The translations under genes and the position numbers were made by a program. A model generated the notes under the pieces. The model saw only the letters and a program-made list of their open reading frames with translations, had not been told where the DNA came from and did no database searches. From contig NZ_VSKL01000001.1 in assembly GCF_008086165.1 (NCBI RefSeq), positions 62,001 to 126,000 on the forward strand: a stretch of DNA of 64,000 nt. Reading direction: 5' to 3'. Source of the DNA: Algorimicrobium algoritergicola (lineage in GTDB: Bacteria > Bacteroidota > Bacteroidia > Flavobacteriales > Flavobacteriaceae). Shown piece after piece: positions 1 to 64,000 of this stretch (positions are counted from its first letter, which is position 1; every line of letters begins with the position of its first letter).

Positions 1-123
1 GCCATTCTAAATTTAGTCGCCTTTTTTATCTTTATCAAGAAAAAACAAGATTATCGCGCAAGAGGTGTGCTTTTAGCAACCGTTATTGTTGCGGTTTCAA
101 CATTTCTATTTAAATTTATGTAG
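1..123 (+). CDS. C-terminal end of a membrane protein (partial)
   Basis: An open frame enters from the left edge and stops at TAG 121-123, leaving 40 residues. They contain a hydrophobic stretch, a short basic loop (KKKQDYRARG) and a second hydrophobic stretch, so this looks like the last one or two membrane segments of an integral membrane protein. The stop lies 1 nt before the ATG of lpxB, so the two genes are probably cotranscribed. Too little remains to name the family. Confidence 0.6.
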   Translation, partial: AILNLVAFFIFIKKKQDYRARGVLLATVIVAVSTFLFKFM

Positions 124-124
124 T

Positions 125-1240
125 ATGAAATATTATATAATTTCTGGTGAAGCTTCAGGTGATCTGCATGGTTCCAACCTGATGAAAGCTCTGAAAAAAG
201 AAGACCCAAAAGCAGAATTTCAATTTTGGGGAGGTGACTTAATGCAAGCCGTTGGTGGTACTTTGGTGAAACACTACAAAGAACGCTCGTTTATGGGTTT
301 TGCAGAAGTGATTATGAACCTCTCTTCTATCTTTAAGGATTTCGATTTATGTAAAACGGATATTACCGAATACCAACCAGATGTTATTATTTTCATAGAC
401 AATTCAGGATTCAACTTGCGTATTGCCAAGTGGGCAAAAAAAGAAGGATTTAAAACAAATTATTATATTTCGCCACAAGTTTGGGCATCTAGACCAGGAC
501 GTGTAAAAGATATTAAACGCGACATTGATGCCATGTACGTTATTTTACCCTTTGTTGAAACGTTTTATAAAACCCATAATTATCCAGTAACTTTTGTTGG
601 TCACCCACTTATTGATGCTATTTCTGGTCGCGAACAAATTAGCGAAGCAACCTTTAGAGCGGAAAACGAATTAAGCGAAAAACCAATAATTGCGCTATTA
701 CCTGGCAGTAGAAAACAAGAAATTTCCAAAATGTTGTCGGTTATGTTAAGCCTGACTCCAGACTATCCTAACTATCAATTTGTAATTGCGGGTGCACCAA
801 GTCAGGATTACGATTTCTACAAACAGTTTATTAAAAATTCCAACGTTCACTTTATTTCAAATAAAACGTATGATTTATTGAGTGTTGCTTCCGCAGCATT
901 AGTAACATCAGGAACGGCAACGTTAGAAGCTGCTTTATTTAAAGTTCCAGAAGTGGTTTGCTATAAAGGCAGTTGGTTATCCTACCAAATTGGCAAGCGT
1001 TTGGTAAAGCATATTAAATACATTTCTTTGGTGAATTTAATTATGGATAAAGAGGTTGTAACCGAATTGATTCAAGCTAGTTTTACGCGAAAAAACCTAA
1101 AAATAGAACTCGATAAAATTCTTGATAAACCAACTAGAAACAAGCTATTTTTGGACTACTACGAACTTGAAAAAAAGTTAGGCGGCAAAGGTGCAAGTGC
1201 TAAAACGGCTCAGCTTATCTATAAATCACTTAATACGTAA
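125..1240 (+). CDS. lpxB: Lipid-A-disaccharide synthase
   Basis: Glycosyltransferase family 19 enzyme that joins UDP-diacylglucosamine and lipid X to make the lipid A disaccharide at the inner face of the inner membrane. The protein starts MKYYIISGEASGDLHG, the hallmark LpxB N-terminus, and carries the LLPGSRKQEI nucleotide-binding motif near residue 195 and the GTATLEAAL motif near residue 265. Length (371 aa) is normal. An upstream in-frame ATG at 86 would overlap the preceding gene and add 13 unrelated residues, so I start at 125. The 3' end overlaps the convergent methyltransferase gene by 11 bp. Confidence 0.95.
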   Translation: MKYYIISGEASGDLHGSNLMKALKKEDPKAEFQFWGGDLMQAVGGTLVKHYKERSFMGFAEVIMNLSSIFKDFDLCKTDITEYQPDVIIFIDNSGFNLRIAKWAKKEGFKTNYYISPQVWASRPGRVKDIKRDIDAMYVILPFVETFYKTHNYPVTFVGHPLIDAISGREQISEATFRAENELSEKPIIALLPGSRKQEISKMLSVMLSLTPDYPNYQFVIAGAPSQDYDFYKQFIKNSNVHFISNKTYDLLSVASAALVTSGTATLEAALFKVPEVVCYKGSWLSYQIGKRLVKHIKYISLVNLIMDKEVVTELIQASFTRKNLKIELDKILDKPTRNKLFLDYYELEKKLGGKGASAKTAQLIYKSLNT

Positions 1241-2393
1241 TAGGTAAACTTTCAAATAGTTTTTTGTTTGAATTTTCAATGCCAGAAAGTGTTTCTTGCA
1301 ACGATTTGGCTATAGCATAACCCAATAATGGTGGAACCGCATTTCCTATTTGCTGATATTGACTCAAGCCCTTTTCCCAACTCATTTTGGTCCGCATACC
1401 TTGAAAAATAAAGGTGTCTGGAAAGGATTGTAATCGCGCGCCTTCACGAGCAGTAAAATTCCGATGTAAAAACGGATGAATAAAATTACTTTGAAAGGAT
1501 GCTGCAATTGTTGGCGCAGGTTTTTCGGCATGTAAACGCTGATTATTTTGCGAAAAAACGATTTTCGATTTCTCCTTCGGATTTCCACGTTTTACCGCAG
1601 CATGTTCTTGAGAAACATGCGCTAATGATTCACCCGCTTTAATTACCTGAAACCGATTGATTAATCGTTGGGTATGGCGCATAGCCACATGGTTAAAAAC
1701 CGACGAACTTTGCTTCCTGACAAATTCTTGATAATTATTTGTGGCTTCAGTTTCATAGGTCATTTTTTCGGCACCTTCGGATGCGTTAATTTGCGGCAAA
1801 TCGGATATAGCTTCCCAAACGGTAACGGGGTTTTCATAGGTTTTCTTTGGAAAAAGCGGTTGCTTTTCTAAATCCTTTCGGATGCCAATCATTATAACCC
1901 GTTGTCTATTTTGTGGCACACCATAATCCGACGCTAAAAGCACTTGATATTCCACTTGATATCCAACGCCTGCATTTTCAAACTCGTCTTTCATAAGTTT
2001 AATAACCTGTCCTTTTTGCATGGATAATAAGCCACGTACATTTTCCATAACAAAGGCTTTGGGTTGTAAATCGGTAACCACACGAACAAACTCGTAAAAC
2101 AACTCGTTTCTAGGATCTGACTTGGCTTTGTTTCTGTTTTTATTAGCCAATGAAAACCCTTGACAAGGTGGACCTCCAACAACCACATCTACAGGATTTG
2201 AAATGTGTTTTTTTAATTCATTAGTAGAAATGTCTCGTAAATCATTTTTAATAAACGGCACATTTGGAAAGTTATGGGAATAGGTTTTTTCACAATTTTC
2301 ATCAACATCACTTGCTAACAGCGTTTGGAATCCAGCCCATTTAAAACCAAGTGCTAATCCACCACAACCCGAAAACAAATCGACTACATTCAT
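1230..2393 (-). CDS. DNA (cytosine-5-)-methyltransferase, solitary
   Basis: AdoMet-dependent C5 cytosine methyltransferase of the Dcm/HhaI fold, 387 aa. Visible motifs in order: I DLFSGCGGLALGF (5-17), IV GGPPCQGFS with catalytic Cys77, VI MENVRG (116-121), VIII QNRQRV (161-166), and X QIGNAVPP near the C-terminus. The region between VIII and X is the target-recognition domain. I start at 2393 because motif I begins almost at once; longer forms add 79 residues that do not resemble the family and overlap the divergent NlpC gene. No restriction endonuclease or Vsr gene lies nearby, so it appears to be an orphan methyltransferase. It interrupts the otherwise same-direction lpxB-NlpC-comEC row. 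Confidence 0.93.
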   Translation of the reverse strand: MNVVDLFSGCGGLALGFKWAGFQTLLASDVDENCEKTYSHNFPNVPFIKNDLRDISTNELKKHISNPVDVVVGGPPCQGFSLANKNRNKAKSDPRNELFYEFVRVVTDLQPKAFVMENVRGLLSMQKGQVIKLMKDEFENAGVGYQVEYQVLLASDYGVPQNRQRVIMIGIRKDLEKQPLFPKKTYENPVTVWEAISDLPQINASEGAEKMTYETEATNNYQEFVRKQSSSVFNHVAMRHTQRLINRFQVIKAGESLAHVSQEHAAVKRGNPKEKSKIVFSQNNQRLHAEKPAPTIAASFQSNFIHPFLHRNFTAREGARLQSFPDTFIFQGMRTKMSWEKGLSQYQQIGNAVPPLLGYAIAKSLQETLSGIENSNKKLFESLPITY

Positions 2394-2502
2394 ATTGTAA
2401 AATTCCTTTGAAAGGTTAAAAGTAACCGTTTTATATGTGTTGTCCAACCAAGTTTTTAAGTTGTTATTACTTTTTATAACAAAAATGTGTATTTTTGGAA
2501 AC

Positions 2503-3030
2503 ATGCAAAAAAGCTTACTTATTTTATTATGCCTATTCTGTTTTTCGGCTTGCAAGTCGACAAAAAAGGCGACTACATCATCGAAAAGAACGACTAAATC
2601 TGCTCCAGCTACCAAAAAAATAGGCAGCAACAGCGGGACTTATAATTCTCAAGCAGAATCTATTATAGATTATGCCAAAACGTTTAATGGCGTGAGATAT
2701 AAATATGGTGGTTCTACCAAAAAAGGTATGGATTGTTCTGGTTTAATTGTCACGTCCTTTAAAAAAGAAGCCATTCAATTGCCGCGAACCACATCACAAT
2801 TAGCCGTAACAGGTGATTGGGTAGATGTTAAAGAGGTTCAAAAAGGGGATTTATTATTTTTTGCCACCAGTAAAAATAGCCGAAACGTAAATCATGTAGG
2901 AATTGTAACCGAATCACGTACTGGTTTTGTAGAATTTATTCATGCATCTACAAGTAGCGGTGTTATGATTTCAGAGCTTTCTGAAAAGTATTGGTATTTT
3001 GCATTTGTTCAAGCACGACGAATCTTGTAA
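2503..3030 (+). CDS. NlpC/P60 (C40) peptidase lipoprotein
   Basis: Cell-wall cysteine peptidase predicted to cleave peptide-stem bonds of murein. Residues 1-17 are a lipoprotein signal with lipobox FSAC, followed by a Lys/Thr/Ser-rich linker (about 20-45) and an NlpC/P60 domain. The nucleophile lies in MDCSGLI and the His in NHVGIV. 175 aa is usual for a single-domain spr/NlpC-type lipoprotein. I chose the start at 2503 because it gives a clean signal peptide; an upstream ATG at 2437 adds residues overlapping the divergent promoter region. comEC follows 22 nt downstream. Confidence 0.9.
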   Translation: MQKSLLILLCLFCFSACKSTKKATTSSKRTTKSAPATKKIGSNSGTYNSQAESIIDYAKTFNGVRYKYGGSTKKGMDCSGLIVTSFKKEAIQLPRTTSQLAVTGDWVDVKEVQKGDLLFFATSKNSRNVNHVGIVTESRTGFVEFIHASTSSGVMISELSEKYWYFAFVQARRIL

Positions 3031-3048
3031 GTTATTTTCGTAACTTAC
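3027..3048 (+). other. Inverted repeat over a stop codon, just before comEC
   Basis: A perfect 8-bp inverted repeat (GTAAGTTA / TAACTTAC) with a 6-nt loop spans the NlpC stop codon and ends 4 nt before the GTG of comEC. No T-run follows, so it is not a classical terminator. It could limit translation of comEC from its weak start. Function is inferred only from position. Confidence 0.45.
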
Positions 3049-3052
3049 TATT

Positions 3053-5092
3053 GTGAAACTTCTTGATTTTCCGATAGTTAAACTAACATGCTGTTTCATG
3101 TTAGGTATTTTAGTGAGTTTGCGGTTAGCAGTATCACTGAAGTTTTCTGTGACTATATCTTTCGTAGTTCTTCTAATTCTTACCATCACTTATTTTGTAA
3201 ATCGAAATCAGTTTAAACAATCCATCTGGTTTGGGTTAGCTACTTATTTAATGGTTATAAGTTTGGGTAATTTAAGTGTAAAAACCCACAATCATTTAAA
3301 TTATGAAAATCATTACACGCATCAGTATTCTATCTCTGAAACCGAATTTTCGCAGTTTCAATTGCGGATTTTAGAGGTTTTAAAACCTAACGTATTCAAC
3401 CAACGCTACATTGCTGAAATAGAAACGATTAATGGCAAAAGTGTTTTTGGAGATATTCTATTAAACATTAGTAAAGACAGCAGTTTATTAAACTTTCAAG
3501 TAGATGATAAGATTGAAATATTTGGCAGTTTACAAGAACTTTACAGGCCTCTAAATCCGCATCAATTTGATTACAAAACGTATTTAGAAAATCACCAGAT
3601 TTATGCTCAAATTTATAGCAAAGCTGAATTTGTTTCCATCCTATCCACTGAAAAAAATAGCATCTATGGTTATGCTGATTATTTCCGTCAAGCCATAAAC
3701 AAAGGTCTCCAGAAATATAATTATAGCGCATCTGAATTAGCCGTCATAAATGCACTCCTTTTAGGGCAAAGGCAGGATATTGGCAAGGAATTATACGCGG
3801 ATTATGTAAATGCTGGCGCTATTCATATTCTAGCGATTTCTGGATTGCATATTGGCATTATTCTGTTCCTTTTAAAATGGTTGTTTAAACCTTTATTACT
3901 TATTAAACATGGTCGGTATATTACTGCTATCATCATTCTTTTTATACTGTGGAGTTATGCCGTGGTTGCGGGATTATCACCTTCTATTTTACGCGCTGTA
4001 ACCATGTTTAGTGTAATAACCGTAGGCATGTATTTAAAACGGCCTTATAACATTTATAACACGTTGGCTATTTCGGCATTTATATTACTGATATGGAATC
4101 CCATGATTTTATTTGAAATCGGGTTTCAATTAAGTTATTTAGCGGTTATTGGAATCGTAGCAGTTCATCCGCTATTGTTTGAACGCTTAAAAACACCCTA
4201 TTCCTTTCCCAATAAAATTATTACGTTAATGACGGTTTCATTGGCCGCACAATTAGGAATTTTCCCATTGAGTATTTTTTATTTTCATCAATTTCCTGGG
4301 CTATTCTTATTGACTAATGTAGTGGTAATTCCATTTTTAGGATTTATTTTAGGTTATGGATTATTAATTTTCGGCATGGCTCTATTAGGCATTCCTAAAA
4401 GCTTATTGACAGATATTTTTGGTGATATTATTAGTTTGATGAATTACTTTTTTAAATGGATTGCACATCAGGAAGCTTTTATTTTCAGAGACATTCCCAT
4501 GAATTGGTTTCTTGTTATTGGACTATATCTGATAATCCTACTCTGTACGAAGTATTATATATCCAAATCGTTCAACAGACTTGTTTTGGCATTGGTTGTA
4601 ACTTGCATATTCCAAATTGGTTTATTTTTCAATCAATATTATTATAGCAATAATAATGAATTGGTGGTATTTCATAAAAGCAGACACAGTGTTATTAGTA
4701 AAAAGTCTGGATTTCACTTGCAGGTATTTCATAATTTAGACAGCTTGAAATTGGAAACAGATTATAGTATTACCAATTATCGTGTTGGGAGTTTTATTAA
4801 GAAGATAGACTATCAAACGATTCAAAATGTGTATAATTTCAACCAGAAACAGTTATTAATAATTGACAGTTTAGGTGTTTACAAAAACGTATCATTTAAA
4901 CCTGATTATATTATTTTGAGTCAGTCGCCAAAAATTAATTTAAATCGACTAATAGATTCTTTAAATCCGCTAGTTATTATTGCTGATGGCAGCAATTACA
5001 AATCGTATATAAAACGATGGACTGAAACCTGTAAAACACGAAAACGCCTTTTTCACTATACAGGTGAAAAAGGCGCTTTTATATTAAAATAA
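3053..5092 (+). CDS. comEC: ComEC/Rec2-type DNA uptake channel
   Basis: Inner-membrane channel for single-stranded DNA uptake in natural transformation. Order: two or three N-terminal membrane helices, a DUF4131-type extracytoplasmic domain (about 95-200), then the Competence domain with many helices (about 215-500), including the conserved HILAISGLHIG stretch and a GLSPSILRA motif. The C-terminal 160 residues occupy the place of the metallo-beta-lactamase-like nuclease domain but show no HxHxDH metal motif, so that domain is degenerate. The start is GTG at 3053; no ATG fits before the first helix. A terminator-like hairpin lies in the last codons. Confidence 0.88.
   Translation: MKLLDFPIVKLTCCFMLGILVSLRLAVSLKFSVTISFVVLLILTITYFVNRNQFKQSIWFGLATYLMVISLGNLSVKTHNHLNYENHYTHQYSISETEFSQFQLRILEVLKPNVFNQRYIAEIETINGKSVFGDILLNISKDSSLLNFQVDDKIEIFGSLQELYRPLNPHQFDYKTYLENHQIYAQIYSKAEFVSILSTEKNSIYGYADYFRQAINKGLQKYNYSASELAVINALLLGQRQDIGKELYADYVNAGAIHILAISGLHIGIILFLLKWLFKPLLLIKHGRYITAIIILFILWSYAVVAGLSPSILRAVTMFSVITVGMYLKRPYNIYNTLAISAFILLIWNPMILFEIGFQLSYLAVIGIVAVHPLLFERLKTPYSFPNKIITLMTVSLAAQLGIFPLSIFYFHQFPGLFLLTNVVVIPFLGFILGYGLLIFGMALLGIPKSLLTDIFGDIISLMNYFFKWIAHQEAFIFRDIPMNWFLVIGLYLIILLCTKYYISKSFNRLVLALVVTCIFQIGLFFNQYYYSNNNELVVFHKSRHSVISKKSGFHLQVFHNLDSLKLETDYSITNYRVGSFIKKIDYQTIQNVYNFNQKQLLIIDSLGVYKNVSFKPDYIILSQSPKINLNRLIDSLNPLVIIADGSNYKSYIKRWTETCKTRKRLFHYTGEKGAFILK
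5045..5075. terminator. Bidirectional terminator-like hairpin inside the comEC 3' end
   Basis: A 12-bp perfect stem (cgcctttttcac / gtgaaaaaggcg) with a 7-nt loop is followed by CTTTTATATT on the + strand and by TTTT on the - strand. It sits within the last coding codons of comEC, between two convergent genes, and could end transcription of both. Confidence 0.6.
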
Positions 5093-5099
5093 AACTAAA

Positions 5100-5648
5100 T
5101 TAGTTTGTAAACTCTGGCTTAAATTCTTTTGCAAATGCTTGAAAATCTTGCTGTGTTTTAAAATTGTTATGCTCATTATTTTTAAACACTTTGAGATACA
5201 GTTCCAATTGCTGTGGTGTTTGATATCCAATAATTGGTGCTAACAAACTACCGGCTTCATCCAAATATATAATAGTTGGATACGACCGAATACTAAAATA
5301 ACGCGCTAATTCATGACCTGAATTACGCTTGTTAGCTTTTGCTGGATCATAACCTGGATTCGTATACGTTTTTCCTTTAAAGTTAACAGTTTCATTACCT
5401 TCGGCATTAAATTTAACCGCATAATAATGTTTGTTGACATAGTCAGCAACGTCTTTATTTTGAAAAGTGTTTTTATCTAACATTTTACAAGGACCGCACC
5501 AGTTGGTGTACATATCCATCATAATTTTTTTAGGTTTTTTCTTTTGAAGTTCTACAGCTTCCTCTAGGGTTACCCAATTAATTTCTTGCGCTACGCCTAC
5601 TGCCGAAAACCCGACAACCAGTAATAAAGTGTAAAATAAATTTCTCAT
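5100..5648 (-). CDS. Periplasmic thioredoxin-family protein
   Basis: 182-aa exported thiol-disulfide protein. A signal peptide (1-20, ending VGVAQ) is followed by a thioredoxin fold with active site NWCGPC (Cys51, Cys54) and the cis-Pro region SYPTIIYL. An insert after the active site (NFKGKTYTNPGYDPAKANKRNSGHE) is typical of Bacteroidetes thioredoxin-like proteins of the DUF255/thioredoxin_7 type. It probably reduces or isomerises envelope proteins; no partner is evident. It lies downstream of the peptide-transport genes but a terminator separates it from them. Confidence 0.85.
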   Translation of the reverse strand: MRNLFYTLLLVVGFSAVGVAQEINWVTLEEAVELQKKKPKKIMMDMYTNWCGPCKMLDKNTFQNKDVADYVNKHYYAVKFNAEGNETVNFKGKTYTNPGYDPAKANKRNSGHELARYFSIRSYPTIIYLDEAGSLLAPIIGYQTPQQLELYLKVFKNNEHNNFKTQQDFQAFAKEFKPEFTN

Positions 5649-5684
5649 GTTCTATTTGTTGTAATATATGATTCGAACTTACAA

Positions 5685-5709
5685 AAAACACGCCAAAAAG
5701 GCGTGTTTT
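5685..5709 (-). terminator. Intrinsic terminator after the first POT transporter
   Basis: 10-bp stem (aaaacacgcc / ggcgtgtttt) with a 5-nt A loop. On the - strand the stem runs into a T6 tract (GGCGTGTTTTTTG). It ends the transcript of the gene at 5736-7523. Confidence 0.75.
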
Positions 5710-5735
5710 GTATGAAATTTTAACAATTATTTCGA

Positions 5736-7523
5736 TTAACGAACACCATGCATTAATTTTTTAAGCAATGGGTTAAGAAGCATGGATATAACACCAACTC
5801 CTAAAGGAACTAAAGTAAATATTAAAAAGAAAATACTTAATGAGTATTGCTCGCTTATAGAGTCAATCATTCCTCCCATTTTTCCTGCAGCTTTTTGGCC
5901 AATGGCAATAGCCAAATACCAAATTCCAAACATAAAACCAATCATTCTACCAGGAACCAATTTACTTAAATAAGACAAGCCTACAGGCGAAATGCACAAT
6001 TCTCCCATAGTATGGAATAGAAAGGCTACAATTAGGAATATCATGCTTACAGAAGCTGTTTTGGCTCCTTGAGGGACATCGCCTGTGCCGTATGATAAGA
6101 ATGCAAAACCAAGTCCTAACAAAATTAACCCAATACCATATTTCATGGCGGCACTTGGATTGTATTTACTTTCCCACCATTTAGAAAATAGCGGTGCTAA
6201 TGTTATAATAAAGAAAGAATTAAGAATCCCAAACCAAGAAGCGTCAACCTCGTTTCCATCCTGTGAAAATTTATCTACCAATCTAAAAATCACCAAAATC
6301 CATAAACCTATAAATGAAATGGCCAAGAAAACATTAGATAAGCCTATTTTTTTATATGTTTTTTTAGCTAAAAGAATAAGGACCCAAGTAATAATCATTA
6401 ATGGAACCGTTGTTAACAGCAAATCAACAATTTTGAATATCATGGCTGAATTACCAACTAAACTTCTATCTGTATAGTCTCTTGCAAATAAGGTCATAGA
6501 TCCCAATGCTTGTTCAAAGAATGCAAAGAAAAATACGGTGAAAACTCCAAAAATAGAAACTGCAATAATACGATCTCTAACGATTGGCAAATAGCGTGAA
6601 ATTCTAGTAACTAATAAAATTAGAAATAAAATTAATGCTGAAAGTACCACAAAATTAGAACCGCTCATATTACCTACTGTGAAAGGCAGTAAATTAGTAT
6701 TCTCAATTTTTTCTAATGGGTCATTAAATAAGTACAATAATCCTCCAACAGAAGATAAAAGAATTAAAACTTTATCAAACATTGTAAATGGATTCAGTTT
6801 TTCTTTAGCTACTGGAGACGTATCGTGTTCCTTTGGACTTTCCTCATTAATATTTTGAGGCAACTCTACTTCATGAACTCCAGATGGCTTTCCACCAATT
6901 CTTCCAAAAAGATCTTTTGCTAACCAAAATTGAACTAAACCTAATAGCATGAATATTCCAGCTAATCCAAATCCATAGCTCCAACCATAATTTTCGGCTA
7001 AATAACCACAAAGCATCATTCCGAAGAAAGCACCTGCATTTACACCCATGTAATAAATAGTATAAGCCCCATCTTTTTTAGACTCTTTACCTTTATACAT
7101 ATCAGAAATCATAGAAGTCATGTTGGGCTTAAAGAATCCAGTTCCTACAATTAAAAGACCTAAACCTATATAAAATGTACTCGTCGTTTCAAAAGCCATA
7201 GCTGCGTGACCTAAAGTCATAAGTAAGCAACCAATTACAACAGCTACCCGATATCCCGTATAGTTATCTGCAATCCATCCACCAAGAATTGGCGTAAGGT
7301 ATAGCAAGGAACCATACGTACCAATTAAAGATAAAGCATTTTCGCTAGTCCATCCCCAACCTGCATTGCCACCAATTAAAGGTGCCGTTAAAAACAAAAT
7401 TAAAAGGATTCGCATTCCATAGAAAGAAAAACGCTCCCACATTTCAGTAAAGAAGATGACAAATAATCCTGCCGGATGACCAATTACCTTGTCTTTAAAT
7501 AAATTTTCAATATCAGTATTCAT
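5736..7523 (-). CDS. Proton-dependent oligopeptide transporter (POT/PTR2 family)
   Basis: 595-aa inner-membrane symporter that couples proton flow to di- and tripeptide import. The POT signature is present at TM1 (FFTEMWERFSFYG; Glu27, Glu30, Arg31), followed by an MFS-type array of about 14 hydrophobic helices. A hydrophilic loop of about 45 residues (roughly 210-255, Glu/Lys/Pro-rich) separates the two halves. The second paralogue (7589-9157) and a DPP IV (9210-11399) lie just upstream on the same strand, so DPP IV probably feeds dipeptides to these carriers. The 65-nt gap to the upstream paralogue has no clear terminator. Confidence 0.93.
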   Translation of the reverse strand: MNTDIENLFKDKVIGHPAGLFVIFFTEMWERFSFYGMRILLILFLTAPLIGGNAGWGWTSENALSLIGTYGSLLYLTPILGGWIADNYTGYRVAVVIGCLLMTLGHAAMAFETTSTFYIGLGLLIVGTGFFKPNMTSMISDMYKGKESKKDGAYTIYYMGVNAGAFFGMMLCGYLAENYGWSYGFGLAGIFMLLGLVQFWLAKDLFGRIGGKPSGVHEVELPQNINEESPKEHDTSPVAKEKLNPFTMFDKVLILLSSVGGLLYLFNDPLEKIENTNLLPFTVGNMSGSNFVVLSALILFLILLVTRISRYLPIVRDRIIAVSIFGVFTVFFFAFFEQALGSMTLFARDYTDRSLVGNSAMIFKIVDLLLTTVPLMIITWVLILLAKKTYKKIGLSNVFLAISFIGLWILVIFRLVDKFSQDGNEVDASWFGILNSFFIITLAPLFSKWWESKYNPSAAMKYGIGLILLGLGFAFLSYGTGDVPQGAKTASVSMIFLIVAFLFHTMGELCISPVGLSYLSKLVPGRMIGFMFGIWYLAIAIGQKAAGKMGGMIDSISEQYSLSIFFLIFTLVPLGVGVISMLLNPLLKKLMHGVR

Positions 7524-7588
7524 AAAAAAGTTAATTTAGTTAAGGAATAAATTCCAAATGATATTTTTCACCAAAGTGATTTCAAATA

Positions 7589-9157
7589 TTATTGTTTTGT
7601 TTCTTCGCCTAATTCAAAGCCTTCTGTTTCTTCAACACGCATAATGCGTTCATTATCTTCAGCACCATGTGTTAAACGTTTTAGTGGTTTCAATAATAAA
7701 ATTACCAATAAACCAAAAATCACCGTAAAAATAGCAATTCCTGAGAAGATAGCATATTCACCAAATTCAGATGCCGATTCACCAATAACTCCAGCTACTT
7801 TATTACCTAATCCTGTAGCAGCAAAGTAAACACCCATCATTAAAGATGCATATTTTACAGGGGCTAATTTTGTAATAAAAGATAGTGCTACAGGTGATGA
7901 GCATAATTCTCCAATAGTATGGAACAAATACGCTAATACTAACCAATGCATAGCAGAGCTACCTTCAGCATTAAATTCTGCAGCAGCAAAAATCATAAAA
8001 ACGAAACCAAGTCCCATAATCATAGTTCCAACCGCCATTTTAAAGAGTGAGGATGCTTCTTTTCCTTTTAATTTACGTTTGGCCCAATAACCTGCAACTA
8101 GTGTTGCAAATATGATAATAAATCCTGCATTTAAACCTTGAAACCATGTTGCTGGAATTTCCCAACCAAACAACATGCGATCGGTGTTAGTTTTTGTATA
8201 AATACTCATCAATCCACCGGCTTGCTCAAAAGCACCCCAAAATACAATGACTATTAAAAACGAAAGTAACAGGACAAGGTATCTATCTTTAGAAACTTGT
8301 GTTTCCAAATTTTTATAAATCATCATCATAATTCCAGCCACAACCGCTATAAAAATATAAAGTGCCGTATAACCCCAACTATCAACTCCATCATAAGTGA
8401 AGCCCGCATACACAGCGTATGCCATAATTATAACCACGATTGCTAGGTTGACAGGTGAATTAAATAATCCCATCAATAATTTAGTAATAGAAACATCGTT
8501 ATTTTTCTCTTCTTGCGTTGGCTTATTGCCAACATTCACTAAAAACTTCTGACCGTATAAATACACCATTAAACCAAAAAGCATGGCAATTCCTGCAAGT
8601 CCAAAACCATAATGCCATCCTATTTTCTCTCCTACATATCCAACAATAAATGTGGCAAGCAATGAACCTAAATTAATACCAATATAAAAAATACTAAACC
8701 CTTTATCACGTCTAATATCACCTTGCTTATAAAGACCTCCGACCATAGTTGAAATATTAGGCTTCAATAAACCTACTCCTAAAATAATGAGACCTAAACC
8801 GGTATAAAACGCCCACATTTCATCAAAAGCTAAAATACCATGACCTGCTACAAGTATTAATGCACCATAAAGAACCGCTTTCTTTTGACCGAAAACTTTA
8901 TCGGCAAGGATTCCTCCGGGTATAGACATAACATAAACCAACATGGTATACCATCCATATAACATAATAGATTCAGAATCTAACCAGCCAAGTCCCGGAT
9001 TATCGGCAGTTGTCTTTTGCACTAAATAAAGTGTTAATAATGCGCGCATTCCATAATACGAAAAGCGCTCCCACATTTCTGTAAAGAACAAAACATATAG
9101 ACCTACAGGATGACCAAATAATTCTTTTTGATGCGCCTGTTTAATTGCTGTTGACAT
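7589..9157 (-). CDS. Proton-dependent oligopeptide transporter (POT/PTR2 family), second copy
   Basis: 522-aa paralogue of the downstream transporter. The same TM1 motif is present (FFTEMWERFSYYGMR, Glu27/Glu30/Arg31) with about 12-14 hydrophobic helices, and a conserved FHTIGELCSSPVALS stretch near residue 420 that matches FHTMGELCISPVGLS in the paralogue. The inter-half loop is shorter and the protein ends in an acidic tail. Two different POT carriers side by side suggest different peptide preferences. It lies 52 nt downstream of the DPP IV gene and probably shares its transcript. Confidence 0.93.
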   Translation of the reverse strand: MSTAIKQAHQKELFGHPVGLYVLFFTEMWERFSYYGMRALLTLYLVQKTTADNPGLGWLDSESIMLYGWYTMLVYVMSIPGGILADKVFGQKKAVLYGALILVAGHGILAFDEMWAFYTGLGLIILGVGLLKPNISTMVGGLYKQGDIRRDKGFSIFYIGINLGSLLATFIVGYVGEKIGWHYGFGLAGIAMLFGLMVYLYGQKFLVNVGNKPTQEEKNNDVSITKLLMGLFNSPVNLAIVVIIMAYAVYAGFTYDGVDSWGYTALYIFIAVVAGIMMMIYKNLETQVSKDRYLVLLLSFLIVIVFWGAFEQAGGLMSIYTKTNTDRMLFGWEIPATWFQGLNAGFIIIFATLVAGYWAKRKLKGKEASSLFKMAVGTMIMGLGFVFMIFAAAEFNAEGSSAMHWLVLAYLFHTIGELCSSPVALSFITKLAPVKYASLMMGVYFAATGLGNKVAGVIGESASEFGEYAIFSGIAIFTVIFGLLVILLLKPLKRLTHGAEDNERIMRVEETEGFELGEETKQ

Positions 9158-9209
9158 AAATTTTATTTTAGTTAGTTTATTGCATTATTCACAAAGACTT
9201 CATACTTTG

Positions 9210-11399
9210 TTATTCCATCTTATCTCCCAAAGTTTGGTCAATAAAATTTGTCATTTTCTTATATAAATGTAAGCGTGTATTTCCACCGTAGATACCGTGA
9301 TTTTTATCTGGATAAATCATCCATTCAAATTGTTTGTCAGCTTGGATTAATGCTTCCACCATACGCATGGTATTTTGAACATGCACGTTATCATCACCTG
9401 TTCCGTGAATTAATAGAAAATCGCCTTTCAGTTTATCTACGTGGTTAATTGGTGAGTTTTCATCATAACCACTTGGATTTTCTTGAGGCGTTGTCATATA
9501 ACGTTCTGTATAAATAGAATCGTAAAAACGCCAGCTTGTAACAGGTGCTACTGCAATAGCCATTTTAAACACTTCGTTCCCTTTAAATAAAGCGTTGCTA
9601 CTCATAAAACCACCATAACTCCAACCCCAAATACCAATTCGCGATGCATCAATGTACGATTCTACGCCTAACTTTTTAGCCGCATCTATCTGATCTTCTA
9701 GTTCGTATTTTCCGAGTTCTTTTTGGGTTACTTTTTTAAATTCGGCGCCTTTATATCCAGTTCCGCGTCCATCAACACAAGCAATGATATAGCCTTTTTG
9801 AGCTAAATACTGATACCAATAGTCATTCGCATTACTCCAAGTATTGGAAACACTTTGCGAACCAGGTCCAGAATATTGGAACATAAATAATGGATAGGAT
9901 TTGGCTGGATCAAAATTAGCAGGCTTAACCATCCACATATTCAAATCGTTGCCGTTGACAGCAATTGTTGAAAATTCTTTTTCAGACATTTGGTATCCTT
10001 TCAACTTATTTTGAAGCTCTGTATTGTCTTTTATTAATTTGATTTGCTTACCATTCTTGGCATTATTTAATGTATAAACTGGCGCTGTAGTTGCACTTGA
10101 AAAGGTTTTGATGAAATACGAAAAATCAGCACTAAAGGCAGCGCTATTTGTTCCATCATTTGCAGATAATCGGGTTTTATCACGACCGTTTAATTTAATA
10201 GAATACACATCGCGATTGATAGAACCATTTTCTGTTGATTGATAAAATATGGTTTTATTCTTGGCATCAAAACCATAGTAATTGGTTACTTCCCAATTCC
10301 CTTTGGTAATTTGGCTGATTAATTTTCCAGTTTCATCATAATGGTAAATGTGGTTGTAGCCAGCTTTTTCACTGGTCCAAATAAAGCTATGATCTTCTAA
10401 AAAGGTTAAGTTATCTGTTACATCCACATAGGCTTTATCACGATCTTCTAAAACCAAGTTAGCTGTATTTGCTTGTGCATTAACAAACCACAAATCCAAT
10501 TCATCTTGATGTCTGTTCATATATTGCGCACTTAAAATATCTGGATTATTGGTCCATTCTATTCGTGGAATATAAAAATCGGTATAGGCCTTATTTACTT
10601 TTACTTCAGCAGATTTTACGGCATTCATATCAAAAATATGTAAGGATACGATGGCATTCGCTTCACCAGCTTTTGGATATTTAAATACGTTTTGTGTTTG
10701 GTATAAATCCTGCCCGTACACATCCATTGAAAATTCTGGAACATCCGTTTCATCAAAACGAATAAAGGCTATTTTGTTACTTCCCGCATTCCACTCAAAA
10801 GCACGAACAAAGCCAAATTCTTCTTCGTAAACCCAATCCGTGATTCCGTTAATAATTTTATTTTTCTCACCATCAAAAGTAATTTGTTGGGTATTTCCTG
10901 TTTTTAAATCTTTAACAAACAGATTATTATTGTAACCATAAGCTAATTTGGTTCCATCAGGAGAAAAAGTTGGTTCTTGAATTTTTTCTTCAGCTACTAA
11001 TTCTAATTGTTTTGTTTTGGTATCATATATAAAATATTTCCCAAGGGTTGAACGTCTAAAAATAGACTCAACGTCTGTAGCTAAGAGTATTTGACTTTCA
11101 TCATCACTAAAGGTGTAATCTGTAAAATATTTTACCGCTTCTAAATTAGCAGAATTCACTAACGTATTTTCCTTATTTAAGGTTTTATAATCATAAACAT
11201 CTATGGTTGTAGAGCCCGAAGCACGATCAAAATTCAATACAGAATATTGCTGACCATTATTCATGGAATGCAAAGCATCCATGCGTTCAGTTCTAAAGGT
11301 GCCAGACCAGATGTCTTCAAGTGAAATTTTATTATTTTGAGCCGTTGAAAATAGGCTTGTTATAAAGCAAACTAACAGAAGTTGTTTTGTAAATCTCAT
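9210..11399 (-). CDS. Dipeptidyl peptidase IV (S9 family)
   Basis: 729-aa secreted serine peptidase that removes Xaa-Pro or Xaa-Ala dipeptides from peptide N-termini. A signal peptide (about 1-20, ending STAQ) precedes a beta-propeller (DPPIV_N) and an alpha/beta-hydrolase domain (about 500-729). The N-terminus-anchoring Glu motif is clear (TDWVYEEEF), as are the nucleophile elbow GWSYGGF (Ser594), the Asp in GTGDDNVH (Asp669) and the His in DKNHG (His701). Together with two POT permeases it forms a peptide-scavenging unit, as is common in proteolytic Bacteroidetes. Confidence 0.95.
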   Translation of the reverse strand: MRFTKQLLLVCFITSLFSTAQNNKISLEDIWSGTFRTERMDALHSMNNGQQYSVLNFDRASGSTTIDVYDYKTLNKENTLVNSANLEAVKYFTDYTFSDDESQILLATDVESIFRRSTLGKYFIYDTKTKQLELVAEEKIQEPTFSPDGTKLAYGYNNNLFVKDLKTGNTQQITFDGEKNKIINGITDWVYEEEFGFVRAFEWNAGSNKIAFIRFDETDVPEFSMDVYGQDLYQTQNVFKYPKAGEANAIVSLHIFDMNAVKSAEVKVNKAYTDFYIPRIEWTNNPDILSAQYMNRHQDELDLWFVNAQANTANLVLEDRDKAYVDVTDNLTFLEDHSFIWTSEKAGYNHIYHYDETGKLISQITKGNWEVTNYYGFDAKNKTIFYQSTENGSINRDVYSIKLNGRDKTRLSANDGTNSAAFSADFSYFIKTFSSATTAPVYTLNNAKNGKQIKLIKDNTELQNKLKGYQMSEKEFSTIAVNGNDLNMWMVKPANFDPAKSYPLFMFQYSGPGSQSVSNTWSNANDYWYQYLAQKGYIIACVDGRGTGYKGAEFKKVTQKELGKYELEDQIDAAKKLGVESYIDASRIGIWGWSYGGFMSSNALFKGNEVFKMAIAVAPVTSWRFYDSIYTERYMTTPQENPSGYDENSPINHVDKLKGDFLLIHGTGDDNVHVQNTMRMVEALIQADKQFEWMIYPDKNHGIYGGNTRLHLYKKMTNFIDQTLGDKME

Positions 11400-11481
11400 T
11401 AAAAATAATGTTATAGATAAATTAATGTCAAGTTTACTAAAAAATAAGCAAAAAACCGTATTTATTAACAGTTAAATAGCC

Positions 11482-11517
11482 TTGACATGCAGAACTCACA
11501 CAATAATAGTATCTTTA
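11482..11517 (+). promoter_or_regulatory. Possible promoter of HMG-CoA reductase
   Basis: TTGACA at 11482 and TATCTTTA at 11510 resemble the Bacteroidetes -33 (TTG) and -7 (TAnnTTTG) elements, and the ATG follows at 11537. The 25-nt spacing is wider than the usual 17-23 and the final G is missing, so this is tentative. Confidence 0.35.
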
Positions 11518-11536
11518 CGTTTTGAACAAAATCTAA

Positions 11537-12853
11537 ATGAATACACCCATATCAGGCTTTTCTAAATTCTCAAAATCCGAAAAAATCAATTGGATAGTTG
11601 ATACCTATTTTACGAATCCAGAAGATGCCAAAGAAACGCTAAAACAATATTGGAATTCAGACCAAAAGCTACAACAGCTTCACGATGAATTTATTGAAAA
11701 CACCATTACCAATTATTATTTACCATTAGGCGTGGCACCAAACTTCCTTATTAACGGAAAATTACACACCATTCCTATGGCTATTGAGGAAAGTTCAGTA
11801 GTTGCAGCAGCAAGTAAAGCAGCAAAATTTTGGTTGGAGAGAGGTGGTTTTAAGGCAACCGTTTTATCGACTACTAAAATTGGTCAGGTGCATTTTATGT
11901 TTCATGGAAATCCCGAAACACTCCAATCATTTTTTGAACAGGTAAAATCTAAAATATTGGCAGACGCAAAATCCATAACACTGAATATGGAAAAACGTGG
12001 TGGTGGGATTTTGGATATTGAACTCCGTAATAAAACAACAGATTTATCCGGTTATTACCAACTTCACGCTACGTTTGAAACGTTAGATGCTATGGGAGCA
12101 AATTTTATTAATTCCTGTTTAGAACAGTTTGCAAACACTTTTAAACGTGAAGCTTTGCTTTTTCAAAATTTTACCGACACTGAAAAGCAGATTGAAATTG
12201 TCATGAGTATTCTCTCTAATTATGTACCAAATTGTTTGGTGCGTGCGGAAGTATCTTGTCCTGTTTCCGATTTATCAGATGATAAAAATATCGACTCGGA
12301 AGCCTTTGCTCAAAAATTTATTCAAGCCGTTAAGATTGCTGAAATTGAACCGTATCGGGCAGTAACCCATAATAAAGGTATCATGAATGGAATTGATGCC
12401 GTTGTATTGGCAACCGGCAATGATTTTCGTGCCGTGGAAGCTGGCGTTCACGCCTATGCATCTCGAGATGGACAATACCGAAGTTTAACACATGCTAAAA
12501 TTGAAAATGGCATCTTCACCTTTTGGATGGAAATCCCTTTAGCACTTGGAACCGTTGGTGGACTTACAGGCTTGCATCCTTTGGTGAAATTTGCCATGGA
12601 ATTATTACACAAACCTAACGCTAAAGAACTCATGCAAATAGTAGCTGTGGCTGGATTAGCACAGAATTTTGCCGCATTGCGCTCTTTAACAACAACGGGG
12701 ATTCAGGAAGGGCATATGAAAATGCATTTAATGAATATCTTGAATCAGTTTGATGCGACTTCAGATGAAAAAGCACAGATTATTCATCATTTTAAAACGC
12801 ATGTGGTAACCCATCGAGCGGTAGTTGAAGCTATTGAAAACTTACGAAAATAA
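11537..12853 (+). CDS. Hydroxymethylglutaryl-CoA reductase, class II
   Basis: 438-aa soluble enzyme reducing HMG-CoA to mevalonate, the committed step of the mevalonate route to isoprenoids. The class II start ISGFSKFS is present. The catalytic residues are recognisable by comparison with the Pseudomonas mevalonii enzyme: Glu84 (MAIEESSVVAAAS), the Lys in THNKGIMNGID, the Asp in GNDFRAVEAG and the His in QEGHMKMHL. ENTITNYYLPLGVAPNF (54-70) is the substrate-binding signature. A GHMP kinase follows directly; mevalonate kinase and diphosphomevalonate decarboxylase lie 48 kb away in this window, so the role is biosynthetic rather than mevalonate breakdown. Confidence 0.93.
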   Translation: MNTPISGFSKFSKSEKINWIVDTYFTNPEDAKETLKQYWNSDQKLQQLHDEFIENTITNYYLPLGVAPNFLINGKLHTIPMAIEESSVVAAASKAAKFWLERGGFKATVLSTTKIGQVHFMFHGNPETLQSFFEQVKSKILADAKSITLNMEKRGGGILDIELRNKTTDLSGYYQLHATFETLDAMGANFINSCLEQFANTFKREALLFQNFTDTEKQIEIVMSILSNYVPNCLVRAEVSCPVSDLSDDKNIDSEAFAQKFIQAVKIAEIEPYRAVTHNKGIMNGIDAVVLATGNDFRAVEAGVHAYASRDGQYRSLTHAKIENGIFTFWMEIPLALGTVGGLTGLHPLVKFAMELLHKPNAKELMQIVAVAGLAQNFAALRSLTTTGIQEGHMKMHLMNILNQFDATSDEKAQIIHHFKTHVVTHRAVVEAIENLRK

Positions 12854-12893
12854 GGTAGACAGAATTTATCCTAAAAAAGATTACATACAAAGC

Positions 12894-13796
12894 ATGACAC
12901 GTTTTTATAGCAATGGCAAATTATTACTAACTGGTGAATACGTGGTTTTAGATGGTGCGCTTTCACTTGCTTTACCTACTAAATACGGTCAATCGTTAAT
13001 TGTAAAACCCATAGATACAAATACTATTGAATGGAAAAGTACAAATGAAAAAGGAATGGTTTGGTTTAAAGACAGCATTACTATTTCTGAAAACAACATC
13101 ATTAGTAACAACCGCAATAATCCTATTTCAGAACGATTAATTCAGATTCTTCAAGAAACAAAAGTATTAAATCCAAAATTTTTAAATTCAGGCTACACAG
13201 TTGAAAGCCACTTAACATTCCCACGAAATTGGGGCCTTGGCTCCTCTTCTACCTTACTGAATAATATAGCGAATTGGGCCGATGTGAATCCATATCAACT
13301 ATTAGATAAAACCTTTGGAGGCAGTGGTTATGATATAGCATGCGCGCAACATGACACAGCCATATCCTATCAATTACACAATAAAAACAGGGACGTAAAT
13401 CCCGTTCATTTTAATCCAAAATTTAAGGAGCATTTGTATTTTGTGTATTTAAACCAAAAGCAAAATAGTCGTGATGGTATTGCTAATTACAGGCAAGCAT
13501 CTAAAAATAATACGGATGCTATTTCAGAAATAAATACGATTACCAATCAGATGATTGCTTGTGAAACTATTTCAGAATTCAATCTGCTATTGCATACTCA
13601 TGAAGAAATTATTTCAAAACTAATTCAGCAACCAACTGTTAAAGCGCGTTTGTTTTCAGACTTTCCTGGCGAATTAAAAAGCCTTGGTGCTTGGGGTGGC
13701 GATTTTGTTTTAGTGTCATCTACAGAAAACCCTGAACGCTATTTTAAAGCGAAAGGGTATCATACACTTATTAAGTATCAAGACTTGATTTTATAA
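12894..13796 (+). CDS. GYDIA-family GHMP kinase (candidate phosphomevalonate kinase)
   Basis: 300-aa small-molecule kinase of the GHMP fold. The protein starts MTRFYSNGKLLLTGEYVVLDG (motif 1), has the phosphate-binding motif WGLGSSSTLL near residue 115, and the FGGSGYDIACAQ stretch that gives the family its name. The start at 12894 gives the usual GHMP N-terminus 40 nt after HMG-CoA reductase; a longer frame from 12825 would overlap that gene. Linkage to HMG-CoA reductase, and the absence of another phosphomevalonate kinase among the mevalonate genes seen here, suggest it phosphorylates mevalonate or phosphomevalonate. The substrate is inferred, not shown. Confidence 0.88.
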   Translation: MTRFYSNGKLLLTGEYVVLDGALSLALPTKYGQSLIVKPIDTNTIEWKSTNEKGMVWFKDSITISENNIISNNRNNPISERLIQILQETKVLNPKFLNSGYTVESHLTFPRNWGLGSSSTLLNNIANWADVNPYQLLDKTFGGSGYDIACAQHDTAISYQLHNKNRDVNPVHFNPKFKEHLYFVYLNQKQNSRDGIANYRQASKNNTDAISEINTITNQMIACETISEFNLLLHTHEEIISKLIQQPTVKARLFSDFPGELKSLGAWGGDFVLVSSTENPERYFKAKGYHTLIKYQDLIL

Positions 13797-13934
13797 TTAG
13801 ATCAATATTCACGACACGTATTAAAACATAAATTTATTTTCTGTAGGATTATGTGCAACTGAAACGAGTTCAATTTACCGTGTAACACAAATATGATGCT
13901 TCTAAAACATCACAACTTAATTCTATAAAAACAA

Positions 13935-13963
13935 AAAAGGCTTTACAAATTGTAAAGCCTTTT
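13935..13963. terminator. Bidirectional intrinsic terminator
   Basis: 13-bp perfect stem (aaaaggctttaca / tgtaaagcctttt) with a 3-nt loop, followed by a T-rich run on the - strand. It lies between the convergent GHMP kinase and PpiD-like genes and can end both. The rest of the 190-nt gap shows nothing I recognise. Confidence 0.8.
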
Positions 13964-13987
13964 CGTTATATAAAAAATACAACTAAA

Positions 13988-16111
13988 TTATTGTACTGTT
14001 TTTGCTCTATTATCTTCAATTTCTGAAGCATCTTTAAGCGCAGGATATAATTTAGAATTTACTGAATTAACTTTAGCCACTTGCACTTGATTAGCAAGAC
14101 CTTGATAATTATCTAATTCTGTAGCTGGTGTTAATTTCTCAACACGAATCATATACATACCTTTTTCTCCTTCAATTAATTTTGAAGTCTGACCTTCTTT
14201 CATTCCAAATGCATAACCAACAACTTTTGGCTCACTTCCTGCTCCAGAAATAGTTGGTGTTTTCATATTAATTGCTAATGCAGAACGTACTGATGTATTT
14301 TCAGCTTTTGCTAAATCTTCTAATGTTGTAGCAGAAACTCTACTTCTAATTTGCTCTGCTTTCTTTTGCTTGCGGATTGCTGGTAAAGCTGTAACTGAAG
14401 CATCTTCAGACTTCATTAAACCTGCCTTATTTTTTGCAACCAACTGCACAATAGCATAACCACCTGGCACATTGAAACGTTTGTAATTACCTACTTCAGT
14501 AGCATCTTCAAAAGCCCAACGCGTAATAGCACGTTGATTTCCTAAACCTGGAATAGTTTCATCTAATACTTTAATAGTGTTTACTGGACGAACTACATAA
14601 TCCTTTTCTTTAGCCAAATCTGTTAAATCACCTTTTTCTAGACTGATTTCAAAGTTAGAGGCATTTCTAAACACATTGTTAACTGTTTGTTCTGATGGCT
14701 CAACATTTCTAGCAATTGTTCCAATCTTAACAGCACGTTGCTTGTTTTTCTGACCTAATATTTCAATAACATGAAAACCAAAATCCGATTTTACAACACC
14801 CACAGTGCCTTCTTCGTTTTCAAAAGCAAAATCTCTAAATTCAGGAACCATAGAATTGTAAGTAAACCAATCTAAAACACCTTCTTTTTCATTACTTACG
14901 GTATCAGCAGAAAAATCTAATAACGAAACAAACTTTTTCTTATCTGCTTTTATAACCGTCATTAAACTATCAGCTGTTTTTTTAGCTTCAACTTCTGTTT
15001 GAGTTGTGGTCTCAGATTGAGAGCGTGACCCTACAAACGGAATTAATATATGTCTTGCTTTTACCGAGTCTGGCAACTGCGTTACAGCAATCATTTTTGT
15101 TAACTTAACTAACCCGTTGTCTTTATAAGGACCATAAACATCACCAACATTCATATTAAAAATAGTATCGGCAACCGCTTCAGGTAAAGCCGTTTTTAAA
15201 ATAAAACGATTATCGAACTTCACTTCAGAATTTGCAACAAAGTTGATGTAATTCTCATTGTTTTTAACCTTAGAGAATGCTTGAATTGTATCAGTTCTAC
15301 CATTTACAAATTCAGCACGATCTGTTTTGTACTTGGCAATTTCATTTTCAAGGTCTTGAATATCTTCAACTGAAGCTTCTTCTTTAAACTGCACATACTG
15401 TAAATCTCTAGACTCCTCTACCTCGTAGTCTTTTCTGTGTTTTTTCATGTACGTTTCAATTTCTGCTTTAGAAACTGTAATCGTACTATCTGCTATTGAA
15501 GAAAACGGAACTTGCACAAATTTAACATCAGCTTTATCACCTTCTAATTGGTGTTCCAATTTACCTTCGGCAAGCGTTCCAATCATACCCGCTTTAACCA
15601 TGTTAAAGTAGTTTTGTTGTAAAGCATTTACGGAAATAGAATTTTCGTAGTCAATCCATTGTTGATAGGCTACTGCAGACGTTGCTTTTAAATTAGCAAT
15701 GTATTCTGTTAATTTATTATCATCAAAAAGTCCAGCTTCATTTTGAAAATCTGGGTTAGTTGCTAAATTAGTACGTAAAATATCACGCATTTGATCTCTT
15801 TCAACGCTAATTCCTAATTTTTCGAATTGATTTTCCAACACAGCATTACGAACTTCTTGTTCCCAAACACGATTCATTACTTGGGTTTGTGTAGCTTGAC
15901 CGCCCATTTGTTGGGTTGCATTTTCTACTTTCATTAAGAAATCCTCACGTGTGATATCTTTACCATTTATGGTAGCAACAACGTTTTGAGATTTTGCTGA
16001 AAGCGCATCACTGTTTCTGAATAAATCTGATAATACGAATGAAAATAATGCTAATGCAATTATTAATATCAGGAATAGTGAGCGTTGTCTAATTTTATTT
16101 AAAACTGCCAT
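13988..16111 (-). CDS. PpiD/SurA-like peptidylprolyl isomerase, membrane-anchored
   Basis: 707-aa periplasmic foldase. A single N-terminal anchor (about residues 11-31, SLFLILIIALALFSFVLSDLF) leads into a SurA_N-type chaperone region. A parvulin domain lies roughly at 345-455, opening with VKARHILIPF and closing with SDFGFHVIEILGQ; a second, less conserved parvulin-like stretch follows. The layout matches PpiD, which assists outer-membrane protein folding. It is the last gene of the coaX-lptC envelope row and is followed by a strong terminator. Confidence 0.9.
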   Translation of the reverse strand: MAVLNKIRQRSLFLILIIALALFSFVLSDLFRNSDALSAKSQNVVATINGKDITREDFLMKVENATQQMGGQATQTQVMNRVWEQEVRNAVLENQFEKLGISVERDQMRDILRTNLATNPDFQNEAGLFDDNKLTEYIANLKATSAVAYQQWIDYENSISVNALQQNYFNMVKAGMIGTLAEGKLEHQLEGDKADVKFVQVPFSSIADSTITVSKAEIETYMKKHRKDYEVEESRDLQYVQFKEEASVEDIQDLENEIAKYKTDRAEFVNGRTDTIQAFSKVKNNENYINFVANSEVKFDNRFILKTALPEAVADTIFNMNVGDVYGPYKDNGLVKLTKMIAVTQLPDSVKARHILIPFVGSRSQSETTTQTEVEAKKTADSLMTVIKADKKKFVSLLDFSADTVSNEKEGVLDWFTYNSMVPEFRDFAFENEEGTVGVVKSDFGFHVIEILGQKNKQRAVKIGTIARNVEPSEQTVNNVFRNASNFEISLEKGDLTDLAKEKDYVVRPVNTIKVLDETIPGLGNQRAITRWAFEDATEVGNYKRFNVPGGYAIVQLVAKNKAGLMKSEDASVTALPAIRKQKKAEQIRSRVSATTLEDLAKAENTSVRSALAINMKTPTISGAGSEPKVVGYAFGMKEGQTSKLIEGEKGMYMIRVEKLTPATELDNYQGLANQVQVAKVNSVNSKLYPALKDASEIEDNRAKTVQ

Positions 16112-16211
16112 CTGTACATTTAAATTTTTTACGATATAGTGCGCGAAAATACCATTTTCTATTTAATAATAAAAGGAGAATTTCGCATTAATTATTTTAA
16201 TTGTCGGGAAA

Positions 16212-17510
16212 TTAGTCTTCTTCAAGAATTTTAAGTTTGACTAAATCGATTTTTGTGTTAGAAACTTCCAAAATAGTAAACTGAAAGTCTGCCATTATAA
16301 CCACTTCATCTTTCTCTGGAATACCTTCGGTAAAGTCTACAATTAAACCTCCTAAAGTCTCGTAGTTCTCACTATCTGGCAGATTTATCTTATAGGTTTC
16401 ATTCAGATAATCCACCTCAAATCTAGCAGAAAAAATATAATTTTCGTCGTCAATTTTCTCTTCTGTTAATACAACAGTATCATGTTCATCTTCAATTTCA
16501 CCAAAGAGTTCTTCAACAATATCTTCAACCGTCATAATACCAGAAGTACCACCATATTCGTCTAAAACAACGGCAATACTCTTACGTTTTTTAATTAAAG
16601 CACTTAAAACATCTTTAATCAACATGGTTTCTGGCACGAATTCAACAGGTCTTATTATGGATTTAAGCGTTTTTGGTTTTTTAAATAGTTCAAAAGAATG
16701 GGCATATCCTATTATTTCATCTATGTTCCCTTTATAAACTAATATTTTTGTAATTCCTGTATCGGTAAATTTCCCGTTAATAGTTTTCAGTGATTCAGTA
16801 ACATCAACAGCAATAATCTCTGTTCTAGGCACCATGACTTCGCGTGCTTTTACTTCCGAAAACTCCAAAGCATTTTGAAATATTTGAATCTCCGTATCCA
16901 CATCATCATGCGGTTCTGCCGATTCCATTTGCTCACTAATATAATGACCGAGTTCTATTTTGGTAAATGCCAGTTGCACTTGATCGCCTTCGGTTTTAAA
17001 GAATTTTTTAAGAACAAAATCGGTAATCCAGATAATAAAATCGCTTATCCATGAAAATAGCACGTAAAAGATATAGGCTGGAATAGCCAATAATTTAAGC
17101 AAGGAATTAGCATAAATTTGAAAAAATACTTTGGGTAGAAATTCTGCTGTTATTAATATGATAAGTGTTGAAATAACTGTTTGGGTTAGCAGACTAAAAT
17201 CTACCAACAAGTAATTTAAAATAGCGGAATTGGAATCAGACAATGCCAGCATACCTTGAAACCATTCCACTAATAAATCACCCATAAAAAACCCATAAAC
17301 TACTAAGGCTATATTATTACCAATAAGCATGGTAGCAATAAACTTGGAGGGTTTTACCGTTAATTTAGATAATATTTTAGCCAGTAAACCATTTTGCTTT
17401 TTTTCTATTTCAATGTGAATTTTATTGGAAGACACATAGGCAATTTCCATACCTGAAAAGAAAGCAGAAAGGATTAAGGATGCAATTATAATAATGACAT
17501 CTGGATTCAT
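16212..17510 (-). CDS. CNNM/CorC-type (HlyC/CorC) membrane protein with CBS domains
   Basis: 432-aa protein: DUF21/CNNM transmembrane domain (about 1-180), a pair of CBS domains (about 200-330, with AREVMVPRTEI and the DEYGGTSGIMTVEDIVEELFGEI signature) and a C-terminal CorC_HlyC domain (about 345-430). Family members are linked to magnesium or cobalt efflux and resistance, although often labelled hemolysin. It starts 3 nt after a small membrane-protein gene and clearly belongs to the same transcript. Confidence 0.9.
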   Translation of the reverse strand: MNPDVIIIIASLILSAFFSGMEIAYVSSNKIHIEIEKKQNGLLAKILSKLTVKPSKFIATMLIGNNIALVVYGFFMGDLLVEWFQGMLALSDSNSAILNYLLVDFSLLTQTVISTLIILITAEFLPKVFFQIYANSLLKLLAIPAYIFYVLFSWISDFIIWITDFVLKKFFKTEGDQVQLAFTKIELGHYISEQMESAEPHDDVDTEIQIFQNALEFSEVKAREVMVPRTEIIAVDVTESLKTINGKFTDTGITKILVYKGNIDEIIGYAHSFELFKKPKTLKSIIRPVEFVPETMLIKDVLSALIKKRKSIAVVLDEYGGTSGIMTVEDIVEELFGEIEDEHDTVVLTEEKIDDENYIFSARFEVDYLNETYKINLPDSENYETLGGLIVDFTEGIPEKDEVVIMADFQFTILEVSNTKIDLVKLKILEED

Positions 17511-17513
17511 AGG

Positions 17514-17705
17514 CTATTTGCGGTCTCTTTCCTCAAAGCGTTTATTGAATTTTTTTCTAAAGAAAAACATAAAAATAGCAGCAGCAGCTAATAGTATGGA
17601 AGCATAATCTATCACTTCGTTTTCCATATATTTTTGCGCAGCTACATAAATAAATAGAATAGCAAAAATTAAATAGGCGTACTGAAAAAATTTAAAGATT
17701 TTCAT
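17514..17705 (-). CDS. Small two-helix membrane protein
   Basis: 63-aa protein with two hydrophobic helices (about 8-24 and 35-49) and a strongly charged C-terminus (FRKKFNKRFEERDRK). I do not recognise a named family. It lies 3 nt before the CorC-type gene and downstream of lptC, in the conserved flavobacterial envelope row, and its membrane-protein composition makes it a credible gene rather than a chance frame. Confidence 0.75.
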   Translation of the reverse strand: MKIFKFFQYAYLIFAILFIYVAAQKYMENEVIDYASILLAAAAIFMFFFRKKFNKRFEERDRK

Positions 17706-17749
17706 CTTGATAGGTTTGAATTGTTTATTAAAAACAAAGGTAAATAAAA

Positions 17750-17780
17750 AAACCTCATGCGTTTAAAAATCATGAGGTTT
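17750..17780 (-). terminator. Intrinsic terminator after lptC
   Basis: 10-bp stem (aaacctcatg / catgaggttt) with an 11-nt loop. On the - strand the stem runs into a T7 tract. It separates lptC from the downstream small membrane protein, perhaps only partially. Confidence 0.65.
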
Positions 17781-17801
17781 ACATTATATTTTTATACTGA
17801 T

Positions 17802-18356
17802 CTATTCGTCTACACTAATTAGACCATCTGTTTCTAGTACTTGAGCTTTTGTGAACTTTACATCCGAATCAAAACCCTTCCCATTTATAATATCTGTTCC
17901 AGTTCTAAAAGTAACAGGTTGATTTGTGAACAACCACTCTCTATTTTGGTCATAATATAATTGGTCAGCATATAAGGTGTCATTTTTATGCGATGCCAAC
18001 ACCACATTGCCTTGCATATCAATCAGCCCTGTTTTATCATACACAATGGCATAATCCGCAGTAATGGTACTTTTTTTATTATCCTCATCAAATAAATCCA
18101 ATTCAACTGTATCAGGGAATTCTGAAAAAGGAAAATCTCTATTAGAGAAGTCTAACATTTTAGGACTGCGCAAAACAGCAGTTACACGACCGGAATCTGT
18201 ATATTTTAAATTCATATTTTCTGCAACACCAATAGGTGCATTTTCAGAAATACCAATTTTTTTTACGTCCTCAAAATTATTTTTACAAGAAAAAACCATA
18301 GTCAAAGCAAAGGCTAAAACTATGGTTTTGTTTATATGGTTTTTAACACTAATCAT
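17802..18356 (-). CDS. lptC: LPS export protein LptC, lipoprotein form
   Basis: 184-aa LptC-family protein that takes lipopolysaccharide from the LptBFG complex and passes it across the periplasm. It begins with a signal ending in the lipobox-like MVFSC, so it is lipid-anchored, as is common in Bacteroidetes. The beta-jellyroll repeats are visible (ADYAIVYDKTGLIDMQGNVVL, ADQLYYDQNREWLFTNQPV). The start at 18356 overlaps the stop of the TPR gene by one base (TAATG), suggesting coupled translation; a longer frame from 18392 would extend into that gene. Confidence 0.88.
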   Translation of the reverse strand: MISVKNHINKTIVLAFALTMVFSCKNNFEDVKKIGISENAPIGVAENMNLKYTDSGRVTAVLRSPKMLDFSNRDFPFSEFPDTVELDLFDEDNKKSTITADYAIVYDKTGLIDMQGNVVLASHKNDTLYADQLYYDQNREWLFTNQPVTFRTGTDIINGKGFDSDVKFTKAQVLETDGLISVDE

Positions 18357-19738
18357 TAAAGTGAAGGCACTGTAACAGATCTTCCAATCCAACAGCCAAT
18401 ATTAATTTTCTGTCCTTGTTTTGATGATTGGAAAATTTCTGATTTTTGTGGCGCTTTTGCTCTATAACTAGTAGCTGTTTGCGCAGCTGCACTTTTTAAT
18501 GTTGGATCTACACGACCAGCTTTTTCAGCTTCGTCAGCAGCTAACCAGAATACAGCACGCTTGTTAAAATTACTATCTCCACAATCGTTAGCACTTGCAT
18601 TATACATAGATGCAATACGTAAGTGAGGACGACCGTTTGAAGGGTTTAATCTCAATGACTTCATATAGTACTCACGAGCACTTCCATAGTGTCCTTTATT
18701 TTTAAGTTTATCGCCAATTCTTTCATTAAGTCTCGCTTTTTTGAATTTATCAGTTTCTAAACCTACAGCTTGCTCATAAAACGCTAACGCTTCATTTACT
18801 TTACCTTCTTTATCTTTTAAGATCCCTAAATAGTAAGCGGAATTGGCCGATGGGCTTATTTCATGGTATGCGTTTACTAATTTAAAGAACATTGGATCGT
18901 CTGTACATTCTTTTTCAGACATTTTACCAGCGGCACGTTGTAACCATTGTGCATCCGTTTTATTATCTTCAAAACCTTTTTCGTACAATGGAATTAAGTT
19001 TTCACAATTTGCGCGATCTCCTAATTTCTTATCAACAGCACTTGATACTTGATCGTATGCCTTTAAATAACTTTCGTAAGATCTTTGGTAACTGGATTCT
19101 TTTCTAGTTAAATCCGTACCTGCTTCTTCTTTTTCAATGATAACGTTTAATTTCTCTGAATAATTACCAACTTCTGTTTGAATTTTTTCAGCAACATCAT
19201 CATATTTATCAAATAATTCCGCAGCAGTTTTAGATTGTACGTCATACAAATCTACCATTAAAGAAAAATACGTGTATAATGATTTAGGATTTGTGAAATT
19301 TTCTTTATCTGCTTTAAAGGCTGCATCAAAACAATTATATAGTTCTAAATCTGACAAACCTAAAACCTCTCTGTTATCATATTGTAACTGACAAGATTTT
19401 GTTTGAAACTCACCAACTGGCGAATCACTAGCAAAATTAGCTTGACGCTCTTCGTATAATTTAGATAAATCTTTAATAAAATTTACTTTTTCAGCACCTG
19501 TTGCTTTGTCAATTTTATGCTCTAAAATATCAGCACCTTGACTATAAATAGCTTTGTGTAGTTTTGGACAATTTGTACGAACATACATCCAAGGTTCAAA
19601 AGCAGCATCATAATTTTTTGCTTTGGCATATTCAGAAAAAATAGACAATTTCGTCATACATTCCTCGTTCTGTTGCGCGTGGGCAACTTGAAAGCCTAAA
19701 AATAGCACTACAGCTAATAATGTGATTTTCGTTTTCAT
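18356..19738 (-). CDS. Exported tetratricopeptide-repeat protein
   Basis: About 460 aa. A signal peptide (MKTKITLLAVVLFLGFQVAHAQ) is followed by a helical protein with TPR-like units, clearest near residues 305-375 (NSAYYLGILKDKEGKVNEAL and ARLNERIGDKLKNKGHYGSA). Such proteins scaffold envelope complexes. I chose 19738 because it gives a standard signal peptide; in-frame ATGs at 19747 and 19765 are possible. The gene lies between a beta-barrel protein and lptC, so a role in outer-membrane or LPS assembly is plausible but unproven. Confidence 0.82.
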   Translation of the reverse strand: MKTKITLLAVVLFLGFQVAHAQQNEECMTKLSIFSEYAKAKNYDAAFEPWMYVRTNCPKLHKAIYSQGADILEHKIDKATGAEKVNFIKDLSKLYEERQANFASDSPVGEFQTKSCQLQYDNREVLGLSDLELYNCFDAAFKADKENFTNPKSLYTYFSLMVDLYDVQSKTAAELFDKYDDVAEKIQTEVGNYSEKLNVIIEKEEAGTDLTRKESSYQRSYESYLKAYDQVSSAVDKKLGDRANCENLIPLYEKGFEDNKTDAQWLQRAAGKMSEKECTDDPMFFKLVNAYHEISPSANSAYYLGILKDKEGKVNEALAFYEQAVGLETDKFKKARLNERIGDKLKNKGHYGSAREYYMKSLRLNPSNGRPHLRIASMYNASANDCGDSNFNKRAVFWLAADEAEKAGRVDPTLKSAAAQTATSYRAKAPQKSEIFQSSKQGQKINIGCWIGRSVTVPSL

Positions 19739-19757
19739 AATATTCATGGTAAAAGTG

Positions 19758-21071
19758 TTAATCATATCTTTTCTTTTGGAACCATCTGTCGTTTAAGGAT
19801 AAACTCAAACTAAAGTTAAAAAAGTTCTCTTGTATTAAATTACTATTTGTTGTTCCACGCTTTCCGTATTCAAAACCAATGTTAGCATTTGAGAAGAAAT
19901 CGTTTCCTACTGGTAATCCTAACCCAAAAGACATGCCAAACTCATCAATGGAGGTATTATTTATGTTTAACCCAGACGACTCAAAGCGTAATCCAGCCCT
20001 ATAAACCACTCGGCTTAAGTAACTTGAAAAAGAATTATACTTTGGAATAATAAACCCACCAAGTGCTAAAGTTGAGCTATTGGAATAGTCAACTCCGGTA
20101 TAACCATAGAGTTCATTTTTAAAATTTTTGGTATTTTGGAACGTATATTCAGCACCAACAAACCAAATTCTTGGTTGCCCAATACCTGCACCCAATGATA
20201 TTTTTGAAGGTAAAATAAACTCCGTTTCATCTAAACCTTGTGCCGCTAAATCAGCATCAATAGTATCAACAGGGAATTCAATATTTGTATCTGGATTAAA
20301 AAGAATACTACCAAAAGATCGTTCGTTACGCGATTTTAATCTGGTTTCTGGTGTAAACGTAAAACCTGATTGCAGCTCTAAATCATCAGTAACCATAGCT
20401 TTATAGGTCAGTCCAAAATTAAGACTAATACCACTTAAATCTGATCGGTTTGTTTCTTGCGATTGATATTGTAGAATGGTACCATCATCTGGATCATAAT
20501 CAAAAACAATCGTGCTATTTTTAATATTTCCGAAGTTATAATTAACATCAACACCAACACTGAAGTTTTTATTAATGTAGTAACCAGCGGATAGATATGT
20601 TCTGTTTACACCACCTTCACCTCGAAAACGTTCATTTAAACTTAAATCGCTATTTCTGGTTTCCAATTTATATCCAACGGATGTGTATGGAATTAACCCA
20701 AAGCCAACTCCAAGCCTTCCAAGTGGAATACTCATAGATAGATAATCGAAGGTTGACGATTTTAATTTATCTTCTCCAGAATCACTTTTAAGCTTTAAAC
20801 GCGAATGTGATCCTGCTACCGAAAATATAACAGGTCTATTTTCGTTTCCATAAACAGCTAAATTTTTACTTCCGTATGCTGCTGGGTTTTTTAGGTTAAG
20901 GTGAATACTATCTGTATAAATACTTATGCCTCCCATACTTCTGTTTTCCACGGTACCTTTAAATTTCAAGCTCCCAATTCCATAAAAGGAATAGGGTGAA
21001 GCTGTACCATCTTGCGCATAACTTTTAATTGCAAATACAGCAATAAAAACTAATACCAGTTTTTTAATCAT
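19758..21071 (-). CDS. Outer-membrane beta-barrel protein, FadL/OmpP1-like
   Basis: 437-aa exported protein. A signal peptide (about 1-19, ending KSYAQ) is followed by DGTASPYSFYGIGSLKFKG and many alternating aromatic strands (for example SVGVDVNYNFGN, SLGAGIGQPRIWFVGAEYTF), ending in NFSLSLSLNDRWFQKKRYD. The pattern fits an outer-membrane barrel related to the FadL/OmpP1/PorV group. The substrate is unknown. Its start overlaps the coaX stop by 4 nt (ATGA), so the two are coupled, and the TPR gene follows. Confidence 0.78.
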   Translation of the reverse strand: MIKKLVLVFIAVFAIKSYAQDGTASPYSFYGIGSLKFKGTVENRSMGGISIYTDSIHLNLKNPAAYGSKNLAVYGNENRPVIFSVAGSHSRLKLKSDSGEDKLKSSTFDYLSMSIPLGRLGVGFGLIPYTSVGYKLETRNSDLSLNERFRGEGGVNRTYLSAGYYINKNFSVGVDVNYNFGNIKNSTIVFDYDPDDGTILQYQSQETNRSDLSGISLNFGLTYKAMVTDDLELQSGFTFTPETRLKSRNERSFGSILFNPDTNIEFPVDTIDADLAAQGLDETEFILPSKISLGAGIGQPRIWFVGAEYTFQNTKNFKNELYGYTGVDYSNSSTLALGGFIIPKYNSFSSYLSRVVYRAGLRFESSGLNINNTSIDEFGMSFGLGLPVGNDFFSNANIGFEYGKRGTTNSNLIQENFFNFSLSLSLNDRWFQKKRYD

Positions 21072-21799
21072 TCGTTTGAATTATATTGTAAAATGTGGTT
21101 TAATCCTTCTAATAAGAAATTAGAATGGGCAAATATGCTACTTTTTAATTGTTTAGACAAAAAATTAATGTCTCCTCCTGTTAAAATAACTGTTAAATCT
21201 GAATATTTTTCTTTATAAGTCTGAATAACACCATCAATTTCAAATAAAACACCATAAATAACACCTGAATGAATGGCTGAATTTGTGGTGTTACCAATTA
21301 TCATTTCAGGAACTTCTTTAGTTAATAACGGTAAGTTTGCTGTTAAATTATTTAAGGATGTATATCGTAATCTAATTCCGGGAGAAATTGCACCACCTAG
21401 ATACTGATTTTGATTCGTAATAAAATCATAAGTTACACAAGTACCTGCATCAATTATAAGTATATTTTGATTTGGGTATTTTTTAACCGCAGCGCTAACC
21501 AATGCTATCCTATCGACACCTAACGTATGCGGTGTTTTATAATCATTAATAAAAGGCAACGGTATTTCTGCGTTTAAAACCAGAACATGTAGCCGTTTTT
21601 TAATAGTATCCAATTGCAAATTGGACAACAATCCAACCGATGAAACGATGGATTTACTGATTCTAGGGTATTTTTTTAGGAGATTTTCAAAATTAATTTC
21701 AAACTCCTCTAATGAGCAAGTTACTTTTTCAAGAAGCTCATCCACTTGAAATACAGCTATTTTCACGGATGTATTGCCAACATCTATTATTAAATTCAT
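21068..21799 (-). CDS. coaX: Type III pantothenate kinase
   Basis: 243-aa ASKHA-fold kinase that phosphorylates pantothenate, the first step of coenzyme A synthesis. The phosphate motif DVGNTSVKIAVF opens the protein; the pantothenate and dimer motif TLGVDRIALV lies near residue 95 and IDAGTCVTYD near 115. Length is normal for CoaX. It is the first gene of the envelope row and is divergent from tRNA-Phe. Confidence 0.93.
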   Translation of the reverse strand: MNLIIDVGNTSVKIAVFQVDELLEKVTCSLEEFEINFENLLKKYPRISKSIVSSVGLLSNLQLDTIKKRLHVLVLNAEIPLPFINDYKTPHTLGVDRIALVSAAVKKYPNQNILIIDAGTCVTYDFITNQNQYLGGAISPGIRLRYTSLNNLTANLPLLTKEVPEMIIGNTTNSAIHSGVIYGVLFEIDGVIQTYKEKYSDLTVILTGGDINFLSKQLKSSIFAHSNFLLEGLNHILQYNSNE

Positions 21800-21850
21800 A
21801 GGATAATTTAAGGATGTAAAAATACAAAACGATTTTTTATAAATTTTCTT

Positions 21851-21880
21851 TTGGTGAATAATAAAAACAAGTTATATTTG
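21851..21880 (+). promoter_or_regulatory. Promoter of tRNA-Phe (TTG-N19-TATATTTG)
   Basis: TTG at 21851-21853 and TATATTTG at 21873-21880, 19 nt apart, match the Bacteroidetes -33/-7 consensus exactly. The tRNA begins 18 nt downstream. Confidence 0.85.
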
Positions 21881-21897
21881 CAACCGCATTTAGCGCT

Positions 21898-21973
21898 GGT
21901 GCCTTAGCTCAGTTGGTAGAGCAAAGGACTGAAAATCCTTGTGTCCCTGGTTCGATTCCTGGAGGCACCACCA
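21898..21973 (+). tRNA. tRNA-Phe (anticodon GAA)
   Basis: 76-nt cloverleaf with acceptor GGTGCCT / AGGCACC, discriminator A and encoded CCA (21971-21973). The D-loop region is TAGCTCAGTTGGTAGAGC, the anticodon GAA is at 21931-21933, and the T-arm is GGTTCGATTCC. All standard features are present. Confidence 0.97.
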
Positions 21974-21975
21974 CC

Positions 21976-22005
21976 AAAACCCAATCTGAAAAGATTGGGT
22001 TTTTT
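21976..22005 (+). terminator. Intrinsic terminator of tRNA-Phe
   Basis: 12-bp stem (aaaacccaatct / agattgggtttt) with a GAAA loop and continuing T-run, starting 3 nt after the tRNA CCA end. Confidence 0.88.
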
Positions 22006-22095
22006 GGTTTTATAAGGTTTTGAATATTCGTTTAGAGCCTAACCAAAGTCTTCATAAAACATATTGATTTAGAAAATTCCCGAAAACCTCATCAC

Positions 22096-22140
22096 TTTCA
22101 TGTATCATTTTAATTCTGCAGAATTAAAAATTTCATGTAT
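22096..22140. repeat. 22-bp perfect palindrome between 10-bp direct repeats
   Basis: Positions 22108-22129 form a perfect palindrome centred on TGCA. It is flanked by two identical direct repeats TTTCATGTAT at 22096-22105 and 22131-22140. It lies in the 240-nt gap between tRNA-Phe and the acyl-CoA dehydrogenase gene. It could be an operator for that gene or a tiny mobile-element remnant; nothing else is recognisable in the gap. Confidence 0.7.
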
Positions 22141-22245
22141 GCAGCTAAAACCATACAACAGTTTTAGTTATCTTGAAACACCTTAAAACCGCTTTGCATC
22201 ATCTATTTTATTTTAAAAAAATGGCAGAGCATTTAAAACGCACGA

Positions 22246-23607
22246 ATGGAACTTTTTAAAAAAATCAAGCAAATTACTCATCTAATGAAGCATATAGATT
22301 TTGCCGAATTAGGTGAAATTTCAGAAAAGATAGATTTACCTAAAATTATGAAATCTGTTGGTGAGTTAGATGACGCTCAACTTAAAGGTTTAATGAAAAT
22401 GCTTACTGAAAAAGCAAAAAAAGGACAACACAACCTACCGCCTATTGATGGCGATTTTTATGATTACGACTTAAAACTCACCCAAGAACAGCGCGAAATC
22501 CAACTAAAAGTTCGCAGTTTCATGGAAACAGAAATAGAACCTATTGCCAATTATTATTGGAATAAGGCCGAATTTCCCATGGAAATTATACCCAAATTAG
22601 CGGCGTTAAACATTTGCGGTGTTGCTTTTGAAGGTTACGGATGCCCTAACTTACCTTTTATTATGGAAGGTATTATTGCCGAGGAATTAGCACGTGTAGA
22701 CGTTTCCATCTCTACCTTTTTCGGTGTTCACAGCGGGCTTGCTATGGGTTCTATTTATCTCTGTGGTAGTGAAGAACAAAAACAAGAATGGCTACCAAAA
22801 ATGCAAAAAATGGAGGCCATTGGTGCTTTTGGCTTAACAGAACCAAACGTGGGCAGCGGTGTTGCCGGCGGCATGGAAACAACGTGTCAGAAAGTCGGTG
22901 ATACGTGGGTTTTAAACGGTGCGAAAAAATGGATAGGAAACGCCACCTTTGCCGATGTTATTATTATTTGGGCCAGAGATGTGGACGACAATCAAGCCAA
23001 AGGTTTCTTGATGCGCAAAGGTAATCCCGGATATAAGGCTGAAAAAATTGAAAATAAAATGGCATTGCGAACCGTTCAAAATGCCCTAATTACGATTACC
23101 GATTGCAAAATCCCAGAAAGCGATCGACTTCAAAAAGCCAATTCGTTTAAAGATACCGCCAAAGTATTACGAATGACACGAGCAGGTGTTGCTTGGCAAG
23201 CTTTAGGTTGTGCGCGTGGCGCCTATGAAAGCGCCTTAAAATACACCAAAAAGCGTGAGCAGTTCGGAAAACCGATTGCCAAGTTTCAGTTAATCCAAAA
23301 TCATTTAGTGGAAATGCTCGCCAACCTAACAGCTATGAAAGCTATGGTTTACAGACTATCCGAATTACAAGACCAAGGTTTACTAACAGACGAACACGCC
23401 TCATTAGCCAAAGTATTTTGTTCCATGCGAACTCGAGATGTGGTAAGTCGCGCGCGTGAAGTTATGGGCGGAAACGGTATTTTATTAGAATATGACGTGG
23501 CACGCTTTGTTGCCGATGCCGAAGCTATTTATTCCTATGAAGGCACTAAAGAAATTAACTCCTTAATTGTTGGTCGAGCCATTACTGGTTATAGTGCGTT
23601 TGTTTAA
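22246..23607 (+). CDS. Acyl-CoA dehydrogenase family protein, glutaryl-CoA dehydrogenase-like
   Basis: 453-aa FAD enzyme that introduces the alpha-beta double bond in an acyl-CoA. After an unusual helical N-terminal extension of about 70 residues come the standard domains: N-terminal helices, FAD-binding FGLTEPNVGSGVAGGMETTC near 195-215, and the C-terminal helical domain with QFGKPIAKFQLIQNHL. The catalytic Glu lies in SYEGTKEINSLIVGRAITG (Glu432), the pattern of glutaryl-CoA dehydrogenases. Substrate cannot be fixed from sequence. An internal ATG at 22285 is another possible start. It is monocistronic, with its own terminator. Confidence 0.88.
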   Translation: MELFKKIKQITHLMKHIDFAELGEISEKIDLPKIMKSVGELDDAQLKGLMKMLTEKAKKGQHNLPPIDGDFYDYDLKLTQEQREIQLKVRSFMETEIEPIANYYWNKAEFPMEIIPKLAALNICGVAFEGYGCPNLPFIMEGIIAEELARVDVSISTFFGVHSGLAMGSIYLCGSEEQKQEWLPKMQKMEAIGAFGLTEPNVGSGVAGGMETTCQKVGDTWVLNGAKKWIGNATFADVIIIWARDVDDNQAKGFLMRKGNPGYKAEKIENKMALRTVQNALITITDCKIPESDRLQKANSFKDTAKVLRMTRAGVAWQALGCARGAYESALKYTKKREQFGKPIAKFQLIQNHLVEMLANLTAMKAMVYRLSELQDQGLLTDEHASLAKVFCSMRTRDVVSRAREVMGGNGILLEYDVARFVADAEAIYSYEGTKEINSLIVGRAITGYSAFV

Positions 23608-23628
23608 AACTATAGATTTATTAAAACT

Positions 23629-23660
23629 AAAAACTCCAAACATCACGTTCGGGGTTTTTT
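23629..23660 (+). terminator. Terminator after acyl-CoA dehydrogenase
   Basis: Stem aaaactcc / ggggtttt (one G-U pair) with a 13-nt loop, followed by TT, 21 nt after the stop codon. Confidence 0.6.
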
Positions 23661-23683
23661 AGTATAGATATGCTTCTCTCAAA

Positions 23684-24100
23684 TTAATGCGGCAACTTAT
23701 CTTTAAGAACTCCATATACGTACGTCCCTAAAATAGCCGAAGCAATAACCACCAAGATTGGCCAATAACCTGCACCTACCAAAACATACATAGGCCCTGG
23801 ACAAGCACCCGCCAATGCCCAACCTAATCCAAAAAGTGTTCCACCAATTAGGTAACGCTTAAAGCCACTTTCTTTTGCTTCAAACTGAAGCGTTTTACCG
23901 TAAAACGATTTAATTTTGAAGCGTTTTATAACAAACGTCATCAACAAACCTAGACTTAATGCCACACCTATAATGCCATACATGTGAAAAGACTGGAATT
24001 GAAACATTTCAAAAATACGAAACCATGACGCCGCTTCCGATTTAAACATGGTGATTCCAAAAATGACACCTATTACTAAATATATACCTGTTCTCATCAT
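23684..24100 (-). CDS. YeeE/YedE-type sulfur transport protein (DUF6691-like half)
   Basis: 138-aa inner-membrane protein with about four helices and the conserved GWALAGACPGPMYVLVGAGYWP stretch, whose Cys is expected to guide thiosulfate or a related sulfur compound across the membrane. YeeE/YedE proteins often occur as two half-size genes, as here: the partner ends at the base before this gene begins. It closes a two-gene operon starting at 24658. Confidence 0.85.
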   Translation of the reverse strand: MMRTGIYLVIGVIFGITMFKSEAASWFRIFEMFQFQSFHMYGIIGVALSLGLLMTFVIKRFKIKSFYGKTLQFEAKESGFKRYLIGGTLFGLGWALAGACPGPMYVLVGAGYWPILVVIASAILGTYVYGVLKDKLPH

Positions 24101-24658
24101 TTAAAAAATTAAAGGGAATACTACATGAACCATTATCAAGCCTCCTAAAAAGAAACCAACAACCGCAATTAATGAAGGCAATTGTAAATTACTCAAACCA
24201 GAAATAGCATGACCAGAAGTACAACCTCCAGCATAACGCGCTCCAAATCCGACTAAAAAACCACCAATAATTAAAACTAACAATCCTTTTACATCCGTAA
24301 AAACATCATTTCCAAACAATTCAGTTGGCATATAGCTTGTTCCAGCACTATCAAACCCTAAAGCATTTAAGTCTGCGACGGTTTGATTACTGATAGCCAC
24401 TGTATCGTTAGGTGATAAATATTCCGAAGCAATAAAGCCACCAATGACAGCTCCAATAACGACGATTAAATTCCAACGTTGGGATTTCCAATCGAAATTG
24501 AAAAAATCTGTACGCTTTCCAGCGCCTACCATACTACAAAGTGTGCGGAGGTTAGAAGACATTCCGAAACGTTTATCTACCATAACGAGCAGAAACATTA
24601 CTAATGCAATCATAAAGCCAGAGAAATACCAAGGCCAAGGTTCAAGAATAAATGCCAT
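24101..24658 (-). CDS. YeeE/YedE thiosulfate-transporter family protein
   Basis: 185-aa membrane protein with about four to five helices. Two YeeE-type signatures are present: the segment GAGKRTDFF (45-53) and GARYAGGCTSGHAISGLSNL, whose CTSGH Cys is the family's sulfur-relay residue. It forms a pair with the following gene. In this context (persulfide dioxygenase, rhodaneses, TauE) it probably moves thiosulfate or another reduced sulfur species. The palindromic box at 24716-24731 lies 58 nt upstream. Confidence 0.88.
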   Translation of the reverse strand: MAFILEPWPWYFSGFMIALVMFLLVMVDKRFGMSSNLRTLCSMVGAGKRTDFFNFDWKSQRWNLIVVIGAVIGGFIASEYLSPNDTVAISNQTVADLNALGFDSAGTSYMPTELFGNDVFTDVKGLLVLIIGGFLVGFGARYAGGCTSGHAISGLSNLQLPSLIAVVGFFLGGLIMVHVVFPLIF

Positions 24659-24715
24659 GTTTTGTGTTTATTTTTTTGCAAATAAACAGATAAATGTTCA
24701 AGAAACTAAATCCTT

Positions 24716-24731
24716 TGTAACATTCGTTACA
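24716..24731. promoter_or_regulatory. Crp/Fnr-type operator, box 1 (TGTAACATTCGTTACA)
   Basis: Perfect 6-4-6 palindrome in the divergent gap between the YeeE gene and the desaturase/hydroxylase gene. Exactly 21 nt separate its right edge from TAACTTTG (24753), placing it near -41 of the + promoter, the class II activator position. On the - side a weaker element TTTATCTG lies at the same 21-nt distance. It shares its core with boxes at 27872 and 29404. The Crp/Fnr protein at 30305-30970 is the likely binder (inference). Confidence 0.75.
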
Positions 24732-24752
24732 GACTTTGGTAGTTCACAAAAC

Positions 24753-24790
24753 TAACTTTGCACCTATTTGCAATTTCTTCAGTAACTTTG
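24753..24790 (+). promoter_or_regulatory. Tandem -7 elements ahead of the sterol desaturase family gene
   Basis: Two identical TAACTTTG elements lie at 24753-24760 and 24783-24790. The first is at the fixed distance from box 1. The second has TTG at 24758-24760, 22 nt upstream, and so resembles an ordinary promoter. This suggests one regulated and one basal promoter. The ATG is at 24808. Confidence 0.6.
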
Positions 24791-24807
24791 CTAAACAATA
24801 AACTGCT

Positions 24808-25692
24808 ATGTGGAATTATATTAACGCCTTTAAGGACGCTGTTTTAGGAACACTAGATTGGACTTGGAATTCCATTATTTTTGAAGTGCCTTGGTACACC
24901 AATTATTTTTGGGGATTAATTGTCATTTCATTACTGGTTTGGGGATTAGAAATTCTATTTCCATGGCGAAAAAACCAAGCCATTTTCAGGAAAGATTTCT
25001 GGCTGGATGCATTTTATATGTTTTTCAACTTCTTTATTTTCGCTATTATTATTAGTGGTGTTTATAGTTTTTTAGAAGTCGCTTTTGCTGATTTAGGTAT
25101 TTCCATGACTAGTTTAGCATTAATAGACATAAGTCCTTGGCCAATGTGGTTACAGTTACTCGTATTCTTTATCGTTTTAGATTTTGTTCAATGGTTTACA
25201 CATGTTTTACTACATCGTTTTGAAGTGCTTTGGCGTTTTCATCAAGTGCACCATAGCGTAAAAGAAATGGGCTTTGCTGCGCATTTGCGTTACCATTGGA
25301 TGGAAAATGTCCTATATAAGCCATTAAAGATTTTTGGTGTTATGATTCTCGGTGGCTTTGAACCGGAACAAGCTTACATCGTGCATTTCATTGCTATTTC
25401 TATTGGTCACTTTAATCATTCAAATATTAAAATTACTTATGGTCCATTAAAATATATATTGAATAACCCAGTGATGCATTTGTACCATCATGCATACAAT
25501 TTACCAGAAGGCAAACAATTTGGCATGAATTACGGAATCAGTTTGAGTGTTTGGGATTATATTTTTAAAACGAATTACATTCCCGAAGACAGTGGAACCA
25601 TTGAATTAGGCTATGAAGGCGATGACTCCATGCCAAGTACGTTTTTAGGACAGATGAGATATGGTTTCTCTAAGAAGGAAAAACAAGCTTAA
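24808..25692 (+). CDS. Sterol desaturase / fatty acid hydroxylase family protein
   Basis: 294-aa membrane di-iron oxygenase with about four helices. The family's His clusters are present: HVLLHRFEVLWRFHQVHHS (HxxxH and HxxHH, about 131-149), HFNHSN, and HLYHHAYN (about 218-225). The enzyme is expected to hydroxylate or desaturate a lipid using O2. It shares the divergent gap and operator box with the thiosulfate-transport pair, so it may belong to the same regulon; why a lipid oxygenase would be linked to sulfur metabolism is unclear. Its 3' end adjoins a convergent gene with no space for a separate terminator. Confidence 0.88.
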   Translation: MWNYINAFKDAVLGTLDWTWNSIIFEVPWYTNYFWGLIVISLLVWGLEILFPWRKNQAIFRKDFWLDAFYMFFNFFIFAIIISGVYSFLEVAFADLGISMTSLALIDISPWPMWLQLLVFFIVLDFVQWFTHVLLHRFEVLWRFHQVHHSVKEMGFAAHLRYHWMENVLYKPLKIFGVMILGGFEPEQAYIVHFIAISIGHFNHSNIKITYGPLKYILNNPVMHLYHHAYNLPEGKQFGMNYGISLSVWDYIFKTNYIPEDSGTIELGYEGDDSMPSTFLGQMRYGFSKKEKQA

Positions 25693-26274
25693 CTACTTTT
25701 TTAGAAGCTTAATAAACAGTTCGCTATCCTCCCGACTTGTCATAGAATTATAGCTAGCTTCAAAAATATCAAAATCAAAATACGACTTAAAATAGGTGAC
25801 GTATTCCGCTTTAGAACCTCCAAATGGTGGTCTTTCTGTAAACAACGGCTTATCAAATAATAAACCAACCAACTTTCCATTCGGATTTAATAAGCTGTGC
25901 ATTTTTTTAGCGTACGCTTCACGAAGGTTTGGATTTAATGCACAAAAAAAGGTTTGTTCAATAATTATATCGAAAGTTTCCTTCATATCAAAAACATTAA
26001 TATGCAGTAAATTTTCATCTGGAAAACTTGGAACACGGTTTTTAAAATTATCCAATGCTGTTTTTGACAAATCGGCTATACATACATTTTTAAACCCATT
26101 TAGAAACAAGTATTCAGCTTCATAGGAATTTCCTGCTCCTGGAATGAGAATTTTAAGCGATGTATCTTTTAACTGATCTATATACGTTTTAATTGGCAAG
26201 GACACTTCGCCTAAATCCCAACCTATATCTTGATTTTGATACCGTGAATCCCAAAATGTTTCTGATAAATCCAT
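25693..26274 (-). CDS. TPMT-type S-methyltransferase (thiol methyltransferase candidate)
   Basis: 193-aa class I AdoMet methyltransferase of the thiopurine S-methyltransferase family. FWDSRYQNQDIGWDLG (7-22) is the family's N-terminal signature; the AdoMet motif is ILIPGAGNSYEAEYL and the C-terminal half has GKLVGLLFDKP with PPFGGSKAEY. Bacterial and algal relatives methylate thiols, sulfide, thiocyanate or halides. As the last gene of an operon with a rhodanese and a thioredoxin, it probably methylates a small thiol or sulfide. The substrate is inferred. Gap to trxA: 3 nt. Confidence 0.85.
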   Translation of the reverse strand: MDLSETFWDSRYQNQDIGWDLGEVSLPIKTYIDQLKDTSLKILIPGAGNSYEAEYLFLNGFKNVCIADLSKTALDNFKNRVPSFPDENLLHINVFDMKETFDIIIEQTFFCALNPNLREAYAKKMHSLLNPNGKLVGLLFDKPLFTERPPFGGSKAEYVTYFKSYFDFDIFEASYNSMTSREDSELFIKLLKK

Positions 26275-26277
26275 AGC

Positions 26278-26574
26278 TTATAAATGTGATTGAATTAAAG
26301 ATACCAAATCGCGTTTAGAAGCTAAGCCAGATTGTCTCCATAATTGTTTTCCGTTTTTATAGAGAATAAGCGTTGGTACGCCACGAACTTTAAATTGGGC
26401 TGCTAATTGCTGATTTTTATCGACGTCTATTTTTAAAATAGTGACATCTTCACCAAGGCTATCTTTTACTTCTTTCAGAATTGGACTCATAGTTTTACAT
26501 GGCCCACACCATTCCGCAAAAAAATCGACTAAAACAGGTTTGTCTTTATTTATTATTTCTGAAAAATTGCTCAT
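26278..26574 (-). CDS. trxA: Thioredoxin
   Basis: 98-aa cytoplasmic thioredoxin with active site EWCGPCK (Cys23, Cys26), cis-Pro in VRGVPTLILY and no signal peptide. It lies in the five-gene sulfur operon 9 nt after the CxxCH lipoprotein gene. The local role is probably to reduce persulfides or disulfides formed by the rhodanese; the genome may well have another general thioredoxin. Confidence 0.93.
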   Translation of the reverse strand: MSNFSEIINKDKPVLVDFFAEWCGPCKTMSPILKEVKDSLGEDVTILKIDVDKNQQLAAQFKVRGVPTLILYKNGKQLWRQSGLASKRDLVSLIQSHL

Positions 26575-26583
26575 GTCTACATT

Positions 26584-27207
26584 TTATTTATCAAACGAAA
26601 TACTCCAAATTCCACGTACTTCATTTTCAATATACCCAATAGCTTCGTCTTTTGGATATAAAGCTTTAATACTTTTATACACTTCTGGTTCTACCGCTTT
26701 TCCATGACATTGCAAACACATAGTATTGGTTTCAATTGGATAATAAAATCTGATGCCATTTGATGTTTCTTCAACGATGGGATCTGGATTTATACCTAAC
26801 AAAAAATCTTCTTTAAATTTTGCAATATGCTGAATTTCTAGCACATTGGCTTGATTTCTTGGGTTTCTTGGTTTATCAGAAACACGCTTAATATGGGCAT
26901 TGTGTTTTACAGCCATACTATCCGTTAGCGGGTAAGCGGCCACATTACAAAATTCAACAGCTGCTAGCGTACCATGTTTTTGAATCGTGCCCATTAAATT
27001 TTTCCCCAAAGCGGCTTTCGTACTTATGGCATATTCCATCCCAATATCTGCATAGGATTTTTCAGGCTCTAAAGTCATTTCTTCTTTAGAAGCTTTATGA
27101 GTTTCCTCAAATTCAATTTCTGCTTCCTTCTGTTCTGATTTTTCTGAATTTTCACAACTCACAAATACAGCCCATGCGAAAACCAATACATAATATTTAC
27201 GATTCAT
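26584..27207 (-). CDS. CxxCH haem lipoprotein, DUF3365 (Tll0287-like)
   Basis: 207-aa exported protein. The signal ends in FVSC (Cys18), so it is lipid-anchored. A Glu-rich linker is followed by a DUF3365 domain with the c-type haem motif CLQCHG (Cys164, Cys167, His168). Family members bind one haem and resemble redox or gas sensors. I start at 27207, which gives the lipoprotein signal and an 11-nt overlap with the preceding HMA gene; a start at 27231 is possible. In this operon it may take electrons from, or sense, a sulfur species in the periplasm (inference). Confidence 0.85.
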   Translation of the reverse strand: MNRKYYVLVFAWAVFVSCENSEKSEQKEAEIEFEETHKASKEEMTLEPEKSYADIGMEYAISTKAALGKNLMGTIQKHGTLAAVEFCNVAAYPLTDSMAVKHNAHIKRVSDKPRNPRNQANVLEIQHIAKFKEDFLLGINPDPIVEETSNGIRFYYPIETNTMCLQCHGKAVEPEVYKSIKALYPKDEAIGYIENEVRGIWSISFDK

Positions 27208-27475
27208 GATTTGCCATTTTTCCGGTTGCACAACTTATAAAAGACTGGGCTTTAGTTACCACTGAATTAGCCGTATCAATTTCTGGATACCCTATAGATT
27301 TCAGTTTTTGTTTGGCAACTACTAAATCTGCTTCAGATGCATAATCAAAGCTCACTTCGTTAGATTCCACTGCTACTAATATGTTTTCAATACCTGCAAT
27401 ACCTGCTAACTTGGTTGATATGGTATGGGCACAACCAACACATTTTAAATTTTGTATTTCGAGTGTTATTTCCAA
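27197..27475 (-). CDS. Small HMA-like protein with CxxC motif
   Basis: 92-aa protein. The first 65 residues form a heavy-metal-associated ferredoxin-like fold with KCVGCAHTIS (Cys12, Cys15), as in copper chaperones. It has an added C-terminal tail with another Cys (Cys82, ISCATGK). It overlaps the rhodanese gene upstream by 10 nt and the haem lipoprotein gene downstream by 11 nt, so all three are translationally linked. It could carry copper or, given the neighbours, relay sulfane sulfur through its thiols; the sequence cannot decide. Confidence 0.82.
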   Translation of the reverse strand: MEITLEIQNLKCVGCAHTISTKLAGIAGIENILVAVESNEVSFDYASEADLVVAKQKLKSIGYPEIDTANSVVTKAQSFISCATGKMANHES

Positions 27476-27822
27476 TTTAAATAACCGCCTTTTAAATCAT
27501 AAATCTCCGTAAATCCCATAGCTGCCAATTTGTTGGACGCTTTTCTACTTCGCGCACCACTTCTGCAATAGATATAAAGCGGTTTTTCTTTGTCAAATTT
27601 TTCAAATTGACTTTCAAAACTAGTCGCAAAAAAATCAATATTTTCAGCATTCTTAATGTGTCCAGAATTATATTCATCAGGCGTTCTAACATCAACTAAC
27701 TGAATCTTTCCTTTTTCTATTTGTGTTTTGTATTCTTCAACAGGTAATACTTTTATTGCATCGTTTTGAGCTGTTCCGAACAGCATAGATATAAATGACA
27801 TAATGATTAATATTTGTTTCAT
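27466..27822 (-). CDS. Periplasmic single-domain rhodanese
   Basis: 118-aa sulfurtransferase-like protein. Signal peptide (1-18, ending FGTAQ) followed by one rhodanese domain: LVDVRTPDEYNSGHI and active-site loop YCRSGARS with Cys86. It begins at 27822, 50 nt from operator box 2; a longer frame starting at 27879 would run through the operator and lack a signal at its start. It is the first gene of a five-gene operon (rhodanese, HMA, CxxCH lipoprotein, thioredoxin, TPMT) and probably handles sulfane sulfur in the periplasm. Confidence 0.88.
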   Translation of the reverse strand: MKQILIIMSFISMLFGTAQNDAIKVLPVEEYKTQIEKGKIQLVDVRTPDEYNSGHIKNAENIDFFATSFESQFEKFDKEKPLYIYCRSGARSRKASNKLAAMGFTEIYDLKGGYLNWK

Positions 27823-27842
27823 ATTTACTCTTAATTCGTTTA

Positions 27843-27887
27843 TAAAATTACAAGGAATATTTAACCCTATACGTAACATTTGTTACT
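27843..27887 (-). promoter_or_regulatory. Crp/Fnr-type operator box 2 with -7 element
   Basis: The box CGTAACATTTGTTACT (27872-27887) keeps the GTAAC-N4-GTTAC core. Exactly 21 nt downstream on the - strand lies TAATTTTA (27850-27843), one base from TAnnTTTG. The geometry is the same as in boxes 1 and 3. It serves the rhodanese-led operon. Confidence 0.72.
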
Positions 27888-27889
27888 AA

Positions 27890-27915
27890 AAAAGAGTGGC
27901 TTTCACCACTCTTTT
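27890..27915 (-). terminator. Terminator of the persulfide dioxygenase gene
   Basis: 10-bp stem (aaaagagtgg / ccactctttt) with a 6-nt loop, followed by TTT on the - strand. It abuts operator box 2 of the next operon. Confidence 0.75.
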
Positions 27916-27938
27916 AAATATACGGAATTTTTAATAAA

Positions 27939-29351
27939 TTATTTTAACGTTGTTGGACAAACAAAATCTGTAACTGGAATACCTGCCTTTTTAATTGCTG
28001 CAAAACCACCTGCAATTTCTACTAAATTATGAATACCACGGCTCTTTAAAATAGAAGCTGCAATAACACTGCGGTAACCACCAGCACAATGCACGTAAAA
28101 TGTATCGTTTTTTGGAAATTCGCTCAAATGATCATTTAAAAAATCTAGTGGCGTTAAATGGGCTTCGTTAATGTGAGCCGATGTAAACTCGCCTTCTTTT
28201 CTAACATCAAAAACAGGAATAGTATCTTTCTCTAAAATGTCTTTAAATTCGGTTGCAGGAATGGATTTAATAGTATCTGTTTCTTTTCCGGAATTTTTCC
28301 AAGCTTCAAAGCCTCCTTTTAAATAGCCAACTGTATAATCAAAACCAACACGAGATAAACGTGTAATAGTTTCTTCTTCTCTGCCTTGTGGCGCAACTAA
28401 TAGAATTGGTTGTTTAACATCAGCAATTAAGGCACCAACCCAAGGTGCAAATCCACCATCAATTCCTATAAAAATGGAACGGGGAATATGGCCTTGCACA
28501 TAATCAGCTTGATGACGCACATCTAAAATAACGGCTTCAGTTTCATTGGCTGCCGCTTCAAACGCATCTGGCGATAAAGCTTGTGTTCCACGTTTTAAAA
28601 CCACATCAATATCTTCATATCCTTCTTTATTCATCTGAACATTTAAAGGGAAATATTGTGGTGGTGGCTGTAAACCATCCGTTACTTCATGTATAAACTC
28701 TTCTTTGGTCATATCCGCTCGTAAGGCATAATTGGTTTTCTTTTGGTCGCCAATAGTCCCTACAGTTTCTTTACTTAAATTTTTACCACATGCAGATCCT
28801 GCACCATGAGCCGGGTAAACAATAACATCATCAGCCAAGGTCATGATTTTGGTTCGTAAGCTCTCAAATAAAATACCTGCTAACTCTTCCTGCGTCATGC
28901 TTGAAGCTTTTTGTGCTAAATCTGGTCGACCAACATCACCTAAAAACAAGGTGTCTCCACTAAAAATAGCATGATCTTTTCCGTTCTTATCTTTTAGTAA
29001 ATAGGTGGTACTTTCCATAGTATGCCCTGGTGTATGCAAAGCTGTAATGGTAATATCGCCTAATTGAAACACTTGGCCGTCTGTAGCAATAACAGAATCA
29101 AATCCTGTTGATGCTGTTGGACCAAAAACAATTTTAGCACCACTTTCTTTAGCCAATGTTACGTGACCACTTACAAAATCAGCATGAAAATGGGTTTCAA
29201 AAATATATTTGATTTTAGCGTTATCTTTTTTAGCGCGTTCTAAATACGGTTTCACTTCGCGAAGTGGATCAATAATAGCCACCTCACCTTGGCTTTCTAT
29301 ATAGTAAGCACCTTGCGCTAAACATCCTGTATATATTTGTTCAATTTTCAT
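27939..29351 (-). CDS. Persulfide dioxygenase-like MBL hydrolase fused to two rhodanese domains
   Basis: 470-aa protein. The metallo-beta-lactamase domain (1-235) has the ETHE1/CstB-type iron motif THFHADFVSGH (53-63), TPGHT and FSGDTLFLGDVGRPD. Rhodanese 1 (about 245-350) has LLVAPQGREEE where the active loop should be, without Cys, so it is inactive as a sulfurtransferase. Rhodanese 2 (about 365-465) has the complete loop HCAGGYRS with Cys422. Such fusions oxidise glutathione or other persulfides to sulfite and pass sulfur to make thiosulfate. Sulfite and thiosulfate are then natural substrates of the neighbouring TauE and YeeE/YedE proteins. Confidence 0.9.
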   Translation of the reverse strand: MKIEQIYTGCLAQGAYYIESQGEVAIIDPLREVKPYLERAKKDNAKIKYIFETHFHADFVSGHVTLAKESGAKIVFGPTASTGFDSVIATDGQVFQLGDITITALHTPGHTMESTTYLLKDKNGKDHAIFSGDTLFLGDVGRPDLAQKASSMTQEELAGILFESLRTKIMTLADDVIVYPAHGAGSACGKNLSKETVGTIGDQKKTNYALRADMTKEEFIHEVTDGLQPPPQYFPLNVQMNKEGYEDIDVVLKRGTQALSPDAFEAAANETEAVILDVRHQADYVQGHIPRSIFIGIDGGFAPWVGALIADVKQPILLVAPQGREEETITRLSRVGFDYTVGYLKGGFEAWKNSGKETDTIKSIPATEFKDILEKDTIPVFDVRKEGEFTSAHINEAHLTPLDFLNDHLSEFPKNDTFYVHCAGGYRSVIAASILKSRGIHNLVEIAGGFAAIKKAGIPVTDFVCPTTLK

Positions 29352-29374
29352 ATTTCTTACTTTTTAATATGCTG

Positions 29375-29419
29375 CAAATTTACGAATATCTGTTGAAATA
29401 GACAGTAACTAAAGTTACA
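29375..29419 (-). promoter_or_regulatory. Crp/Fnr-type operator box 3 with -7 element
   Basis: The box AGTAACTAAAGTTACA (29404-29419) has a perfect GTAAC-N4-GTTAC core. A perfect -7 element TAAATTTG (29382-29375 on the - strand) lies 21 nt away and the ATG of the persulfide dioxygenase gene 24 nt beyond that. No good TTG -33 element is needed if an activator binds the box. Confidence 0.78.
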
Positions 29420-30226
29420 TTACGCCTTTACAAAAAACTCCATGTAAAAGATAAAAATAGCCATAGCAAAGACAAAATAACCAAATCCTTTTTTGAGTTT
29501 TTTACCATCTACGAAGTTACCTAAATAACTTCCAATAAAAATACCAACCAAAGAAATAGCTGTAAATGATAGTAGAAATTTCCAATCGATTGTCATGGTT
29601 AATGCATCACCTAGAAAAAACCCAGACAAGGCATTCATGGCTATAATAATTAAGGATGTTGCTACGGCCACTTTTATGTCCACATTAGCCAAAAGCACGA
29701 GAGCCGGAATTATTAAAAAACCTCCTCCTGCTCCAATCATGCCTGTAATAGCACCAATTAGCAACCCTTCAATAATGATTAAAGGATAATTATAAGATAC
29801 CTGACTATTTTCAGGTTTTATTTTCACATCTCTTAACATGGATAAAGCGGCGGGAATCATTAAAATAGAAAACATACCGAACATAACCATTCGTCTCGTA
29901 AACTCGAAATTGCCTATTGTAAACATAACTTCGGGAAGTGCCGGAATAACAAAATGCCTAACTACTGAAATTCCAATAATTGCTGGAATACCAAAAACAA
30001 TAGCAGTTCGCCAATCAACTAAACCTTTTTTATGCTGTTTTAAACCGCCAACTAAAGCACTAACACCAACAACAAATAACGAGTAAGCTGTAGCCACTTT
30101 TTCATTTACTGAAAATAAATAAGCTAAAACAGGAACAGCTAAAATGGAGCCACCACCACCAATTAATCCTAATACAATACCAATTAGCAAAGCACTTATA
30201 TAGCCAAAAATTTCTAATATTTCCAT
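29420..30226 (-). CDS. TauE/SafE family sulfite or organosulfonate exporter
   Basis: 268-aa inner-membrane protein with about eight helices and the family's repeated halves: IGLIGGGGSILAVPVLAYL near residue 20 and ITGMIGAGGGFLIIPALVLLA near 160. Family members export sulfite, sulfoacetate or related anions. It lies between the persulfide dioxygenase and the Crp/Fnr gene, so removing sulfite made by the dioxygenase is the simplest role. Confidence 0.9.
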   Translation of the reverse strand: MEILEIFGYISALLIGIVLGLIGGGGSILAVPVLAYLFSVNEKVATAYSLFVVGVSALVGGLKQHKKGLVDWRTAIVFGIPAIIGISVVRHFVIPALPEVMFTIGNFEFTRRMVMFGMFSILMIPAALSMLRDVKIKPENSQVSYNYPLIIIEGLLIGAITGMIGAGGGFLIIPALVLLANVDIKVAVATSLIIIAMNALSGFFLGDALTMTIDWKFLLSFTAISLVGIFIGSYLGNFVDGKKLKKGFGYFVFAMAIFIFYMEFFVKA

Positions 30227-30250
30227 ATAATGGGTTTCAATATACTAACG

Positions 30251-30297
30251 CAAAAGTATACTTTTATTTAAATTGGGTTTGTGTAAACTATGCTACA
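30251..30297 (-). promoter_or_regulatory. Degenerate operator box 4 with -7 element ahead of tauE
   Basis: TGTAAACTATGCTACA (30282-30297) keeps 8 of 10 core positions of GTAAC-N4-GTTAC. TACTTTTG (30258-30251 on the - strand) is a perfect -7 element 23 nt away, two more than in the other boxes. It is likely a weaker member of the same set. Confidence 0.5.
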
Positions 30298-30304
30298 TAG
30301 CTTG

Positions 30305-30970
30305 CTATTCATTGTTTAGGATAATATAATTCCGGTGTAATTGAACCTTCCCCATATTTTCTAATTTTTTAAGTAAACGGGAAACAACCACGCGTGAGGT
30401 ATTCAATTCATAAGCTATATCCTGATGCGTGCTGTAAATGGTATTACCTTCTGAAACACGTGCTTTTTCGTTAAGATATTTTAGCAAACGCGCATCCATT
30501 TTCAAAAAAGCAATGCTATCAATAGTATCTAACATTTCATTTAATCGGCTGTGATAACTTTCAAAAACGAAATTTCTCCAGCTTTTATATTTAGACGACC
30601 ATTCTTCCATTTTCTCGATTGGAATCATAATCAATTTGGCATCGGTTTCTGCAATGGCACGAATTTCACTTTTAGTCCGACCCATACAACAGGTTAAAGT
30701 CATAGCACAAGTATCGCCTTTTTCTAAAAAATAAAGTAATAATTCATCACCATCATTATCTTGTCTTAAAATTTTTATAGCACCTGTGAGTAGTAAAGGC
30801 ATGGATTTAACATACGATCCTATTTCAATAAGCACGTCATCTTGTTTAACTTCTTTTAAAAAACCAACCTGATTGATTTCATCAAGCAAATCGGTTTCAA
30901 AAAAATGACCGTAATTATTAGTTAATTCTTCTTGCATAGCATGACATTTTTCCTCTGGCAATATAGCCAT
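30305..30970 (-). CDS. Crp/Fnr-family transcriptional regulator with Cys cluster
   Basis: 221-aa regulator: cyclic-nucleotide-binding-like beta barrel (about 25-120), dimer helix, and a C-terminal winged helix with recognition segment TSRVVVSRLLKKL (191-203). The sensor domain holds an unusual cluster, DTCAMTLTCCMG (Cys88, Cys94, Cys95), plus Cys9, without the four-Cys FeS arrangement of Fnr. The cluster could sense sulfide, persulfide or arsenite through thiols. The gene lies between the sulfur and arsenosugar islands and is the obvious candidate to bind the GTAAC-N4-GTTAC boxes. Confidence 0.9.
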   Translation of the reverse strand: MAILPEEKCHAMQEELTNNYGHFFETDLLDEINQVGFLKEVKQDDVLIEIGSYVKSMPLLLTGAIKILRQDNDGDELLLYFLEKGDTCAMTLTCCMGRTKSEIRAIAETDAKLIMIPIEKMEEWSSKYKSWRNFVFESYHSRLNEMLDTIDSIAFLKMDARLLKYLNEKARVSEGNTIYSTHQDIAYELNTSRVVVSRLLKKLENMGKVQLHRNYIILNNE

Positions 30971-31087
30971 TTTTAATGTGTTTAATATTCTAGAATTAGC
31001 CGTTGTTTTATGTAATCTTTAATATATTTCTCCGACATAAAACCGTACATTTCATTTTTACGTAACTATTTATATAAAAGAAATACC

Positions 31088-31423
31088 ATGCAGAAAACAT
31101 ATTACGACCCAGCAGACCTTAAAAAATTTGGTAAAATTTCCGAATGGAACGAAGAACTAGGCGCCAAATTTTTTGATTATTATGGAAAAGTTTTCGAGGA
31201 AGGCGCACTTTCTGAACGTGAAAAATCACTAATTGCCCTTGCCGTAGCGCACACCATTCAATGTCCTTATTGTATTGATGCTTATACTGGAGACGGTTTG
31301 CAGCGCGGCATTACAAAAGAAGAAATGGTGGAAGCTTTACATGTAGCTGCTGCTATTAGAGGTGGTGCCTCATTAGTGCATGGCGTACAAATGATGAATA
31401 AAGTGAACAAACTAGATATGTAA
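31088..31423 (+). CDS. AhpD-like carboxymuconolactone decarboxylase family protein of the arsenosugar cluster
   Basis: 111-aa helical protein of the CMD/AhpD family with redox pair CPYC (Cys59, Cys62) in HTIQCPYCIDAYT. This form is known as the arsenosugar biosynthesis-associated peroxidase-like protein because it sits beside arsS. It may reduce an arsenical or protect against peroxides; the exact role is not known. It is the first gene of the island, divergent from the Crp/Fnr gene. Confidence 0.88.
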   Translation: MQKTYYDPADLKKFGKISEWNEELGAKFFDYYGKVFEEGALSEREKSLIALAVAHTIQCPYCIDAYTGDGLQRGITKEEMVEALHVAAAIRGGASLVHGVQMMNKVNKLDM

Positions 31424-31539
31424 GCAAGCTGTTGATTTTGTAGTATTTTTAAAACCGAACAACACAAAATTTCAAACAAAATTTTCTTGTTTAAATTTTA
31501 ATGCTTGAAAACCTTGAACCAGAAACTTTAAACCTAAAC

Positions 31540-32592
31540 ATGATTAAATCCTTAAAGCAACAAGAAAACGCATTAGCAGACAGCAAACGCCAATTAGAAA
31601 TACTTTCTAATGGTATTTTTAAAACTGGTGAATTACCAACTTTCAAAAATAAAATAGCTGAAAGCAATCAGTTTCCTTTAAAAGCGAAAAAACTAGAAAT
31701 ACTCCAAATTAATGTGGGCTATATGTGCAACCAAGTTTGTACGCATTGCCACGTGGATGCTGGTCCAGACCGTAAGGAAATCATGACAAAGGAAACCATG
31801 TTGCAATGTTTAGAAGTTATAAAAAACACGGAAGCCCACACGTTGGATTTAACAGGAGGCGCACCGGAAATGAATCCACTTTTCCGTTGGTTTGTTGAAG
31901 AAGCTGCTAAAGCTGGCGTAAAAGATTTTATAGTTCGTTCTAATTTAACCATTATCCGAGCCAACAAAAAGTATTACGATTTACCGGAGTTTTTCAAAAA
32001 ACATAATGTGCATGTCGTGAGCTCCATGCCACACTGGACACAAGGCAAAACGGATAAGCAACGTGGTGATGGTGTTTTTGCAAAATCTATAAAAGCATTG
32101 CAAGAATTAAATGCTATTGGTTATGGAATGCCCAACAGTAATTTGCGTTTAGATTTGGTGTATAATCCGTCTGGCGCTTTTTTACCAGGCAACCAAGCAG
32201 CCATGGAAAAAGATTTCAAAAAAGCACTTTTAGAAGATTTTGATATTCAGTTTCATAATTTATTCGCCATTACCAATTTACCAATTGCGCGATTTTTAGA
32301 TTATTTAATTGCTTCCGAAAATTACGAAGATTACATGTACAGTTTAGTGGAAGCTTATAATCCTTCGGCTGTGAAAAGCGTGATGTGCACCAACACACTT
32401 TCCATTAGTTGGGATGGGTATTTATATGATTGTGATTTTAACCAAATGTTAAACCTACCAGTTAATAGTTCCGTTAAACATATTTCAGAATATAATGAAG
32501 GTTTGTTAGCAGGACGAGACATCATGATATCCCAACATTGTTATGGTTGCACGGCAGGCGCAGGAAGTAGTTGCCAGGGTAGCGTTGCTTAA
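31540..32592 (+). CDS. arsS: Arsenosugar biosynthesis radical SAM protein ArsS
   Basis: 350-aa radical AdoMet enzyme. The CxxxCxxC cluster is at CNQVCTHC (Cys63, Cys67, Cys70), the glycine-rich TGGAPEMN follows, and a Cys-rich C-terminus (CYGCTAGAGSSCQ) suggests an auxiliary cluster. ArsS enzymes transfer a deoxyadenosyl group to dimethylarsenite, giving the precursor of arsenosugars. I prefer the ATG at 31540 (MIKSLKQQEN); an ATG at 31501 adds 13 residues. The ArsM partner lies 4.3 kb downstream in the same direction. Confidence 0.93.
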   Translation: MIKSLKQQENALADSKRQLEILSNGIFKTGELPTFKNKIAESNQFPLKAKKLEILQINVGYMCNQVCTHCHVDAGPDRKEIMTKETMLQCLEVIKNTEAHTLDLTGGAPEMNPLFRWFVEEAAKAGVKDFIVRSNLTIIRANKKYYDLPEFFKKHNVHVVSSMPHWTQGKTDKQRGDGVFAKSIKALQELNAIGYGMPNSNLRLDLVYNPSGAFLPGNQAAMEKDFKKALLEDFDIQFHNLFAITNLPIARFLDYLIASENYEDYMYSLVEAYNPSAVKSVMCTNTLSISWDGYLYDCDFNQMLNLPVNSSVKHISEYNEGLLAGRDIMISQHCYGCTAGAGSSCQGSVA

Positions 32593-32616
32593 TATACTCA
32601 AGTTTAAAATTATCCA

Positions 32617-33960
32617 ATGGATGTAATTAATTGGCAATGGGGTTTAATTATTGCTACGAGTATTATTTTATTTATAATTTCTCCTTGGGCAAAAACTCCC
32701 AATCAGTTTTATAAAGCGGTCAATAACAAAAAAGCACCGAGCACACTGGTGCTAACTGGTAGTTTAATTATTTCATGGATTTTCGCCAAAAGCATCACCA
32801 ATGCAGCTAACTTGGGTTTAGAATATGGTCTAGTTGGTGGCGTTGCCTACGCGGGATATTATCTATCATTTGCTGTTGCTGGAACGCTTATTTATAATAT
32901 GCGGACTAAAGGCGGATACACTAGTATTCATCAGTTTTTAAGTTCTAAATTCGGGAAAACGGCCATGCTTGTTTTCTCTGTTTTAATTGCTATCCGTTTA
33001 TTTAATGAAGTTTGGAGTAATACCATGGTAATAGGAAGTTATTTTGGAGAAACGGGCTCGCAATCCTACTATTTATCCATTATCGTTTTTACCGCTTTAA
33101 CTTTAACCTACGCGCTAAAGGGCGGATTAAGTAGTTCCATTTTTACGGATGTTATCCAAATGATTTTATTTGCCGTGTTGCTTATTATTATTCTATGGAA
33201 TATTTTTTCTGTCGAAAATTTTTCGGCCAAACAAGTAATTTCGTCAGGAACTTGGAGTTTTGAGTTGGGCTTGAATTTGTTTTTCGCAGCAATTATACAA
33301 TCTTTTAGTTACCCGTTTCACGATCCCGTTTTAACCGATCGGGCTTTTATTAGTTCGCCAAAAACGACGCGAAAAAGTTTTTATATAGCCAGTATTTTAG
33401 GCGCTTTCTGCATTATACTTTTTAGTATTGTTGGCATATTTGCACAGTCGCAAGGGTTGTCAGGGCAAGCGGCTGTTGAAGTCGGAAAAGCTTTCGGCAT
33501 AGTAGTTTTGCTGGTTATAAATTTTATTATGATAACCTCGGCAGCCTCCACATTAGATTCCACATTTTCTTCGTTTTCAAAATTATTAGCAATCGATTTA
33601 AAGTTAGGAAAAAACATAACATTTGGTCGCCTTTCCATGATTTCCATTGCTATATTAGGAACGTTACCGGTATTTTTTAATTCCGAAATACTATCCGCAA
33701 CAACTATTTCAGGAACTATGGTTATTGGGCTTACGCCTGTTTTTCTATTTTGGAATATTAAAACACCTGCCATAAGTTTTTATTTAAGTGTAGCTTGTGG
33801 CTTACTTTTTGGACTCATTTTAATCTTCGGGATTTTTCCAGAACAATTAATTTTCACCGAAGGCAAATACGCCAATTTACTCTGGATTAACGTCTGGGGA
33901 ATTTTGAGTTGCATCATCATATATTTATTACCAAAATGGCTACAGAAACAAAACATATAG
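32617..33960 (+). CDS. Sodium:solute symporter family protein
   Basis: 447-aa inner-membrane carrier with about 12-13 helices of the SSF (LeuT-like) fold. Recognisable segments are SWIFAKSITNAANLGLEYG, LTYALKGGLSSSIFTDVIQM and ITSAASTLDSTFSSFSKLLAIDL; the SSF sodium-site Ser/Thr region is preserved. It overlaps the next gene by 25 nt and sits inside the arsenosugar row, so it may import a precursor or export a product. The substrate cannot be inferred from sequence. Confidence 0.85.
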   Translation: MDVINWQWGLIIATSIILFIISPWAKTPNQFYKAVNNKKAPSTLVLTGSLIISWIFAKSITNAANLGLEYGLVGGVAYAGYYLSFAVAGTLIYNMRTKGGYTSIHQFLSSKFGKTAMLVFSVLIAIRLFNEVWSNTMVIGSYFGETGSQSYYLSIIVFTALTLTYALKGGLSSSIFTDVIQMILFAVLLIIILWNIFSVENFSAKQVISSGTWSFELGLNLFFAAIIQSFSYPFHDPVLTDRAFISSPKTTRKSFYIASILGAFCIILFSIVGIFAQSQGLSGQAAVEVGKAFGIVVLLVINFIMITSAASTLDSTFSSFSKLLAIDLKLGKNITFGRLSMISIAILGTLPVFFNSEILSATTISGTMVIGLTPVFLFWNIKTPAISFYLSVACGLLFGLILIFGIFPEQLIFTEGKYANLLWINVWGILSCIIIYLLPKWLQKQNI

Positions 33961-34763
33961 GCAATCTATCAGGAAAAATACTAATTTTTGGAGGCGTTTA
34001 TAGTAACCTTCAAGCATTAGAAGCTATCAAAAAAATAGCGGAAGAGCATCATATTCCAGTCGAAAATTGCATTTGCACGGGCGATATTATTGGTTATTGT
34101 GCACAACCCGAGGAAACCATTCAGCTTTTCAAAGCATGGAATCCGAGAAGCATTTTGGGCAATGTAGAAATTCAGTTACTAGAAGGAAGCGATAATTGTG
34201 GTTGTAATTTTGAAGAAGGCTCTCGCTGCGACACCTTATCACAGCAATGGTTTTCGTACGCTTCTAATAAAGTAACGCCAGGTTCTATTGAATTTATGGC
34301 AACTTTACCCCATCATATTCAATTCACCTTTGCAAATAAAAACATAACTGTTGTTCATGGTTCTGTTTCCAATACGTCAGAATTCATCTTTAAATCCACA
34401 CCTTGGACAAGAAAGCTTCCAAATTTTGAAACGACTCAAAGTGAAATCATTATTGCTGGGCATTGCGGCCTGCCTTTCTATGAAGAAAACACCAATAAAA
34501 TTTGGATAAACCCGGGTGTTATTGGCATGCCCGCCAACGATGGACAACCAAAGGTTTGGTATGTTATTTTAGATGATTCTAACAATGATTTCAAATTCAA
34601 ATTCCACACCCTTGATTACAATTACAGTTTAGCAAACCAGCTCATGTTGGAACATGGTTTGCCTAAATCTTATGCAGAAACCCTTAAAACAGGGCTTTGG
34701 GATAATATGGATATTTTACCAAATACCGAACGCCAACAGCAAGGATTAAGAATCAATTTTTAG
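33936..34763 (+). CDS. Metallophosphoesterase-like protein with altered active site and CxC motifs
   Basis: 275-aa protein with the calcineurin-like fold (YfcE/MJ0936 type). Key positions differ from the family: DxH is replaced by Gly20-x-Tyr22, GNHD by Gly75-Asn76-Val77-Glu78, and GHTH by GHCG (Gly178). Asp50 (TGDIIGY), Asn76, His141 (VVHGS) and His176 remain. Seven Cys are present, including CIC (45-47) and CGC (88-90) with Cys98. It probably no longer holds the usual two-metal centre and may bind a thiophilic element such as arsenic (inference). The start at 33936 overlaps the symporter; an ATG at 33909 is less likely. Confidence 0.82.
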   Translation: MATETKHIGNLSGKILIFGGVYSNLQALEAIKKIAEEHHIPVENCICTGDIIGYCAQPEETIQLFKAWNPRSILGNVEIQLLEGSDNCGCNFEEGSRCDTLSQQWFSYASNKVTPGSIEFMATLPHHIQFTFANKNITVVHGSVSNTSEFIFKSTPWTRKLPNFETTQSEIIIAGHCGLPFYEENTNKIWINPGVIGMPANDGQPKVWYVILDDSNNDFKFKFHTLDYNYSLANQLMLEHGLPKSYAETLKTGLWDNMDILPNTERQQQGLRINF

Positions 34764-34767
34764 ACAC

Positions 34768-35262
34768 ATGAAGAAAATTATCATAATTATTATTTGCCTT
34801 TTTTCAACGGTAACAAAGGCTCAAGACTCACTATCCAACTTATTAAAACGCTATAACTCGCGTAATATTCCTTATATTTCAGTCCAAGAATTGGCCATGC
34901 CAAAAACCAATTACAAAATTTTAGATGCACGCGAACCTAATGAATACCAAGTAAGTCATTTAAATAATGCGGTATTTGTTGGTTATAGAGACTTCAAAAT
35001 TGAAAATGTTTTAAACGAAATTCCTAATAAAAATGACACCATAGTTGTTTATTGCTCATTAGGAATTCGCTCTGAAACGATTTCTAAAAAACTTAAAGAC
35101 GAAGGGTATACTTCTGTTTACAATTTATACGGTGGAATTTTTGAATGGAAAAACAACGACTTCCCAGTTTATAATAGGAATAATGTAGAAACAGATAGCG
35201 TTCATGCCTTTTCAAAAATGTGGGGAAAATGGTTGATAAAAGGTAAAAAAGCATACAATTAG
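34768..35262 (+). CDS. Exported rhodanese-like protein in the arsenosugar cluster
   Basis: 164-aa protein: signal peptide (1-19, ending VTKAQ), rhodanese domain with LDAREPNEYQVSHL and the active loop YCSLGIRS (Cys96), then an extra basic tail (KMWGKWLIKGKKAYN). It starts 4 nt after the phosphoesterase-like gene. A sulfurtransferase here could feed sulfur to arsenicals (thio-arsenosugars are known compounds) or act in a redox step; this is inference from position. Confidence 0.85.
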   Translation: MKKIIIIIICLFSTVTKAQDSLSNLLKRYNSRNIPYISVQELAMPKTNYKILDAREPNEYQVSHLNNAVFVGYRDFKIENVLNEIPNKNDTIVVYCSLGIRSETISKKLKDEGYTSVYNLYGGIFEWKNNDFPVYNRNNVETDSVHAFSKMWGKWLIKGKKAYN

Positions 35263-35274
35263 AATATATCATCA

Positions 35275-35940
35275 ATGGGAATTTTATCAAATAACAACAC
35301 CAATAGCGACCAAGATCAAGTGGCTAATTTCTATTTTCCAACGTCCAAAAGTGCGCTTATTATTTTTACAAGAAATCCAGAATTAGGAAAATGTAAAACC
35401 CGATTAGCCAAAACTATTGGTAACGAAGCGGCTTTGGAAATTTATAAACACCTGTTAAAACACACGGCTGAAACGGCAAAAAATGTATCGGCAGATCGGT
35501 ATGTTTTTTATTCTGAAGCCATTCAAAAAGAAGACCTTTGGAATCCCGATTTTTTTAGAAAGAAGCTTCAGGAAGGTTCTGATCTAGGTGAAAGAATGGA
35601 GAATGCCTTTTCGGAATTATTTCAACTAGGTTATGAAAAAGTCCTGATAATTGGCAGCGATTTATTAGATTTAAATGCCGAAATTATTTCCGAAGGATTT
35701 CAAAAATTAAATCAATATAATTATGTTTTGGGTCCAGCCGAAGATGGCGGTTATTATCTTTTTGGTATGAAACAATTGCATCCTAAAGTATTCAAAAACA
35801 AAGCTTGGGGAACGGAAAGTGTTCGTAAAAACACACTTGATGATTTACAGAATGAAGACATTCACTTATTAGAAATATTAAATGATATTGATACCTTTGA
35901 AGATATTGAAGGCATTGAATCACTAAAAAAATACTATTAA
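35275..35940 (+). CDS. TIGR04282-family arsenosugar biosynthesis glycosyltransferase
   Basis: 221-aa GT-A type protein (DUF2064). IIFTRNPELGKCKTRLAKTIG (29-49) is the nucleotide-binding signature shared with nucleotidyl- and glycosyltransferases; LIIGSDLLDL and GPAEDGGYYLFGM complete the pattern. The family is regularly found with arsS and is thought to help install the sugar aglycone or glycerol part. It lies in tight file with the nucleoside phosphorylase (4-nt gap). Confidence 0.88.
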   Translation: MGILSNNNTNSDQDQVANFYFPTSKSALIIFTRNPELGKCKTRLAKTIGNEAALEIYKHLLKHTAETAKNVSADRYVFYSEAIQKEDLWNPDFFRKKLQEGSDLGERMENAFSELFQLGYEKVLIIGSDLLDLNAEIISEGFQKLNQYNYVLGPAEDGGYYLFGMKQLHPKVFKNKAWGTESVRKNTLDDLQNEDIHLLEILNDIDTFEDIEGIESLKKYY

Positions 35941-35944
35941 ACTT

Positions 35945-36757
35945 ATGATGAAATATATAACAGAAACTACGGAATATTTGCAAAGCAAAGGCTTTGAGAG
36001 CCCTGAATTAGGAATTATTCTTGGAACAGGATTAGGCAAATTATTAGACGATATTGATATTATAGCCGAAGTCAGTTATAATCACATTCCAAATTTCCCA
36101 ACGGCAACGGTCGAGTTTCATAAGGGCAAACTCATTTACGGAACACTTTCCGGAAAAAAGGTGGTGGTTATGCAAGGCCGTTTTCATATTTATGAAGGCT
36201 ATTCACTTCAAGATGTTACCTACCCCGTGCGTGTGATGAAACAATTAGGCATAAAAACCTTATTAGTTTCCAATGCCTCTGGTGCTATTAATTTAGATTT
36301 CAAAAAAGGCGAACTTATGTTAATAGACGATCATATTAATCTCCAAGGTAGTTCACCATTAGCCTTTAGAGGTGTGGAATTATTAGGCGAACGTTTTACC
36401 GATATGAGCGCACCTTATGATGTAGATATTAATGCCAAATTTGAGGCTATTGCTAAAGACAACGGTATTACCCTTCACAAAGGCGTTTATGCTAGTGTAG
36501 TTGGACCGCAATTGGAAACACGTGCAGAATACAGGATGCTTAAAATTATTGGAGCTGATGCTGTTGGAATGAGTACCGTTCCAGAAATTATTGTGGCCAA
36601 TCATTTGAATTTAAAAGTGGCTGCCGTGTCAGTTTTAACCGATGAATGCGACCCAAGTAATCTAAAACCTGTTGATATTTCTGAAATTATAGAAATGGCC
36701 GGAAAAGCGGAACCTCAAATGATTACGCTTTTTAAAGAACTGATTAAAAGTTTGTAG
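35945..36757 (+). CDS. Purine nucleoside phosphorylase, trimeric type
   Basis: 270-aa phosphorylase that splits purine nucleosides to base and ribose-1-phosphate. Motifs: GIILGTGLGKL, FPTATVEFHKGKL (phosphate-site His), MQGRFHIYEGY, SNASGAIN, YASVVGPQLETRAEYRML and VGMSTVPEIIVA. In the arsenosugar setting it could remove adenine from the arsenical adenosine made by ArsM and ArsS, although normal purine salvage is possible too. A second ATG at 35948 is an equally good start. Confidence 0.92.
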   Translation: MMKYITETTEYLQSKGFESPELGIILGTGLGKLLDDIDIIAEVSYNHIPNFPTATVEFHKGKLIYGTLSGKKVVVMQGRFHIYEGYSLQDVTYPVRVMKQLGIKTLLVSNASGAINLDFKKGELMLIDDHINLQGSSPLAFRGVELLGERFTDMSAPYDVDINAKFEAIAKDNGITLHKGVYASVVGPQLETRAEYRMLKIIGADAVGMSTVPEIIVANHLNLKVAAVSVLTDECDPSNLKPVDISEIIEMAGKAEPQMITLFKELIKSL

Positions 36758-36761
36758 TAAT

Positions 36762-36850
36762 CAGTTTGCAGTCGCAGTGAGCAGTAAGCCAAATAATGAT
36801 AGGAACTGAACACTGAATACTAAATACTGAATACTGAACACTAAATACTG
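36762..36850. repeat. CAGT / ACTG short-repeat cluster (inverted halves)
   Basis: Four CAGT units at 36762-36785 are followed after a short spacer by a run of ACTGAA-, ACTAAAT- and ACTGAAT-like units from 36805 to 36850. Since ACTG is the complement of CAGT read backwards, the halves can pair loosely. The same kind of sequence occurs at 61425-61456. It fills the gap between the phosphorylase and arsM. This looks like a dispersed intergenic repeat. Confidence 0.7.
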
Positions 36851-36855
36851 AAACT

Positions 36856-37827
36856 ATGAGTAATTATCTTGACACCACACACGACGTATACAAAGAAGCA
36901 GCACTAACACCAGATGTTGGATTATGCTGTACTACCAATCCAATTTGGGAATTACCTGGTTTAAAAATCCCGAAAATCATGCAGGAAATGAACTACGGTT
37001 GTGGATCAACTGTTCATGCACGCGATTTAACCAATAACCCTAAAATGCTCTATGTTGGTGTTGGTGGCGGCATGGAATTATTGCAATTTTCGTATTTCAA
37101 TCGCGAAAAAAATGGTGTTATTGGTATTGATGTGGTAGATGAAATGTTAGAAGCATCTCGGAAAAATTTTAAAGAAGCCGAAGTACAAAATCCGTGGTTT
37201 AAAAGTGAATTTATAGATCTTAAAAAAGGCGACGCTTTAAATCTTCCAGTTCCTGATAACAGTATTGATGTAGCTGCACAAAATTGCTTATTCAACATTT
37301 TTAAAACAGACGATTTAAAAAAAGCCATTGCCGAAATGTATCGCGTACTCAAACCACATGGTAAATTAGTCATGAGCGATCCAACTTGTGAGCAACCCAT
37401 GAATGACACGTTGCGTAACGACGACAGATTGCGTGCACTCTGTTTAAGTGGTAGTTTGCCCATTGCAGAATATGTAAAAATGTTGACAGATGCTGGTTTT
37501 GGAACCATTGAAATTCGCGCCAGAAAACCGTATCGCATTTTGGATCCTAACCATTACCCAACGGAAGAATTGATTTATATAGAATCTATTGAAGTAGCTG
37601 CCATAAAAGATCCCATGCCTGCAGATGGTCCGTGTATTTTTACAGGAAAAGCCGCTATTTATTATGGCGACCAAGATTTTTTTGATGATAACGCAGGACA
37701 TGTACTTATTCAAAACCAACCACTAGCTATTTGTGATAAAACGGCTGGCGATTTTGCGAAATTGAATCGGAATGATATTTACATCAGTGAATCTACGTTT
37801 CATTATGATGGTGGTGGCTGTTGTTAA
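36856..37827 (+). CDS. arsM: Arsenosugar biosynthesis arsenite methyltransferase ArsM
   Basis: 323-aa AdoMet methyltransferase that methylates arsenite to mono- and dimethylarsenite. AdoMet motif I is YVGVGGGMELLQF (66-78); NCLFNIF and MYRVLKPHGKLVMSDP follow. Cys are abundant (24, 25, 49, 144, 178, 196, 260, 293) and the protein ends GGGCC (Cys322, Cys323), as expected for trivalent-arsenic binding. It supplies dimethylarsenite to ArsS. It lies 98 nt after the phosphorylase gene, behind a repeat cluster. Confidence 0.93.
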   Translation: MSNYLDTTHDVYKEAALTPDVGLCCTTNPIWELPGLKIPKIMQEMNYGCGSTVHARDLTNNPKMLYVGVGGGMELLQFSYFNREKNGVIGIDVVDEMLEASRKNFKEAEVQNPWFKSEFIDLKKGDALNLPVPDNSIDVAAQNCLFNIFKTDDLKKAIAEMYRVLKPHGKLVMSDPTCEQPMNDTLRNDDRLRALCLSGSLPIAEYVKMLTDAGFGTIEIRARKPYRILDPNHYPTEELIYIESIEVAAIKDPMPADGPCIFTGKAAIYYGDQDFFDDNAGHVLIQNQPLAICDKTAGDFAKLNRNDIYISESTFHYDGGGCC

Positions 37828-37856
37828 AAAATGTAGAACAATTTTTGAATTACTCA

Positions 37857-38576
37857 ATGAAAAACAATGCTATGAAAAATCCGCTATATCTTATTTTATT
37901 GCTGTTTGGTTTGAGTCTTTCGGCTTTTGGACAAACCATAAACCATTCAGCTTTTACTGAATTCTTACAAAAACAGGTGACAGATAAAGGTGCTGTAAAT
38001 TATAAACAGATTAAAGCCAACGATGCCGAATTAAATGCCTACCTCAATCAATTTATAAACATTTCGCCTAAAGAAAGTTGGACAACAAACGAAACATTAG
38101 CCTATTGGATTAACGCGTATAATGCGTTTACCATAAAACTGATTATTGATAATTATCCGGTTGAAAGTATTAAAGACATTAAAAATCCGTGGGATCAAGA
38201 GTTCATTCCTATAAATGGCAAATTGCTTTCTTTAAATTATATTGAACATGATGTGCTTCGTAACATGAATGAACCACGCATTCATTTTGCTATTGTTTGC
38301 GCATCGGCTTCTTGTCCGCAATTATTAAATGAAGCCTATATTCCAGAAAAATTAGACAAACAGTTAACGAATGCCACGAAACAGTTTTTAGCAGATTCAT
38401 CAAAAAACAGGATTCAAAAAGAGAATCTGGAACTATCAAAAATCTTTAAATGGTTTTCAAAAGATTTTAAGGAAAATGGCAGTCTTATCGACTTTTTAAA
38501 CACCTATTCAGATGTAAAGATCCCATCCGATACTAAAATAAACTACATGGATTATAGTTGGAAATTAAATGACTAA
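37857..38576 (+). CDS. DUF547 exported protein
   Basis: About 239 aa with an N-terminal signal (MKNPLYLILLLFGLSLSAFGQ) and a DUF547 domain: LAYWINAYNAFTIKLIIDNYPVESIKDI near the middle and IHFAIVCASASCPQLLNEAY with a conserved Cys pair. DUF547 belongs to the papain/transglutaminase-like group, so the Cys may be catalytic. Starts at 37857 or 37872 both give a signal peptide. It overlaps the following glycosyltransferase by 8 nt. DUF547 genes occur beside arsenosugar genes elsewhere, but no function is established. Confidence 0.85.
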   Translation: MKNNAMKNPLYLILLLFGLSLSAFGQTINHSAFTEFLQKQVTDKGAVNYKQIKANDAELNAYLNQFINISPKESWTTNETLAYWINAYNAFTIKLIIDNYPVESIKDIKNPWDQEFIPINGKLLSLNYIEHDVLRNMNEPRIHFAIVCASASCPQLLNEAYIPEKLDKQLTNATKQFLADSSKNRIQKENLELSKIFKWFSKDFKENGSLIDFLNTYSDVKIPSDTKINYMDYSWKLND

Positions 38577-39273
38577 TACAATTTCCATAATTATTCCCAT
38601 GCTTAATGAAGCCGAAAATATAGCTTCGGTTTTGGAACATCTTCAAGAAAATTCAACTTCTAAAAATATAGCGGAAATCATCGTTGTAGATGGCGGAAGT
38701 GTTGATGGCTCACAACACATCGTTAATAAATTTGTGCCTTCGAAAAAAATTCAACTTCTAAACTCACAAAAAGGCAGAGCTAAACAAATGAATTTAGGTG
38801 CCAAACGTGCCACTGGAACTATTCTCTATTTCCTCCATGCTGATTCTTTTCCCCCTAAAAATTTTGACGTCCTCATAATCCAAGAAGTTACAAAAGGGAA
38901 TGTAGCAGGTTGCTTCCGTTTACAGTTTGATAATAATCATTGGTGGTTACAATTAGCAGGTTGGCTCACCCAATTTTCTTGGCGTGCTAGTCGTGGTGGT
39001 GATCAAAGTCAATTTATTACCAAACAATTATTCACCGAAATTGGTGGTTTTGATGAAAATTTCGCCATTTACGAAGACAATATTTTAATAAATGAACTCT
39101 ACACCAGAAAACAATTTGTAGTCATTCAAGCAAAAATTAAAACGTCCGCACGGCTTTATGACAAGCATGGTGTCTGGACATTACAGTATCATTTTTGGAC
39201 TATATATGTCAAAAAATGGTTTGGTGCTTCGCCAGATGACTTATACGCGTATTACCAAAAACATATTTCCTAA
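38569..39273 (+). CDS. TIGR04283-family arsenosugar biosynthesis glycosyltransferase
   Basis: 234-aa GT2-type transferase. IPMLNEAENIASVLEHL opens the fold, VVDGGSVDG binds the nucleotide and LHADSFPP is the DxD-like metal site; RGGDQSQFITKQLFTEIGGFDE holds the acceptor-side motif. The family co-occurs with TIGR04282 proteins and ArsS. Together the two probably glycosylate the arsenoribose. Start overlaps the DUF547 gene, consistent with coupling. Confidence 0.88.
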   Translation: MTNTISIIIPMLNEAENIASVLEHLQENSTSKNIAEIIVVDGGSVDGSQHIVNKFVPSKKIQLLNSQKGRAKQMNLGAKRATGTILYFLHADSFPPKNFDVLIIQEVTKGNVAGCFRLQFDNNHWWLQLAGWLTQFSWRASRGGDQSQFITKQLFTEIGGFDENFAIYEDNILINELYTRKQFVVIQAKIKTSARLYDKHGVWTLQYHFWTIYVKKWFGASPDDLYAYYQKHIS

Positions 39274-39391
39274 AAATCTGGTTTCAAAATGGTTAATCTG
39301 TTAAAATAAAGATAAATCTTACTTAAAAAAGTGATAAAGGAACGTGTTGCTTCAATTGAAAAATATACTTTTCCACTCTAAACCAATTATC

Positions 39392-40918
39392 ATGAAACCA
39401 ACCAAACTTATCTTGGCACTTTGCTGTCTAACCGTATTCTCAGCAAAAGCCCAACGCACTATTTCTGCCGTAATAGTCGACTCTACCAAACAAGAACCCA
39501 TTCCATTTGCAACGATATTAATAGACGACAAAACAGGTGTTATTAGCAATGACAAAGGCGAATTCAACATTACCATTAACAGGAAGATTTCTGAAACTGA
39601 CTCCCTTTTTATAAGCTGTCTGGGTTACGAGTCGAAACAATTTGCTATTCAAAAATTTACAGATAGCATTATTTCATTAAGTACCAAAAATATTGATTTA
39701 AGTGAAGTGTTTATCACCAATAAAAACTATACACTGGATGAAATTTTAGACAAAGTTAAGGAAGGACTAAAAACCAATTACGATTTTGGTTACGCTAAGC
39801 GCAAACTGTTCTACAGAGAATCATACTACACAAATATGCTGAAAACGGATGTGAAAATTGAAGAATCTACCATTCCCGAATTCAATCAAGCATTTGTAGA
39901 TAGCATTATTAGATCGGTTCCAAAAAACACGGATCAGCACACGGAAGTTTTAGCCGAAATATATGGTGAGATCAAACCATCTACACCACAGAAATTAGAT
40001 ATTTTAAAGGCTTCCCGTTTATATGATAAAGAAAGCGAAATAACCTTTGAAAATTATGAAAAACGCTTCAATGAAATTATCAGAAAACATGTGAAGCGCG
40101 ATTCGTATTTCAAAATAAAATCGGGTTGGTTTGGCACGAAAGAAGAAATAGACTCCTCGTTTTTTGAAGATAAAAAAGAAGACAAGCAAACAGCTGAATT
40201 TATAGAAAAGAAAAAAGAACAGGAAGCCAAGCGTAAAGAAAACTTTTTGAATTGGCGAAAAGGTTCAATCCAAAGTATTGAAAACGCGAACTTCCTAGAT
40301 GAAGATTCTGATTTAAATTTTATTGAAAAATCCAGACGTTATGAATTTGAAATGCAAGATTTTGCGTATCTGAATAACGAATTTGTTTACACCATAACTT
40401 TTAAGCCCAAACGTAGCGAAGATTTTGAAGGCACGCTATACATTAACACACAAGATTTTGCTATTGTGCGTGTAGACTATAAAAATGTAAAGCCACTGCG
40501 TAAATTTGGATTATTAGGTATTTCACTTAAAGAATATTTAAAAGAAGGCACCATCATTTTTCAAAAAAATGCGAATGAAAAATACACATTGAAATATGCT
40601 GACCAAACTGACGGACAACAAGTAGGCATTAAAAGACCTTTAAAAATTATTGAAAAAAACAAGAACGTAAAAGGTAGACGCAAGCAGAATGAATTAGCTG
40701 CTGATTTACATTTTATTGTTCGTAATGTTGAGAAAAAAGAATTGATTGTTTTTGAATCAACGCCTATTTCAGAAACAGAATTCAACAATTTCACAGAAGT
40801 GCCAGAGGTAACACCAACCTATCTTCCGGCTTATGACGCGGAGTTTTGGAAAGGCTACAATATTATTGAACCTAATCAGGCAATCAAAGATTTTAAAATT
40901 ATAGAAAAAACAGACTAA
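39392..40918 (+). CDS. Exported protein with N-terminal carboxypeptidase-regulatory-like domain
   Basis: 508 aa. Signal peptide (MKPTKLILALCCLTVFSAKAQ), then a CarboxypepD_reg-like beta-sandwich (about 22-105: PIPFATILIDDKTGVISNDKGEFNI and SCLGYE), then a long charged region with a coil-like KKEDKQTAEFIEKKKEQEAKRKEN stretch and a beta-rich C-terminus (about 310-500). This matches Bacteroidetes surface or outer-membrane proteins without a TonB-dependent barrel. The function is unknown. It follows the arsenosugar genes after a 118-nt gap and may not belong to them. Confidence 0.8.
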   Translation: MKPTKLILALCCLTVFSAKAQRTISAVIVDSTKQEPIPFATILIDDKTGVISNDKGEFNITINRKISETDSLFISCLGYESKQFAIQKFTDSIISLSTKNIDLSEVFITNKNYTLDEILDKVKEGLKTNYDFGYAKRKLFYRESYYTNMLKTDVKIEESTIPEFNQAFVDSIIRSVPKNTDQHTEVLAEIYGEIKPSTPQKLDILKASRLYDKESEITFENYEKRFNEIIRKHVKRDSYFKIKSGWFGTKEEIDSSFFEDKKEDKQTAEFIEKKKEQEAKRKENFLNWRKGSIQSIENANFLDEDSDLNFIEKSRRYEFEMQDFAYLNNEFVYTITFKPKRSEDFEGTLYINTQDFAIVRVDYKNVKPLRKFGLLGISLKEYLKEGTIIFQKNANEKYTLKYADQTDGQQVGIKRPLKIIEKNKNVKGRRKQNELAADLHFIVRNVEKKELIVFESTPISETEFNNFTEVPEVTPTYLPAYDAEFWKGYNIIEPNQAIKDFKIIEKTD

Positions 40919-40975
40919 AAATTAGTTGCTTTTAATTAGTAAAAACCCGCTATTTTTTTTGATGAAATTCGTCAG

Positions 40976-41083
40976 TTCGGGTGAATTTTACGCTTGAAAT
41001 AAAGTAAAATTTGTATCGAGAACAAGAACTGCTTGACAAACTTAATTCTCGATACAATTTTTCGTTCCTCAAAACCACTCGAA
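40976..41083. repeat. Large imperfect inverted repeat, probable dispersed intergenic element
   Basis: The arms run inward from TTCGGGTGA (40976) and from its partner at 41075-41083, and include a perfect 12-bp pair TTGTATCGAGAA (41011-41022) / TTCTCGATACAA (41046-41057). A small hairpin CAAG-AACTG-CTTG lies in the centre. It fills the gap between convergent genes. The ATCGAGAA type of sequence resembles intergenic repeats I know from flavobacterial genomes. It may also end transcription from both sides. Confidence 0.65.
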
Positions 41084-41094
41084 TTAATGTTAAA

Positions 41095-42111
41095 TTACAT
41101 TTTTAGACTCAAATTGTAATGGGATCTAATAACGGCTTCAACAGGTTTATTTTGAGGTGTAAATTGATTATCAGTTTCACCGCCACTTTCTTCGTGATTA
41201 TGAAACCATTTCCAAACAAAACCACCTGCAAACCAAGGTTCTTTCCAGAAGACATCAAATAAAGCTTGCGTTGTATTGGTTTGAGCATCCAAATTTAAAG
41301 CCGTAATTTTATAGTCGCTAACCCAAGGCTCTTTTCCTGTATAATCTGTACTTCTATATCCAAATTCCGTAAATAAAATGGGTTTGTCAAACTTTTCAGA
41401 AATTGCTTTCATTTCCATTTTATGAGCTTGCCAACCTACAATAGCATCATCTACACTTGGTGTTTTTTTATCACTTATTGGAAAATAAGCATCCACGCCA
41501 ATATAATCCAAATCGCTCCAAAAGGGTGTACGTTTGTATTCATCCCAATTAGCAGCGTATGTTAGTTTCCCATCATAAACAACACGAATATTCATAATTA
41601 ATTCTTGCCAATATTCCTGTCTATGCGCTACAAACTGTTCCAATTCGGTACCAATACAAAATATAGCAATCTGTTTTTCTTGAGCTAGTTTAGCAAAATC
41701 CAAAATAAAGCGCGAGTAGGTTTGTTCCAATTCAAACCAAGCAGCTTCATTAGGCATTTTAATATGACCTGTAAATTCGCCATGCCAAACCCAAATTTGT
41801 GGTTTCATCATTACGCGTAAATTCGCCTTTTGCAAAACATCAATATATTGCGAAACACCTGCATTTGTTTCACCAAACCATTGTCTATCCGTATTATAAA
41901 TAATTTCAGGATGTTCCAAGCTTTTAATAAACCCAAACGGCATAATAGCCGTATAATTGGCATTCACATTTAAAACAGGTTGGATATTTTCGTTAGAAAT
42001 ACTATCACGAGATGCCACAAAACTGACACCATTTATTTTGACATCTCTCTTTGTGGTCATACTACATGAACAGAGCATAAAAACTAAAAACCACGTTAAA
42101 TACTTTGTCAT
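41095..42111 (-). CDS. Glycoside hydrolase, GH113-like lipoprotein
   Basis: 338-aa lipoprotein (signal ending MLCSCS; Cys14 or Cys16) with a TIM-barrel glycosidase fold. Expected acid/base Glu in FCIGTELEQF and nucleophile Glu in LFTEFGYRS; KPQIWVWHGEF and YIGVDAYFP line the cleft. GH113 enzymes are beta-mannanases, so a mannan-like substrate is possible. The C-terminal GGFVWKWFHNH is also typical. It is divergent from an FAD oxidoreductase and near several glycosyltransferases. Confidence 0.8.
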   Translation of the reverse strand: MTKYLTWFLVFMLCSCSMTTKRDVKINGVSFVASRDSISNENIQPVLNVNANYTAIMPFGFIKSLEHPEIIYNTDRQWFGETNAGVSQYIDVLQKANLRVMMKPQIWVWHGEFTGHIKMPNEAAWFELEQTYSRFILDFAKLAQEKQIAIFCIGTELEQFVAHRQEYWQELIMNIRVVYDGKLTYAANWDEYKRTPFWSDLDYIGVDAYFPISDKKTPSVDDAIVGWQAHKMEMKAISEKFDKPILFTEFGYRSTDYTGKEPWVSDYKITALNLDAQTNTTQALFDVFWKEPWFAGGFVWKWFHNHEESGGETDNQFTPQNKPVEAVIRSHYNLSLKM

Positions 42112-42203
42112 AACTACTTAATTATGCTTAAATTTAAACAAATTGCACAAAGAACCTTAAGTTTCAGTAAAAACCTTCGACAAACCCAACAAGAAATCAA
42201 TAT

Positions 42204-43502
42204 ATGGAACACGTTGTAATAATTGGAAACGGTATTTCTGGCGTAACTGCTGCTAGACATATTCGTAAATTATCAGATAAAAAAATTACAATAGTATCAG
42301 CAGAAACCGACCACTTTTTCTCACGTACAGCCTTGATGTACATTTACATGGGACACATGAAATATGAGCACACCAAACCCTATGAAGATTGGTTTTGGGA
42401 AAAGAATCGTATTGAACTCAAATCGGGATTTGTGAACCAAATTGACTCTACAAATAAAACACTTCATTTTGAAAAAGGAGATTCATTAAAGTATGACAAA
42501 CTCATAATAGCAACCGGTAGCAAGCCTAATAAATTTGGTTGGCCTGGACAAGATTTGAACGGCGTCCAAGGCTTGTATAGCAAACAAGATTTAGACAATT
42601 TGGAAGTGTACGCACCAGATAATAAAAGTTGCAAGCGAGCCGTAATTGTTGGTGGTGGATTGATTGGGATTGAATTAGCTGAAATGCTTCATTCACGACA
42701 TATTCCTGTAACATTTTTAGTGCGCGAAGCCAGTTTTTGGAACGGCGTTTTACCAGAAGGTGAATCTGAAATGGTTAATCGTGAAATAACTAGAAACGGT
42801 ATCGATTTAAGATTAGCTTCTAACCTTAAAGAAATAATTTCAGATGAAAACGGAAATGTAAAATCGGTCATTTTAGAAGAAACAGGCGAAGAAATCCCTT
42901 GTAATGTTATTGGGTTAACAGCTGGTGTTTCACCTAATATTAATTTTATAAAAGATTCAGGAGTAGAAATTAATCGTGGTATTTTAGTGAACCGATTTTT
43001 AGAAACCAATATTCCTGATATTTATGCCATTGGAGATTGTGCAGAGCAACATGACGCTATTGGAAACCGCAGACCAATTGAAGCCGTTTGGTACACAGGA
43101 CGGATGATGGGAGAAACAGTAGCGCAAACCATTTGCAATAATCGTTTGGAATATAAACCTGGTCATTGGTTTAATTCTGCCAAATTTTTTGATATCGAAT
43201 ATCAAACTTATGGTTGGGTATTTGCTAAACCGAAAGAAAATCATGCACATTTTCATTGGAAACACGATGATGATGACAAGTGTATCACCATTGAATATGA
43301 TATAAAATCAAATGAATTTAAAGGCATAAACACCTTCGGAATCCGAATGAAACATGAAGCTTTTGATCGTTGGCTGACTGAAAAATGTTCGGTAGATTAT
43401 GTTATTAAACATCTTTCTGAAGCTAATTTTGATCCGGAATTTTATAAGCGTTTTGAATCACATATTCAAACACAATTTGAAAGCCGTTTTCAATCTGTAT
43501 AA
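42204..43502 (+). CDS. NAD(P)/FAD-dependent oxidoreductase
   Basis: 432-aa flavoprotein of the nitrite-/rubredoxin-reductase type. FAD Rossmann motif GNGISGVTAARHI (8-20), NAD(P) motif VGGGLIGIELAEM (about 150-162) and the second FAD motif IYAIGDCAE. The C-terminal 100 residues have a His-rich stretch (HAHFHWKHDDDDK). It lies 25 nt before a membrane 4Fe-4S protein, so it may pass electrons from NAD(P)H to, or take them from, that polyferredoxin. Its substrate is unknown. Confidence 0.88.
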   Translation: MEHVVIIGNGISGVTAARHIRKLSDKKITIVSAETDHFFSRTALMYIYMGHMKYEHTKPYEDWFWEKNRIELKSGFVNQIDSTNKTLHFEKGDSLKYDKLIIATGSKPNKFGWPGQDLNGVQGLYSKQDLDNLEVYAPDNKSCKRAVIVGGGLIGIELAEMLHSRHIPVTFLVREASFWNGVLPEGESEMVNREITRNGIDLRLASNLKEIISDENGNVKSVILEETGEEIPCNVIGLTAGVSPNINFIKDSGVEINRGILVNRFLETNIPDIYAIGDCAEQHDAIGNRRPIEAVWYTGRMMGETVAQTICNNRLEYKPGHWFNSAKFFDIEYQTYGWVFAKPKENHAHFHWKHDDDDKCITIEYDIKSNEFKGINTFGIRMKHEAFDRWLTEKCSVDYVIKHLSEANFDPEFYKRFESHIQTQFESRFQSV

Positions 43503-43527
43503 TCTGAACCTTCAATAAAAATCAACC

Positions 43528-45123
43528 ATGAGTCATAAATTAAATCACAGCCTTTCATTAGCCAAGCCTGACGCGTATCACACGTCACCAAAACAAAAAT
43601 TATTCCTTGCTATTGGAATGGTTGGATTCTTTGTATTGGTATTGACTTTATTTAATCTCGATATTTCTTCAGGTTGGACCTTAGCATCCGCGCTTTTGCT
43701 AATAGTTTTCGGTATTGGTGGGTTTGCTACTGATGCTTATTTAAACAAACCAAAAGGCATTAAAAATGATGGTGTTTGGTTTAAATCCATTTCTTCTAGA
43801 GGTCTTTCTGGTTGGCTAACAGGTTTAGTTTTAACCTTTTTTTATATTGTATTATACTTTTATCCGCACTTGCTTGGTTTAGGAAAAGATGGTGCAGCAA
43901 ACACAGGTTTGATTGCTTTTTTCGATCCACTAAGTAAACTTTTAAATGGAGGCGCGGCGAGTCAATGGTTTGTTTATGGTACGCTTTACACCTTGGCAAT
44001 TTTAGCATTCGGGTATAAATTTCTACTAAAATACCGACACAACCGATACGAGCAATTACGAACCTATTCGGTCATGTTCTTCCAATTAGGTTTTGCATTC
44101 TTAATTCCAGAATTTATGGCGCGGTTGAATTCTGACACCTTCAGTTTACCATATTACGACTTAAAAAATATTTGGCCCTTAAACTATTATAATTTCGAAC
44201 AGTACCGTGTGGATTCACTAATTAGTGCTGGCGATGTAGGTTTAGGTATATTAATTTTTGGCGTGGCTTCCATATTCATAATCACACCTATTTTAACGTA
44301 CAAATACGGAAAACGCTGGTACTGCTCATGGGTTTGTGGATGTGGCGGATTAGCAGAAACTGCTGGCGATCCTTTCCGACATTTAAGCGATAAACGCCAA
44401 GTAGCCTGGAAAATTGAACGTTGGGTAGTTCATAGCGTTTTAGTTTTTGTGGTTCTTATGACCACGGCAGTTATTTACACCTATTTAGGCTATGATGCCG
44501 AAAAATATTGGCTCACAAAAGATATTTTCTTGTTTGCTGTAGCTGGTTTTCTAACGTTCATTTTCGCATTAATCATGATTTTCAAACGTCATGAACTTGG
44601 CAAAGATGCACGTTATGGTGCTATTGGTTATTTTGTAATTATTTTAGCACTAATTGGTTTTCATTACTTATCAAGTGGAACTAAACTCTTTCTTTTTGAA
44701 GCTGAAACATTACGTTCTACTTATGGCTTTTTAATTGGCGCAATTTTTTCTGGCGTTATTGGAACCGGCTTCTACCCTATTTTTGGAAATCGAGTTTGGT
44801 GTCGTTTTGGTTGTCCAATGGCTGCAATTTTGGGATTTCAACAACGAATGTTATCTAAATTCAGAATTACAACAAATGGTGGTCAATGTATTTCATGTGG
44901 AAATTGCTCGACATATTGCGAAATGGGAATTGACGTTCGCGCTTATGCACAGAAAGGCGAAAACATTGTACGGTCCAGCTGTGTTGGTTGTGGTATTTGC
45001 AGTGCTGTTTGCCCTCGTGGTGTATTAAAATTAGAAAACGATAGTATGGAAGGACGTATAAACCCTAATGATATTTTATTAGGAAATGATGTCGATTTAA
45101 TGGATTTAGTTAATCAGAAGTAA
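43528..45123 (+). CDS. Membrane polyferredoxin, NapH/CcoG-like
   Basis: 531-aa protein with about ten membrane helices. Cys motifs face the cytoplasm: CSWVCGCGG (about residue 268), CRFGCPMA (about 425), then two ferredoxin clusters CISCGNCSTYC and CVGCGICSAVC near the C-terminus. The layout resembles NapH, NosR and CcoG electron-transfer proteins. Paired with the upstream FAD oxidoreductase it suggests a membrane electron-transfer module. No nitrate or nitrous-oxide reductase genes are near, so the final acceptor is unknown. Confidence 0.85.
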   Translation: MSHKLNHSLSLAKPDAYHTSPKQKLFLAIGMVGFFVLVLTLFNLDISSGWTLASALLLIVFGIGGFATDAYLNKPKGIKNDGVWFKSISSRGLSGWLTGLVLTFFYIVLYFYPHLLGLGKDGAANTGLIAFFDPLSKLLNGGAASQWFVYGTLYTLAILAFGYKFLLKYRHNRYEQLRTYSVMFFQLGFAFLIPEFMARLNSDTFSLPYYDLKNIWPLNYYNFEQYRVDSLISAGDVGLGILIFGVASIFIITPILTYKYGKRWYCSWVCGCGGLAETAGDPFRHLSDKRQVAWKIERWVVHSVLVFVVLMTTAVIYTYLGYDAEKYWLTKDIFLFAVAGFLTFIFALIMIFKRHELGKDARYGAIGYFVIILALIGFHYLSSGTKLFLFEAETLRSTYGFLIGAIFSGVIGTGFYPIFGNRVWCRFGCPMAAILGFQQRMLSKFRITTNGGQCISCGNCSTYCEMGIDVRAYAQKGENIVRSSCVGCGICSAVCPRGVLKLENDSMEGRINPNDILLGNDVDLMDLVNQK

Positions 45124-45145
45124 TAAGAATTAAACCTCATAGATT

Positions 45146-45177
45146 TTGGAAACTTGTGAAGTTTAAGACTATTTTTG
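45146..45177 (+). promoter_or_regulatory. Promoter of the GT2 gene pair (TTG-N21-TATTTTTG)
   Basis: TTG at 45146-45148 and TATTTTTG at 45170-45177, 21 nt apart, match the Bacteroidetes promoter consensus. The ATG follows at 45199, giving a short leader. Confidence 0.7.
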
Positions 45178-45198
45178 CACCTTCAAATATAATTATAA

Positions 45199-45891
45199 AT
45201 GCCCCATATAAAAGTCATTATTCCTGCCTATAATGAAGCTGATTCCATTCCGTTAGTCATTGGAGATATTCCAGAATTAGTAAACGAAATTATTGTGGTG
45301 AGCAATAACTCTACGGATGCTACGGTAGAAAATGCCAGAAGCGCTGGAGCAACCGTTTTAAGCGAAAGCAGAAAAGGCTACGGTTACGCTTGTTTAAAAG
45401 GTATGGCTTATGTTGCTGAACAAAATGAAAAACCCGATATTATTGTATTTCTTGATGGCGACTACAGTGATTACCCGGAAGAACTCACCAAAATAATTCA
45501 ACCTATTCTTGATAACAAAGTTGACTTTGTAATTGGAGCTCGTGTGAAAGCACTACGTGAGAAAGGTTCTATGACAATTCCACAGATATTTGGAAATTGG
45601 CTAGCCACAACCTTAATGCGTTTTATGTTTGGATCGAAATTCACAGATTTAGGGCCATTTAGAGCTATTAAATACAAGCAATTACTGGCTTTAAACATGG
45701 AAGATAAAACCTATGGTTGGACAGTAGAAATGCAACTAAAAGTATTAAAACAAAAAATTTCTTATACAGAAATCCCAGTAAATTACAGAAACAGAATTGG
45801 TGTTTCTAAAGTCTCCGGAACAGTTAAAGGTGCTGTTTTTGCAGGCTTTAAAATTTTGGGATGGATTTTTAAATACGGTTTTAAAAAATGA
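45199..45891 (+). CDS. Glycosyltransferase family 2 (dolichyl-phosphate-mannose-synthase-like)
   Basis: 230-aa GT-A enzyme: IIPAYNEADSIPLVIGDI, VVSNNSTDAT and metal site FLDGDYSDYPEEL (DxD), plus TDLGPFRAIKY and GWTVEMQLKVLK. The fold resembles DPM1-type transferases that load a sugar onto polyprenyl phosphate. No membrane helices are obvious. Its stop overlaps the start of the next glycosyltransferase by 4 nt (ATGA), so they act together. Confidence 0.88.
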   Translation: MPHIKVIIPAYNEADSIPLVIGDIPELVNEIIVVSNNSTDATVENARSAGATVLSESRKGYGYACLKGMAYVAEQNEKPDIIVFLDGDYSDYPEELTKIIQPILDNKVDFVIGARVKALREKGSMTIPQIFGNWLATTLMRFMFGSKFTDLGPFRAIKYKQLLALNMEDKTYGWTVEMQLKVLKQKISYTEIPVNYRNRIGVSKVSGTVKGAVFAGFKILGWIFKYGFKK

Positions 45892-47372
45892 TTATTGAAG
45901 GCATCATCATAACCATTTACACGTTGGCATTGCTACTTATTTTTATATATGCTTTGGCGCAACTAAATCTGTTGTTCAATTATTTATCAGCAAAAAAGAA
46001 GATTGATTATACGGCTAAATTCGATTTTAAAAATCCTTCAGAAATCCCTCTAGTAACAATTCAATTACCGCTTTATAACGAATTGTATGTAGTAGAGCGC
46101 TTGTTGGATAACATTTCGAAAATAGATTATCCGCAAGATAAATTAGAAATTCAAGTTTTGGATGATTCTACGGATGAATCAATTCAAATTATTAACAAAA
46201 AAATTAATGAATTACAGCACACAGGTCTTGATATTAAATACATTCATAGAACGGACAGAACCGGTTTTAAAGCTGGTGCATTAAAAGCTGGATTAGAAAC
46301 TGCCAAGGGAGAATTTATTGCCATTTTTGATGCCGATTTTTTACCGAAATCCGATTGGCTCTTTCAAACCATTCCGCATTTTAAGGATGATAATATTGGT
46401 GTTGTTCAAACACGTTGGGGACATATTAATCGGGATTATTCTATTCTTACCAAAATTCAAGCTTTTGCTTTAGATACACATTTCACTTTAGAACAAACGG
46501 GACGAAACACGAAAAATCATTTTATAAATTTTAATGGAACGGCCGGTGTTTGGCGAAAAACCTGTATTCTAGATGCTGGAAACTGGGAAGGCGATACACT
46601 AACCGAAGATTTGGATTTAAGCTATCGTGCACAATTAAAAAGCTGGAAATTCAAATATTTAGAAGATGTTGTAACACCTGCTGAACTCCCTATTATAATC
46701 AGCGCAGCACGATCACAACAGTTTAGATGGAATAAAGGTGGAGCCGAAAATTTTCAAAAAATGTTTTTTAAAATATTAAAGAACAATGGCATATCTGCTA
46801 AAACCAAAATGCATGGTTTTTTGCATTTATTAAATAGCACCATGTTTTTAAACATTTTAATTGTTGCCATATTAAGCATTCCTATGCTTTATATTAAACA
46901 TGAAAATGACACGCTTAAAATGTACTTTTACGCAACTAGCTTTTTTGTGGTAAGCTCAATAATTTTCTTCATTTGTTATTGGTTTATGTATAAACGCATA
47001 CATGGTTCTGGATTGAAAAATTTTGTTGGATTTATTGGTATGTTTTTTAGTTTCTTCGCGATAGCCATGGGGTTTTCTTTACATAATACCATTGCTGTAA
47101 TAGAAGGGCATTTCAGAAAGCGAAGTGATTTTATTCGTACACCAAAATTTAATATCAATACCGATAAGAGTTCTTGGAAAGATAATATTTATCTTAAAAA
47201 GAGAATTTCAACAAACGTTATTTTTGAAGGTCTACTCACACTCTACTTTGCCTTCGGCATGTACAGTGCATTTATTGTGGGAAATCAAGAAGGCGATTTT
47301 GGATTATTCCCATTTCATCTCATGCTATTTTTAGGCTTTGGTTATGTGTTTTTAAAGTCTTTGAGAAATTAA
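45888..47372 (+). CDS. Membrane glycosyltransferase family 2, cellulose-synthase-like
   Basis: 494 aa. One N-terminal helix, a GT2 domain with LPLYNELYVVERLLDNI, VLDDSTDES, FDADFLPKSDW (DxD), TEDLDLSYRAQ (catalytic Asp) and QQFRWNKGG (QxxRW), then four C-terminal helices. This is the processive-synthase layout shared with CslA mannan synthases and bacterial cellulose synthases. A beta-linked polysaccharide product is likely, and the nearby GH113-like hydrolase fits a mannan-type polymer (inference). Confidence 0.88.
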   Translation: MIIEGIIITIYTLALLLIFIYALAQLNLLFNYLSAKKKIDYTAKFDFKNPSEIPLVTIQLPLYNELYVVERLLDNISKIDYPQDKLEIQVLDDSTDESIQIINKKINELQHTGLDIKYIHRTDRTGFKAGALKAGLETAKGEFIAIFDADFLPKSDWLFQTIPHFKDDNIGVVQTRWGHINRDYSILTKIQAFALDTHFTLEQTGRNTKNHFINFNGTAGVWRKTCILDAGNWEGDTLTEDLDLSYRAQLKSWKFKYLEDVVTPAELPIIISAARSQQFRWNKGGAENFQKMFFKILKNNGISAKTKMHGFLHLLNSTMFLNILIVAILSIPMLYIKHENDTLKMYFYATSFFVVSSIIFFICYWFMYKRIHGSGLKNFVGFIGMFFSFFAIAMGFSLHNTIAVIEGHFRKRSDFIRTPKFNINTDKSSWKDNIYLKKRISTNVIFEGLLTLYFAFGMYSAFIVGNQEGDFGLFPFHLMLFLGFGYVFLKSLRN

Positions 47373-47457
47373 TCACGTTGGCTACGCAATAGTATTAAAC
47401 TTACGTTAAACCGCTTCAATTACTTGTAATTACTGGATTTTCGGGTTATATTAAGGT

Positions 47458-48105
47458 ATGGAAAATATTTTAGTAGCAGGTGCTCATGGTACCACAGGAA
47501 AAAAAATAGTTAATCTTTTAAGTGAATCTCAATATTTCAACCCGATTGCAATGGTTAGAAAAGAAGAGCAGATTCCCTTTTTTAAATCGAAAAATGTTGA
47601 CACCATTTTAGCCGATTTAGAACAGGACGTTTCTCCTGCGTTCAAAACACCAATTGATAAAGTTATATTTGCCGCTGGTTCTGGTGGAAAAAATGTAGTT
47701 GCAGTAGATCAAGAAGGTGCTAAAAAGCTTATTGATGCTTCTAAACAGAATAACATTAGAAAATTTGTGATGTTAAGTTCCATGGGGGCGGATAATCCCG
47801 AATCTGTTTCAGAATTAAAAGATTATTTAAAAGCGAAACAAAATGCAGACAATCATTTAATTAAAAGTGGCTTGAATTATAGTATTGTTAGACCAGGCGC
47901 TTTAACAGATGGTGAATTAAGTAATAAAATAGAATTAGAATCGAAACTGAACAAGCAAGGAGAAATAAGCCGAAATGATGTGGCGCAAACTTTAGTAAGA
48001 ACATTAAATGACGATGTTGCAAATAAGGCAACATTTGAAATTATTAAAGGCGATACACTTATTGCTGATGCCTTGAATAAAATTTCAACAATTGAGGTCT
48101 CTTAA
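47458..48105 (+). CDS. Atypical SDR family NAD(P)-binding protein
   Basis: 215-aa single-domain protein. NAD(P) motif VAGAHGTTGKKIV (5-17), FAAGSGG, KFVMLSSMGADNPESVSEL and YSIVRPGALTDGEL follow the NmrA/SDR_a5 pattern. These proteins may be reductases, epimerases or redox sensors; the usual YxxxK pair is replaced by DYLKAKQNAD, so activity is uncertain. It is monocistronic with a strong shared terminator after it. Confidence 0.85.
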   Translation: MENILVAGAHGTTGKKIVNLLSESQYFNPIAMVRKEEQIPFFKSKNVDTILADLEQDVSPAFKTPIDKVIFAAGSGGKNVVAVDQEGAKKLIDASKQNNIRKFVMLSSMGADNPESVSELKDYLKAKQNADNHLIKSGLNYSIVRPGALTDGELSNKIELESKLNKQGEISRNDVAQTLVRTLNDDVANKATFEIIKGDTLIADALNKISTIEVS

Positions 48106-48129
48106 AAAGTTTTAAGTTCCTCAATTATG

Positions 48130-48171
48130 AAAAAATCTTTCCTAAACTATAAGTTTAAGAAAGATTTTTTT
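48130..48171. terminator. Strong bidirectional terminator
   Basis: 19-bp stem with one mismatch (arms 48130-48148 and 48152-48170) and a 3-nt loop. A run of T closes it on each strand. It lies between convergent genes (SDR and amidohydrolase). Confidence 0.85.
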
Positions 48172-48193
48172 ATGCATTAATATAAACTTCCTC

Positions 48194-49519
48194 TTAATTT
48201 GTTTTTTGATGATAAATAATGCCATCTTTCATAACAAACACCACGTTCTCCATCGTTTTAACAAAATCTGAATTTACATCACCCTGAACCGCTATAATAT
48301 CGGCCTTAGCTTCTGATTTTATGACACCAATATCATTTTCCATTCCTACATAACGAGCAGACAAATAAGTTGCCGACTGTAAAATACTCAATGGTTCCAT
48401 ACCAGCTTCAAAATAGGCTCTCAACATATCTTGGGACGATTTACCACGTGTTCCACCAATATCTGTATAATTATCAGAACCCGCAATAATTGGCACGCCC
48501 AACTTTATAGCTTGTTTTAATCGTTTACTCATTTTTTCCAAATAAAAATCAATCCATTCTGTTTCACCCTTTTTAAAACCAGCAAGGTTTGAATAGATAT
48601 TCATGTAGTTTCGACTATTTTCCGTAGGAACCAAAAAGACATTCTTTTTTGCCATTAATTTCAACGTAGAATCGGCAATATTGAAACCATGTTCAATACC
48701 ATCTACTCCCGCATGTACAGCATTCCAAGCAGATTTATCGGACACTGAATGTGCCGTAACAGATAAACCATAGTCGTGAGCCATCTGCACAATTGCTTCC
48801 ATTTCTTCACGCGTGAGCATGGTTTTATTTGGGAGATTATCAGCGCAAATTTTAATTAAATCTACACCCTGATTTACATGTTCACGAACAGCATTTCGGG
48901 CATCTTCAACACCTTTAATTACCCGATATTCCAAATCAATTAGATTCTGATGATTTGGTGATACACCATAAATTTGTCCTCCAGCAGCTCCCATAATGGG
49001 CCCAGAAGCTAAAATTCGAGGACCTTCAATTGTTCCCTCATTTATGGCATCACGAAGTGCCACATCTAAAAACAGGCCGGAATTACCCAAATCTTTAATG
49101 GTTGTGATACCGACATCCAAATAAGATCTAGCTCTTTTTGCGCCACGAAGCGCGCGCAATGCATCACTTTCCATAGTTACAGTTTGAATGATGTGTTCTG
49201 AAGAATCTGTATTAGCATCTTGAGAAAACAGCACATGGGTATGCGCATCAATTAAACCTGGCAATATGGTGTAGTTTGATAAGTCAATAAAATTCACATT
49301 TTCTGGCACTTCCTTAAAGGTTTCCACGCTGACTATTTTATTGCCCCTAATATGTATTAATTGATTTTGAACAAACACTTTTTGTTGGCTATCAAACATA
49401 GCACCTGCTTTGATATACGTATCCTTTTCCTGTGCGTAAAGCATAGAAACGACCAAACATAAAATGATGGTAAGAACAGGTTTTATTTTAATTTGGTGAA
49501 TTACCGATTGCATATTCAT
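48194..49519 (-). CDS. Exported amidohydrolase family protein
   Basis: 441-aa metal-dependent hydrolase with a signal peptide (ending SMLYAQ). Metal ligands: LIDAHTHV, the Lys in DLIKICADN, TAHSVS, GIEHGF and the Asp in IIAGSDNYTDIGG. The sequence fits the Xaa-Pro-dipeptidase/imidazolonepropionase-like subgroup, which acts on cyclic amides or dipeptides. An ATG at 49513 is an alternative start. It stands alone, between a terminator and a divergent gene. Confidence 0.88.
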   Translation of the reverse strand: MNMQSVIHQIKIKPVLTIILCLVVSMLYAQEKDTYIKAGAMFDSQQKVFVQNQLIHIRGNKIVSVETFKEVPENVNFIDLSNYTILPGLIDAHTHVLFSQDANTDSSEHIIQTVTMESDALRALRGAKRARSYLDVGITTIKDLGNSGLFLDVALRDAINEGTIEGPRILASGPIMGAAGGQIYGVSPNHQNLIDLEYRVIKGVEDARNAVREHVNQGVDLIKICADNLPNKTMLTREEMEAIVQMAHDYGLSVTAHSVSDKSAWNAVHAGVDGIEHGFNIADSTLKLMAKKNVFLVPTENSRNYMNIYSNLAGFKKGETEWIDFYLEKMSKRLKQAIKLGVPIIAGSDNYTDIGGTRGKSSQDMLRAYFEAGMEPLSILQSATYLSARYVGMENDIGVIKSEAKADIIAVQGDVNSDFVKTMENVVFVMKDGIIYHQKTN

Positions 49520-49625
49520 AGACTTGCCCTTTTAACTATTATATAATTCTAAAAAATGAATTTCACCAATTTAATGAAAAGACTAGAAACGAATGCAAAT
49601 TGATACAAAAATGTATATTTAACCC

Positions 49626-51008
49626 ATGCAAATTTCCAACTTTTTACAGTTCTATAAATTTCAGTTGCTTCTGGCTCTATCCAGTTTGCTTTTTTATTGG
49701 GCTTTTGCCTATGATTTAACACGAACAGACACTACAAAACTACTCATGCTTTATGTAGCATTATTTGCGGTTTTTTATAAACTTATTCAGCTTACTAAAC
49801 ATAACATCCAATACGTAACGTGGATAGCCTTTGGATTTAGAGCCGTTTTTATTTTAGCCATTCCGAATCTATCACAGGATTTTTACCGATTTATTTGGGA
49901 TGGACGCATGATTTTAGAAGGTTTTAATCCGTATTTATATACACCGGAATCGTTTATTTCCATGAGTGAATTTCCTGTCGTCCAAGCACAGGAACTTTAT
50001 AATGGCATGGGTTTATTGAACGCCAGCCACTTCACTAATTATCCGCCTCTGAATCAACTGTGTTTTGTTATTGCTGGTTTATTTAGTGGTAAAAGTATTT
50101 TGGGCTCAATAGTTGTTTTACGACTGATTATTATTGCTGCTGATTTTGGAATTCTCTACTTTGGAAAAAAATTACTACATCGATTTAGGCTTCCAGAACA
50201 TTTGATATTCTGGTATATTTTAAATCCATTTATTATTATTGAATTGACAGGAAATCTTCATTTTGAAGGTGTCATGTTATTCTTCTTAATTTGGAGTTTG
50301 TATCTATTAGAAAAAAGTAAATGGCAATGGGCAGCTGTGGTTTTTGCCTGTTCTGTTTCGGTTAAATTAATACCATTATTATTCTTACCATTATTTTTTA
50401 CTTGGTTTAGGAAAGATGCTATTATGGCTTCTGAAACAACGGAATCATATAAAGTTGACTTACGAAAACTACTATCATTTTATGGTATTGTTGGAATAAC
50501 AACTGTCTGTTTGTTTTTACCGTTTTATTCAACGGAGTTCCTGACTAATTATACGAATACTGTTGCTTTATGGTTTCAGAATTTTGAATTTAACGCCAGT
50601 ATTTATTACCTTTTAAGAGAACTTGGATTTTGGATTTCCGGTTATAATCAGATAGCTATTATTGGAAAACTAACGGCACTTTTTATACTTTTATTTGTAA
50701 TTGGCATGGCTATTTACAAAAAGCCAAAGAACACAACACAACTTATAGCAACGATGCTTATCGCTTTAAGCATGTATTATTTTACGGCTACAACGGTTCA
50801 TCCTTGGTATGTGGCAACATTAGTTTTGCTTGCTGTATTTACAGATTACAAATTTCCATTAGTTTGGAGTTTTATGATTGTTTTCAGCTATTTAGCGTAT
50901 TCCAATTCCAGTAATTCTGAAAACCTCTGGATCATTGCATTTGAATATGTGGTAGTTTTTAGTGTATTTTTACACGACATTTTTAAACCGAAACCACTTG
51001 AAACTTAA
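49626..51008 (+). CDS. GT-C type membrane glycosyltransferase (mannosyltransferase-like)
   Basis: 460-aa protein with about 11 helices. The first large loop has the GT-C acidic site SQDFYRFIWDGRMILEGFNPY (Asp plus Arg); YPPLNQL and HPWY at the C-terminal end are typical of GT87/DUF2029-like polyprenyl-phosphomannose transferases. Likely adds a sugar from a lipid carrier to a glycan outside the inner membrane. The acceptor is unknown. The following hydrolase overlaps its 3' end. Confidence 0.82.
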   Translation: MQISNFLQFYKFQLLLALSSLLFYWAFAYDLTRTDTTKLLMLYVALFAVFYKLIQLTKHNIQYVTWIAFGFRAVFILAIPNLSQDFYRFIWDGRMILEGFNPYLYTPESFISMSEFPVVQAQELYNGMGLLNASHFTNYPPLNQLCFVIAGLFSGKSILGSIVVLRLIIIAADFGILYFGKKLLHRFRLPEHLIFWYILNPFIIIELTGNLHFEGVMLFFLIWSLYLLEKSKWQWAAVVFACSVSVKLIPLLFLPLFFTWFRKDAIMASETTESYKVDLRKLLSFYGIVGITTVCLFLPFYSTEFLTNYTNTVALWFQNFEFNASIYYLLRELGFWISGYNQIAIIGKLTALFILLFVIGMAIYKKPKNTTQLIATMLIALSMYYFTATTVHPWYVATLVLLAVFTDYKFPLVWSFMIVFSYLAYSNSSNSENLWIIAFEYVVVFSVFLHDIFKPKPLET

Positions 51009-51822
51009 TTTTCCAAAACTTTTTAGACGCTTTATTCGCATAATTGCCGTACTATTTGGATTGTATATCTTGTCTCTAATTTTTGTCTATTTCAAGCAAG
51101 AACGTTTCTTTTTTAATCCGAAGCATTTAGAAAAAAATTACGCCTTCACGTTTAAGGAACCTTTTGAAGAACTGAATATTCCAGTTACAGAAACCATTTC
51201 GTTAAACGCACTGTTGTTTAAAACTGAACAAACAAAGAAAGGTATTATTATCTATTTTCATGGTAACGCTGGTGCTATTCATGATTGGGGAAAACGCGCA
51301 CCTTTATATCTAAATAATGGGTATGATATTTTATTTTTTGATTATCGTGGTTATGGCAAAAGCGATGGCGAATATTCAGAAGCACAGGAATTATTTAATG
51401 ATGGACAAGCCATTTATAACTTTGTGAAAAAAGACTATTCAGAAGATCAAATTGTTCTTTTAGGTTATTCCTTGGGTTCTGGTATTGCAGCTTATGTAGC
51501 TTCTAAAAACAATCCGAAGCAACTTATATTAAACGCACCCTATTATTCCTGGAAAACGCTTATTGCTGAAGAAATTGCGCCTCCAATTCCCACCTTTTTA
51601 ATAAAATATGACATTCCAACTTATCAATTTATTACGTCGGTAAAATCTCCGATTACCATTTTTTATGGCACGCGAGATTTTCTGATTCATCCGGAAACGA
51701 ACGCTAAAAAATTACAAAAAATCAATCCTGGGAACATCACATTATTTCCAATTACTGATGGTGGTCATAATGGTTTGCACATTACCAAGCAGTATTATGA
51801 TGAATTAAAACGCGTACTTTAA
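50998..51822 (+). CDS. Membrane-anchored alpha/beta hydrolase
   Basis: About 274 aa. An N-terminal anchor (about residues 10-30) precedes an alpha/beta hydrolase core: oxyanion YFHGNAGAIHDW, nucleophile LGYSLGSGIAA, Asp in FYGTRDFLIHPE and His in DGGHNGL. The family (BEM46/DUF1749-like) includes serine esterases. I take TTG at 50998 as the start because it gives a basic stretch before the anchor and an 11-nt overlap; an ATG at 50962 would add 12 residues and overlap the previous gene by 47 nt. Confidence 0.82.
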   Translation: MKLNFPKLFRRFIRIIAVLFGLYILSLIFVYFKQERFFFNPKHLEKNYAFTFKEPFEELNIPVTETISLNALLFKTEQTKKGIIIYFHGNAGAIHDWGKRAPLYLNNGYDILFFDYRGYGKSDGEYSEAQELFNDGQAIYNFVKKDYSEDQIVLLGYSLGSGIAAYVASKNNPKQLILNAPYYSWKTLIAEEIAPPIPTFLIKYDIPTYQFITSVKSPITIFYGTRDFLIHPETNAKKLQKINPGNITLFPITDGGHNGLHITKQYYDELKRVL

Positions 51823-51823
51823 T

Positions 51824-52645
51824 TTATTTTTTTAGTATTTGAGATTTATCACTTAATCCTTTCACTGAAATTTCTGGACTACCAAAAATATGAAGAATAC
51901 TTTTTCCTTTTGCGTAAATACTTAAATGTTTACTTACATATAAATACACCTCTGAAGTATTTGAGATATTAAGTTCAGCTTCTGTAACTTTTAAATCTTT
52001 ACCCTTTAAATCTGCAAATCCTGAAGCCATAAGATTTAGGTTTTCTACATTTCCTTCAAGCTTGGCATAGGCGCTTTTATTAATGGTAAGATCCATTTTA
52101 TCTATAGAAATAATTCCTTTTAAACTGGCTTTGTCATTAAGTATCACTTTAGCATTAGCGCTTTTAAGTTGAAGTTCACCACTTGATGAATCATCCATTT
52201 GAACAAAAAAATCAGTGGTATTTATATCTAGTTCAAAAGAAGCATTTTTCAAGCAGGTTAACGAGAAGTCTAATAACTCAAATTTATTTTGACCCTCTAC
52301 TTTTGCATTCTGATTTATATTAATACGCTCCAAGTCTTGAAACGTGACGTATATTTCCATCTTTTTGCTTGACACTATTTTATGAGTCGTATATATTTTT
52401 AAAACACCTTCAATAACATCTAGTTTAATTACATCTACAAGGTTTGAGTCTGTTTTAACATGATAACCATTAGAGCTAGTTTGCATAATAAATACTTCCA
52501 GATCATCTGTTACTTCAATTTGGGAAAAAGGGTCTAGATTCTTATAAATATCTACAACATTTTTATCCCCTTTTATTTTTTGTTTTTTTTGTGCACTTGT
52601 TGCCATGGTCAACATACATGTAACCATTAATATTAGTATTCTCAT
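51824..52645 (-). CDS. GIN-domain (DUF2807) exported protein
   Basis: 273 aa. Signal peptide (MRILILMVTCMLTMATSAQ) and a repetitive right-handed beta-helix-like GIN domain (DUF2807): FSQIEVTDDLEVFIMQ opens it, followed by short repeated strands rich in alternating hydrophobic and small residues. The family is proposed to be adhesin-like. Start at 52645 gives the signal; a longer frame from 52711 adds 22 residues without signal character. Convergent with the hydrolase, with a single base between the stops. Confidence 0.85.
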   Translation of the reverse strand: MRILILMVTCMLTMATSAQKKQKIKGDKNVVDIYKNLDPFSQIEVTDDLEVFIMQTSSNGYHVKTDSNLVDVIKLDVIEGVLKIYTTHKIVSSKKMEIYVTFQDLERININQNAKVEGQNKFELLDFSLTCLKNASFELDINTTDFFVQMDDSSSGELQLKSANAKVILNDKASLKGIISIDKMDLTINKSAYAKLEGNVENLNLMASGFADLKGKDLKVTEAELNISNTSEVYLYVSKHLSIYAKGKSILHIFGSPEISVKGLSDKSQILKK

Positions 52646-52735
52646 TTTACTTTTATAGTATAAATTAGGGTTAGGGAAAACGATTGGGCGTTTAATGAAG
52701 CGCAACTCCATTTGATGGATAACACGGTAATATTT

Positions 52736-52770
52736 AAAAAAAGCAACTGGATCAACCAGTTGCTTTTTTT
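52736..52770 (-). terminator. Terminator of the polyamine operon row
   Basis: 15-bp perfect stem (arms 52736-52750 and 52756-52770, core GCAACTGG) with a 5-nt loop and T-runs on both strands. It lies 47 nt after the stop of the gene at 52818-53048. Confidence 0.88.
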
Positions 52771-52817
52771 ATAAATTCAATCTATATTTCTGAATTTTAA
52801 AGTTTTAATAAACGAAA

Positions 52818-53048
52818 TTATAGTGGTTTTAAATTTTCTACTCTATAAATCACTAAATCGTCATCATAAGGGTCAGGTGCTTCAACAAAAACTATTTTAA
52901 ATTCTTGATCAATATAATTCTCGTCATTCTTTAAATCGAATTGTTTTAATACACGTGGATGAACCTCCTCAAAAGCAAGCTCTTCTCCGTTATCAAACCA
53001 GAAGATAAAATAACCATTCTCATAAGATTTAAAAACCGCAGTTCTCAT
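52818..53048 (-). CDS. Small conserved protein of unknown function
   Basis: 76-aa soluble protein, with strongly mixed beta-strand and acidic character: MRTAVFKSYENGYFIFWFDNGEELAFEEV at the N-terminus and EAPDPYDDDLVIYRVENLKPL at the C-terminus. I do not recognise a family. It follows the acidic 110-aa protein by 11 nt and ends at a strong terminator, so it is the last gene of the row that starts with arginine decarboxylase. Confidence 0.7.
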   Translation of the reverse strand: MRTAVFKSYENGYFIFWFDNGEELAFEEVHPRVLKQFDLKNDENYIDQEFKIVFVEAPDPYDDDLVIYRVENLKPL

Positions 53049-53059
53049 GTTATAAAAAA

Positions 53060-53392
53060 TTAATCAATGTCGTCTTCAGCGTCTTCATCTGCTATTTCAA
53101 TTTCTGGATCTTGAACTGCATCAGGATCTGCTCCATCAAACTCTTCATAATCATCTTCATCATAGTTCTCCATAGTTACAGCTAGCTTGGTACTTACTTT
53201 GACTAAGTACTTGGTGTCACTAGTTGTTACTTCAACAGCTTCAATGATTTCGTTTTTTGCATTTCTGAAGGAAACAATTTGATCTTCATCATAACCATCA
53301 GGATATTTTTCAACGAGCAAAGCTAAAATTTCTGGTGTAAGCTTTTTAAAGTCTACAATTACGCGTTTTAAATTATCATTTCTATTTTTCAT
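53060..53392 (-). CDS. Small acidic protein of unknown function
   Basis: 110-aa protein. A mixed alpha/beta N-terminal 75 residues (VIVDFKKLTPEILALLVEKYPDGYDEDQI) is followed by a C-terminal tail made almost only of Asp and Glu (about 77-110). This resembles RNA-polymerase- or nucleic-acid-mimicking acidic proteins found in Bacteroidetes, but I cannot name it. It lies 41 nt after the GNAT-nitrilase gene and 11 nt before the 76-aa gene. Confidence 0.72.
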   Translation of the reverse strand: MKNRNDNLKRVIVDFKKLTPEILALLVEKYPDGYDEDQIVSFRNAKNEIIEAVEVTTSDTKYLVKVSTKLAVTMENYDEDDYEEFDGADPDAVQDPEIEIADEDAEDDID

Positions 53393-53433
53393 TACTTGGG
53401 CAAATATTTATACTTTTAAAAAAAATAAAGTTA

Positions 53434-54969
53434 CTATTTATTGTGATTAATTCTGACAACATCATAAAAATCTTTTCGTCTGTCTTTCAAATTTTTAACA
53501 GCTCCATGAGAATGTAATTCGCGTAACAGGCTCAAATCAACGTCAGCTACAAGAATCATTTCGGTATTTGGTGTTGCTTCAGCCTTGATTCCATTACTTG
53601 GAAAAGAAAAATCGCAAGGTGTAAATACAGCCGACTGCGCATACTGGATATCCATATTATTAACGTTTGGTAAATTACCAACACTCCCTGCAATTGCAAC
53701 ATAGCATTCGTTTTCAATGGCTCTGGCTTGCGAACATAAACGCACGCGTGAGTAACCATTTTGTGTGTCAGTTAAAAACGGAACGAATAAAATATCCATA
53801 CCTTCGTCTGCCAATAAACGTGATAATTCTGGAAATTCCGAATCATAACATATTAAAATACCTATTTTTCCTGAATCCGTTTCAAAAGTCTGCAATTTAT
53901 TTCCACGCTGCATTCCCCATACTTTAGCTTCATCTGGTGTTACATGAATTTTCTCATACCGTTCTGCACTTCCATCACGACGACACAAATAACCTACATT
54001 ATATAATTTATCATCTACCAATTCAGGCATACTACCAGAAATAATATTGATATTGTATGAAATGGATAATTGTTTCAACTTATTTACAATAACCTCTGTG
54101 TATTTCGCTAACTCCCTAATGGCATCTGGTTCATGCATATGGTTAAACTCGGCCATTAATGGTGCATTGAAAAACTCTGGAAAAACAGCAAAATCTGAAC
54201 GATAAGCGGACACACTATCAATAAAGTATTCCACTTGTTGCATCAGTTCGTCTAAACCCGTATATGTTCGCATTTGCCATTGAATAAGACCTAAACGCAC
54301 AATTGTTTTTACTGTACTCGCTTTTTTATTCGGTTTGGTATAGTAAATATTATCCCATTCCATTAAAACAGCATACTCGTTGGATGCCGTATCACCTTCC
54401 AAATACCCTTTTAAAATACGAACTGGATGAAAATCATTAGAAATTTGAAAATTTAAAACCGGGTCATGAATTTCCTTACGCTTTACTTTTTCAAAATATT
54501 CTTTAGGTGTTAAATCTTTATGGTGATGGTAATTTGGCATACGACCACCAAAAACAATACCTTTTAAATTTAAGTTTTCACACACTTCTTTACGATAATC
54601 ATAAAGTCGTCTACCTAAACGCAATCCACGATATTTTGGTTTTATAAATACGTCAATTCCGTATAATACATCACCCTTTTCATCATGATTTTTAAAAGAT
54701 TCTCCTGCTATAATATCTTCGTAGGTATGCTCATCATCAATGGTGTCATAATCCACAATTATGGATAAGGCGCAACCAGCAATGTCTCCATCAATTTTTA
54801 TTACGACTTGACCTTCTGGAAATTTTCTAGTTAAATCTTCTATGTGATGTTTTTTCCAATACGAATTTAAAACGCCTCCATAAGCCTCCAAGGTTGCCGA
54901 TTTTAATTCCTCATAATCGTCAACTGTAAGGTACTTTAATTCAATGTTTTCAATTTTTTGCGTTTTCAT
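53434..54969 (-). CDS. Fused GNAT acetyltransferase and nitrilase-superfamily amidohydrolase
   Basis: 511-aa two-domain protein. Residues about 1-205 form a GNAT N-acetyltransferase (acetyl-CoA loop YRGLRLGRRLYDYRKEV). Residues about 215-505 form a carbon-nitrogen hydrolase with the Glu-Lys-Cys triad: Glu in FAVFPEFFNAP, Lys in YEKIHVTPDE and Cys in GILICYDSEFPE. The fused form is found in many bacteria; its substrate is not established. It starts 2 nt after the deoxyhypusine-synthase homologue, so acetylation or deamidation of a polyamine-related amine is plausible (inference). Confidence 0.9.
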   Translation of the reverse strand: MKTQKIENIELKYLTVDDYEELKSATLEAYGGVLNSYWKKHHIEDLTRKFPEGQVVIKIDGDIAGCALSIIVDYDTIDDEHTYEDIIAGESFKNHDEKGDVLYGIDVFIKPKYRGLRLGRRLYDYRKEVCENLNLKGIVFGGRMPNYHHHKDLTPKEYFEKVKRKEIHDPVLNFQISNDFHPVRILKGYLEGDTASNEYAVLMEWDNIYYTKPNKKASTVKTIVRLGLIQWQMRTYTGLDELMQQVEYFIDSVSAYRSDFAVFPEFFNAPLMAEFNHMHEPDAIRELAKYTEVIVNKLKQLSISYNINIISGSMPELVDDKLYNVGYLCRRDGSAERYEKIHVTPDEAKVWGMQRGNKLQTFETDSGKIGILICYDSEFPELSRLLADEGMDILFVPFLTDTQNGYSRVRLCSQARAIENECYVAIAGSVGNLPNVNNMDIQYAQSAVFTPCDFSFPSNGIKAEATPNTEMILVADVDLSLLRELHSHGAVKNLKDRRKDFYDVVRINHNK

Positions 54970-54971
54970 AT

Positions 54972-55946
54972 TTACATTCCTAGCAGGTAAGCAAAAACTA
55001 ATGGTGCAACAATAGTTGCATCACTTTCAATTATAAATTTTGGTGTGTTAATATCTAATTTTCCCCAAGTAATTTTCTCATTGGGAACAGCTCCTGAATA
55101 CGATCCGTAACTAGTTGTTGAATCACTAATCTGACAGAAATAGCTCCAGAATGGTGTTTCTGGACGTTCCATATCTTGATACAACATTGGCACCACACAG
55201 ATTGGGAAATCACCCGCAATACCACCTCCAATTTGGAAGAAACCGATTCCGTTTTTAGAATTATCTGTATACCAATCCGCTAAAAAGGTCATGTATTCAA
55301 TACCAGACTTCATGGTGCTTGCTTTCAATTCACCTTTCAAAACGTAGCTTGCAAAAATATTACCCATGGTACTATCTTCCCATCCTGGACAGATAATAGG
55401 TAGGTTTTTTTCGGCTGCTGCATACATCCAAGAATCTTTAATATCAATTTCATAATGCTCTTCTAAAACACCTGAAAGTAATAATTTGTACATGTATTCA
55501 TGTGGTAAATAACGCTCACCGCTGGCTTCTGCATCTTTCCAGATTTTCACAATATGCTTTTGAATTCTTCTAAATGCTTCCTCTTCAGGAATACACGTAT
55601 CCGTAACGCGGTTTAAACCTTTTTCTAACAAATCCCATTCATCTTGAGGTGTTAAATCTCGGTAATTAGGCACACGTTTGTAATGTGAGTGCGCTACTAA
55701 ATTCATAATATCTTCCTCCAAGTTTGCACCTGTACAGGAAATAATTTGAACTTTATCTTGACGAATCATTTCGGCAAATATTTTACCTAATTCAGCCGTA
55801 CTCATTGCACCCGCTAAAGACACTAACATTTTAGCGCCATTATTTAATTGATCTTCATACCCTTTTGCAGCATCCACCAAAGCAGCTGCGTTAAAATGTA
55901 AGTAGTACTTTTCTATAAATTTTGATATTTCTCCTTTAGTTGTCAT
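54972..55946 (-). CDS. Deoxyhypusine synthase family protein lacking the catalytic lysine
   Basis: 324-aa Rossmann-type protein. SLAGAMSTAELGK (43-55) and SCTGANLEEDI (70-80) match the NAD-binding part of deoxyhypusine synthase, and SDATIVAPLVFAYLLG its C-terminus. Where the eukaryotic enzyme has GGGxxKHH with its active-site lysine, this protein has GGGIAGDFP (240-248), with Gly at 245. Bacteria have no eIF5A; members with the lysine can make homospermidine. Start at 55946 overlaps the agmatinase gene by 11 nt (55955 possible). Confidence 0.85.
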   Translation of the reverse strand: MTTKGEISKFIEKYYLHFNAAALVDAAKGYEDQLNNGAKMLVSLAGAMSTAELGKIFAEMIRQDKVQIISCTGANLEEDIMNLVAHSHYKRVPNYRDLTPQDEWDLLEKGLNRVTDTCIPEEEAFRRIQKHIVKIWKDAEASGERYLPHEYMYKLLLSGVLEEHYEIDIKDSWMYAAAEKNLPIICPGWEDSTMGNIFASYVLKGELKASTMKSGIEYMTFLADWYTDNSKNGIGFFQIGGGIAGDFPICVVPMLYQDMERPETPFWSYFCQISDSTTSYGSYSGAVPNEKITWGKLDINTPKFIIESDATIVAPLVFAYLLGM

Positions 55947-56877
55947 CGTCTTCATTAAATTTAGAAAATTTAGTCGTATTTTCTTTTGATTCATTAAAAT
56001 TGTTATCGAAACTGTCGCCAGCAGCATCATCTAGAAACTTGTATGTCAACATTTTGTAGTATAGCTTAGCCGCTAAAAAATCGGAAGAACGTTCGGTTTC
56101 ATTTGGGCATAATTCCACAATATCAAAACCTACCACATTCTTTTCAGCAAAAACTTGACGTAAAAATTCAAGTGTTTCGTACCACAGTAATCCACCTGGT
56201 TCTGGTGTTCCTGTGCTTGGCATGATAGACGGATCAAAAGCATCTAAATCTATTGTAATAAAAACGTTTTCCGTCATCTGATCGATTGCTGAATCCATCC
56301 ATGTATCATCAACAGCCATATCATGAGCAAAATATGTTTTATCAAAATCCATTACGGTTGTTTCAATAACATCCATACTTCGGATACCAACTTGAATTAA
56401 ATTAGCTGTTTGACTTGCTTCATAAAGTGCACACGCATGATTGCATTTGCTACCATGGTACTCTTTACGTAAATCGGCATGCGCATCTAATTGTAATACT
56501 GTAAGGTTATCAAAACACTCATTAAACGCTCTAATCGTCCCAATAGAAATTGAATGCTCACCACCAAAAGCGGTAACAAATTTGTTGCGTTTAATATACT
56601 TTTTTGTCGCTTCGTGAACCGCATCTACCATTTTTTCTGGTGATGAATTTTCAGTAACAGGCTTTGCTAAATATACACCTTGTTTGTATACTTCTGTTCC
56701 TGTTTCAATATCATAAAGCTCCATGTTTTCAGAAGCATTTAAAAAAGCTTCTGGACCTTTATCCGCACCTTTTTGCCACGTACTTGTGCCATCATAAGGA
56801 ACAGATATTAATACGATTTTTGAGCTGTCTAATTTGGAATATTGCTCCTCTATTCCTGCATACGTTTTATTGTCCAT
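55936..56877 (-). CDS. speB: Agmatinase family ureohydrolase
   Basis: 313-aa binuclear manganese enzyme expected to hydrolyse agmatine to putrescine and urea. Metal motifs: FGGEHSISIG, LQLDAHADLR and TIDLDAFDPSIMPSTGTPEPGG. The C-terminal 30 residues are polar and rich in Asn, Asp and Lys, an addition to the usual length. It overlaps arginine decarboxylase upstream by 11 nt and the deoxyhypusine-synthase homologue downstream by 11 nt, so the three are tightly coupled. Confidence 0.88.
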   Translation of the reverse strand: MDNKTYAGIEEQYSKLDSSKIVLISVPYDGTSTWQKGADKGPEAFLNASENMELYDIETGTEVYKQGVYLAKPVTENSSPEKMVDAVHEATKKYIKRNKFVTAFGGEHSISIGTIRAFNECFDNLTVLQLDAHADLRKEYHGSKCNHACALYEASQTANLIQVGIRSMDVIETTVMDFDKTYFAHDMAVDDTWMDSAIDQMTENVFITIDLDAFDPSIMPSTGTPEPGGLLWYETLEFLRQVFAEKNVVGFDIVELCPNETERSSDFLAAKLYYKMLTYKFLDDAAGDSFDNNFNESKENTTKFSKFNEDDDN

Positions 56878-58267
56878 GGTAACCTAAAATTTTAAGTAAG
56901 TCTTCACTTTTTTGTTGTTCAGCAAATAGTTTTGTGGTGATGTTTCCATCAGCATCTTTATTAATTAATATATGTTTTGGTGATGGAATTAAGCAATGCT
57001 GCAATCCACCAAATCCACCAATAGTTTCTTGATAAGCTCCGGTATTAAAAAAGCCAATATACAACGGTTTATCCTTATTATATTTTGGTAAATAAATAGC
57101 ATTCATATGCTGTTCACTGTTATAATAATCATCACTATCGCACGTTAACCCTCCTAATAGTACACGTTCATAACTCTCATACCAACGGTTAATTGGCAAC
57201 ATAATAAACCGCTTATTAATTGCCCAAGTATCTGGTAAGGTCGTGATAAATGATGAATTAATCATATTCCATTTTTCACGATCGTTTTGTTGTTTTTGAT
57301 AAAGCACCTCATAAATAGCACCGCCACTTTCGCCAACTGTAAAACTTCCAAACTCTGTAAAAATATTTGGAACGGCTACATCTTCATTCTCACACGCTAG
57401 GTTTATTTGATTGATAATTTCATCAATCATATACTCGTAGTCAAATTCGAAAGCTAATGAGTTTTTTATTGGAAATCCACCACCAATATTCAAACTATCC
57501 AACGATGGACAAATCTTTTTTAAGCTGGTGTAAACCTTTAAACATTTTGCCAATTCGTTCCAGTAATAGGCGTTATCACGAATTCCTGTATTAATAAAAA
57601 AGTGTAACATTTTAAGTTTAACTTTCTTATTATCTTGAATTTGGTTTTTATAAAATGGCACAATGTTTTTATATCCAATCCCTAAACGAGACGTATAAAA
57701 CTCGAATTTTGGTTCTTCTTCAGAGGCAATACGAATACCAATATTGAATTTTCCTTTTATTTCTTCGGAAAGCAAATCTATTTCTTCATAGTTATCAATA
57801 ATTGGAATACAGTTTTTCTGTCCACTATTGATTAGTCTAGCAATATTAGTTACATATTGCGCACGTTTAAAACCATTACAAATAACATAGGTTTTATCTG
57901 TAATTTTACCCTCAACTTTTAGGTTTTCAACAATATCAATATCAAAAGCAGATGATGTTTCAATATGAATATCATTAGTCAAAGCTTCATCCAAGACGTG
58001 TTTAAAGTGCGAACTTTTTGTGCAGTAGCAATAATTATACTTGCCTTTGTATTTATTATTTTTTATAGCTTTTGCAAACCAACCTTTTGCGCGCTGAATA
58101 TTATTTGATATCTGCGGTAAATAGGTGAATTTTAAAGGGGTTCCATAATCTTCAACCAGTTGCATAAGGTCTACATCGTGGAATTCTAGTGTTTTATCTT
58201 CCAGTTTAAATTCTTCTTGTGGAAAATCAAAGGTTTGACTGATTAGGTCAATATATTTTGTATTCAT
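56867..58267 (-). CDS. speA: Arginine decarboxylase, PLP fold type III
   Basis: 466-aa PLP enzyme of the alanine-racemase/ornithine-decarboxylase barrel fold expected to convert arginine to agmatine. The PLP Lys is in YCYCTKSSHFKHVL, the phosphate-binding glycines in LNIGGGFPIKN, and the C-terminal Cys/Asp region in LGGLTCDSDDYY. The protein is shorter than E. coli SpeA (no large inserts), as is usual in Bacteroidetes. First gene of the polyamine row; substrate assignment rests on the agmatinase next to it. Confidence 0.85.
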   Translation of the reverse strand: MNTKYIDLISQTFDFPQEEFKLEDKTLEFHDVDLMQLVEDYGTPLKFTYLPQISNNIQRAKGWFAKAIKNNKYKGKYNYCYCTKSSHFKHVLDEALTNDIHIETSSAFDIDIVENLKVEGKITDKTYVICNGFKRAQYVTNIARLINSGQKNCIPIIDNYEEIDLLSEEIKGKFNIGIRIASEEEPKFEFYTSRLGIGYKNIVPFYKNQIQDNKKVKLKMLHFFINTGIRDNAYYWNELAKCLKVYTSLKKICPSLDSLNIGGGFPIKNSLAFEFDYEYMIDEIINQINLACENEDVAVPNIFTEFGSFTVGESGGAIYEVLYQKQQNDREKWNMINSSFITTLPDTWAINKRFIMLPINRWYESYERVLLGGLTCDSDDYYNSEQHMNAIYLPKYNKDKPLYIGFFNTGAYQETIGGFGGLQHCLIPSPKHILINKDADGNITTKLFAEQQKSEDLLKILGYHGQ

Positions 58268-58603
58268 TAATTTTGATGTTTAAAATTTAAAGGTATGAAC
58301 TGATTTTTTTTTCAGCGATAATATAACATTAAATTATAAAATAATCAAACTTGAATTTGGGAATGGGTCGTAGGAATAAAGCCAAATAAATGTTGGCTTG
58401 ATAGAATGTAAGAAACGGAAGTTAGCTCTAAAATTCGGTTACTTAATCTGTAAGCGGCTTTTGAAAATGACTTCCTGAAAGTCAAAAGCCCGAAAATAAA
58501 AACAGTTTTCAATTTGTTCAGCTAAATGCGGTACAAATGAAATATATTTTTTTGAATTTCGAGCTTTTTTTTTATCTTTTTTTAATCGAATTAAAATACT
58601 GTT
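58268..58603. other. 336-nt gene-free region upstream of speA
   Basis: Lies downstream of the pseudouridine synthase and upstream of arginine decarboxylase. It holds one good hairpin at 58456-58490 (outer pair GGCTTT/AAAGCC, inner pair TGACTT/AAGTCA) without a T-run, and a T-rich stretch at 58546-58585 that may mark the end of the upstream transcript. No clear TAnnTTTG promoter and no open frame of note. A leader RNA for the polyamine operon is possible but not shown. Confidence 0.4.
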
Positions 58604-59479
58604 TTACAGCATTCTAAGGGTGTTGATTTCTTGTATTGTAAGATGTTTCCAATGGCCTCTTGGAATATCTTTCTTGGTAAGATGCGCAATAGCCACACAA
58701 TCAATCTTAATGATATCGTAATTTAGGTGTTCAAAAATAGTTCGGATAATCGTGTTTCCTGTATTTTTAATTTTTAAACCAATCAGATTCTTACTCTGAC
58801 CTTCAATATAGCTAATCTCTTCTACAGGTGTTAACTTGCCTTCAATTTTTATACCTTCTTGAATACTTTTTAAATCTTCGAATTTCAGATTCTTATCTAA
58901 TTCTACTTGGAATAAACGCGGTACACCATGTTTAGAGTTCGTGAATTTTTTCACAATGTCCTCATCATTAGTAAACAATAATAAACCCGTTGAATTTCTT
59001 CCTAAACGTCCAATAGGTTTTATACGAGAATCCGTAGCGTTTGCTACTAAATCCATGACTGTTCTACCTTTACCTTCACTAGTTGTGGTAGCAAAACCTT
59101 TTGGCTTATTTAATAAAACGTAGGCTTTTTTTTCTGGATTTATACGTCTGCCATCATAACGAACATCGTCTTCCAATTTAACTTTATAACCCATTTCAAT
59201 AACAGGCTTCCCGTTAACGGTTACCAATCCAATAGCAATATGCTCATCGGCTTCACGACGTGAACAAATTCCTGAATTAGCAATGTATTTATTTAATCGG
59301 ATTTCTCCTGAATCGTTATTTTTATTAGGTGTTGCCTTCGGTTTTATTGGCGCATTTCCTCTTGCAAAACTTTTGCTTTTTTCGTTATTAGAACCACGTC
59401 CCGAAACTTTATCTTTTCCGTCTTGCTGTCCTCTTCCTGCGGATTTTCCTTTTCCGCTACTTCCTTGCTGTCTGCTCAT
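58604..59479 (-). CDS. RsuA/RluB-type pseudouridine synthase
   Basis: 291 aa. A low-complexity Gly/Ser/Lys-rich N-terminal 55 residues (RNA-binding tail), an S4 domain (RLNKYIANSGICSRREADEHI, 61-81) and a pseudouridine synthase domain. The family signature normally reads GRLDxxTxGLLL, with catalytic Asp; here it is GRLGRNSTGLLLFTND with Gly at 160. Target is probably 23S or 16S rRNA if active. The Gly may be common in Bacteroidetes homologues, which I cannot check. Confidence 0.85.
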   Translation of the reverse strand: MSRQQGSSGKGKSAGRGQQDGKDKVSGRGSNNEKSKSFARGNAPIKPKATPNKNNDSGEIRLNKYIANSGICSRREADEHIAIGLVTVNGKPVIEMGYKVKLEDDVRYDGRRINPEKKAYVLLNKPKGFATTTSEGKGRTVMDLVANATDSRIKPIGRLGRNSTGLLLFTNDEDIVKKFTNSKHGVPRLFQVELDKNLKFEDLKSIQEGIKIEGKLTPVEEISYIEGQSKNLIGLKIKNTGNTIIRTIFEHLNYDIIKIDCVAIAHLTKKDIPRGHWKHLTIQEINTLRML

Positions 59480-59573
59480 GATTACTAAATTTTAGGCAAA
59501 GGTAATACAATAGTTGACATTTTAATGAATTAACCTTCAGATTCAATTGGCTAAACGTTGAATATATAATCTA

Positions 59574-60479
59574 TTATAATATTCTAGAAAGCACCAAATC
59601 CACATTAATTAGAAGAATACTAAAAACACCAGCAACAATAATGAACTTCAAAATATTGTGAAGTATGAGATAGTGCGTTTTGGTTTTAGAAAGCCATAGC
59701 AATAGAAGAAACACAATGAGCAACAAAACACATGTATAGAAAAACAGATACATATGGCCAATTTCAAATTTATACAGCACCAAATAGCTGGGAATAAGTG
59801 TTAGCAATGTTAATACTGTCAGCATAATTTTTGATGCTTTTTCGCCGTAAACAACTGGAATTGTATGATAGTTTTGAACCAAATCACCTTTTATATTTTC
59901 TAAATCTTTTGTCAATTCGCGCATAGAAATTATTAAAAACAAAAACGTAGCATGCACAAAAATGACCGTTTCAAAATTTCGATAATAAATGAAAATGGCA
60001 AAAAATGGTGTAATGGTTAAAATGGCGGATGTTAGATTTCCAATAAATGGCAATTTCTTAAGTTTATGCGAATAAAACCAGATTCCAAAAATATAAAGCG
60101 AAAAGAAAATGACAGCTCTAAAAGACACATAGCTTGCCATAATAACAGCAATAAAATTCAACAGAAAGTAAAAGGAAAGCTTAGTATTCTGGCTTACTAA
60201 TCGGTCAAGTTGCGACTTAATAGGTCTGTTTATTAAATCTTTTTCAGAATCGTAAAAACTATTGATGATATATCCACCTGCAATAGTTGCTGACGATGCA
60301 AGCACGAGCATAAATAAATTTAAGTCGAAAACGACTTCCCGAAGCGGTAAGTCATGAGCTAAAATATAAATAGCCGTTAAATATTGCGCAATGATTATAA
60401 TGAGAATATTATACCCGCGAATAACCGAAAACAGACTAAAAAATTTTAGTAAAATGTGCTTTTGCCTGCGAGAAAACAT
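59574..60479 (-). CDS. UbiA prenyltransferase, DGGGP-synthase-like
   Basis: 301-aa membrane prenyltransferase with about eight to nine helices. The first metal/diphosphate motif is NSFYDSEKDLINRP (NxxxD). The second, in the loop near residue 190, is MRELTKDLENIKGD (DxxxD-like). The family is often labelled geranylgeranylglycerol-phosphate geranylgeranyltransferase in flavobacteria. It starts 12 nt after mevalonate kinase and so draws on the same isoprenoid supply. Actual acceptor (glycerol phosphate or a quinone precursor) is not shown. Confidence 0.83.
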   Translation of the reverse strand: MFSRRQKHILLKFFSLFSVIRGYNILIIIIAQYLTAIYILAHDLPLREVVFDLNLFMLVLASSATIAGGYIINSFYDSEKDLINRPIKSQLDRLVSQNTKLSFYFLLNFIAVIMASYVSFRAVIFFSLYIFGIWFYSHKLKKLPFIGNLTSAILTITPFFAIFIYYRNFETVIFVHATFLFLIISMRELTKDLENIKGDLVQNYHTIPVVYGEKASKIMLTVLTLLTLIPSYLVLYKFEIGHMYLFFYTCVLLLIVFLLLLWLSKTKTHYLILHNILKFIIVAGVFSILLINVDLVLSRIL

Positions 60480-60491
60480 GTTTTGAAAAAT

Positions 60492-61421
60492 TTAGAAGTT
60501 GTAAACGACTTCTAATTTATAATCCGAAAGTGATTTTTTAGCTTGATCAATATCTTCAGTAAAACCTAATATATAACCGCCTCCACCAGAACCACAGAGT
60601 TTTAAGTAATACTCATTGGTTTCAATGCCTTTTTGCCACAGCTCATGAAATTGCAATGGAATCATTGGTTTAAAATGATTCAACACAACTTTTGATAATT
60701 GCTTGGTGTTTTTGAAAAGTGATTTCACATCGCCTTTAAGAAAATCATCCACACAAGCATCTGTATGTTTTATGAATTGATTTTTAAGCATATTTCTAAA
60801 ACCTTCCTGTTTCATATTCTCCATAAAAATACGAACCATTGGCGCAGTTTCACCAACCACACCACTATCTAACAAGAAAACAGCACCTTTACCATCAGCC
60901 GTTTGCGACGGAATTCCAGTAGCTTCAATATTATCTTGAGAGTTGATAAGGATTGGAATACTTAAATAACTATTTAACGGATCTAGACCCGAAGATTTTC
61001 CGTGGAAAAACGATTCCATTTCAGAAAAAATAGTTTTTAATTGAATGAGTTTTTCACGTGTTAAATTTTCTAAAACCGTGATTTTATTTTGTGCATACTG
61101 ATCGTAAAGTGCAGCAACTAAAGCACCACTACTACCAACGCCATAGCCTTGGGGAATGGACGAATCAAAATACATTCCTGCTTCCACATCTGTTTTTAAA
61201 GTTGCTATATCAAAAGTGACTAATTCTGGATTAATCTGCTCTAAATAATCAGCAAAGCGTTTTAAGCTTAAATTAGATTTAATAGAAGATTCTGTAGGGT
61301 TTTCGGCCACCTTTAAAGCACCATTATAAAAATTATATGGTATAGATAAACCTTTGGAATCTTTAATGATTCCATACTCTCCGAAGAGCAATATTTTTGA
61401 GTAAAAAAGGGGTCCTTTCAT
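60492..61421 (-). CDS. Mevalonate kinase family GHMP kinase
   Basis: 309-aa kinase: YSKILLFGEYGIIKDSKGL (motif 1), SIPQGYGVGSSGALVAALYDQY (motif 2, ATP phosphates) and KLCGSGGGGYILGF (motif 3). Also the HGKSSGLDPLNSYL segment with catalytic Asp. It phosphorylates mevalonate or phosphomevalonate. It lies 64 nt after diphosphomevalonate decarboxylase, in file with UbiA. Confidence 0.9.
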   Translation of the reverse strand: MKGPLFYSKILLFGEYGIIKDSKGLSIPYNFYNGALKVAENPTESSIKSNLSLKRFADYLEQINPELVTFDIATLKTDVEAGMYFDSSIPQGYGVGSSGALVAALYDQYAQNKITVLENLTREKLIQLKTIFSEMESFFHGKSSGLDPLNSYLSIPILINSQDNIEATGIPSQTADGKGAVFLLDSGVVGETAPMVRIFMENMKQEGFRNMLKNQFIKHTDACVDDFLKGDVKSLFKNTKQLSKVVLNHFKPMIPLQFHELWQKGIETNEYYLKLCGSGGGGYILGFTEDIDQAKKSLSDYKLEVVYNF

Positions 61422-61424
61422 AAA

Positions 61425-61456
61425 CTAGTATTCAGTTATCAGCATTCAGTATACAG
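61425..61456. repeat. Short CAGT-type repeat
   Basis: The sequence has four CAG/CAGT units spaced by 3-4 nt (attCAGTtatCAGcattCAGTataCAG). It resembles the cluster at 36762-36850 and fills most of the gap between mevalonate kinase and diphosphomevalonate decarboxylase. Confidence 0.55.
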
Positions 61457-61485
61457 AAACCGTATAACAAAGATACGTAATAAAA

Positions 61486-62595
61486 TTATATTTGATTAGC
61501 TCCAAATCCAATTTGGTCTGAAATAATATGTTGGTTCTGGCAATATGTAACAAGCTCGTTCTTAATAAATTCTAGGATTGGAACGGCATCACGTTTAGGA
61601 TATAACACATGTACATTAGCACCTGCATCCAATGTAAAACTAACTGGCAATCCCGTGGTTTCTCTAAAATCCCAGATCGCATGAATTACTTTCAGGGTGT
61701 TTGGCTTCATTAAAATAAAATACGGCATACTTGTCATCATCATAGCATGAAGTGTTAATGCTTCACTCTCAACCAAACCAATGAATGCGTCCAAATCGCC
61801 AGATTCGAGAATCAATTTCATTTTTTCTAGATTGTCATGTGCTTGCTGAAAGCGATTTTGCGCATACGGATGATCATGCATTAAATTGTGGCCAACTGTA
61901 CTACTCACCTGCTTTTCGCCTTTGTCAACGAGTAAAATAGTGTCTTGATACTCTTTAAATATATCGTGAACTGGATAAGGGTATTTTGTTCCAAATAAAT
62001 TGCTACTTCCTTCCACGACGTTCGTTTCTCCCCAAACAATCAAATCGCCTTCAATACTTCGGCAAGCGGAACCAGATCCTAAACGTGCTAAAAATGATGC
62101 TTTTTGGTTGAAGTATTTTTCATCATGAGACCTTTTGACTGCGCTCAAGGTGACATCTTTTTCTATAATTTGTTTTTCAACACTCATTAAACATAAGGCC
62201 AAAGCACTCATTCCTGATGCAGACGATGCAATTCCTGAACTATGTGGAAAGGTGTTTTTGGTTTCAATAATAAAATGATAATCTTTTAAAAATGGTAAAT
62301 ACAGCTCAACGCGTTCAAAAAATGTTTGAATTTTTGGTTTAAAATCTTCCTTTTTGTCACCATCTAAAAAGACATCAAATGAAAAAGTCTCATTAGTGTC
62401 TTTCGCTTTAAACGAAAGCGTGGTAATGGTTTTACAATTACTTAATGTAAAACTGATAGAAGGGTTTTCAGGAATTTGATTTTTACGTTTTCCCCAATAT
62501 TTAATTAAAGCAATATTGCTAGGTGATTCCCAAGCAACTTGACCATATGGACGTGTTTCTGAAAGATTTCTCGGAATAAAGTGTTGTTCTGTCAT
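61486..62595 (-). CDS. mvaD: Diphosphomevalonate decarboxylase
   Basis: 369-aa GHMP-fold enzyme making isopentenyl diphosphate. Signature SNIALIKYWGKRKNQIPENPSISFTL near residue 26, phosphate loop FPHSSGIASSASGMSALAL near 115, RLGSGSACRSIEGDLIVWG near 170 and LDAGANVHVLYP near 330 (catalytic Asp). Together with HMG-CoA reductase at 11.5 kb and the two GHMP kinases, this establishes a mevalonate pathway in the organism. Confidence 0.95.
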   Translation of the reverse strand: MTEQHFIPRNLSETRPYGQVAWESPSNIALIKYWGKRKNQIPENPSISFTLSNCKTITTLSFKAKDTNETFSFDVFLDGDKKEDFKPKIQTFFERVELYLPFLKDYHFIIETKNTFPHSSGIASSASGMSALALCLMSVEKQIIEKDVTLSAVKRSHDEKYFNQKASFLARLGSGSACRSIEGDLIVWGETNVVEGSSNLFGTKYPYPVHDIFKEYQDTILLVDKGEKQVSSTVGHNLMHDHPYAQNRFQQAHDNLEKMKLILESGDLDAFIGLVESEALTLHAMMMTSMPYFILMKPNTLKVIHAIWDFRETTGLPVSFTLDAGANVHVLYPKRDAVPILEFIKNELVTYCQNQHIISDQIGFGANQI

Positions 62596-62604
62596 CGACT
62601 CATT

Positions 62605-63135
62605 TTATGCTGACAAAGATAATAACTTTAGCATTGTGTTATAGTTTCTAGCGGTTGCAAATGTATTTAATTTTCGTTCGAAGAAATTTGCACTGAATTT
62701 CGCCTGCCCAAAGCCTTTTTCGCAAAAAAAATAAATGCAGTCGTTTATAATTTCGTATTCTTCACCTTTATAGACTTTTTCTGAAGCTTCACGTACTAAA
62801 TCAGCATCTGGTGTTTTATGAAGCATGATAAAATAACTGGCTTTCTTTTTTTCTTCGGAAAAGGGACTCGAATTAAAAATACGTTCTAAATCATGACGTG
62901 TTTTCACTAAAACTGATACCTCAAAACCAAATTGTTTTAAAATAGCCGCAGTAATATCCGATTCTATTTTTGCTATATCCTTATTTGTTGATTGTAAAAT
63001 AACATTCCCACTTTGAATATAGGTTTTCACGTTTTTAAACCCAGATTTGGTTAATAAATCCCGTAAATCAGCCATCGGAATTTTTTTATGTCCACCAACG
63101 TTAATCCCTTTTAAAAGCAAGACAAAAGTTGTCAT
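62605..63135 (-). CDS. DUF1697 protein
   Basis: 176-aa soluble protein. The family signature is clear: FVLLLKGINVGGHKKIPMADLRDLLTKSGFKNVKTYIQSGNVILQS at the N-terminus and a C-terminal ERKLNTFATARNYNTMLKL. The function of DUF1697 is not known. It lies directly after the toxin gene and 9 nt before mvaD, so it may be cotranscribed with either by chance. Confidence 0.88.
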   Translation of the reverse strand: MTTFVLLLKGINVGGHKKIPMADLRDLLTKSGFKNVKTYIQSGNVILQSTNKDIAKIESDITAAILKQFGFEVSVLVKTRHDLERIFNSSPFSEEKKKASYFIMLHKTPDADLVREASEKVYKGEEYEIINDCIYFFCEKGFGQAKFSANFFERKLNTFATARNYNTMLKLLSLSA

Positions 63136-63408
63136 TTAATAGTCTTGTTTTAGATTTAAAAATCTATAAACTAAAATACCATCTGGTTTTTGCACATAAT
63201 GAATGGAATAATTGAATTTCTGTAAAGACACCACACGAACGTGCTTATAACGAATTTGAAAAGCATAGGGAAATTCCAATATTAAATCCATTTGTCTATT
63301 TACATCTGACCAAAACTCATTTTCGTAACCATTGAATTCCATAAAACATTTTGCTTTATGAAATTCTAGCCTTGCTTCTTCAGTAAACTCAACAGTTTTA
63401 ACGTCCAT
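63136..63408 (-). CDS. RelE/ParE-type toxin
   Basis: 90-aa protein of the RelE/ParE fold: EFTEEARLEFHKAKCFME helix, an alpha-helical central part and LQKFNYSIHYVQKPDGILVYRFLNLKQDY strands at the C-terminus. It would block translation (RelE) or gyrase (ParE). It overlaps the antitoxin gene by 11 nt, the usual coupling. The class cannot be fixed, as the catalytic residues of RelE are variable. Confidence 0.85.
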   Translation of the reverse strand: MDVKTVEFTEEARLEFHKAKCFMEFNGYENEFWSDVNRQMDLILEFPYAFQIRYKHVRVVSLQKFNYSIHYVQKPDGILVYRFLNLKQDY

Positions 63409-63643
63409 ATTCTTTCTTTATCTCTTCCCAAGAATAGGTTTTAAGTGTTCCTTTTTCGTGACGTTCAATCATATCATCCATCATTTTTTTATATTCTTCT
63501 GATGGTTCGCTATAACGCAAAGCCGTATCTTCTATCATATATTCCAGATAATTTTTCAAGGAACGCTTTTCAAGTTTTGCCTGCTTTTCAAGAATAGCAA
63601 TGGCTTTATCGTCTAGTTCAATTAATTTTTTTGTCTTTCCCAT
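63398..63643 (-). CDS. Antitoxin of the RelE/ParE pair
   Basis: 81-aa protein. A ribbon-helix-helix-like N-terminus (KKLIELDDKAIAILEKQAKLEKRSLKNYLEYMIED) is followed by an acidic/basic toxin-binding tail (RHEKGTLKTYSWEEIKKEYGR). It should neutralise the toxin and repress the operon through the palindromic site just upstream. Confidence 0.82.
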   Translation of the reverse strand: MGKTKKLIELDDKAIAILEKQAKLEKRSLKNYLEYMIEDTALRYSEPSEEYKKMMDDMIERHEKGTLKTYSWEEIKKEYGR

Positions 63644-63645
63644 GA

Positions 63646-63698
63646 TATATAGATTCTATATACTAAATATATAAAAAATATATCGAATCTATATAGAT
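63646..63698. promoter_or_regulatory. Palindromic operator of the toxin-antitoxin pair
   Basis: Two 11-bp inverted arms (63646-63656 and 63685-63695, core ATATAGATTC) flank an AT-rich spacer. A perfect 12-bp palindrome ATCTATATAGAT (63687-63698) overlaps the right arm. It starts 3 nt before the antitoxin ATG and runs into the end of the upstream gene, as expected for autorepression by an RHH antitoxin. Confidence 0.7.
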
Positions 63699-64000
63699 TT
63701 CGCTACAATAAAAGCGCCAGTCCAGGCATTCTGGAAATTAAAACCACCAGTGACCGCATCAATATTAAGAACTTCCCCTGCAAAATAGAGGTTTTTATGA
63801 ATGCGACTTTCAAAAGTTTTGAAGTTAATTTCTTTTAAATTAATCCCTCCAGCTGTTACAAATTCATCTTTAAACGTACTTTTTCCTGTAACCTGAAAAA
63901 TAGCGCTGGTCAATTGATTACTCAAATCTTCCAATTGTTGCTTGTTTAAATCTGCCCAACGATCAGCTTCCGAAATTCCTGCAGCCAAAACCAGTTTTCG
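63689..64000 (-). CDS. C-terminal part of an HI0933/BaiN-type NAD(P)/FAD oxidoreductase (partial)
   Basis: 103 residues run from the right edge to a stop at 63689; the frame is open at the edge, so the N-terminus is outside. FVTAGGINLKEINFKTFESRIHKNLYFAGEVLNIDAVTGGFNFQNAW matches the C-terminal FAD-binding end of HI0933-like flavoproteins (YhiN/BaiN). The last codons lie inside the operator of the toxin-antitoxin pair. Confidence 0.88.
   Translation of the reverse strand, partial: RKLVLAAGISEADRWADLNKQQLEDLSNQLTSAIFQVTGKSTFKDEFVTAGGINLKEINFKTFESRIHKNLYFAGEVLNIDAVTGGFNFQNAWTGAFIVAKSI

Follow-up and report, generated by a model that had tools for sequence, protein, structure and literature searches.

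Known regulators

Bacterial regulators that respond to sulfane sulfur (FisR, CstR, BigR/SqrR, YrkD and SoxR-type proteins) act on genes for SQR, persulfide dioxygenase, rhodaneses or exporters and possess conserved cysteines. The Crp/Fnr-type regulator encoded at this locus resembles them in that predicted sites precede SQR and persulfide dioxygenase genes and in that at least two cysteines are conserved, whereas these proteins belong to other protein families and act as repressors or sigma-54 activators.

Within CRP/FNR, the box GTAACnnnnGTTAC was published for the HcpR2 branch (Rodionov 2005, PMC1274295), whose members, as that account describes them, carry Pro at position 181 (Ser or Gln in three species), control hcp and are reported in Bacteroides among others. 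The present locus shares with HcpR2, so described, the same box and a non-Glu residue at 181, but has Val there, has its boxes before sulfide and sulfane-sulfur genes and lies in a genome without hcp (that is, we found no PF03063 protein in the genome). Membership of HcpR2 was rejected: the box agrees, but Pro, Ser or Gln at 181 and control of hcp are missing.

The cyanobacterial regulator NtcA uses a GTA-N8-TAC box centred at −41.5, a class II arrangement (PMC3898017, as outlined there). Our regulator has the same type of box at the same position and, by alignment, Arg-Val in its recognition helix; however, NtcA serves a nitrogen regulon and 2-oxoglutarate, and the NCBIfam NtcA model gives 40.9 bits against a cut-off of 244.95. 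Membership of E. coli-type CRP (equivalog model, 52.8 against 266 bits) and FNR (20.4 against 228 bits; the box is GTAAC, not TTGAT) was likewise rejected. The best PDB sequence match, tied best by fold, is 3dv8, a Crp/Fnr protein of Eubacterium rectale (E value 3.9e-14), which has C-x5-C at the equivalent place but Glu at position 181. In the open-licence PMC literature, searched for a Crp/Fnr sulfur regulator and for this box, we found no described regulator for sulfide handling in Bacteroidia, and the literal box appeared only in the HcpR2 paper. As the box is already published as the HcpR2 motif, we present a new regulon and variant rather than a new kind.

Boxes and promoter spacing in Algorimicrobium algoritergicola

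The window (the whole stretch of 64,000 nt that was analysed) contains three exact GTAAC-N4-GTTAC boxes (see the table), against 0.07 expected from base composition. An earlier note had described these boxes as sharing a 5-4-5 core, which holds exactly for all three, and had set their starts at 24716, 27872 and 29404, each one base early. It had also placed every box exactly 21 nt from a −7 element; the fixed distance stands, but the gap from the 14-mer is 22 nt, and 21 is reached only if the box is widened by one base at each end. Given that TAnnTTTG occupies −12 to −5 in F. psychrophilum (PMC9723704, as placed there), from which we also predicted the +1 positions, this gap puts the box centre at −41.5, in agreement with the value near −41 proposed in the note; this agreement depends on where the −7 element lies in a different flavobacterium. 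Box 1, previously assigned to the YeeE/YedE pair or a desaturase-type gene, has a perfect −7 element towards the latter and only a poor one towards the pair. The weaker fourth box suggested before tauE is indeed present, but is degenerate and mis-spaced in this genome; the equivalent site of Bizionia echini has one mismatch and a spacing of 22 nt. Behind box 2, the putative operon runs in the order rhodanese, HMA, Tll0287-like, thioredoxin-like and TPMT-like, and the product of 27939–29351 is a protein of the persulfide-dioxygenase type.

Table. Genes, boxes and promoter elements of the locus (window coordinates)
Feature	Position	Strand	Basis or remark
Second YeeE/YedE half	23684–24100	−	ORF and position
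YeeE/YedE-type sulfur transporter half, first of pair	24101–24658	−	Pfam PF04143; homologs behind boxes in other genomes
Poor −7 candidate TTTATCTG	24687–24694	−	2 mismatches; 22 nt from box 1, YeeE-pair side
Box 1, GTAACATTCGTTAC	24717–24730	.	Exact; between divergent YeeE pair and fatty acid hydroxylase gene
−7 element TAACTTTG of box 1	24753–24760	+	22 nt from box; predicted +1 ~24765
Fatty acid hydroxylase family protein (the desaturase-type gene of the earlier note)	24808–25692	+	Pfam PF04116; homologs downstream of boxes elsewhere
TPMT-like methyltransferase	25693–26274	−	Pfam PF05724
Thioredoxin-like protein	26278–26574	−	Read from sequence; homologs behind boxes by BLAST
Tll0287-like protein	26584–27231	−	Pfam PF11845
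HMA-domain protein	27197–27475	−	Pfam PF00403
Rhodanese, gene 1 of putative operon	27466–27822	−	Pfam PF00581
−7 element TAATTTTA of box 2	27843–27850	−	22 nt from box; predicted +1 ~27838
Box 2, GTAACAAATGTTAC	27873–27886	−	Exact
Persulfide-dioxygenase-type protein	27939–29351	−	Pfam PF00753 + PF00581; metallo-beta-lactamase and two rhodanese domains
−7 element TAAATTTG of box 3	29375–29382	−	22 nt from box; predicted +1 ~29370
Box 3, GTAACTTTAGTTAC	29405–29418	−	Exact
TauE/SafE sulfite exporter family protein	29420–30226	−	Pfam PF01925
Degenerate tauE box GTAGCATAGTTTAC	30283–30296	−	Two mismatches; 24 nt (not 22) from TACTTTTG at 30251–30258
Crp/Fnr-type regulator, 210 aa	30305–30937	−	Pfam PF00027, PF13545; length counted from the start that homologs have in common; ORF open from 30970

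Across the 3.54-Mb genome, the exact box occurs seven times and its reversed control 11 times, so the bare box is not over-represented. Rather than lying at random positions, an outcome that the note had named as a refutation of its proposal, six of the seven copies precede a gene and have TAnnTTTG/A nearby, five at 22 nt and one at 21 nt; the seventh lies inside an ORF. The non-random feature in this genome is thus the box together with its spacing, not the bare box. A looser pattern (box, 22 nt and −7 element with up to three mismatches) gave 42 + 28 matches genome-wide against 57 + 52 in the control; weak matches, showing no excess, therefore carry no meaning. Beyond the window, the targets comprise, among others, a gene for an SQR-like flavoprotein and two efflux operons; one box in this genome stands upstream of genes for a small protein and a CusA-like pump.

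Conservation with the neighbouring regulator

In 80 homologous loci (the best 80 of 563 confirmed relatives), the exact box is present in every locus, with 236 boxes in 1.43 Mb as compared with a mean of 1.2 and a maximum of 6 for 59 permuted half-sites. The distance to TAnnTTTG is 22 nt in 102 cases, 23 nt in four and each other value in at most two, and the spacer contains a partial TG in 83 of 171 sites. Box-plus-promoter sites occur, by hand tally, in 131 of 167 Flavobacteriaceae genomes that carry the regulator versus 2 of 32 that do not (Fisher 5e-15, a statistic that ignores relatedness), and the reversed pattern gave three matches; among the 36 regulator-bearing genomes without an exact site, some carry only distant paralogs by E-value. 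When persulfide-dioxygenase promoters were scored for a box plus a −7 element within two mismatches, 70 of 79 in regulator loci had a site compared with 0 of 25 in regulator-less genomes (Fisher 7e-17), and a search for an alternative shared box at these genes in the regulator-less genomes found nothing consistent. At these promoters, boxes are missing where the regulator is missing, though the persulfide-dioxygenase gene is retained; the absence of boxes from relatives that keep the genes, which the earlier note had named as a refutation, thus goes with the absence of the regulator.

Near the regulator, boxes most often serve genes for persulfide dioxygenase, TauE, DUF983, SQR-type and rhodanese proteins. 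Sixty off-cluster regions were hand-picked among the listed matches that lie, at least apparently, at a distance from the regulator, some of them being on separate contigs of draft genomes; the targets there include TolC-type efflux (16/67), rhodanese, persulfide dioxygenase, SulP and thiol proteins. Boxes also precede an operon for a copper-type pump and a handful of unrelated genes (aldehyde dehydrogenase, porin). Spacing peak, permuted controls, target genes and co-occurrence all agree with the shared operator and sulfur regulon proposed earlier; co-occurrence with the regulator and the persulfide-dioxygenase comparison favour its choice of the neighbouring Crp/Fnr protein as the reader. 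We regard its regulator identity and class II position as well supported by such comparisons, and the box, spacing, regulon content and coupling to the neighbouring regulator as supported.

The regulator belongs to the CRP/FNR superfamily, with PF00027 (cNMP-binding-like) and PF13545 (Crp-type HTH) above cut-off and Foldseek matches to CRP, NtcA and FNR. It has cysteines at C77, C83 and C84 and the recognition helix SRVVVSR. C77 and C83 are kept in all 80 close homologs, and in 40/40 and 38/40 wider homologs, respectively; one locus (L238) has a site and lacks C83. Among the cNMP-domain proteins of its own genome, only this regulator has Arg-Val at the recognition helix (seven of nine aligned, the other two judged by eye). 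As the AlphaFold model is mediocre (pLDDT 78.7, pTM 0.55) and poorest at the Cys loop, a mechanistic argument from the structure was dropped.

Position 181, mapped by alignments and the CRP helix, corresponds to residue 183 of the 210-aa regulator, and is Val in 79 of the 80 loci and Glu in one. Class-level matches were obtained in 92 of 149 Bacteroidia genomes; the search itself supplied 30 loci, and 40 were retrieved on their own, among them the 11 Glu-type loci a second time with wider flanks. Among the 30, a site (one mismatch allowed in the box and in the −7 element, within ~1.5 kb) was found in 16 of 19 Val-type versus 0 of 11 Glu-type loci, and a de novo box search in the 11 with short flanks recovered only two GTGAC sites. 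With wider flanks, 34 Glu-type loci yielded ten GT[A/G]AC-N4-GT[T/C]AC sites whose −7 element lies at 22 nt and has no more than one mismatch; in these, 15 of 20 halves have G at the relevant base, and their GTGAC-type boxes precede similar sulfur genes; a GTGAC-like site was not found in 18 of the 34. Six of the 34 have a GTAAC-like site (five mixed GTAAC/GTCAC; one, L359, exact GTAAC at 23 nt), and relaxing the spacing to 21–23 nt added one AA site in Glu-type and one GA site in Val-type loci. The 239 sites of the 79 Val-type loci have GTGAC on both halves in four cases and on one half in 19; the Val-type locus L232 has one G half, and a Flavobacteriales MAG (L131) is an exception, with Glu at 181 yet two GTAAC boxes. 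On a tree of 74 rows (15 of the 80 loci, 19 of the 30 after removal of 11 Glu-type ones, and the 40), residue 181 changes only four times; of three supported independent pairs, an average of 2.3 had boxes that followed the residue, 0 had boxes that changed the opposite way and 0.7 had boxes that did not differ, a non-significant result of an underpowered test. In wider Bacteroidia, then, Glu for Val at CRP position 181 tends to pair with GTGAC-type boxes, with exceptions.

A putative sulfane-sulfur regulon

On the basis of these comparisons, we propose that the adjacent Crp/Fnr-type regulator uses the boxes as its operators: its dimer would occupy GTAAC-N4-GTTAC at −41.5, where a −33 element would otherwise be, and would recruit RNA polymerase at class II promoters in which TAnnTTTG is the sole strong core element, thereby activating its targets. 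The regulon would be a pathway for sulfide and sulfane sulfur (SQR-like enzymes, persulfide dioxygenase, rhodaneses, sulfite/sulfate exporters and YeeE/YedE transporters), to which relatives would add sulfite oxidation, cytochrome bd, peroxiredoxins, thioredoxins, OsmC and efflux. We judge this reading, as regards regulator, box, position and regulon, to be very probably correct. The likeliest signal is persulfide or polysulfide, which would react with Cys77 and Cys83; these two residues appear to sit in a loop that replaces the cyclic-nucleotide phosphate-binding cassette; to this step alone we would give roughly an even chance.

The same regulator and regulon could instead serve another signal, be it Cu(I) or a similar thiophilic metal, redox state, NO or haem, with the sulfur genes as part of the response, a reading that we consider possible but tentative. 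The CusA-like pump behind a box, the HMA protein within the rhodanese operon and a C-x5-C-C arrangement that could bind metal would suit it, as would the haem binding reported for two other Crp/Fnr proteins of P. gingivalis (PMC12040651, as reported there), but copper-type targets are a minority, sulfur genes are the most frequent near the regulator, and the off-cluster targets are mainly those listed above. Several bacterial sulfane-sulfur sensors repress, and the regulator might similarly repress from −41.5 until released by its signal. This is improbable, given that class II activators canonically bind at −41.5 in promoters that lack a full −33 element (compare NtcA, PMC3898017, as outlined there) and that the spacer holds only a partial TG. 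That some other Crp/Fnr protein reads the boxes, perhaps a nitrosative-stress regulator of the HcpR2 type, with the neighbouring gene as a bystander, is very unlikely: the motif published for HcpR2 is this same box (PMC1274295, as given there) and a genome without a detected regulator (L196) has a site before a Prismane/hcp gene, but hcp is absent from the genome studied here, the seven of nine aligned paralogs include none with Arg-Val or Arg-Pro, sites are rare in genomes without the regulator, and the box base tends to track residue 181 of the neighbouring protein. Chance palindromes near AT-rich −7 matches, although compatible with the unenriched bare box and loose pattern in this genome, are refuted by the 22-nt peak; the permuted controls, the persulfide-dioxygenase contrast and the co-occurrence of site and regulator also speak against them.

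The Bacteroidia, including the flavobacteria, abound in seawater, sediment and guts, and they handle sulfide. The predicted sulfur regulon is larger than the earlier note proposed, with targets outside the window and sites across Flavobacteriaceae. If activation by the adjacent regulator, the reading that we favour, is right, the regulator, its box and the spacing rule would allow sulfur genes to be predicted in many genomes; CRP/FNR would also be added to the families with possible sulfane-sulfur sensors, and a natural test of joint specificity change in a regulator and its operators would be at hand. In its broadest form, which we hold to be evenly balanced between right and wrong, a CRP/FNR-family sensor of sulfane sulfur would be ancestral to Bacteroidia, carry a C-x5-C dithiol loop in place of the cyclic-nucleotide cassette and directly turn on a complete sulfide-to-sulfate regulon, and inside this single family residue 181 would have flipped between Val and Glu several times, with the operators following (GTAAC to GTGAC).

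Box, spacing and promoter geometry

The window carries three exact copies of the box, the 14-mer GTAAC-N4-GTTAC, where base composition expects 0.07, each starting one base after the position given in the earlier note (table), and the whole genome holds seven. The remaining four lie before a Pyr_redox_2 gene (by Pfam), which we take to be SQR-like; before the adjoining TolC/HlyD operon, behind which inspection by eye shows an RND-like gene; in front of a small protein and a CusA-like pump; and within a 362-aa ORF. A scan with the box and spacing rule proposed earlier places TAnnTTTG or TAnnTTTA near six of the seven, at 22 nt in five cases and at 21 nt in one; the intragenic copy has neither at these distances. 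Measured from the end of the 14-mer, the gap, claimed as 21 nt, is 22 nt. A single box mismatch combined with a perfect -7 element at 22 nt is found at two more sites, in front of a thioredoxin-like and a DUF983-like gene (for the latter, a homolog was scanned by Pfam). Against the reversed pattern as control across the whole genome, neither the bare box (7 versus 11) nor the full pattern of box, spacing and -7 element with up to three mismatches is enriched.

Features and their positions (in the window unless a locus is named)
Feature	Position	Remark
Box 1	24717	between YeeE pair and FA-hydroxylase gene
FA hydroxylase	24808-25692	lipid enzyme, distant OlsE likeness; recurrent regulon member
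Box 2	27873	rhodanese operon
Box 3	29405	persulfide dioxygenase
Regulator (Crp/Fnr-type)	30305-30937 (-)	210 aa, adjoining tauE
Arsenosugar-type cluster	31088-32592	divergent from regulator; TIGR04169 peroxidase-like protein and radical SAM/DUF3641 protein
DUF983-like protein	L051, 6177-6605	example of a frequent target
Region with the small protein of ~120-130 aa	L008, 4605-9419	behind a box
Two-sided or back-to-back boxes	L306, 2770
Two-sided or back-to-back boxes	L270, 2720
Two-sided or back-to-back boxes	L308, 271-301

For the comparison, the GTDB genome collection was scanned once with an alignment of 15 regulators, and the best 80 of 563 relatives were kept with their flanks. Every one of these 80 loci contains an exact box (236 in 1.43 Mb); when each of the 60 letter orderings of GTAAC is tried as half-site, the 59 besides GTAAC itself give a mean of 1.2 boxes and at most 6 in the same sequence. 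Boxes followed at 21-23 nt by a -7 element number 106 for GTAAC versus 1 for the other orderings summed, and TAnnTTTG stands at 22 nt 102 times, at 23 nt four times and at any other distance up to 44 nt at most twice. The flanks are asymmetric: among 171 sites at 22 nt, the base just before the distal half is T in 95%, and TG follows the proximal half in 83, which we infer to be a residual -33 element. In Flavobacterium psychrophilum, TAnnTTTG lies at -12 to -5 (PMC9723704); by that placement the 22-nt gap would have the box span -48 to -35 and centre it at -41.5, in line with the earlier estimate near -41. This architecture is common to NtcA promoters (PMC3898017).

Box 1 had been assigned to the YeeE pair or a desaturase-type gene; its perfect -7 element faces the FA-hydroxylase gene, and only TTTATCTG faces YeeE. 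The weaker fourth box suggested before tauE is present as a degenerate GTAGCATAGTTTAC, off spacing at 24 nt from its -7 element. This site looks decayed: in Bizionia echini, the nearest named relative found (regulator 90% identical, among the best 80 of 563), it reads GTAGCATGGGTTAC with the 22-nt gap, and of 11 other close relatives compared, 8 carry an exact box within 140 nt past the regulator.

The regulator as probable reader of the box

Regulator homologs (E <= 1e-20) occur in 167 of 199 Flavobacteriaceae genomes, and 133 of the 199 carry the exact box with TAnnTTTG at 21-22 nt, where the control pattern gives 3 matches; by hand tally, such sites are found in 131/167 genomes with the regulator versus 2/32 without, the latter two being 87% and 73% complete. 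Many regulator-less genomes are small, so genome size partly confounds this tally. The promoters of persulfide dioxygenase, a gene kept in 26 of the 32 regulator-less genomes, avoid that confounder: box and -7 element occur within two mismatches at 70 of 79 such genes in regulator loci versus none of 25 in regulator-less genomes (150 nt upstream; best match, four mismatches). Loss of the box with the gene kept, which was to count against the proposal, is seen in genomes where the regulator is absent too, and both comparisons argue for the neighbouring Crp/Fnr protein as the probable reader.

The box equals the HcpR2 motif (PMC1274295). The regulator's residue 181 and target features do not fit HcpR2, and it falls below the cut-offs for NtcA, CRP and FNR. 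A Prismane/hcp gene, the kind of target that HcpR2 would have, follows an exact box at 22 nt in one Bacteroidia genome without a regulator match at the cut-off (L196). We found no description of a Crp/Fnr sulfur regulon in Bacteroidota in the open-licence literature; one study of a Flavobacteriales MAG predicts that its Crp/Fnr homologs sense carbon (PMC8510549).

Residue 181 and the half-site base

Among 30 class-level loci, a site is present in 16 of 19 with Val at CRP position 181 (Val181) versus none of 11 with Glu there (Glu181). In CRP itself, Glu181Val brings a shift from G to A. CRP base contacts include Arg180 and Glu181, and across the family the residue at 181 is reported to correlate with a base of the half-site (PMC1274295). 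For Glu-type regulators GTGAC boxes were predicted, which held in part. At 22 nt, the two half-site bases are GG 5, AG 3, GA 2 and AA 0 in 34 Glu-type loci; AA 8, AT 4 and AC 1, with no G, in 24 further Val-type loci that are not among the 80; and AA 207, AG/GA 19, AT/TA 8, GG 4 and CA 1 among sites of the Val-type loci within the 80 (79 of them). With one mismatch and 21-23 nt, a GTGAC-like site turns up in 16/34 Glu-type loci and a GTAAC-like one in 6/34; five of the six are the same mixed sites, and the sixth, in L359, is an exact GTAAC box in front of TauE. Behind Glu-type sites stand persulfide dioxygenase, thioredoxin, peroxiredoxin, TauE, SQR-type, rhodanese, OsmC and regulator genes. 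Genome-wide at class level, GTGAC-N4-GTCAC with the spacing occurs in 14/149 genomes (control 0) and the GTAAC box in 26/149 (control 3). In a 74-row tree residue 181 changed four times; across three supported independent pairs, too few for significance, the box on average followed in 2.3 of them and went the opposite way in 0. L131, a Flavobacteriales MAG, clearly breaks the match of residue and box: its regulator has Glu181, while its two boxes read GTAAC.

Regulon content and possible signal

Genes were named from Pfam or by BLAST against the window proteins; calling them SQR or persulfide dioxygenase, and giving them pathway roles, draws on general background. First genes behind the 179 sites in the loci of the best 80 of 563 relatives are persulfide dioxygenase (47), TauE (34), DUF983 (15), SQR-type (12), the regulator (12, two >400 nt off), rhodanese (9), FA hydroxylase (4), YeeE (3), Tll0287 (3), TolC (2) and the small pre-CusA protein (2); 33 sites have no reference match and 3 lie at a locus end. 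A scanned subset of the unmatched genes yielded 1-Cys peroxiredoxin, SQR-like flavoprotein, cytochrome bd, NrfD/4Fe-4S protein and sulfite-oxidase-type molybdoprotein, and many others resemble SulP by eye. Away from the regulator (60 regions in other genera, 67 sites), the first genes are TolC (16), thioredoxins (5), rhodanese, FA hydroxylase and persulfide dioxygenase (4 each), TauE (2), and YeeE, HMA and the small pre-CusA protein (1 each). Of the 29 without a reference match, 19 were scanned by Pfam: SulP, YgaP-TM, two DsrE, two cytochrome bd, a SoxA/TsdA-type cytochrome, OsmC, peroxiredoxin, two thioredoxin-like, DUF6132, cupredoxin, aldehyde dehydrogenase, porin and methyltransferase, with no Pfam match for three. 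The small protein recurs behind boxes (also L265, L271, L279 and L285; the L265 copy, the one scanned, has no Pfam match) and in this genome lies upstream of the CusA-like pump, which has an OEP domain. In some genomes a box is flanked on either side by a -7 element at 21-22 nt, or two boxes stand back to back, which suggests divergent promoters under shared control.

C77 and C83 are present in all 80 close homologs and C84 in 78 (best 80 of 563); they sit in a loop that, from sequence alignments and the anatomy of CRP, we infer to match the part of CRP that binds the cyclic-nucleotide phosphate. The loop is the least confident part of the regulator's structure model; 3dv8, the best solved relative, has C-x5-C too in the alignment, and one Val-type homolog with a site (L238) is without C83. 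Copper, redox or NO sensing has some probability; a sensor of persulfide or polysulfide would be the simplest reading of the sulfide and sulfane-sulfur genes that make up the regulon.
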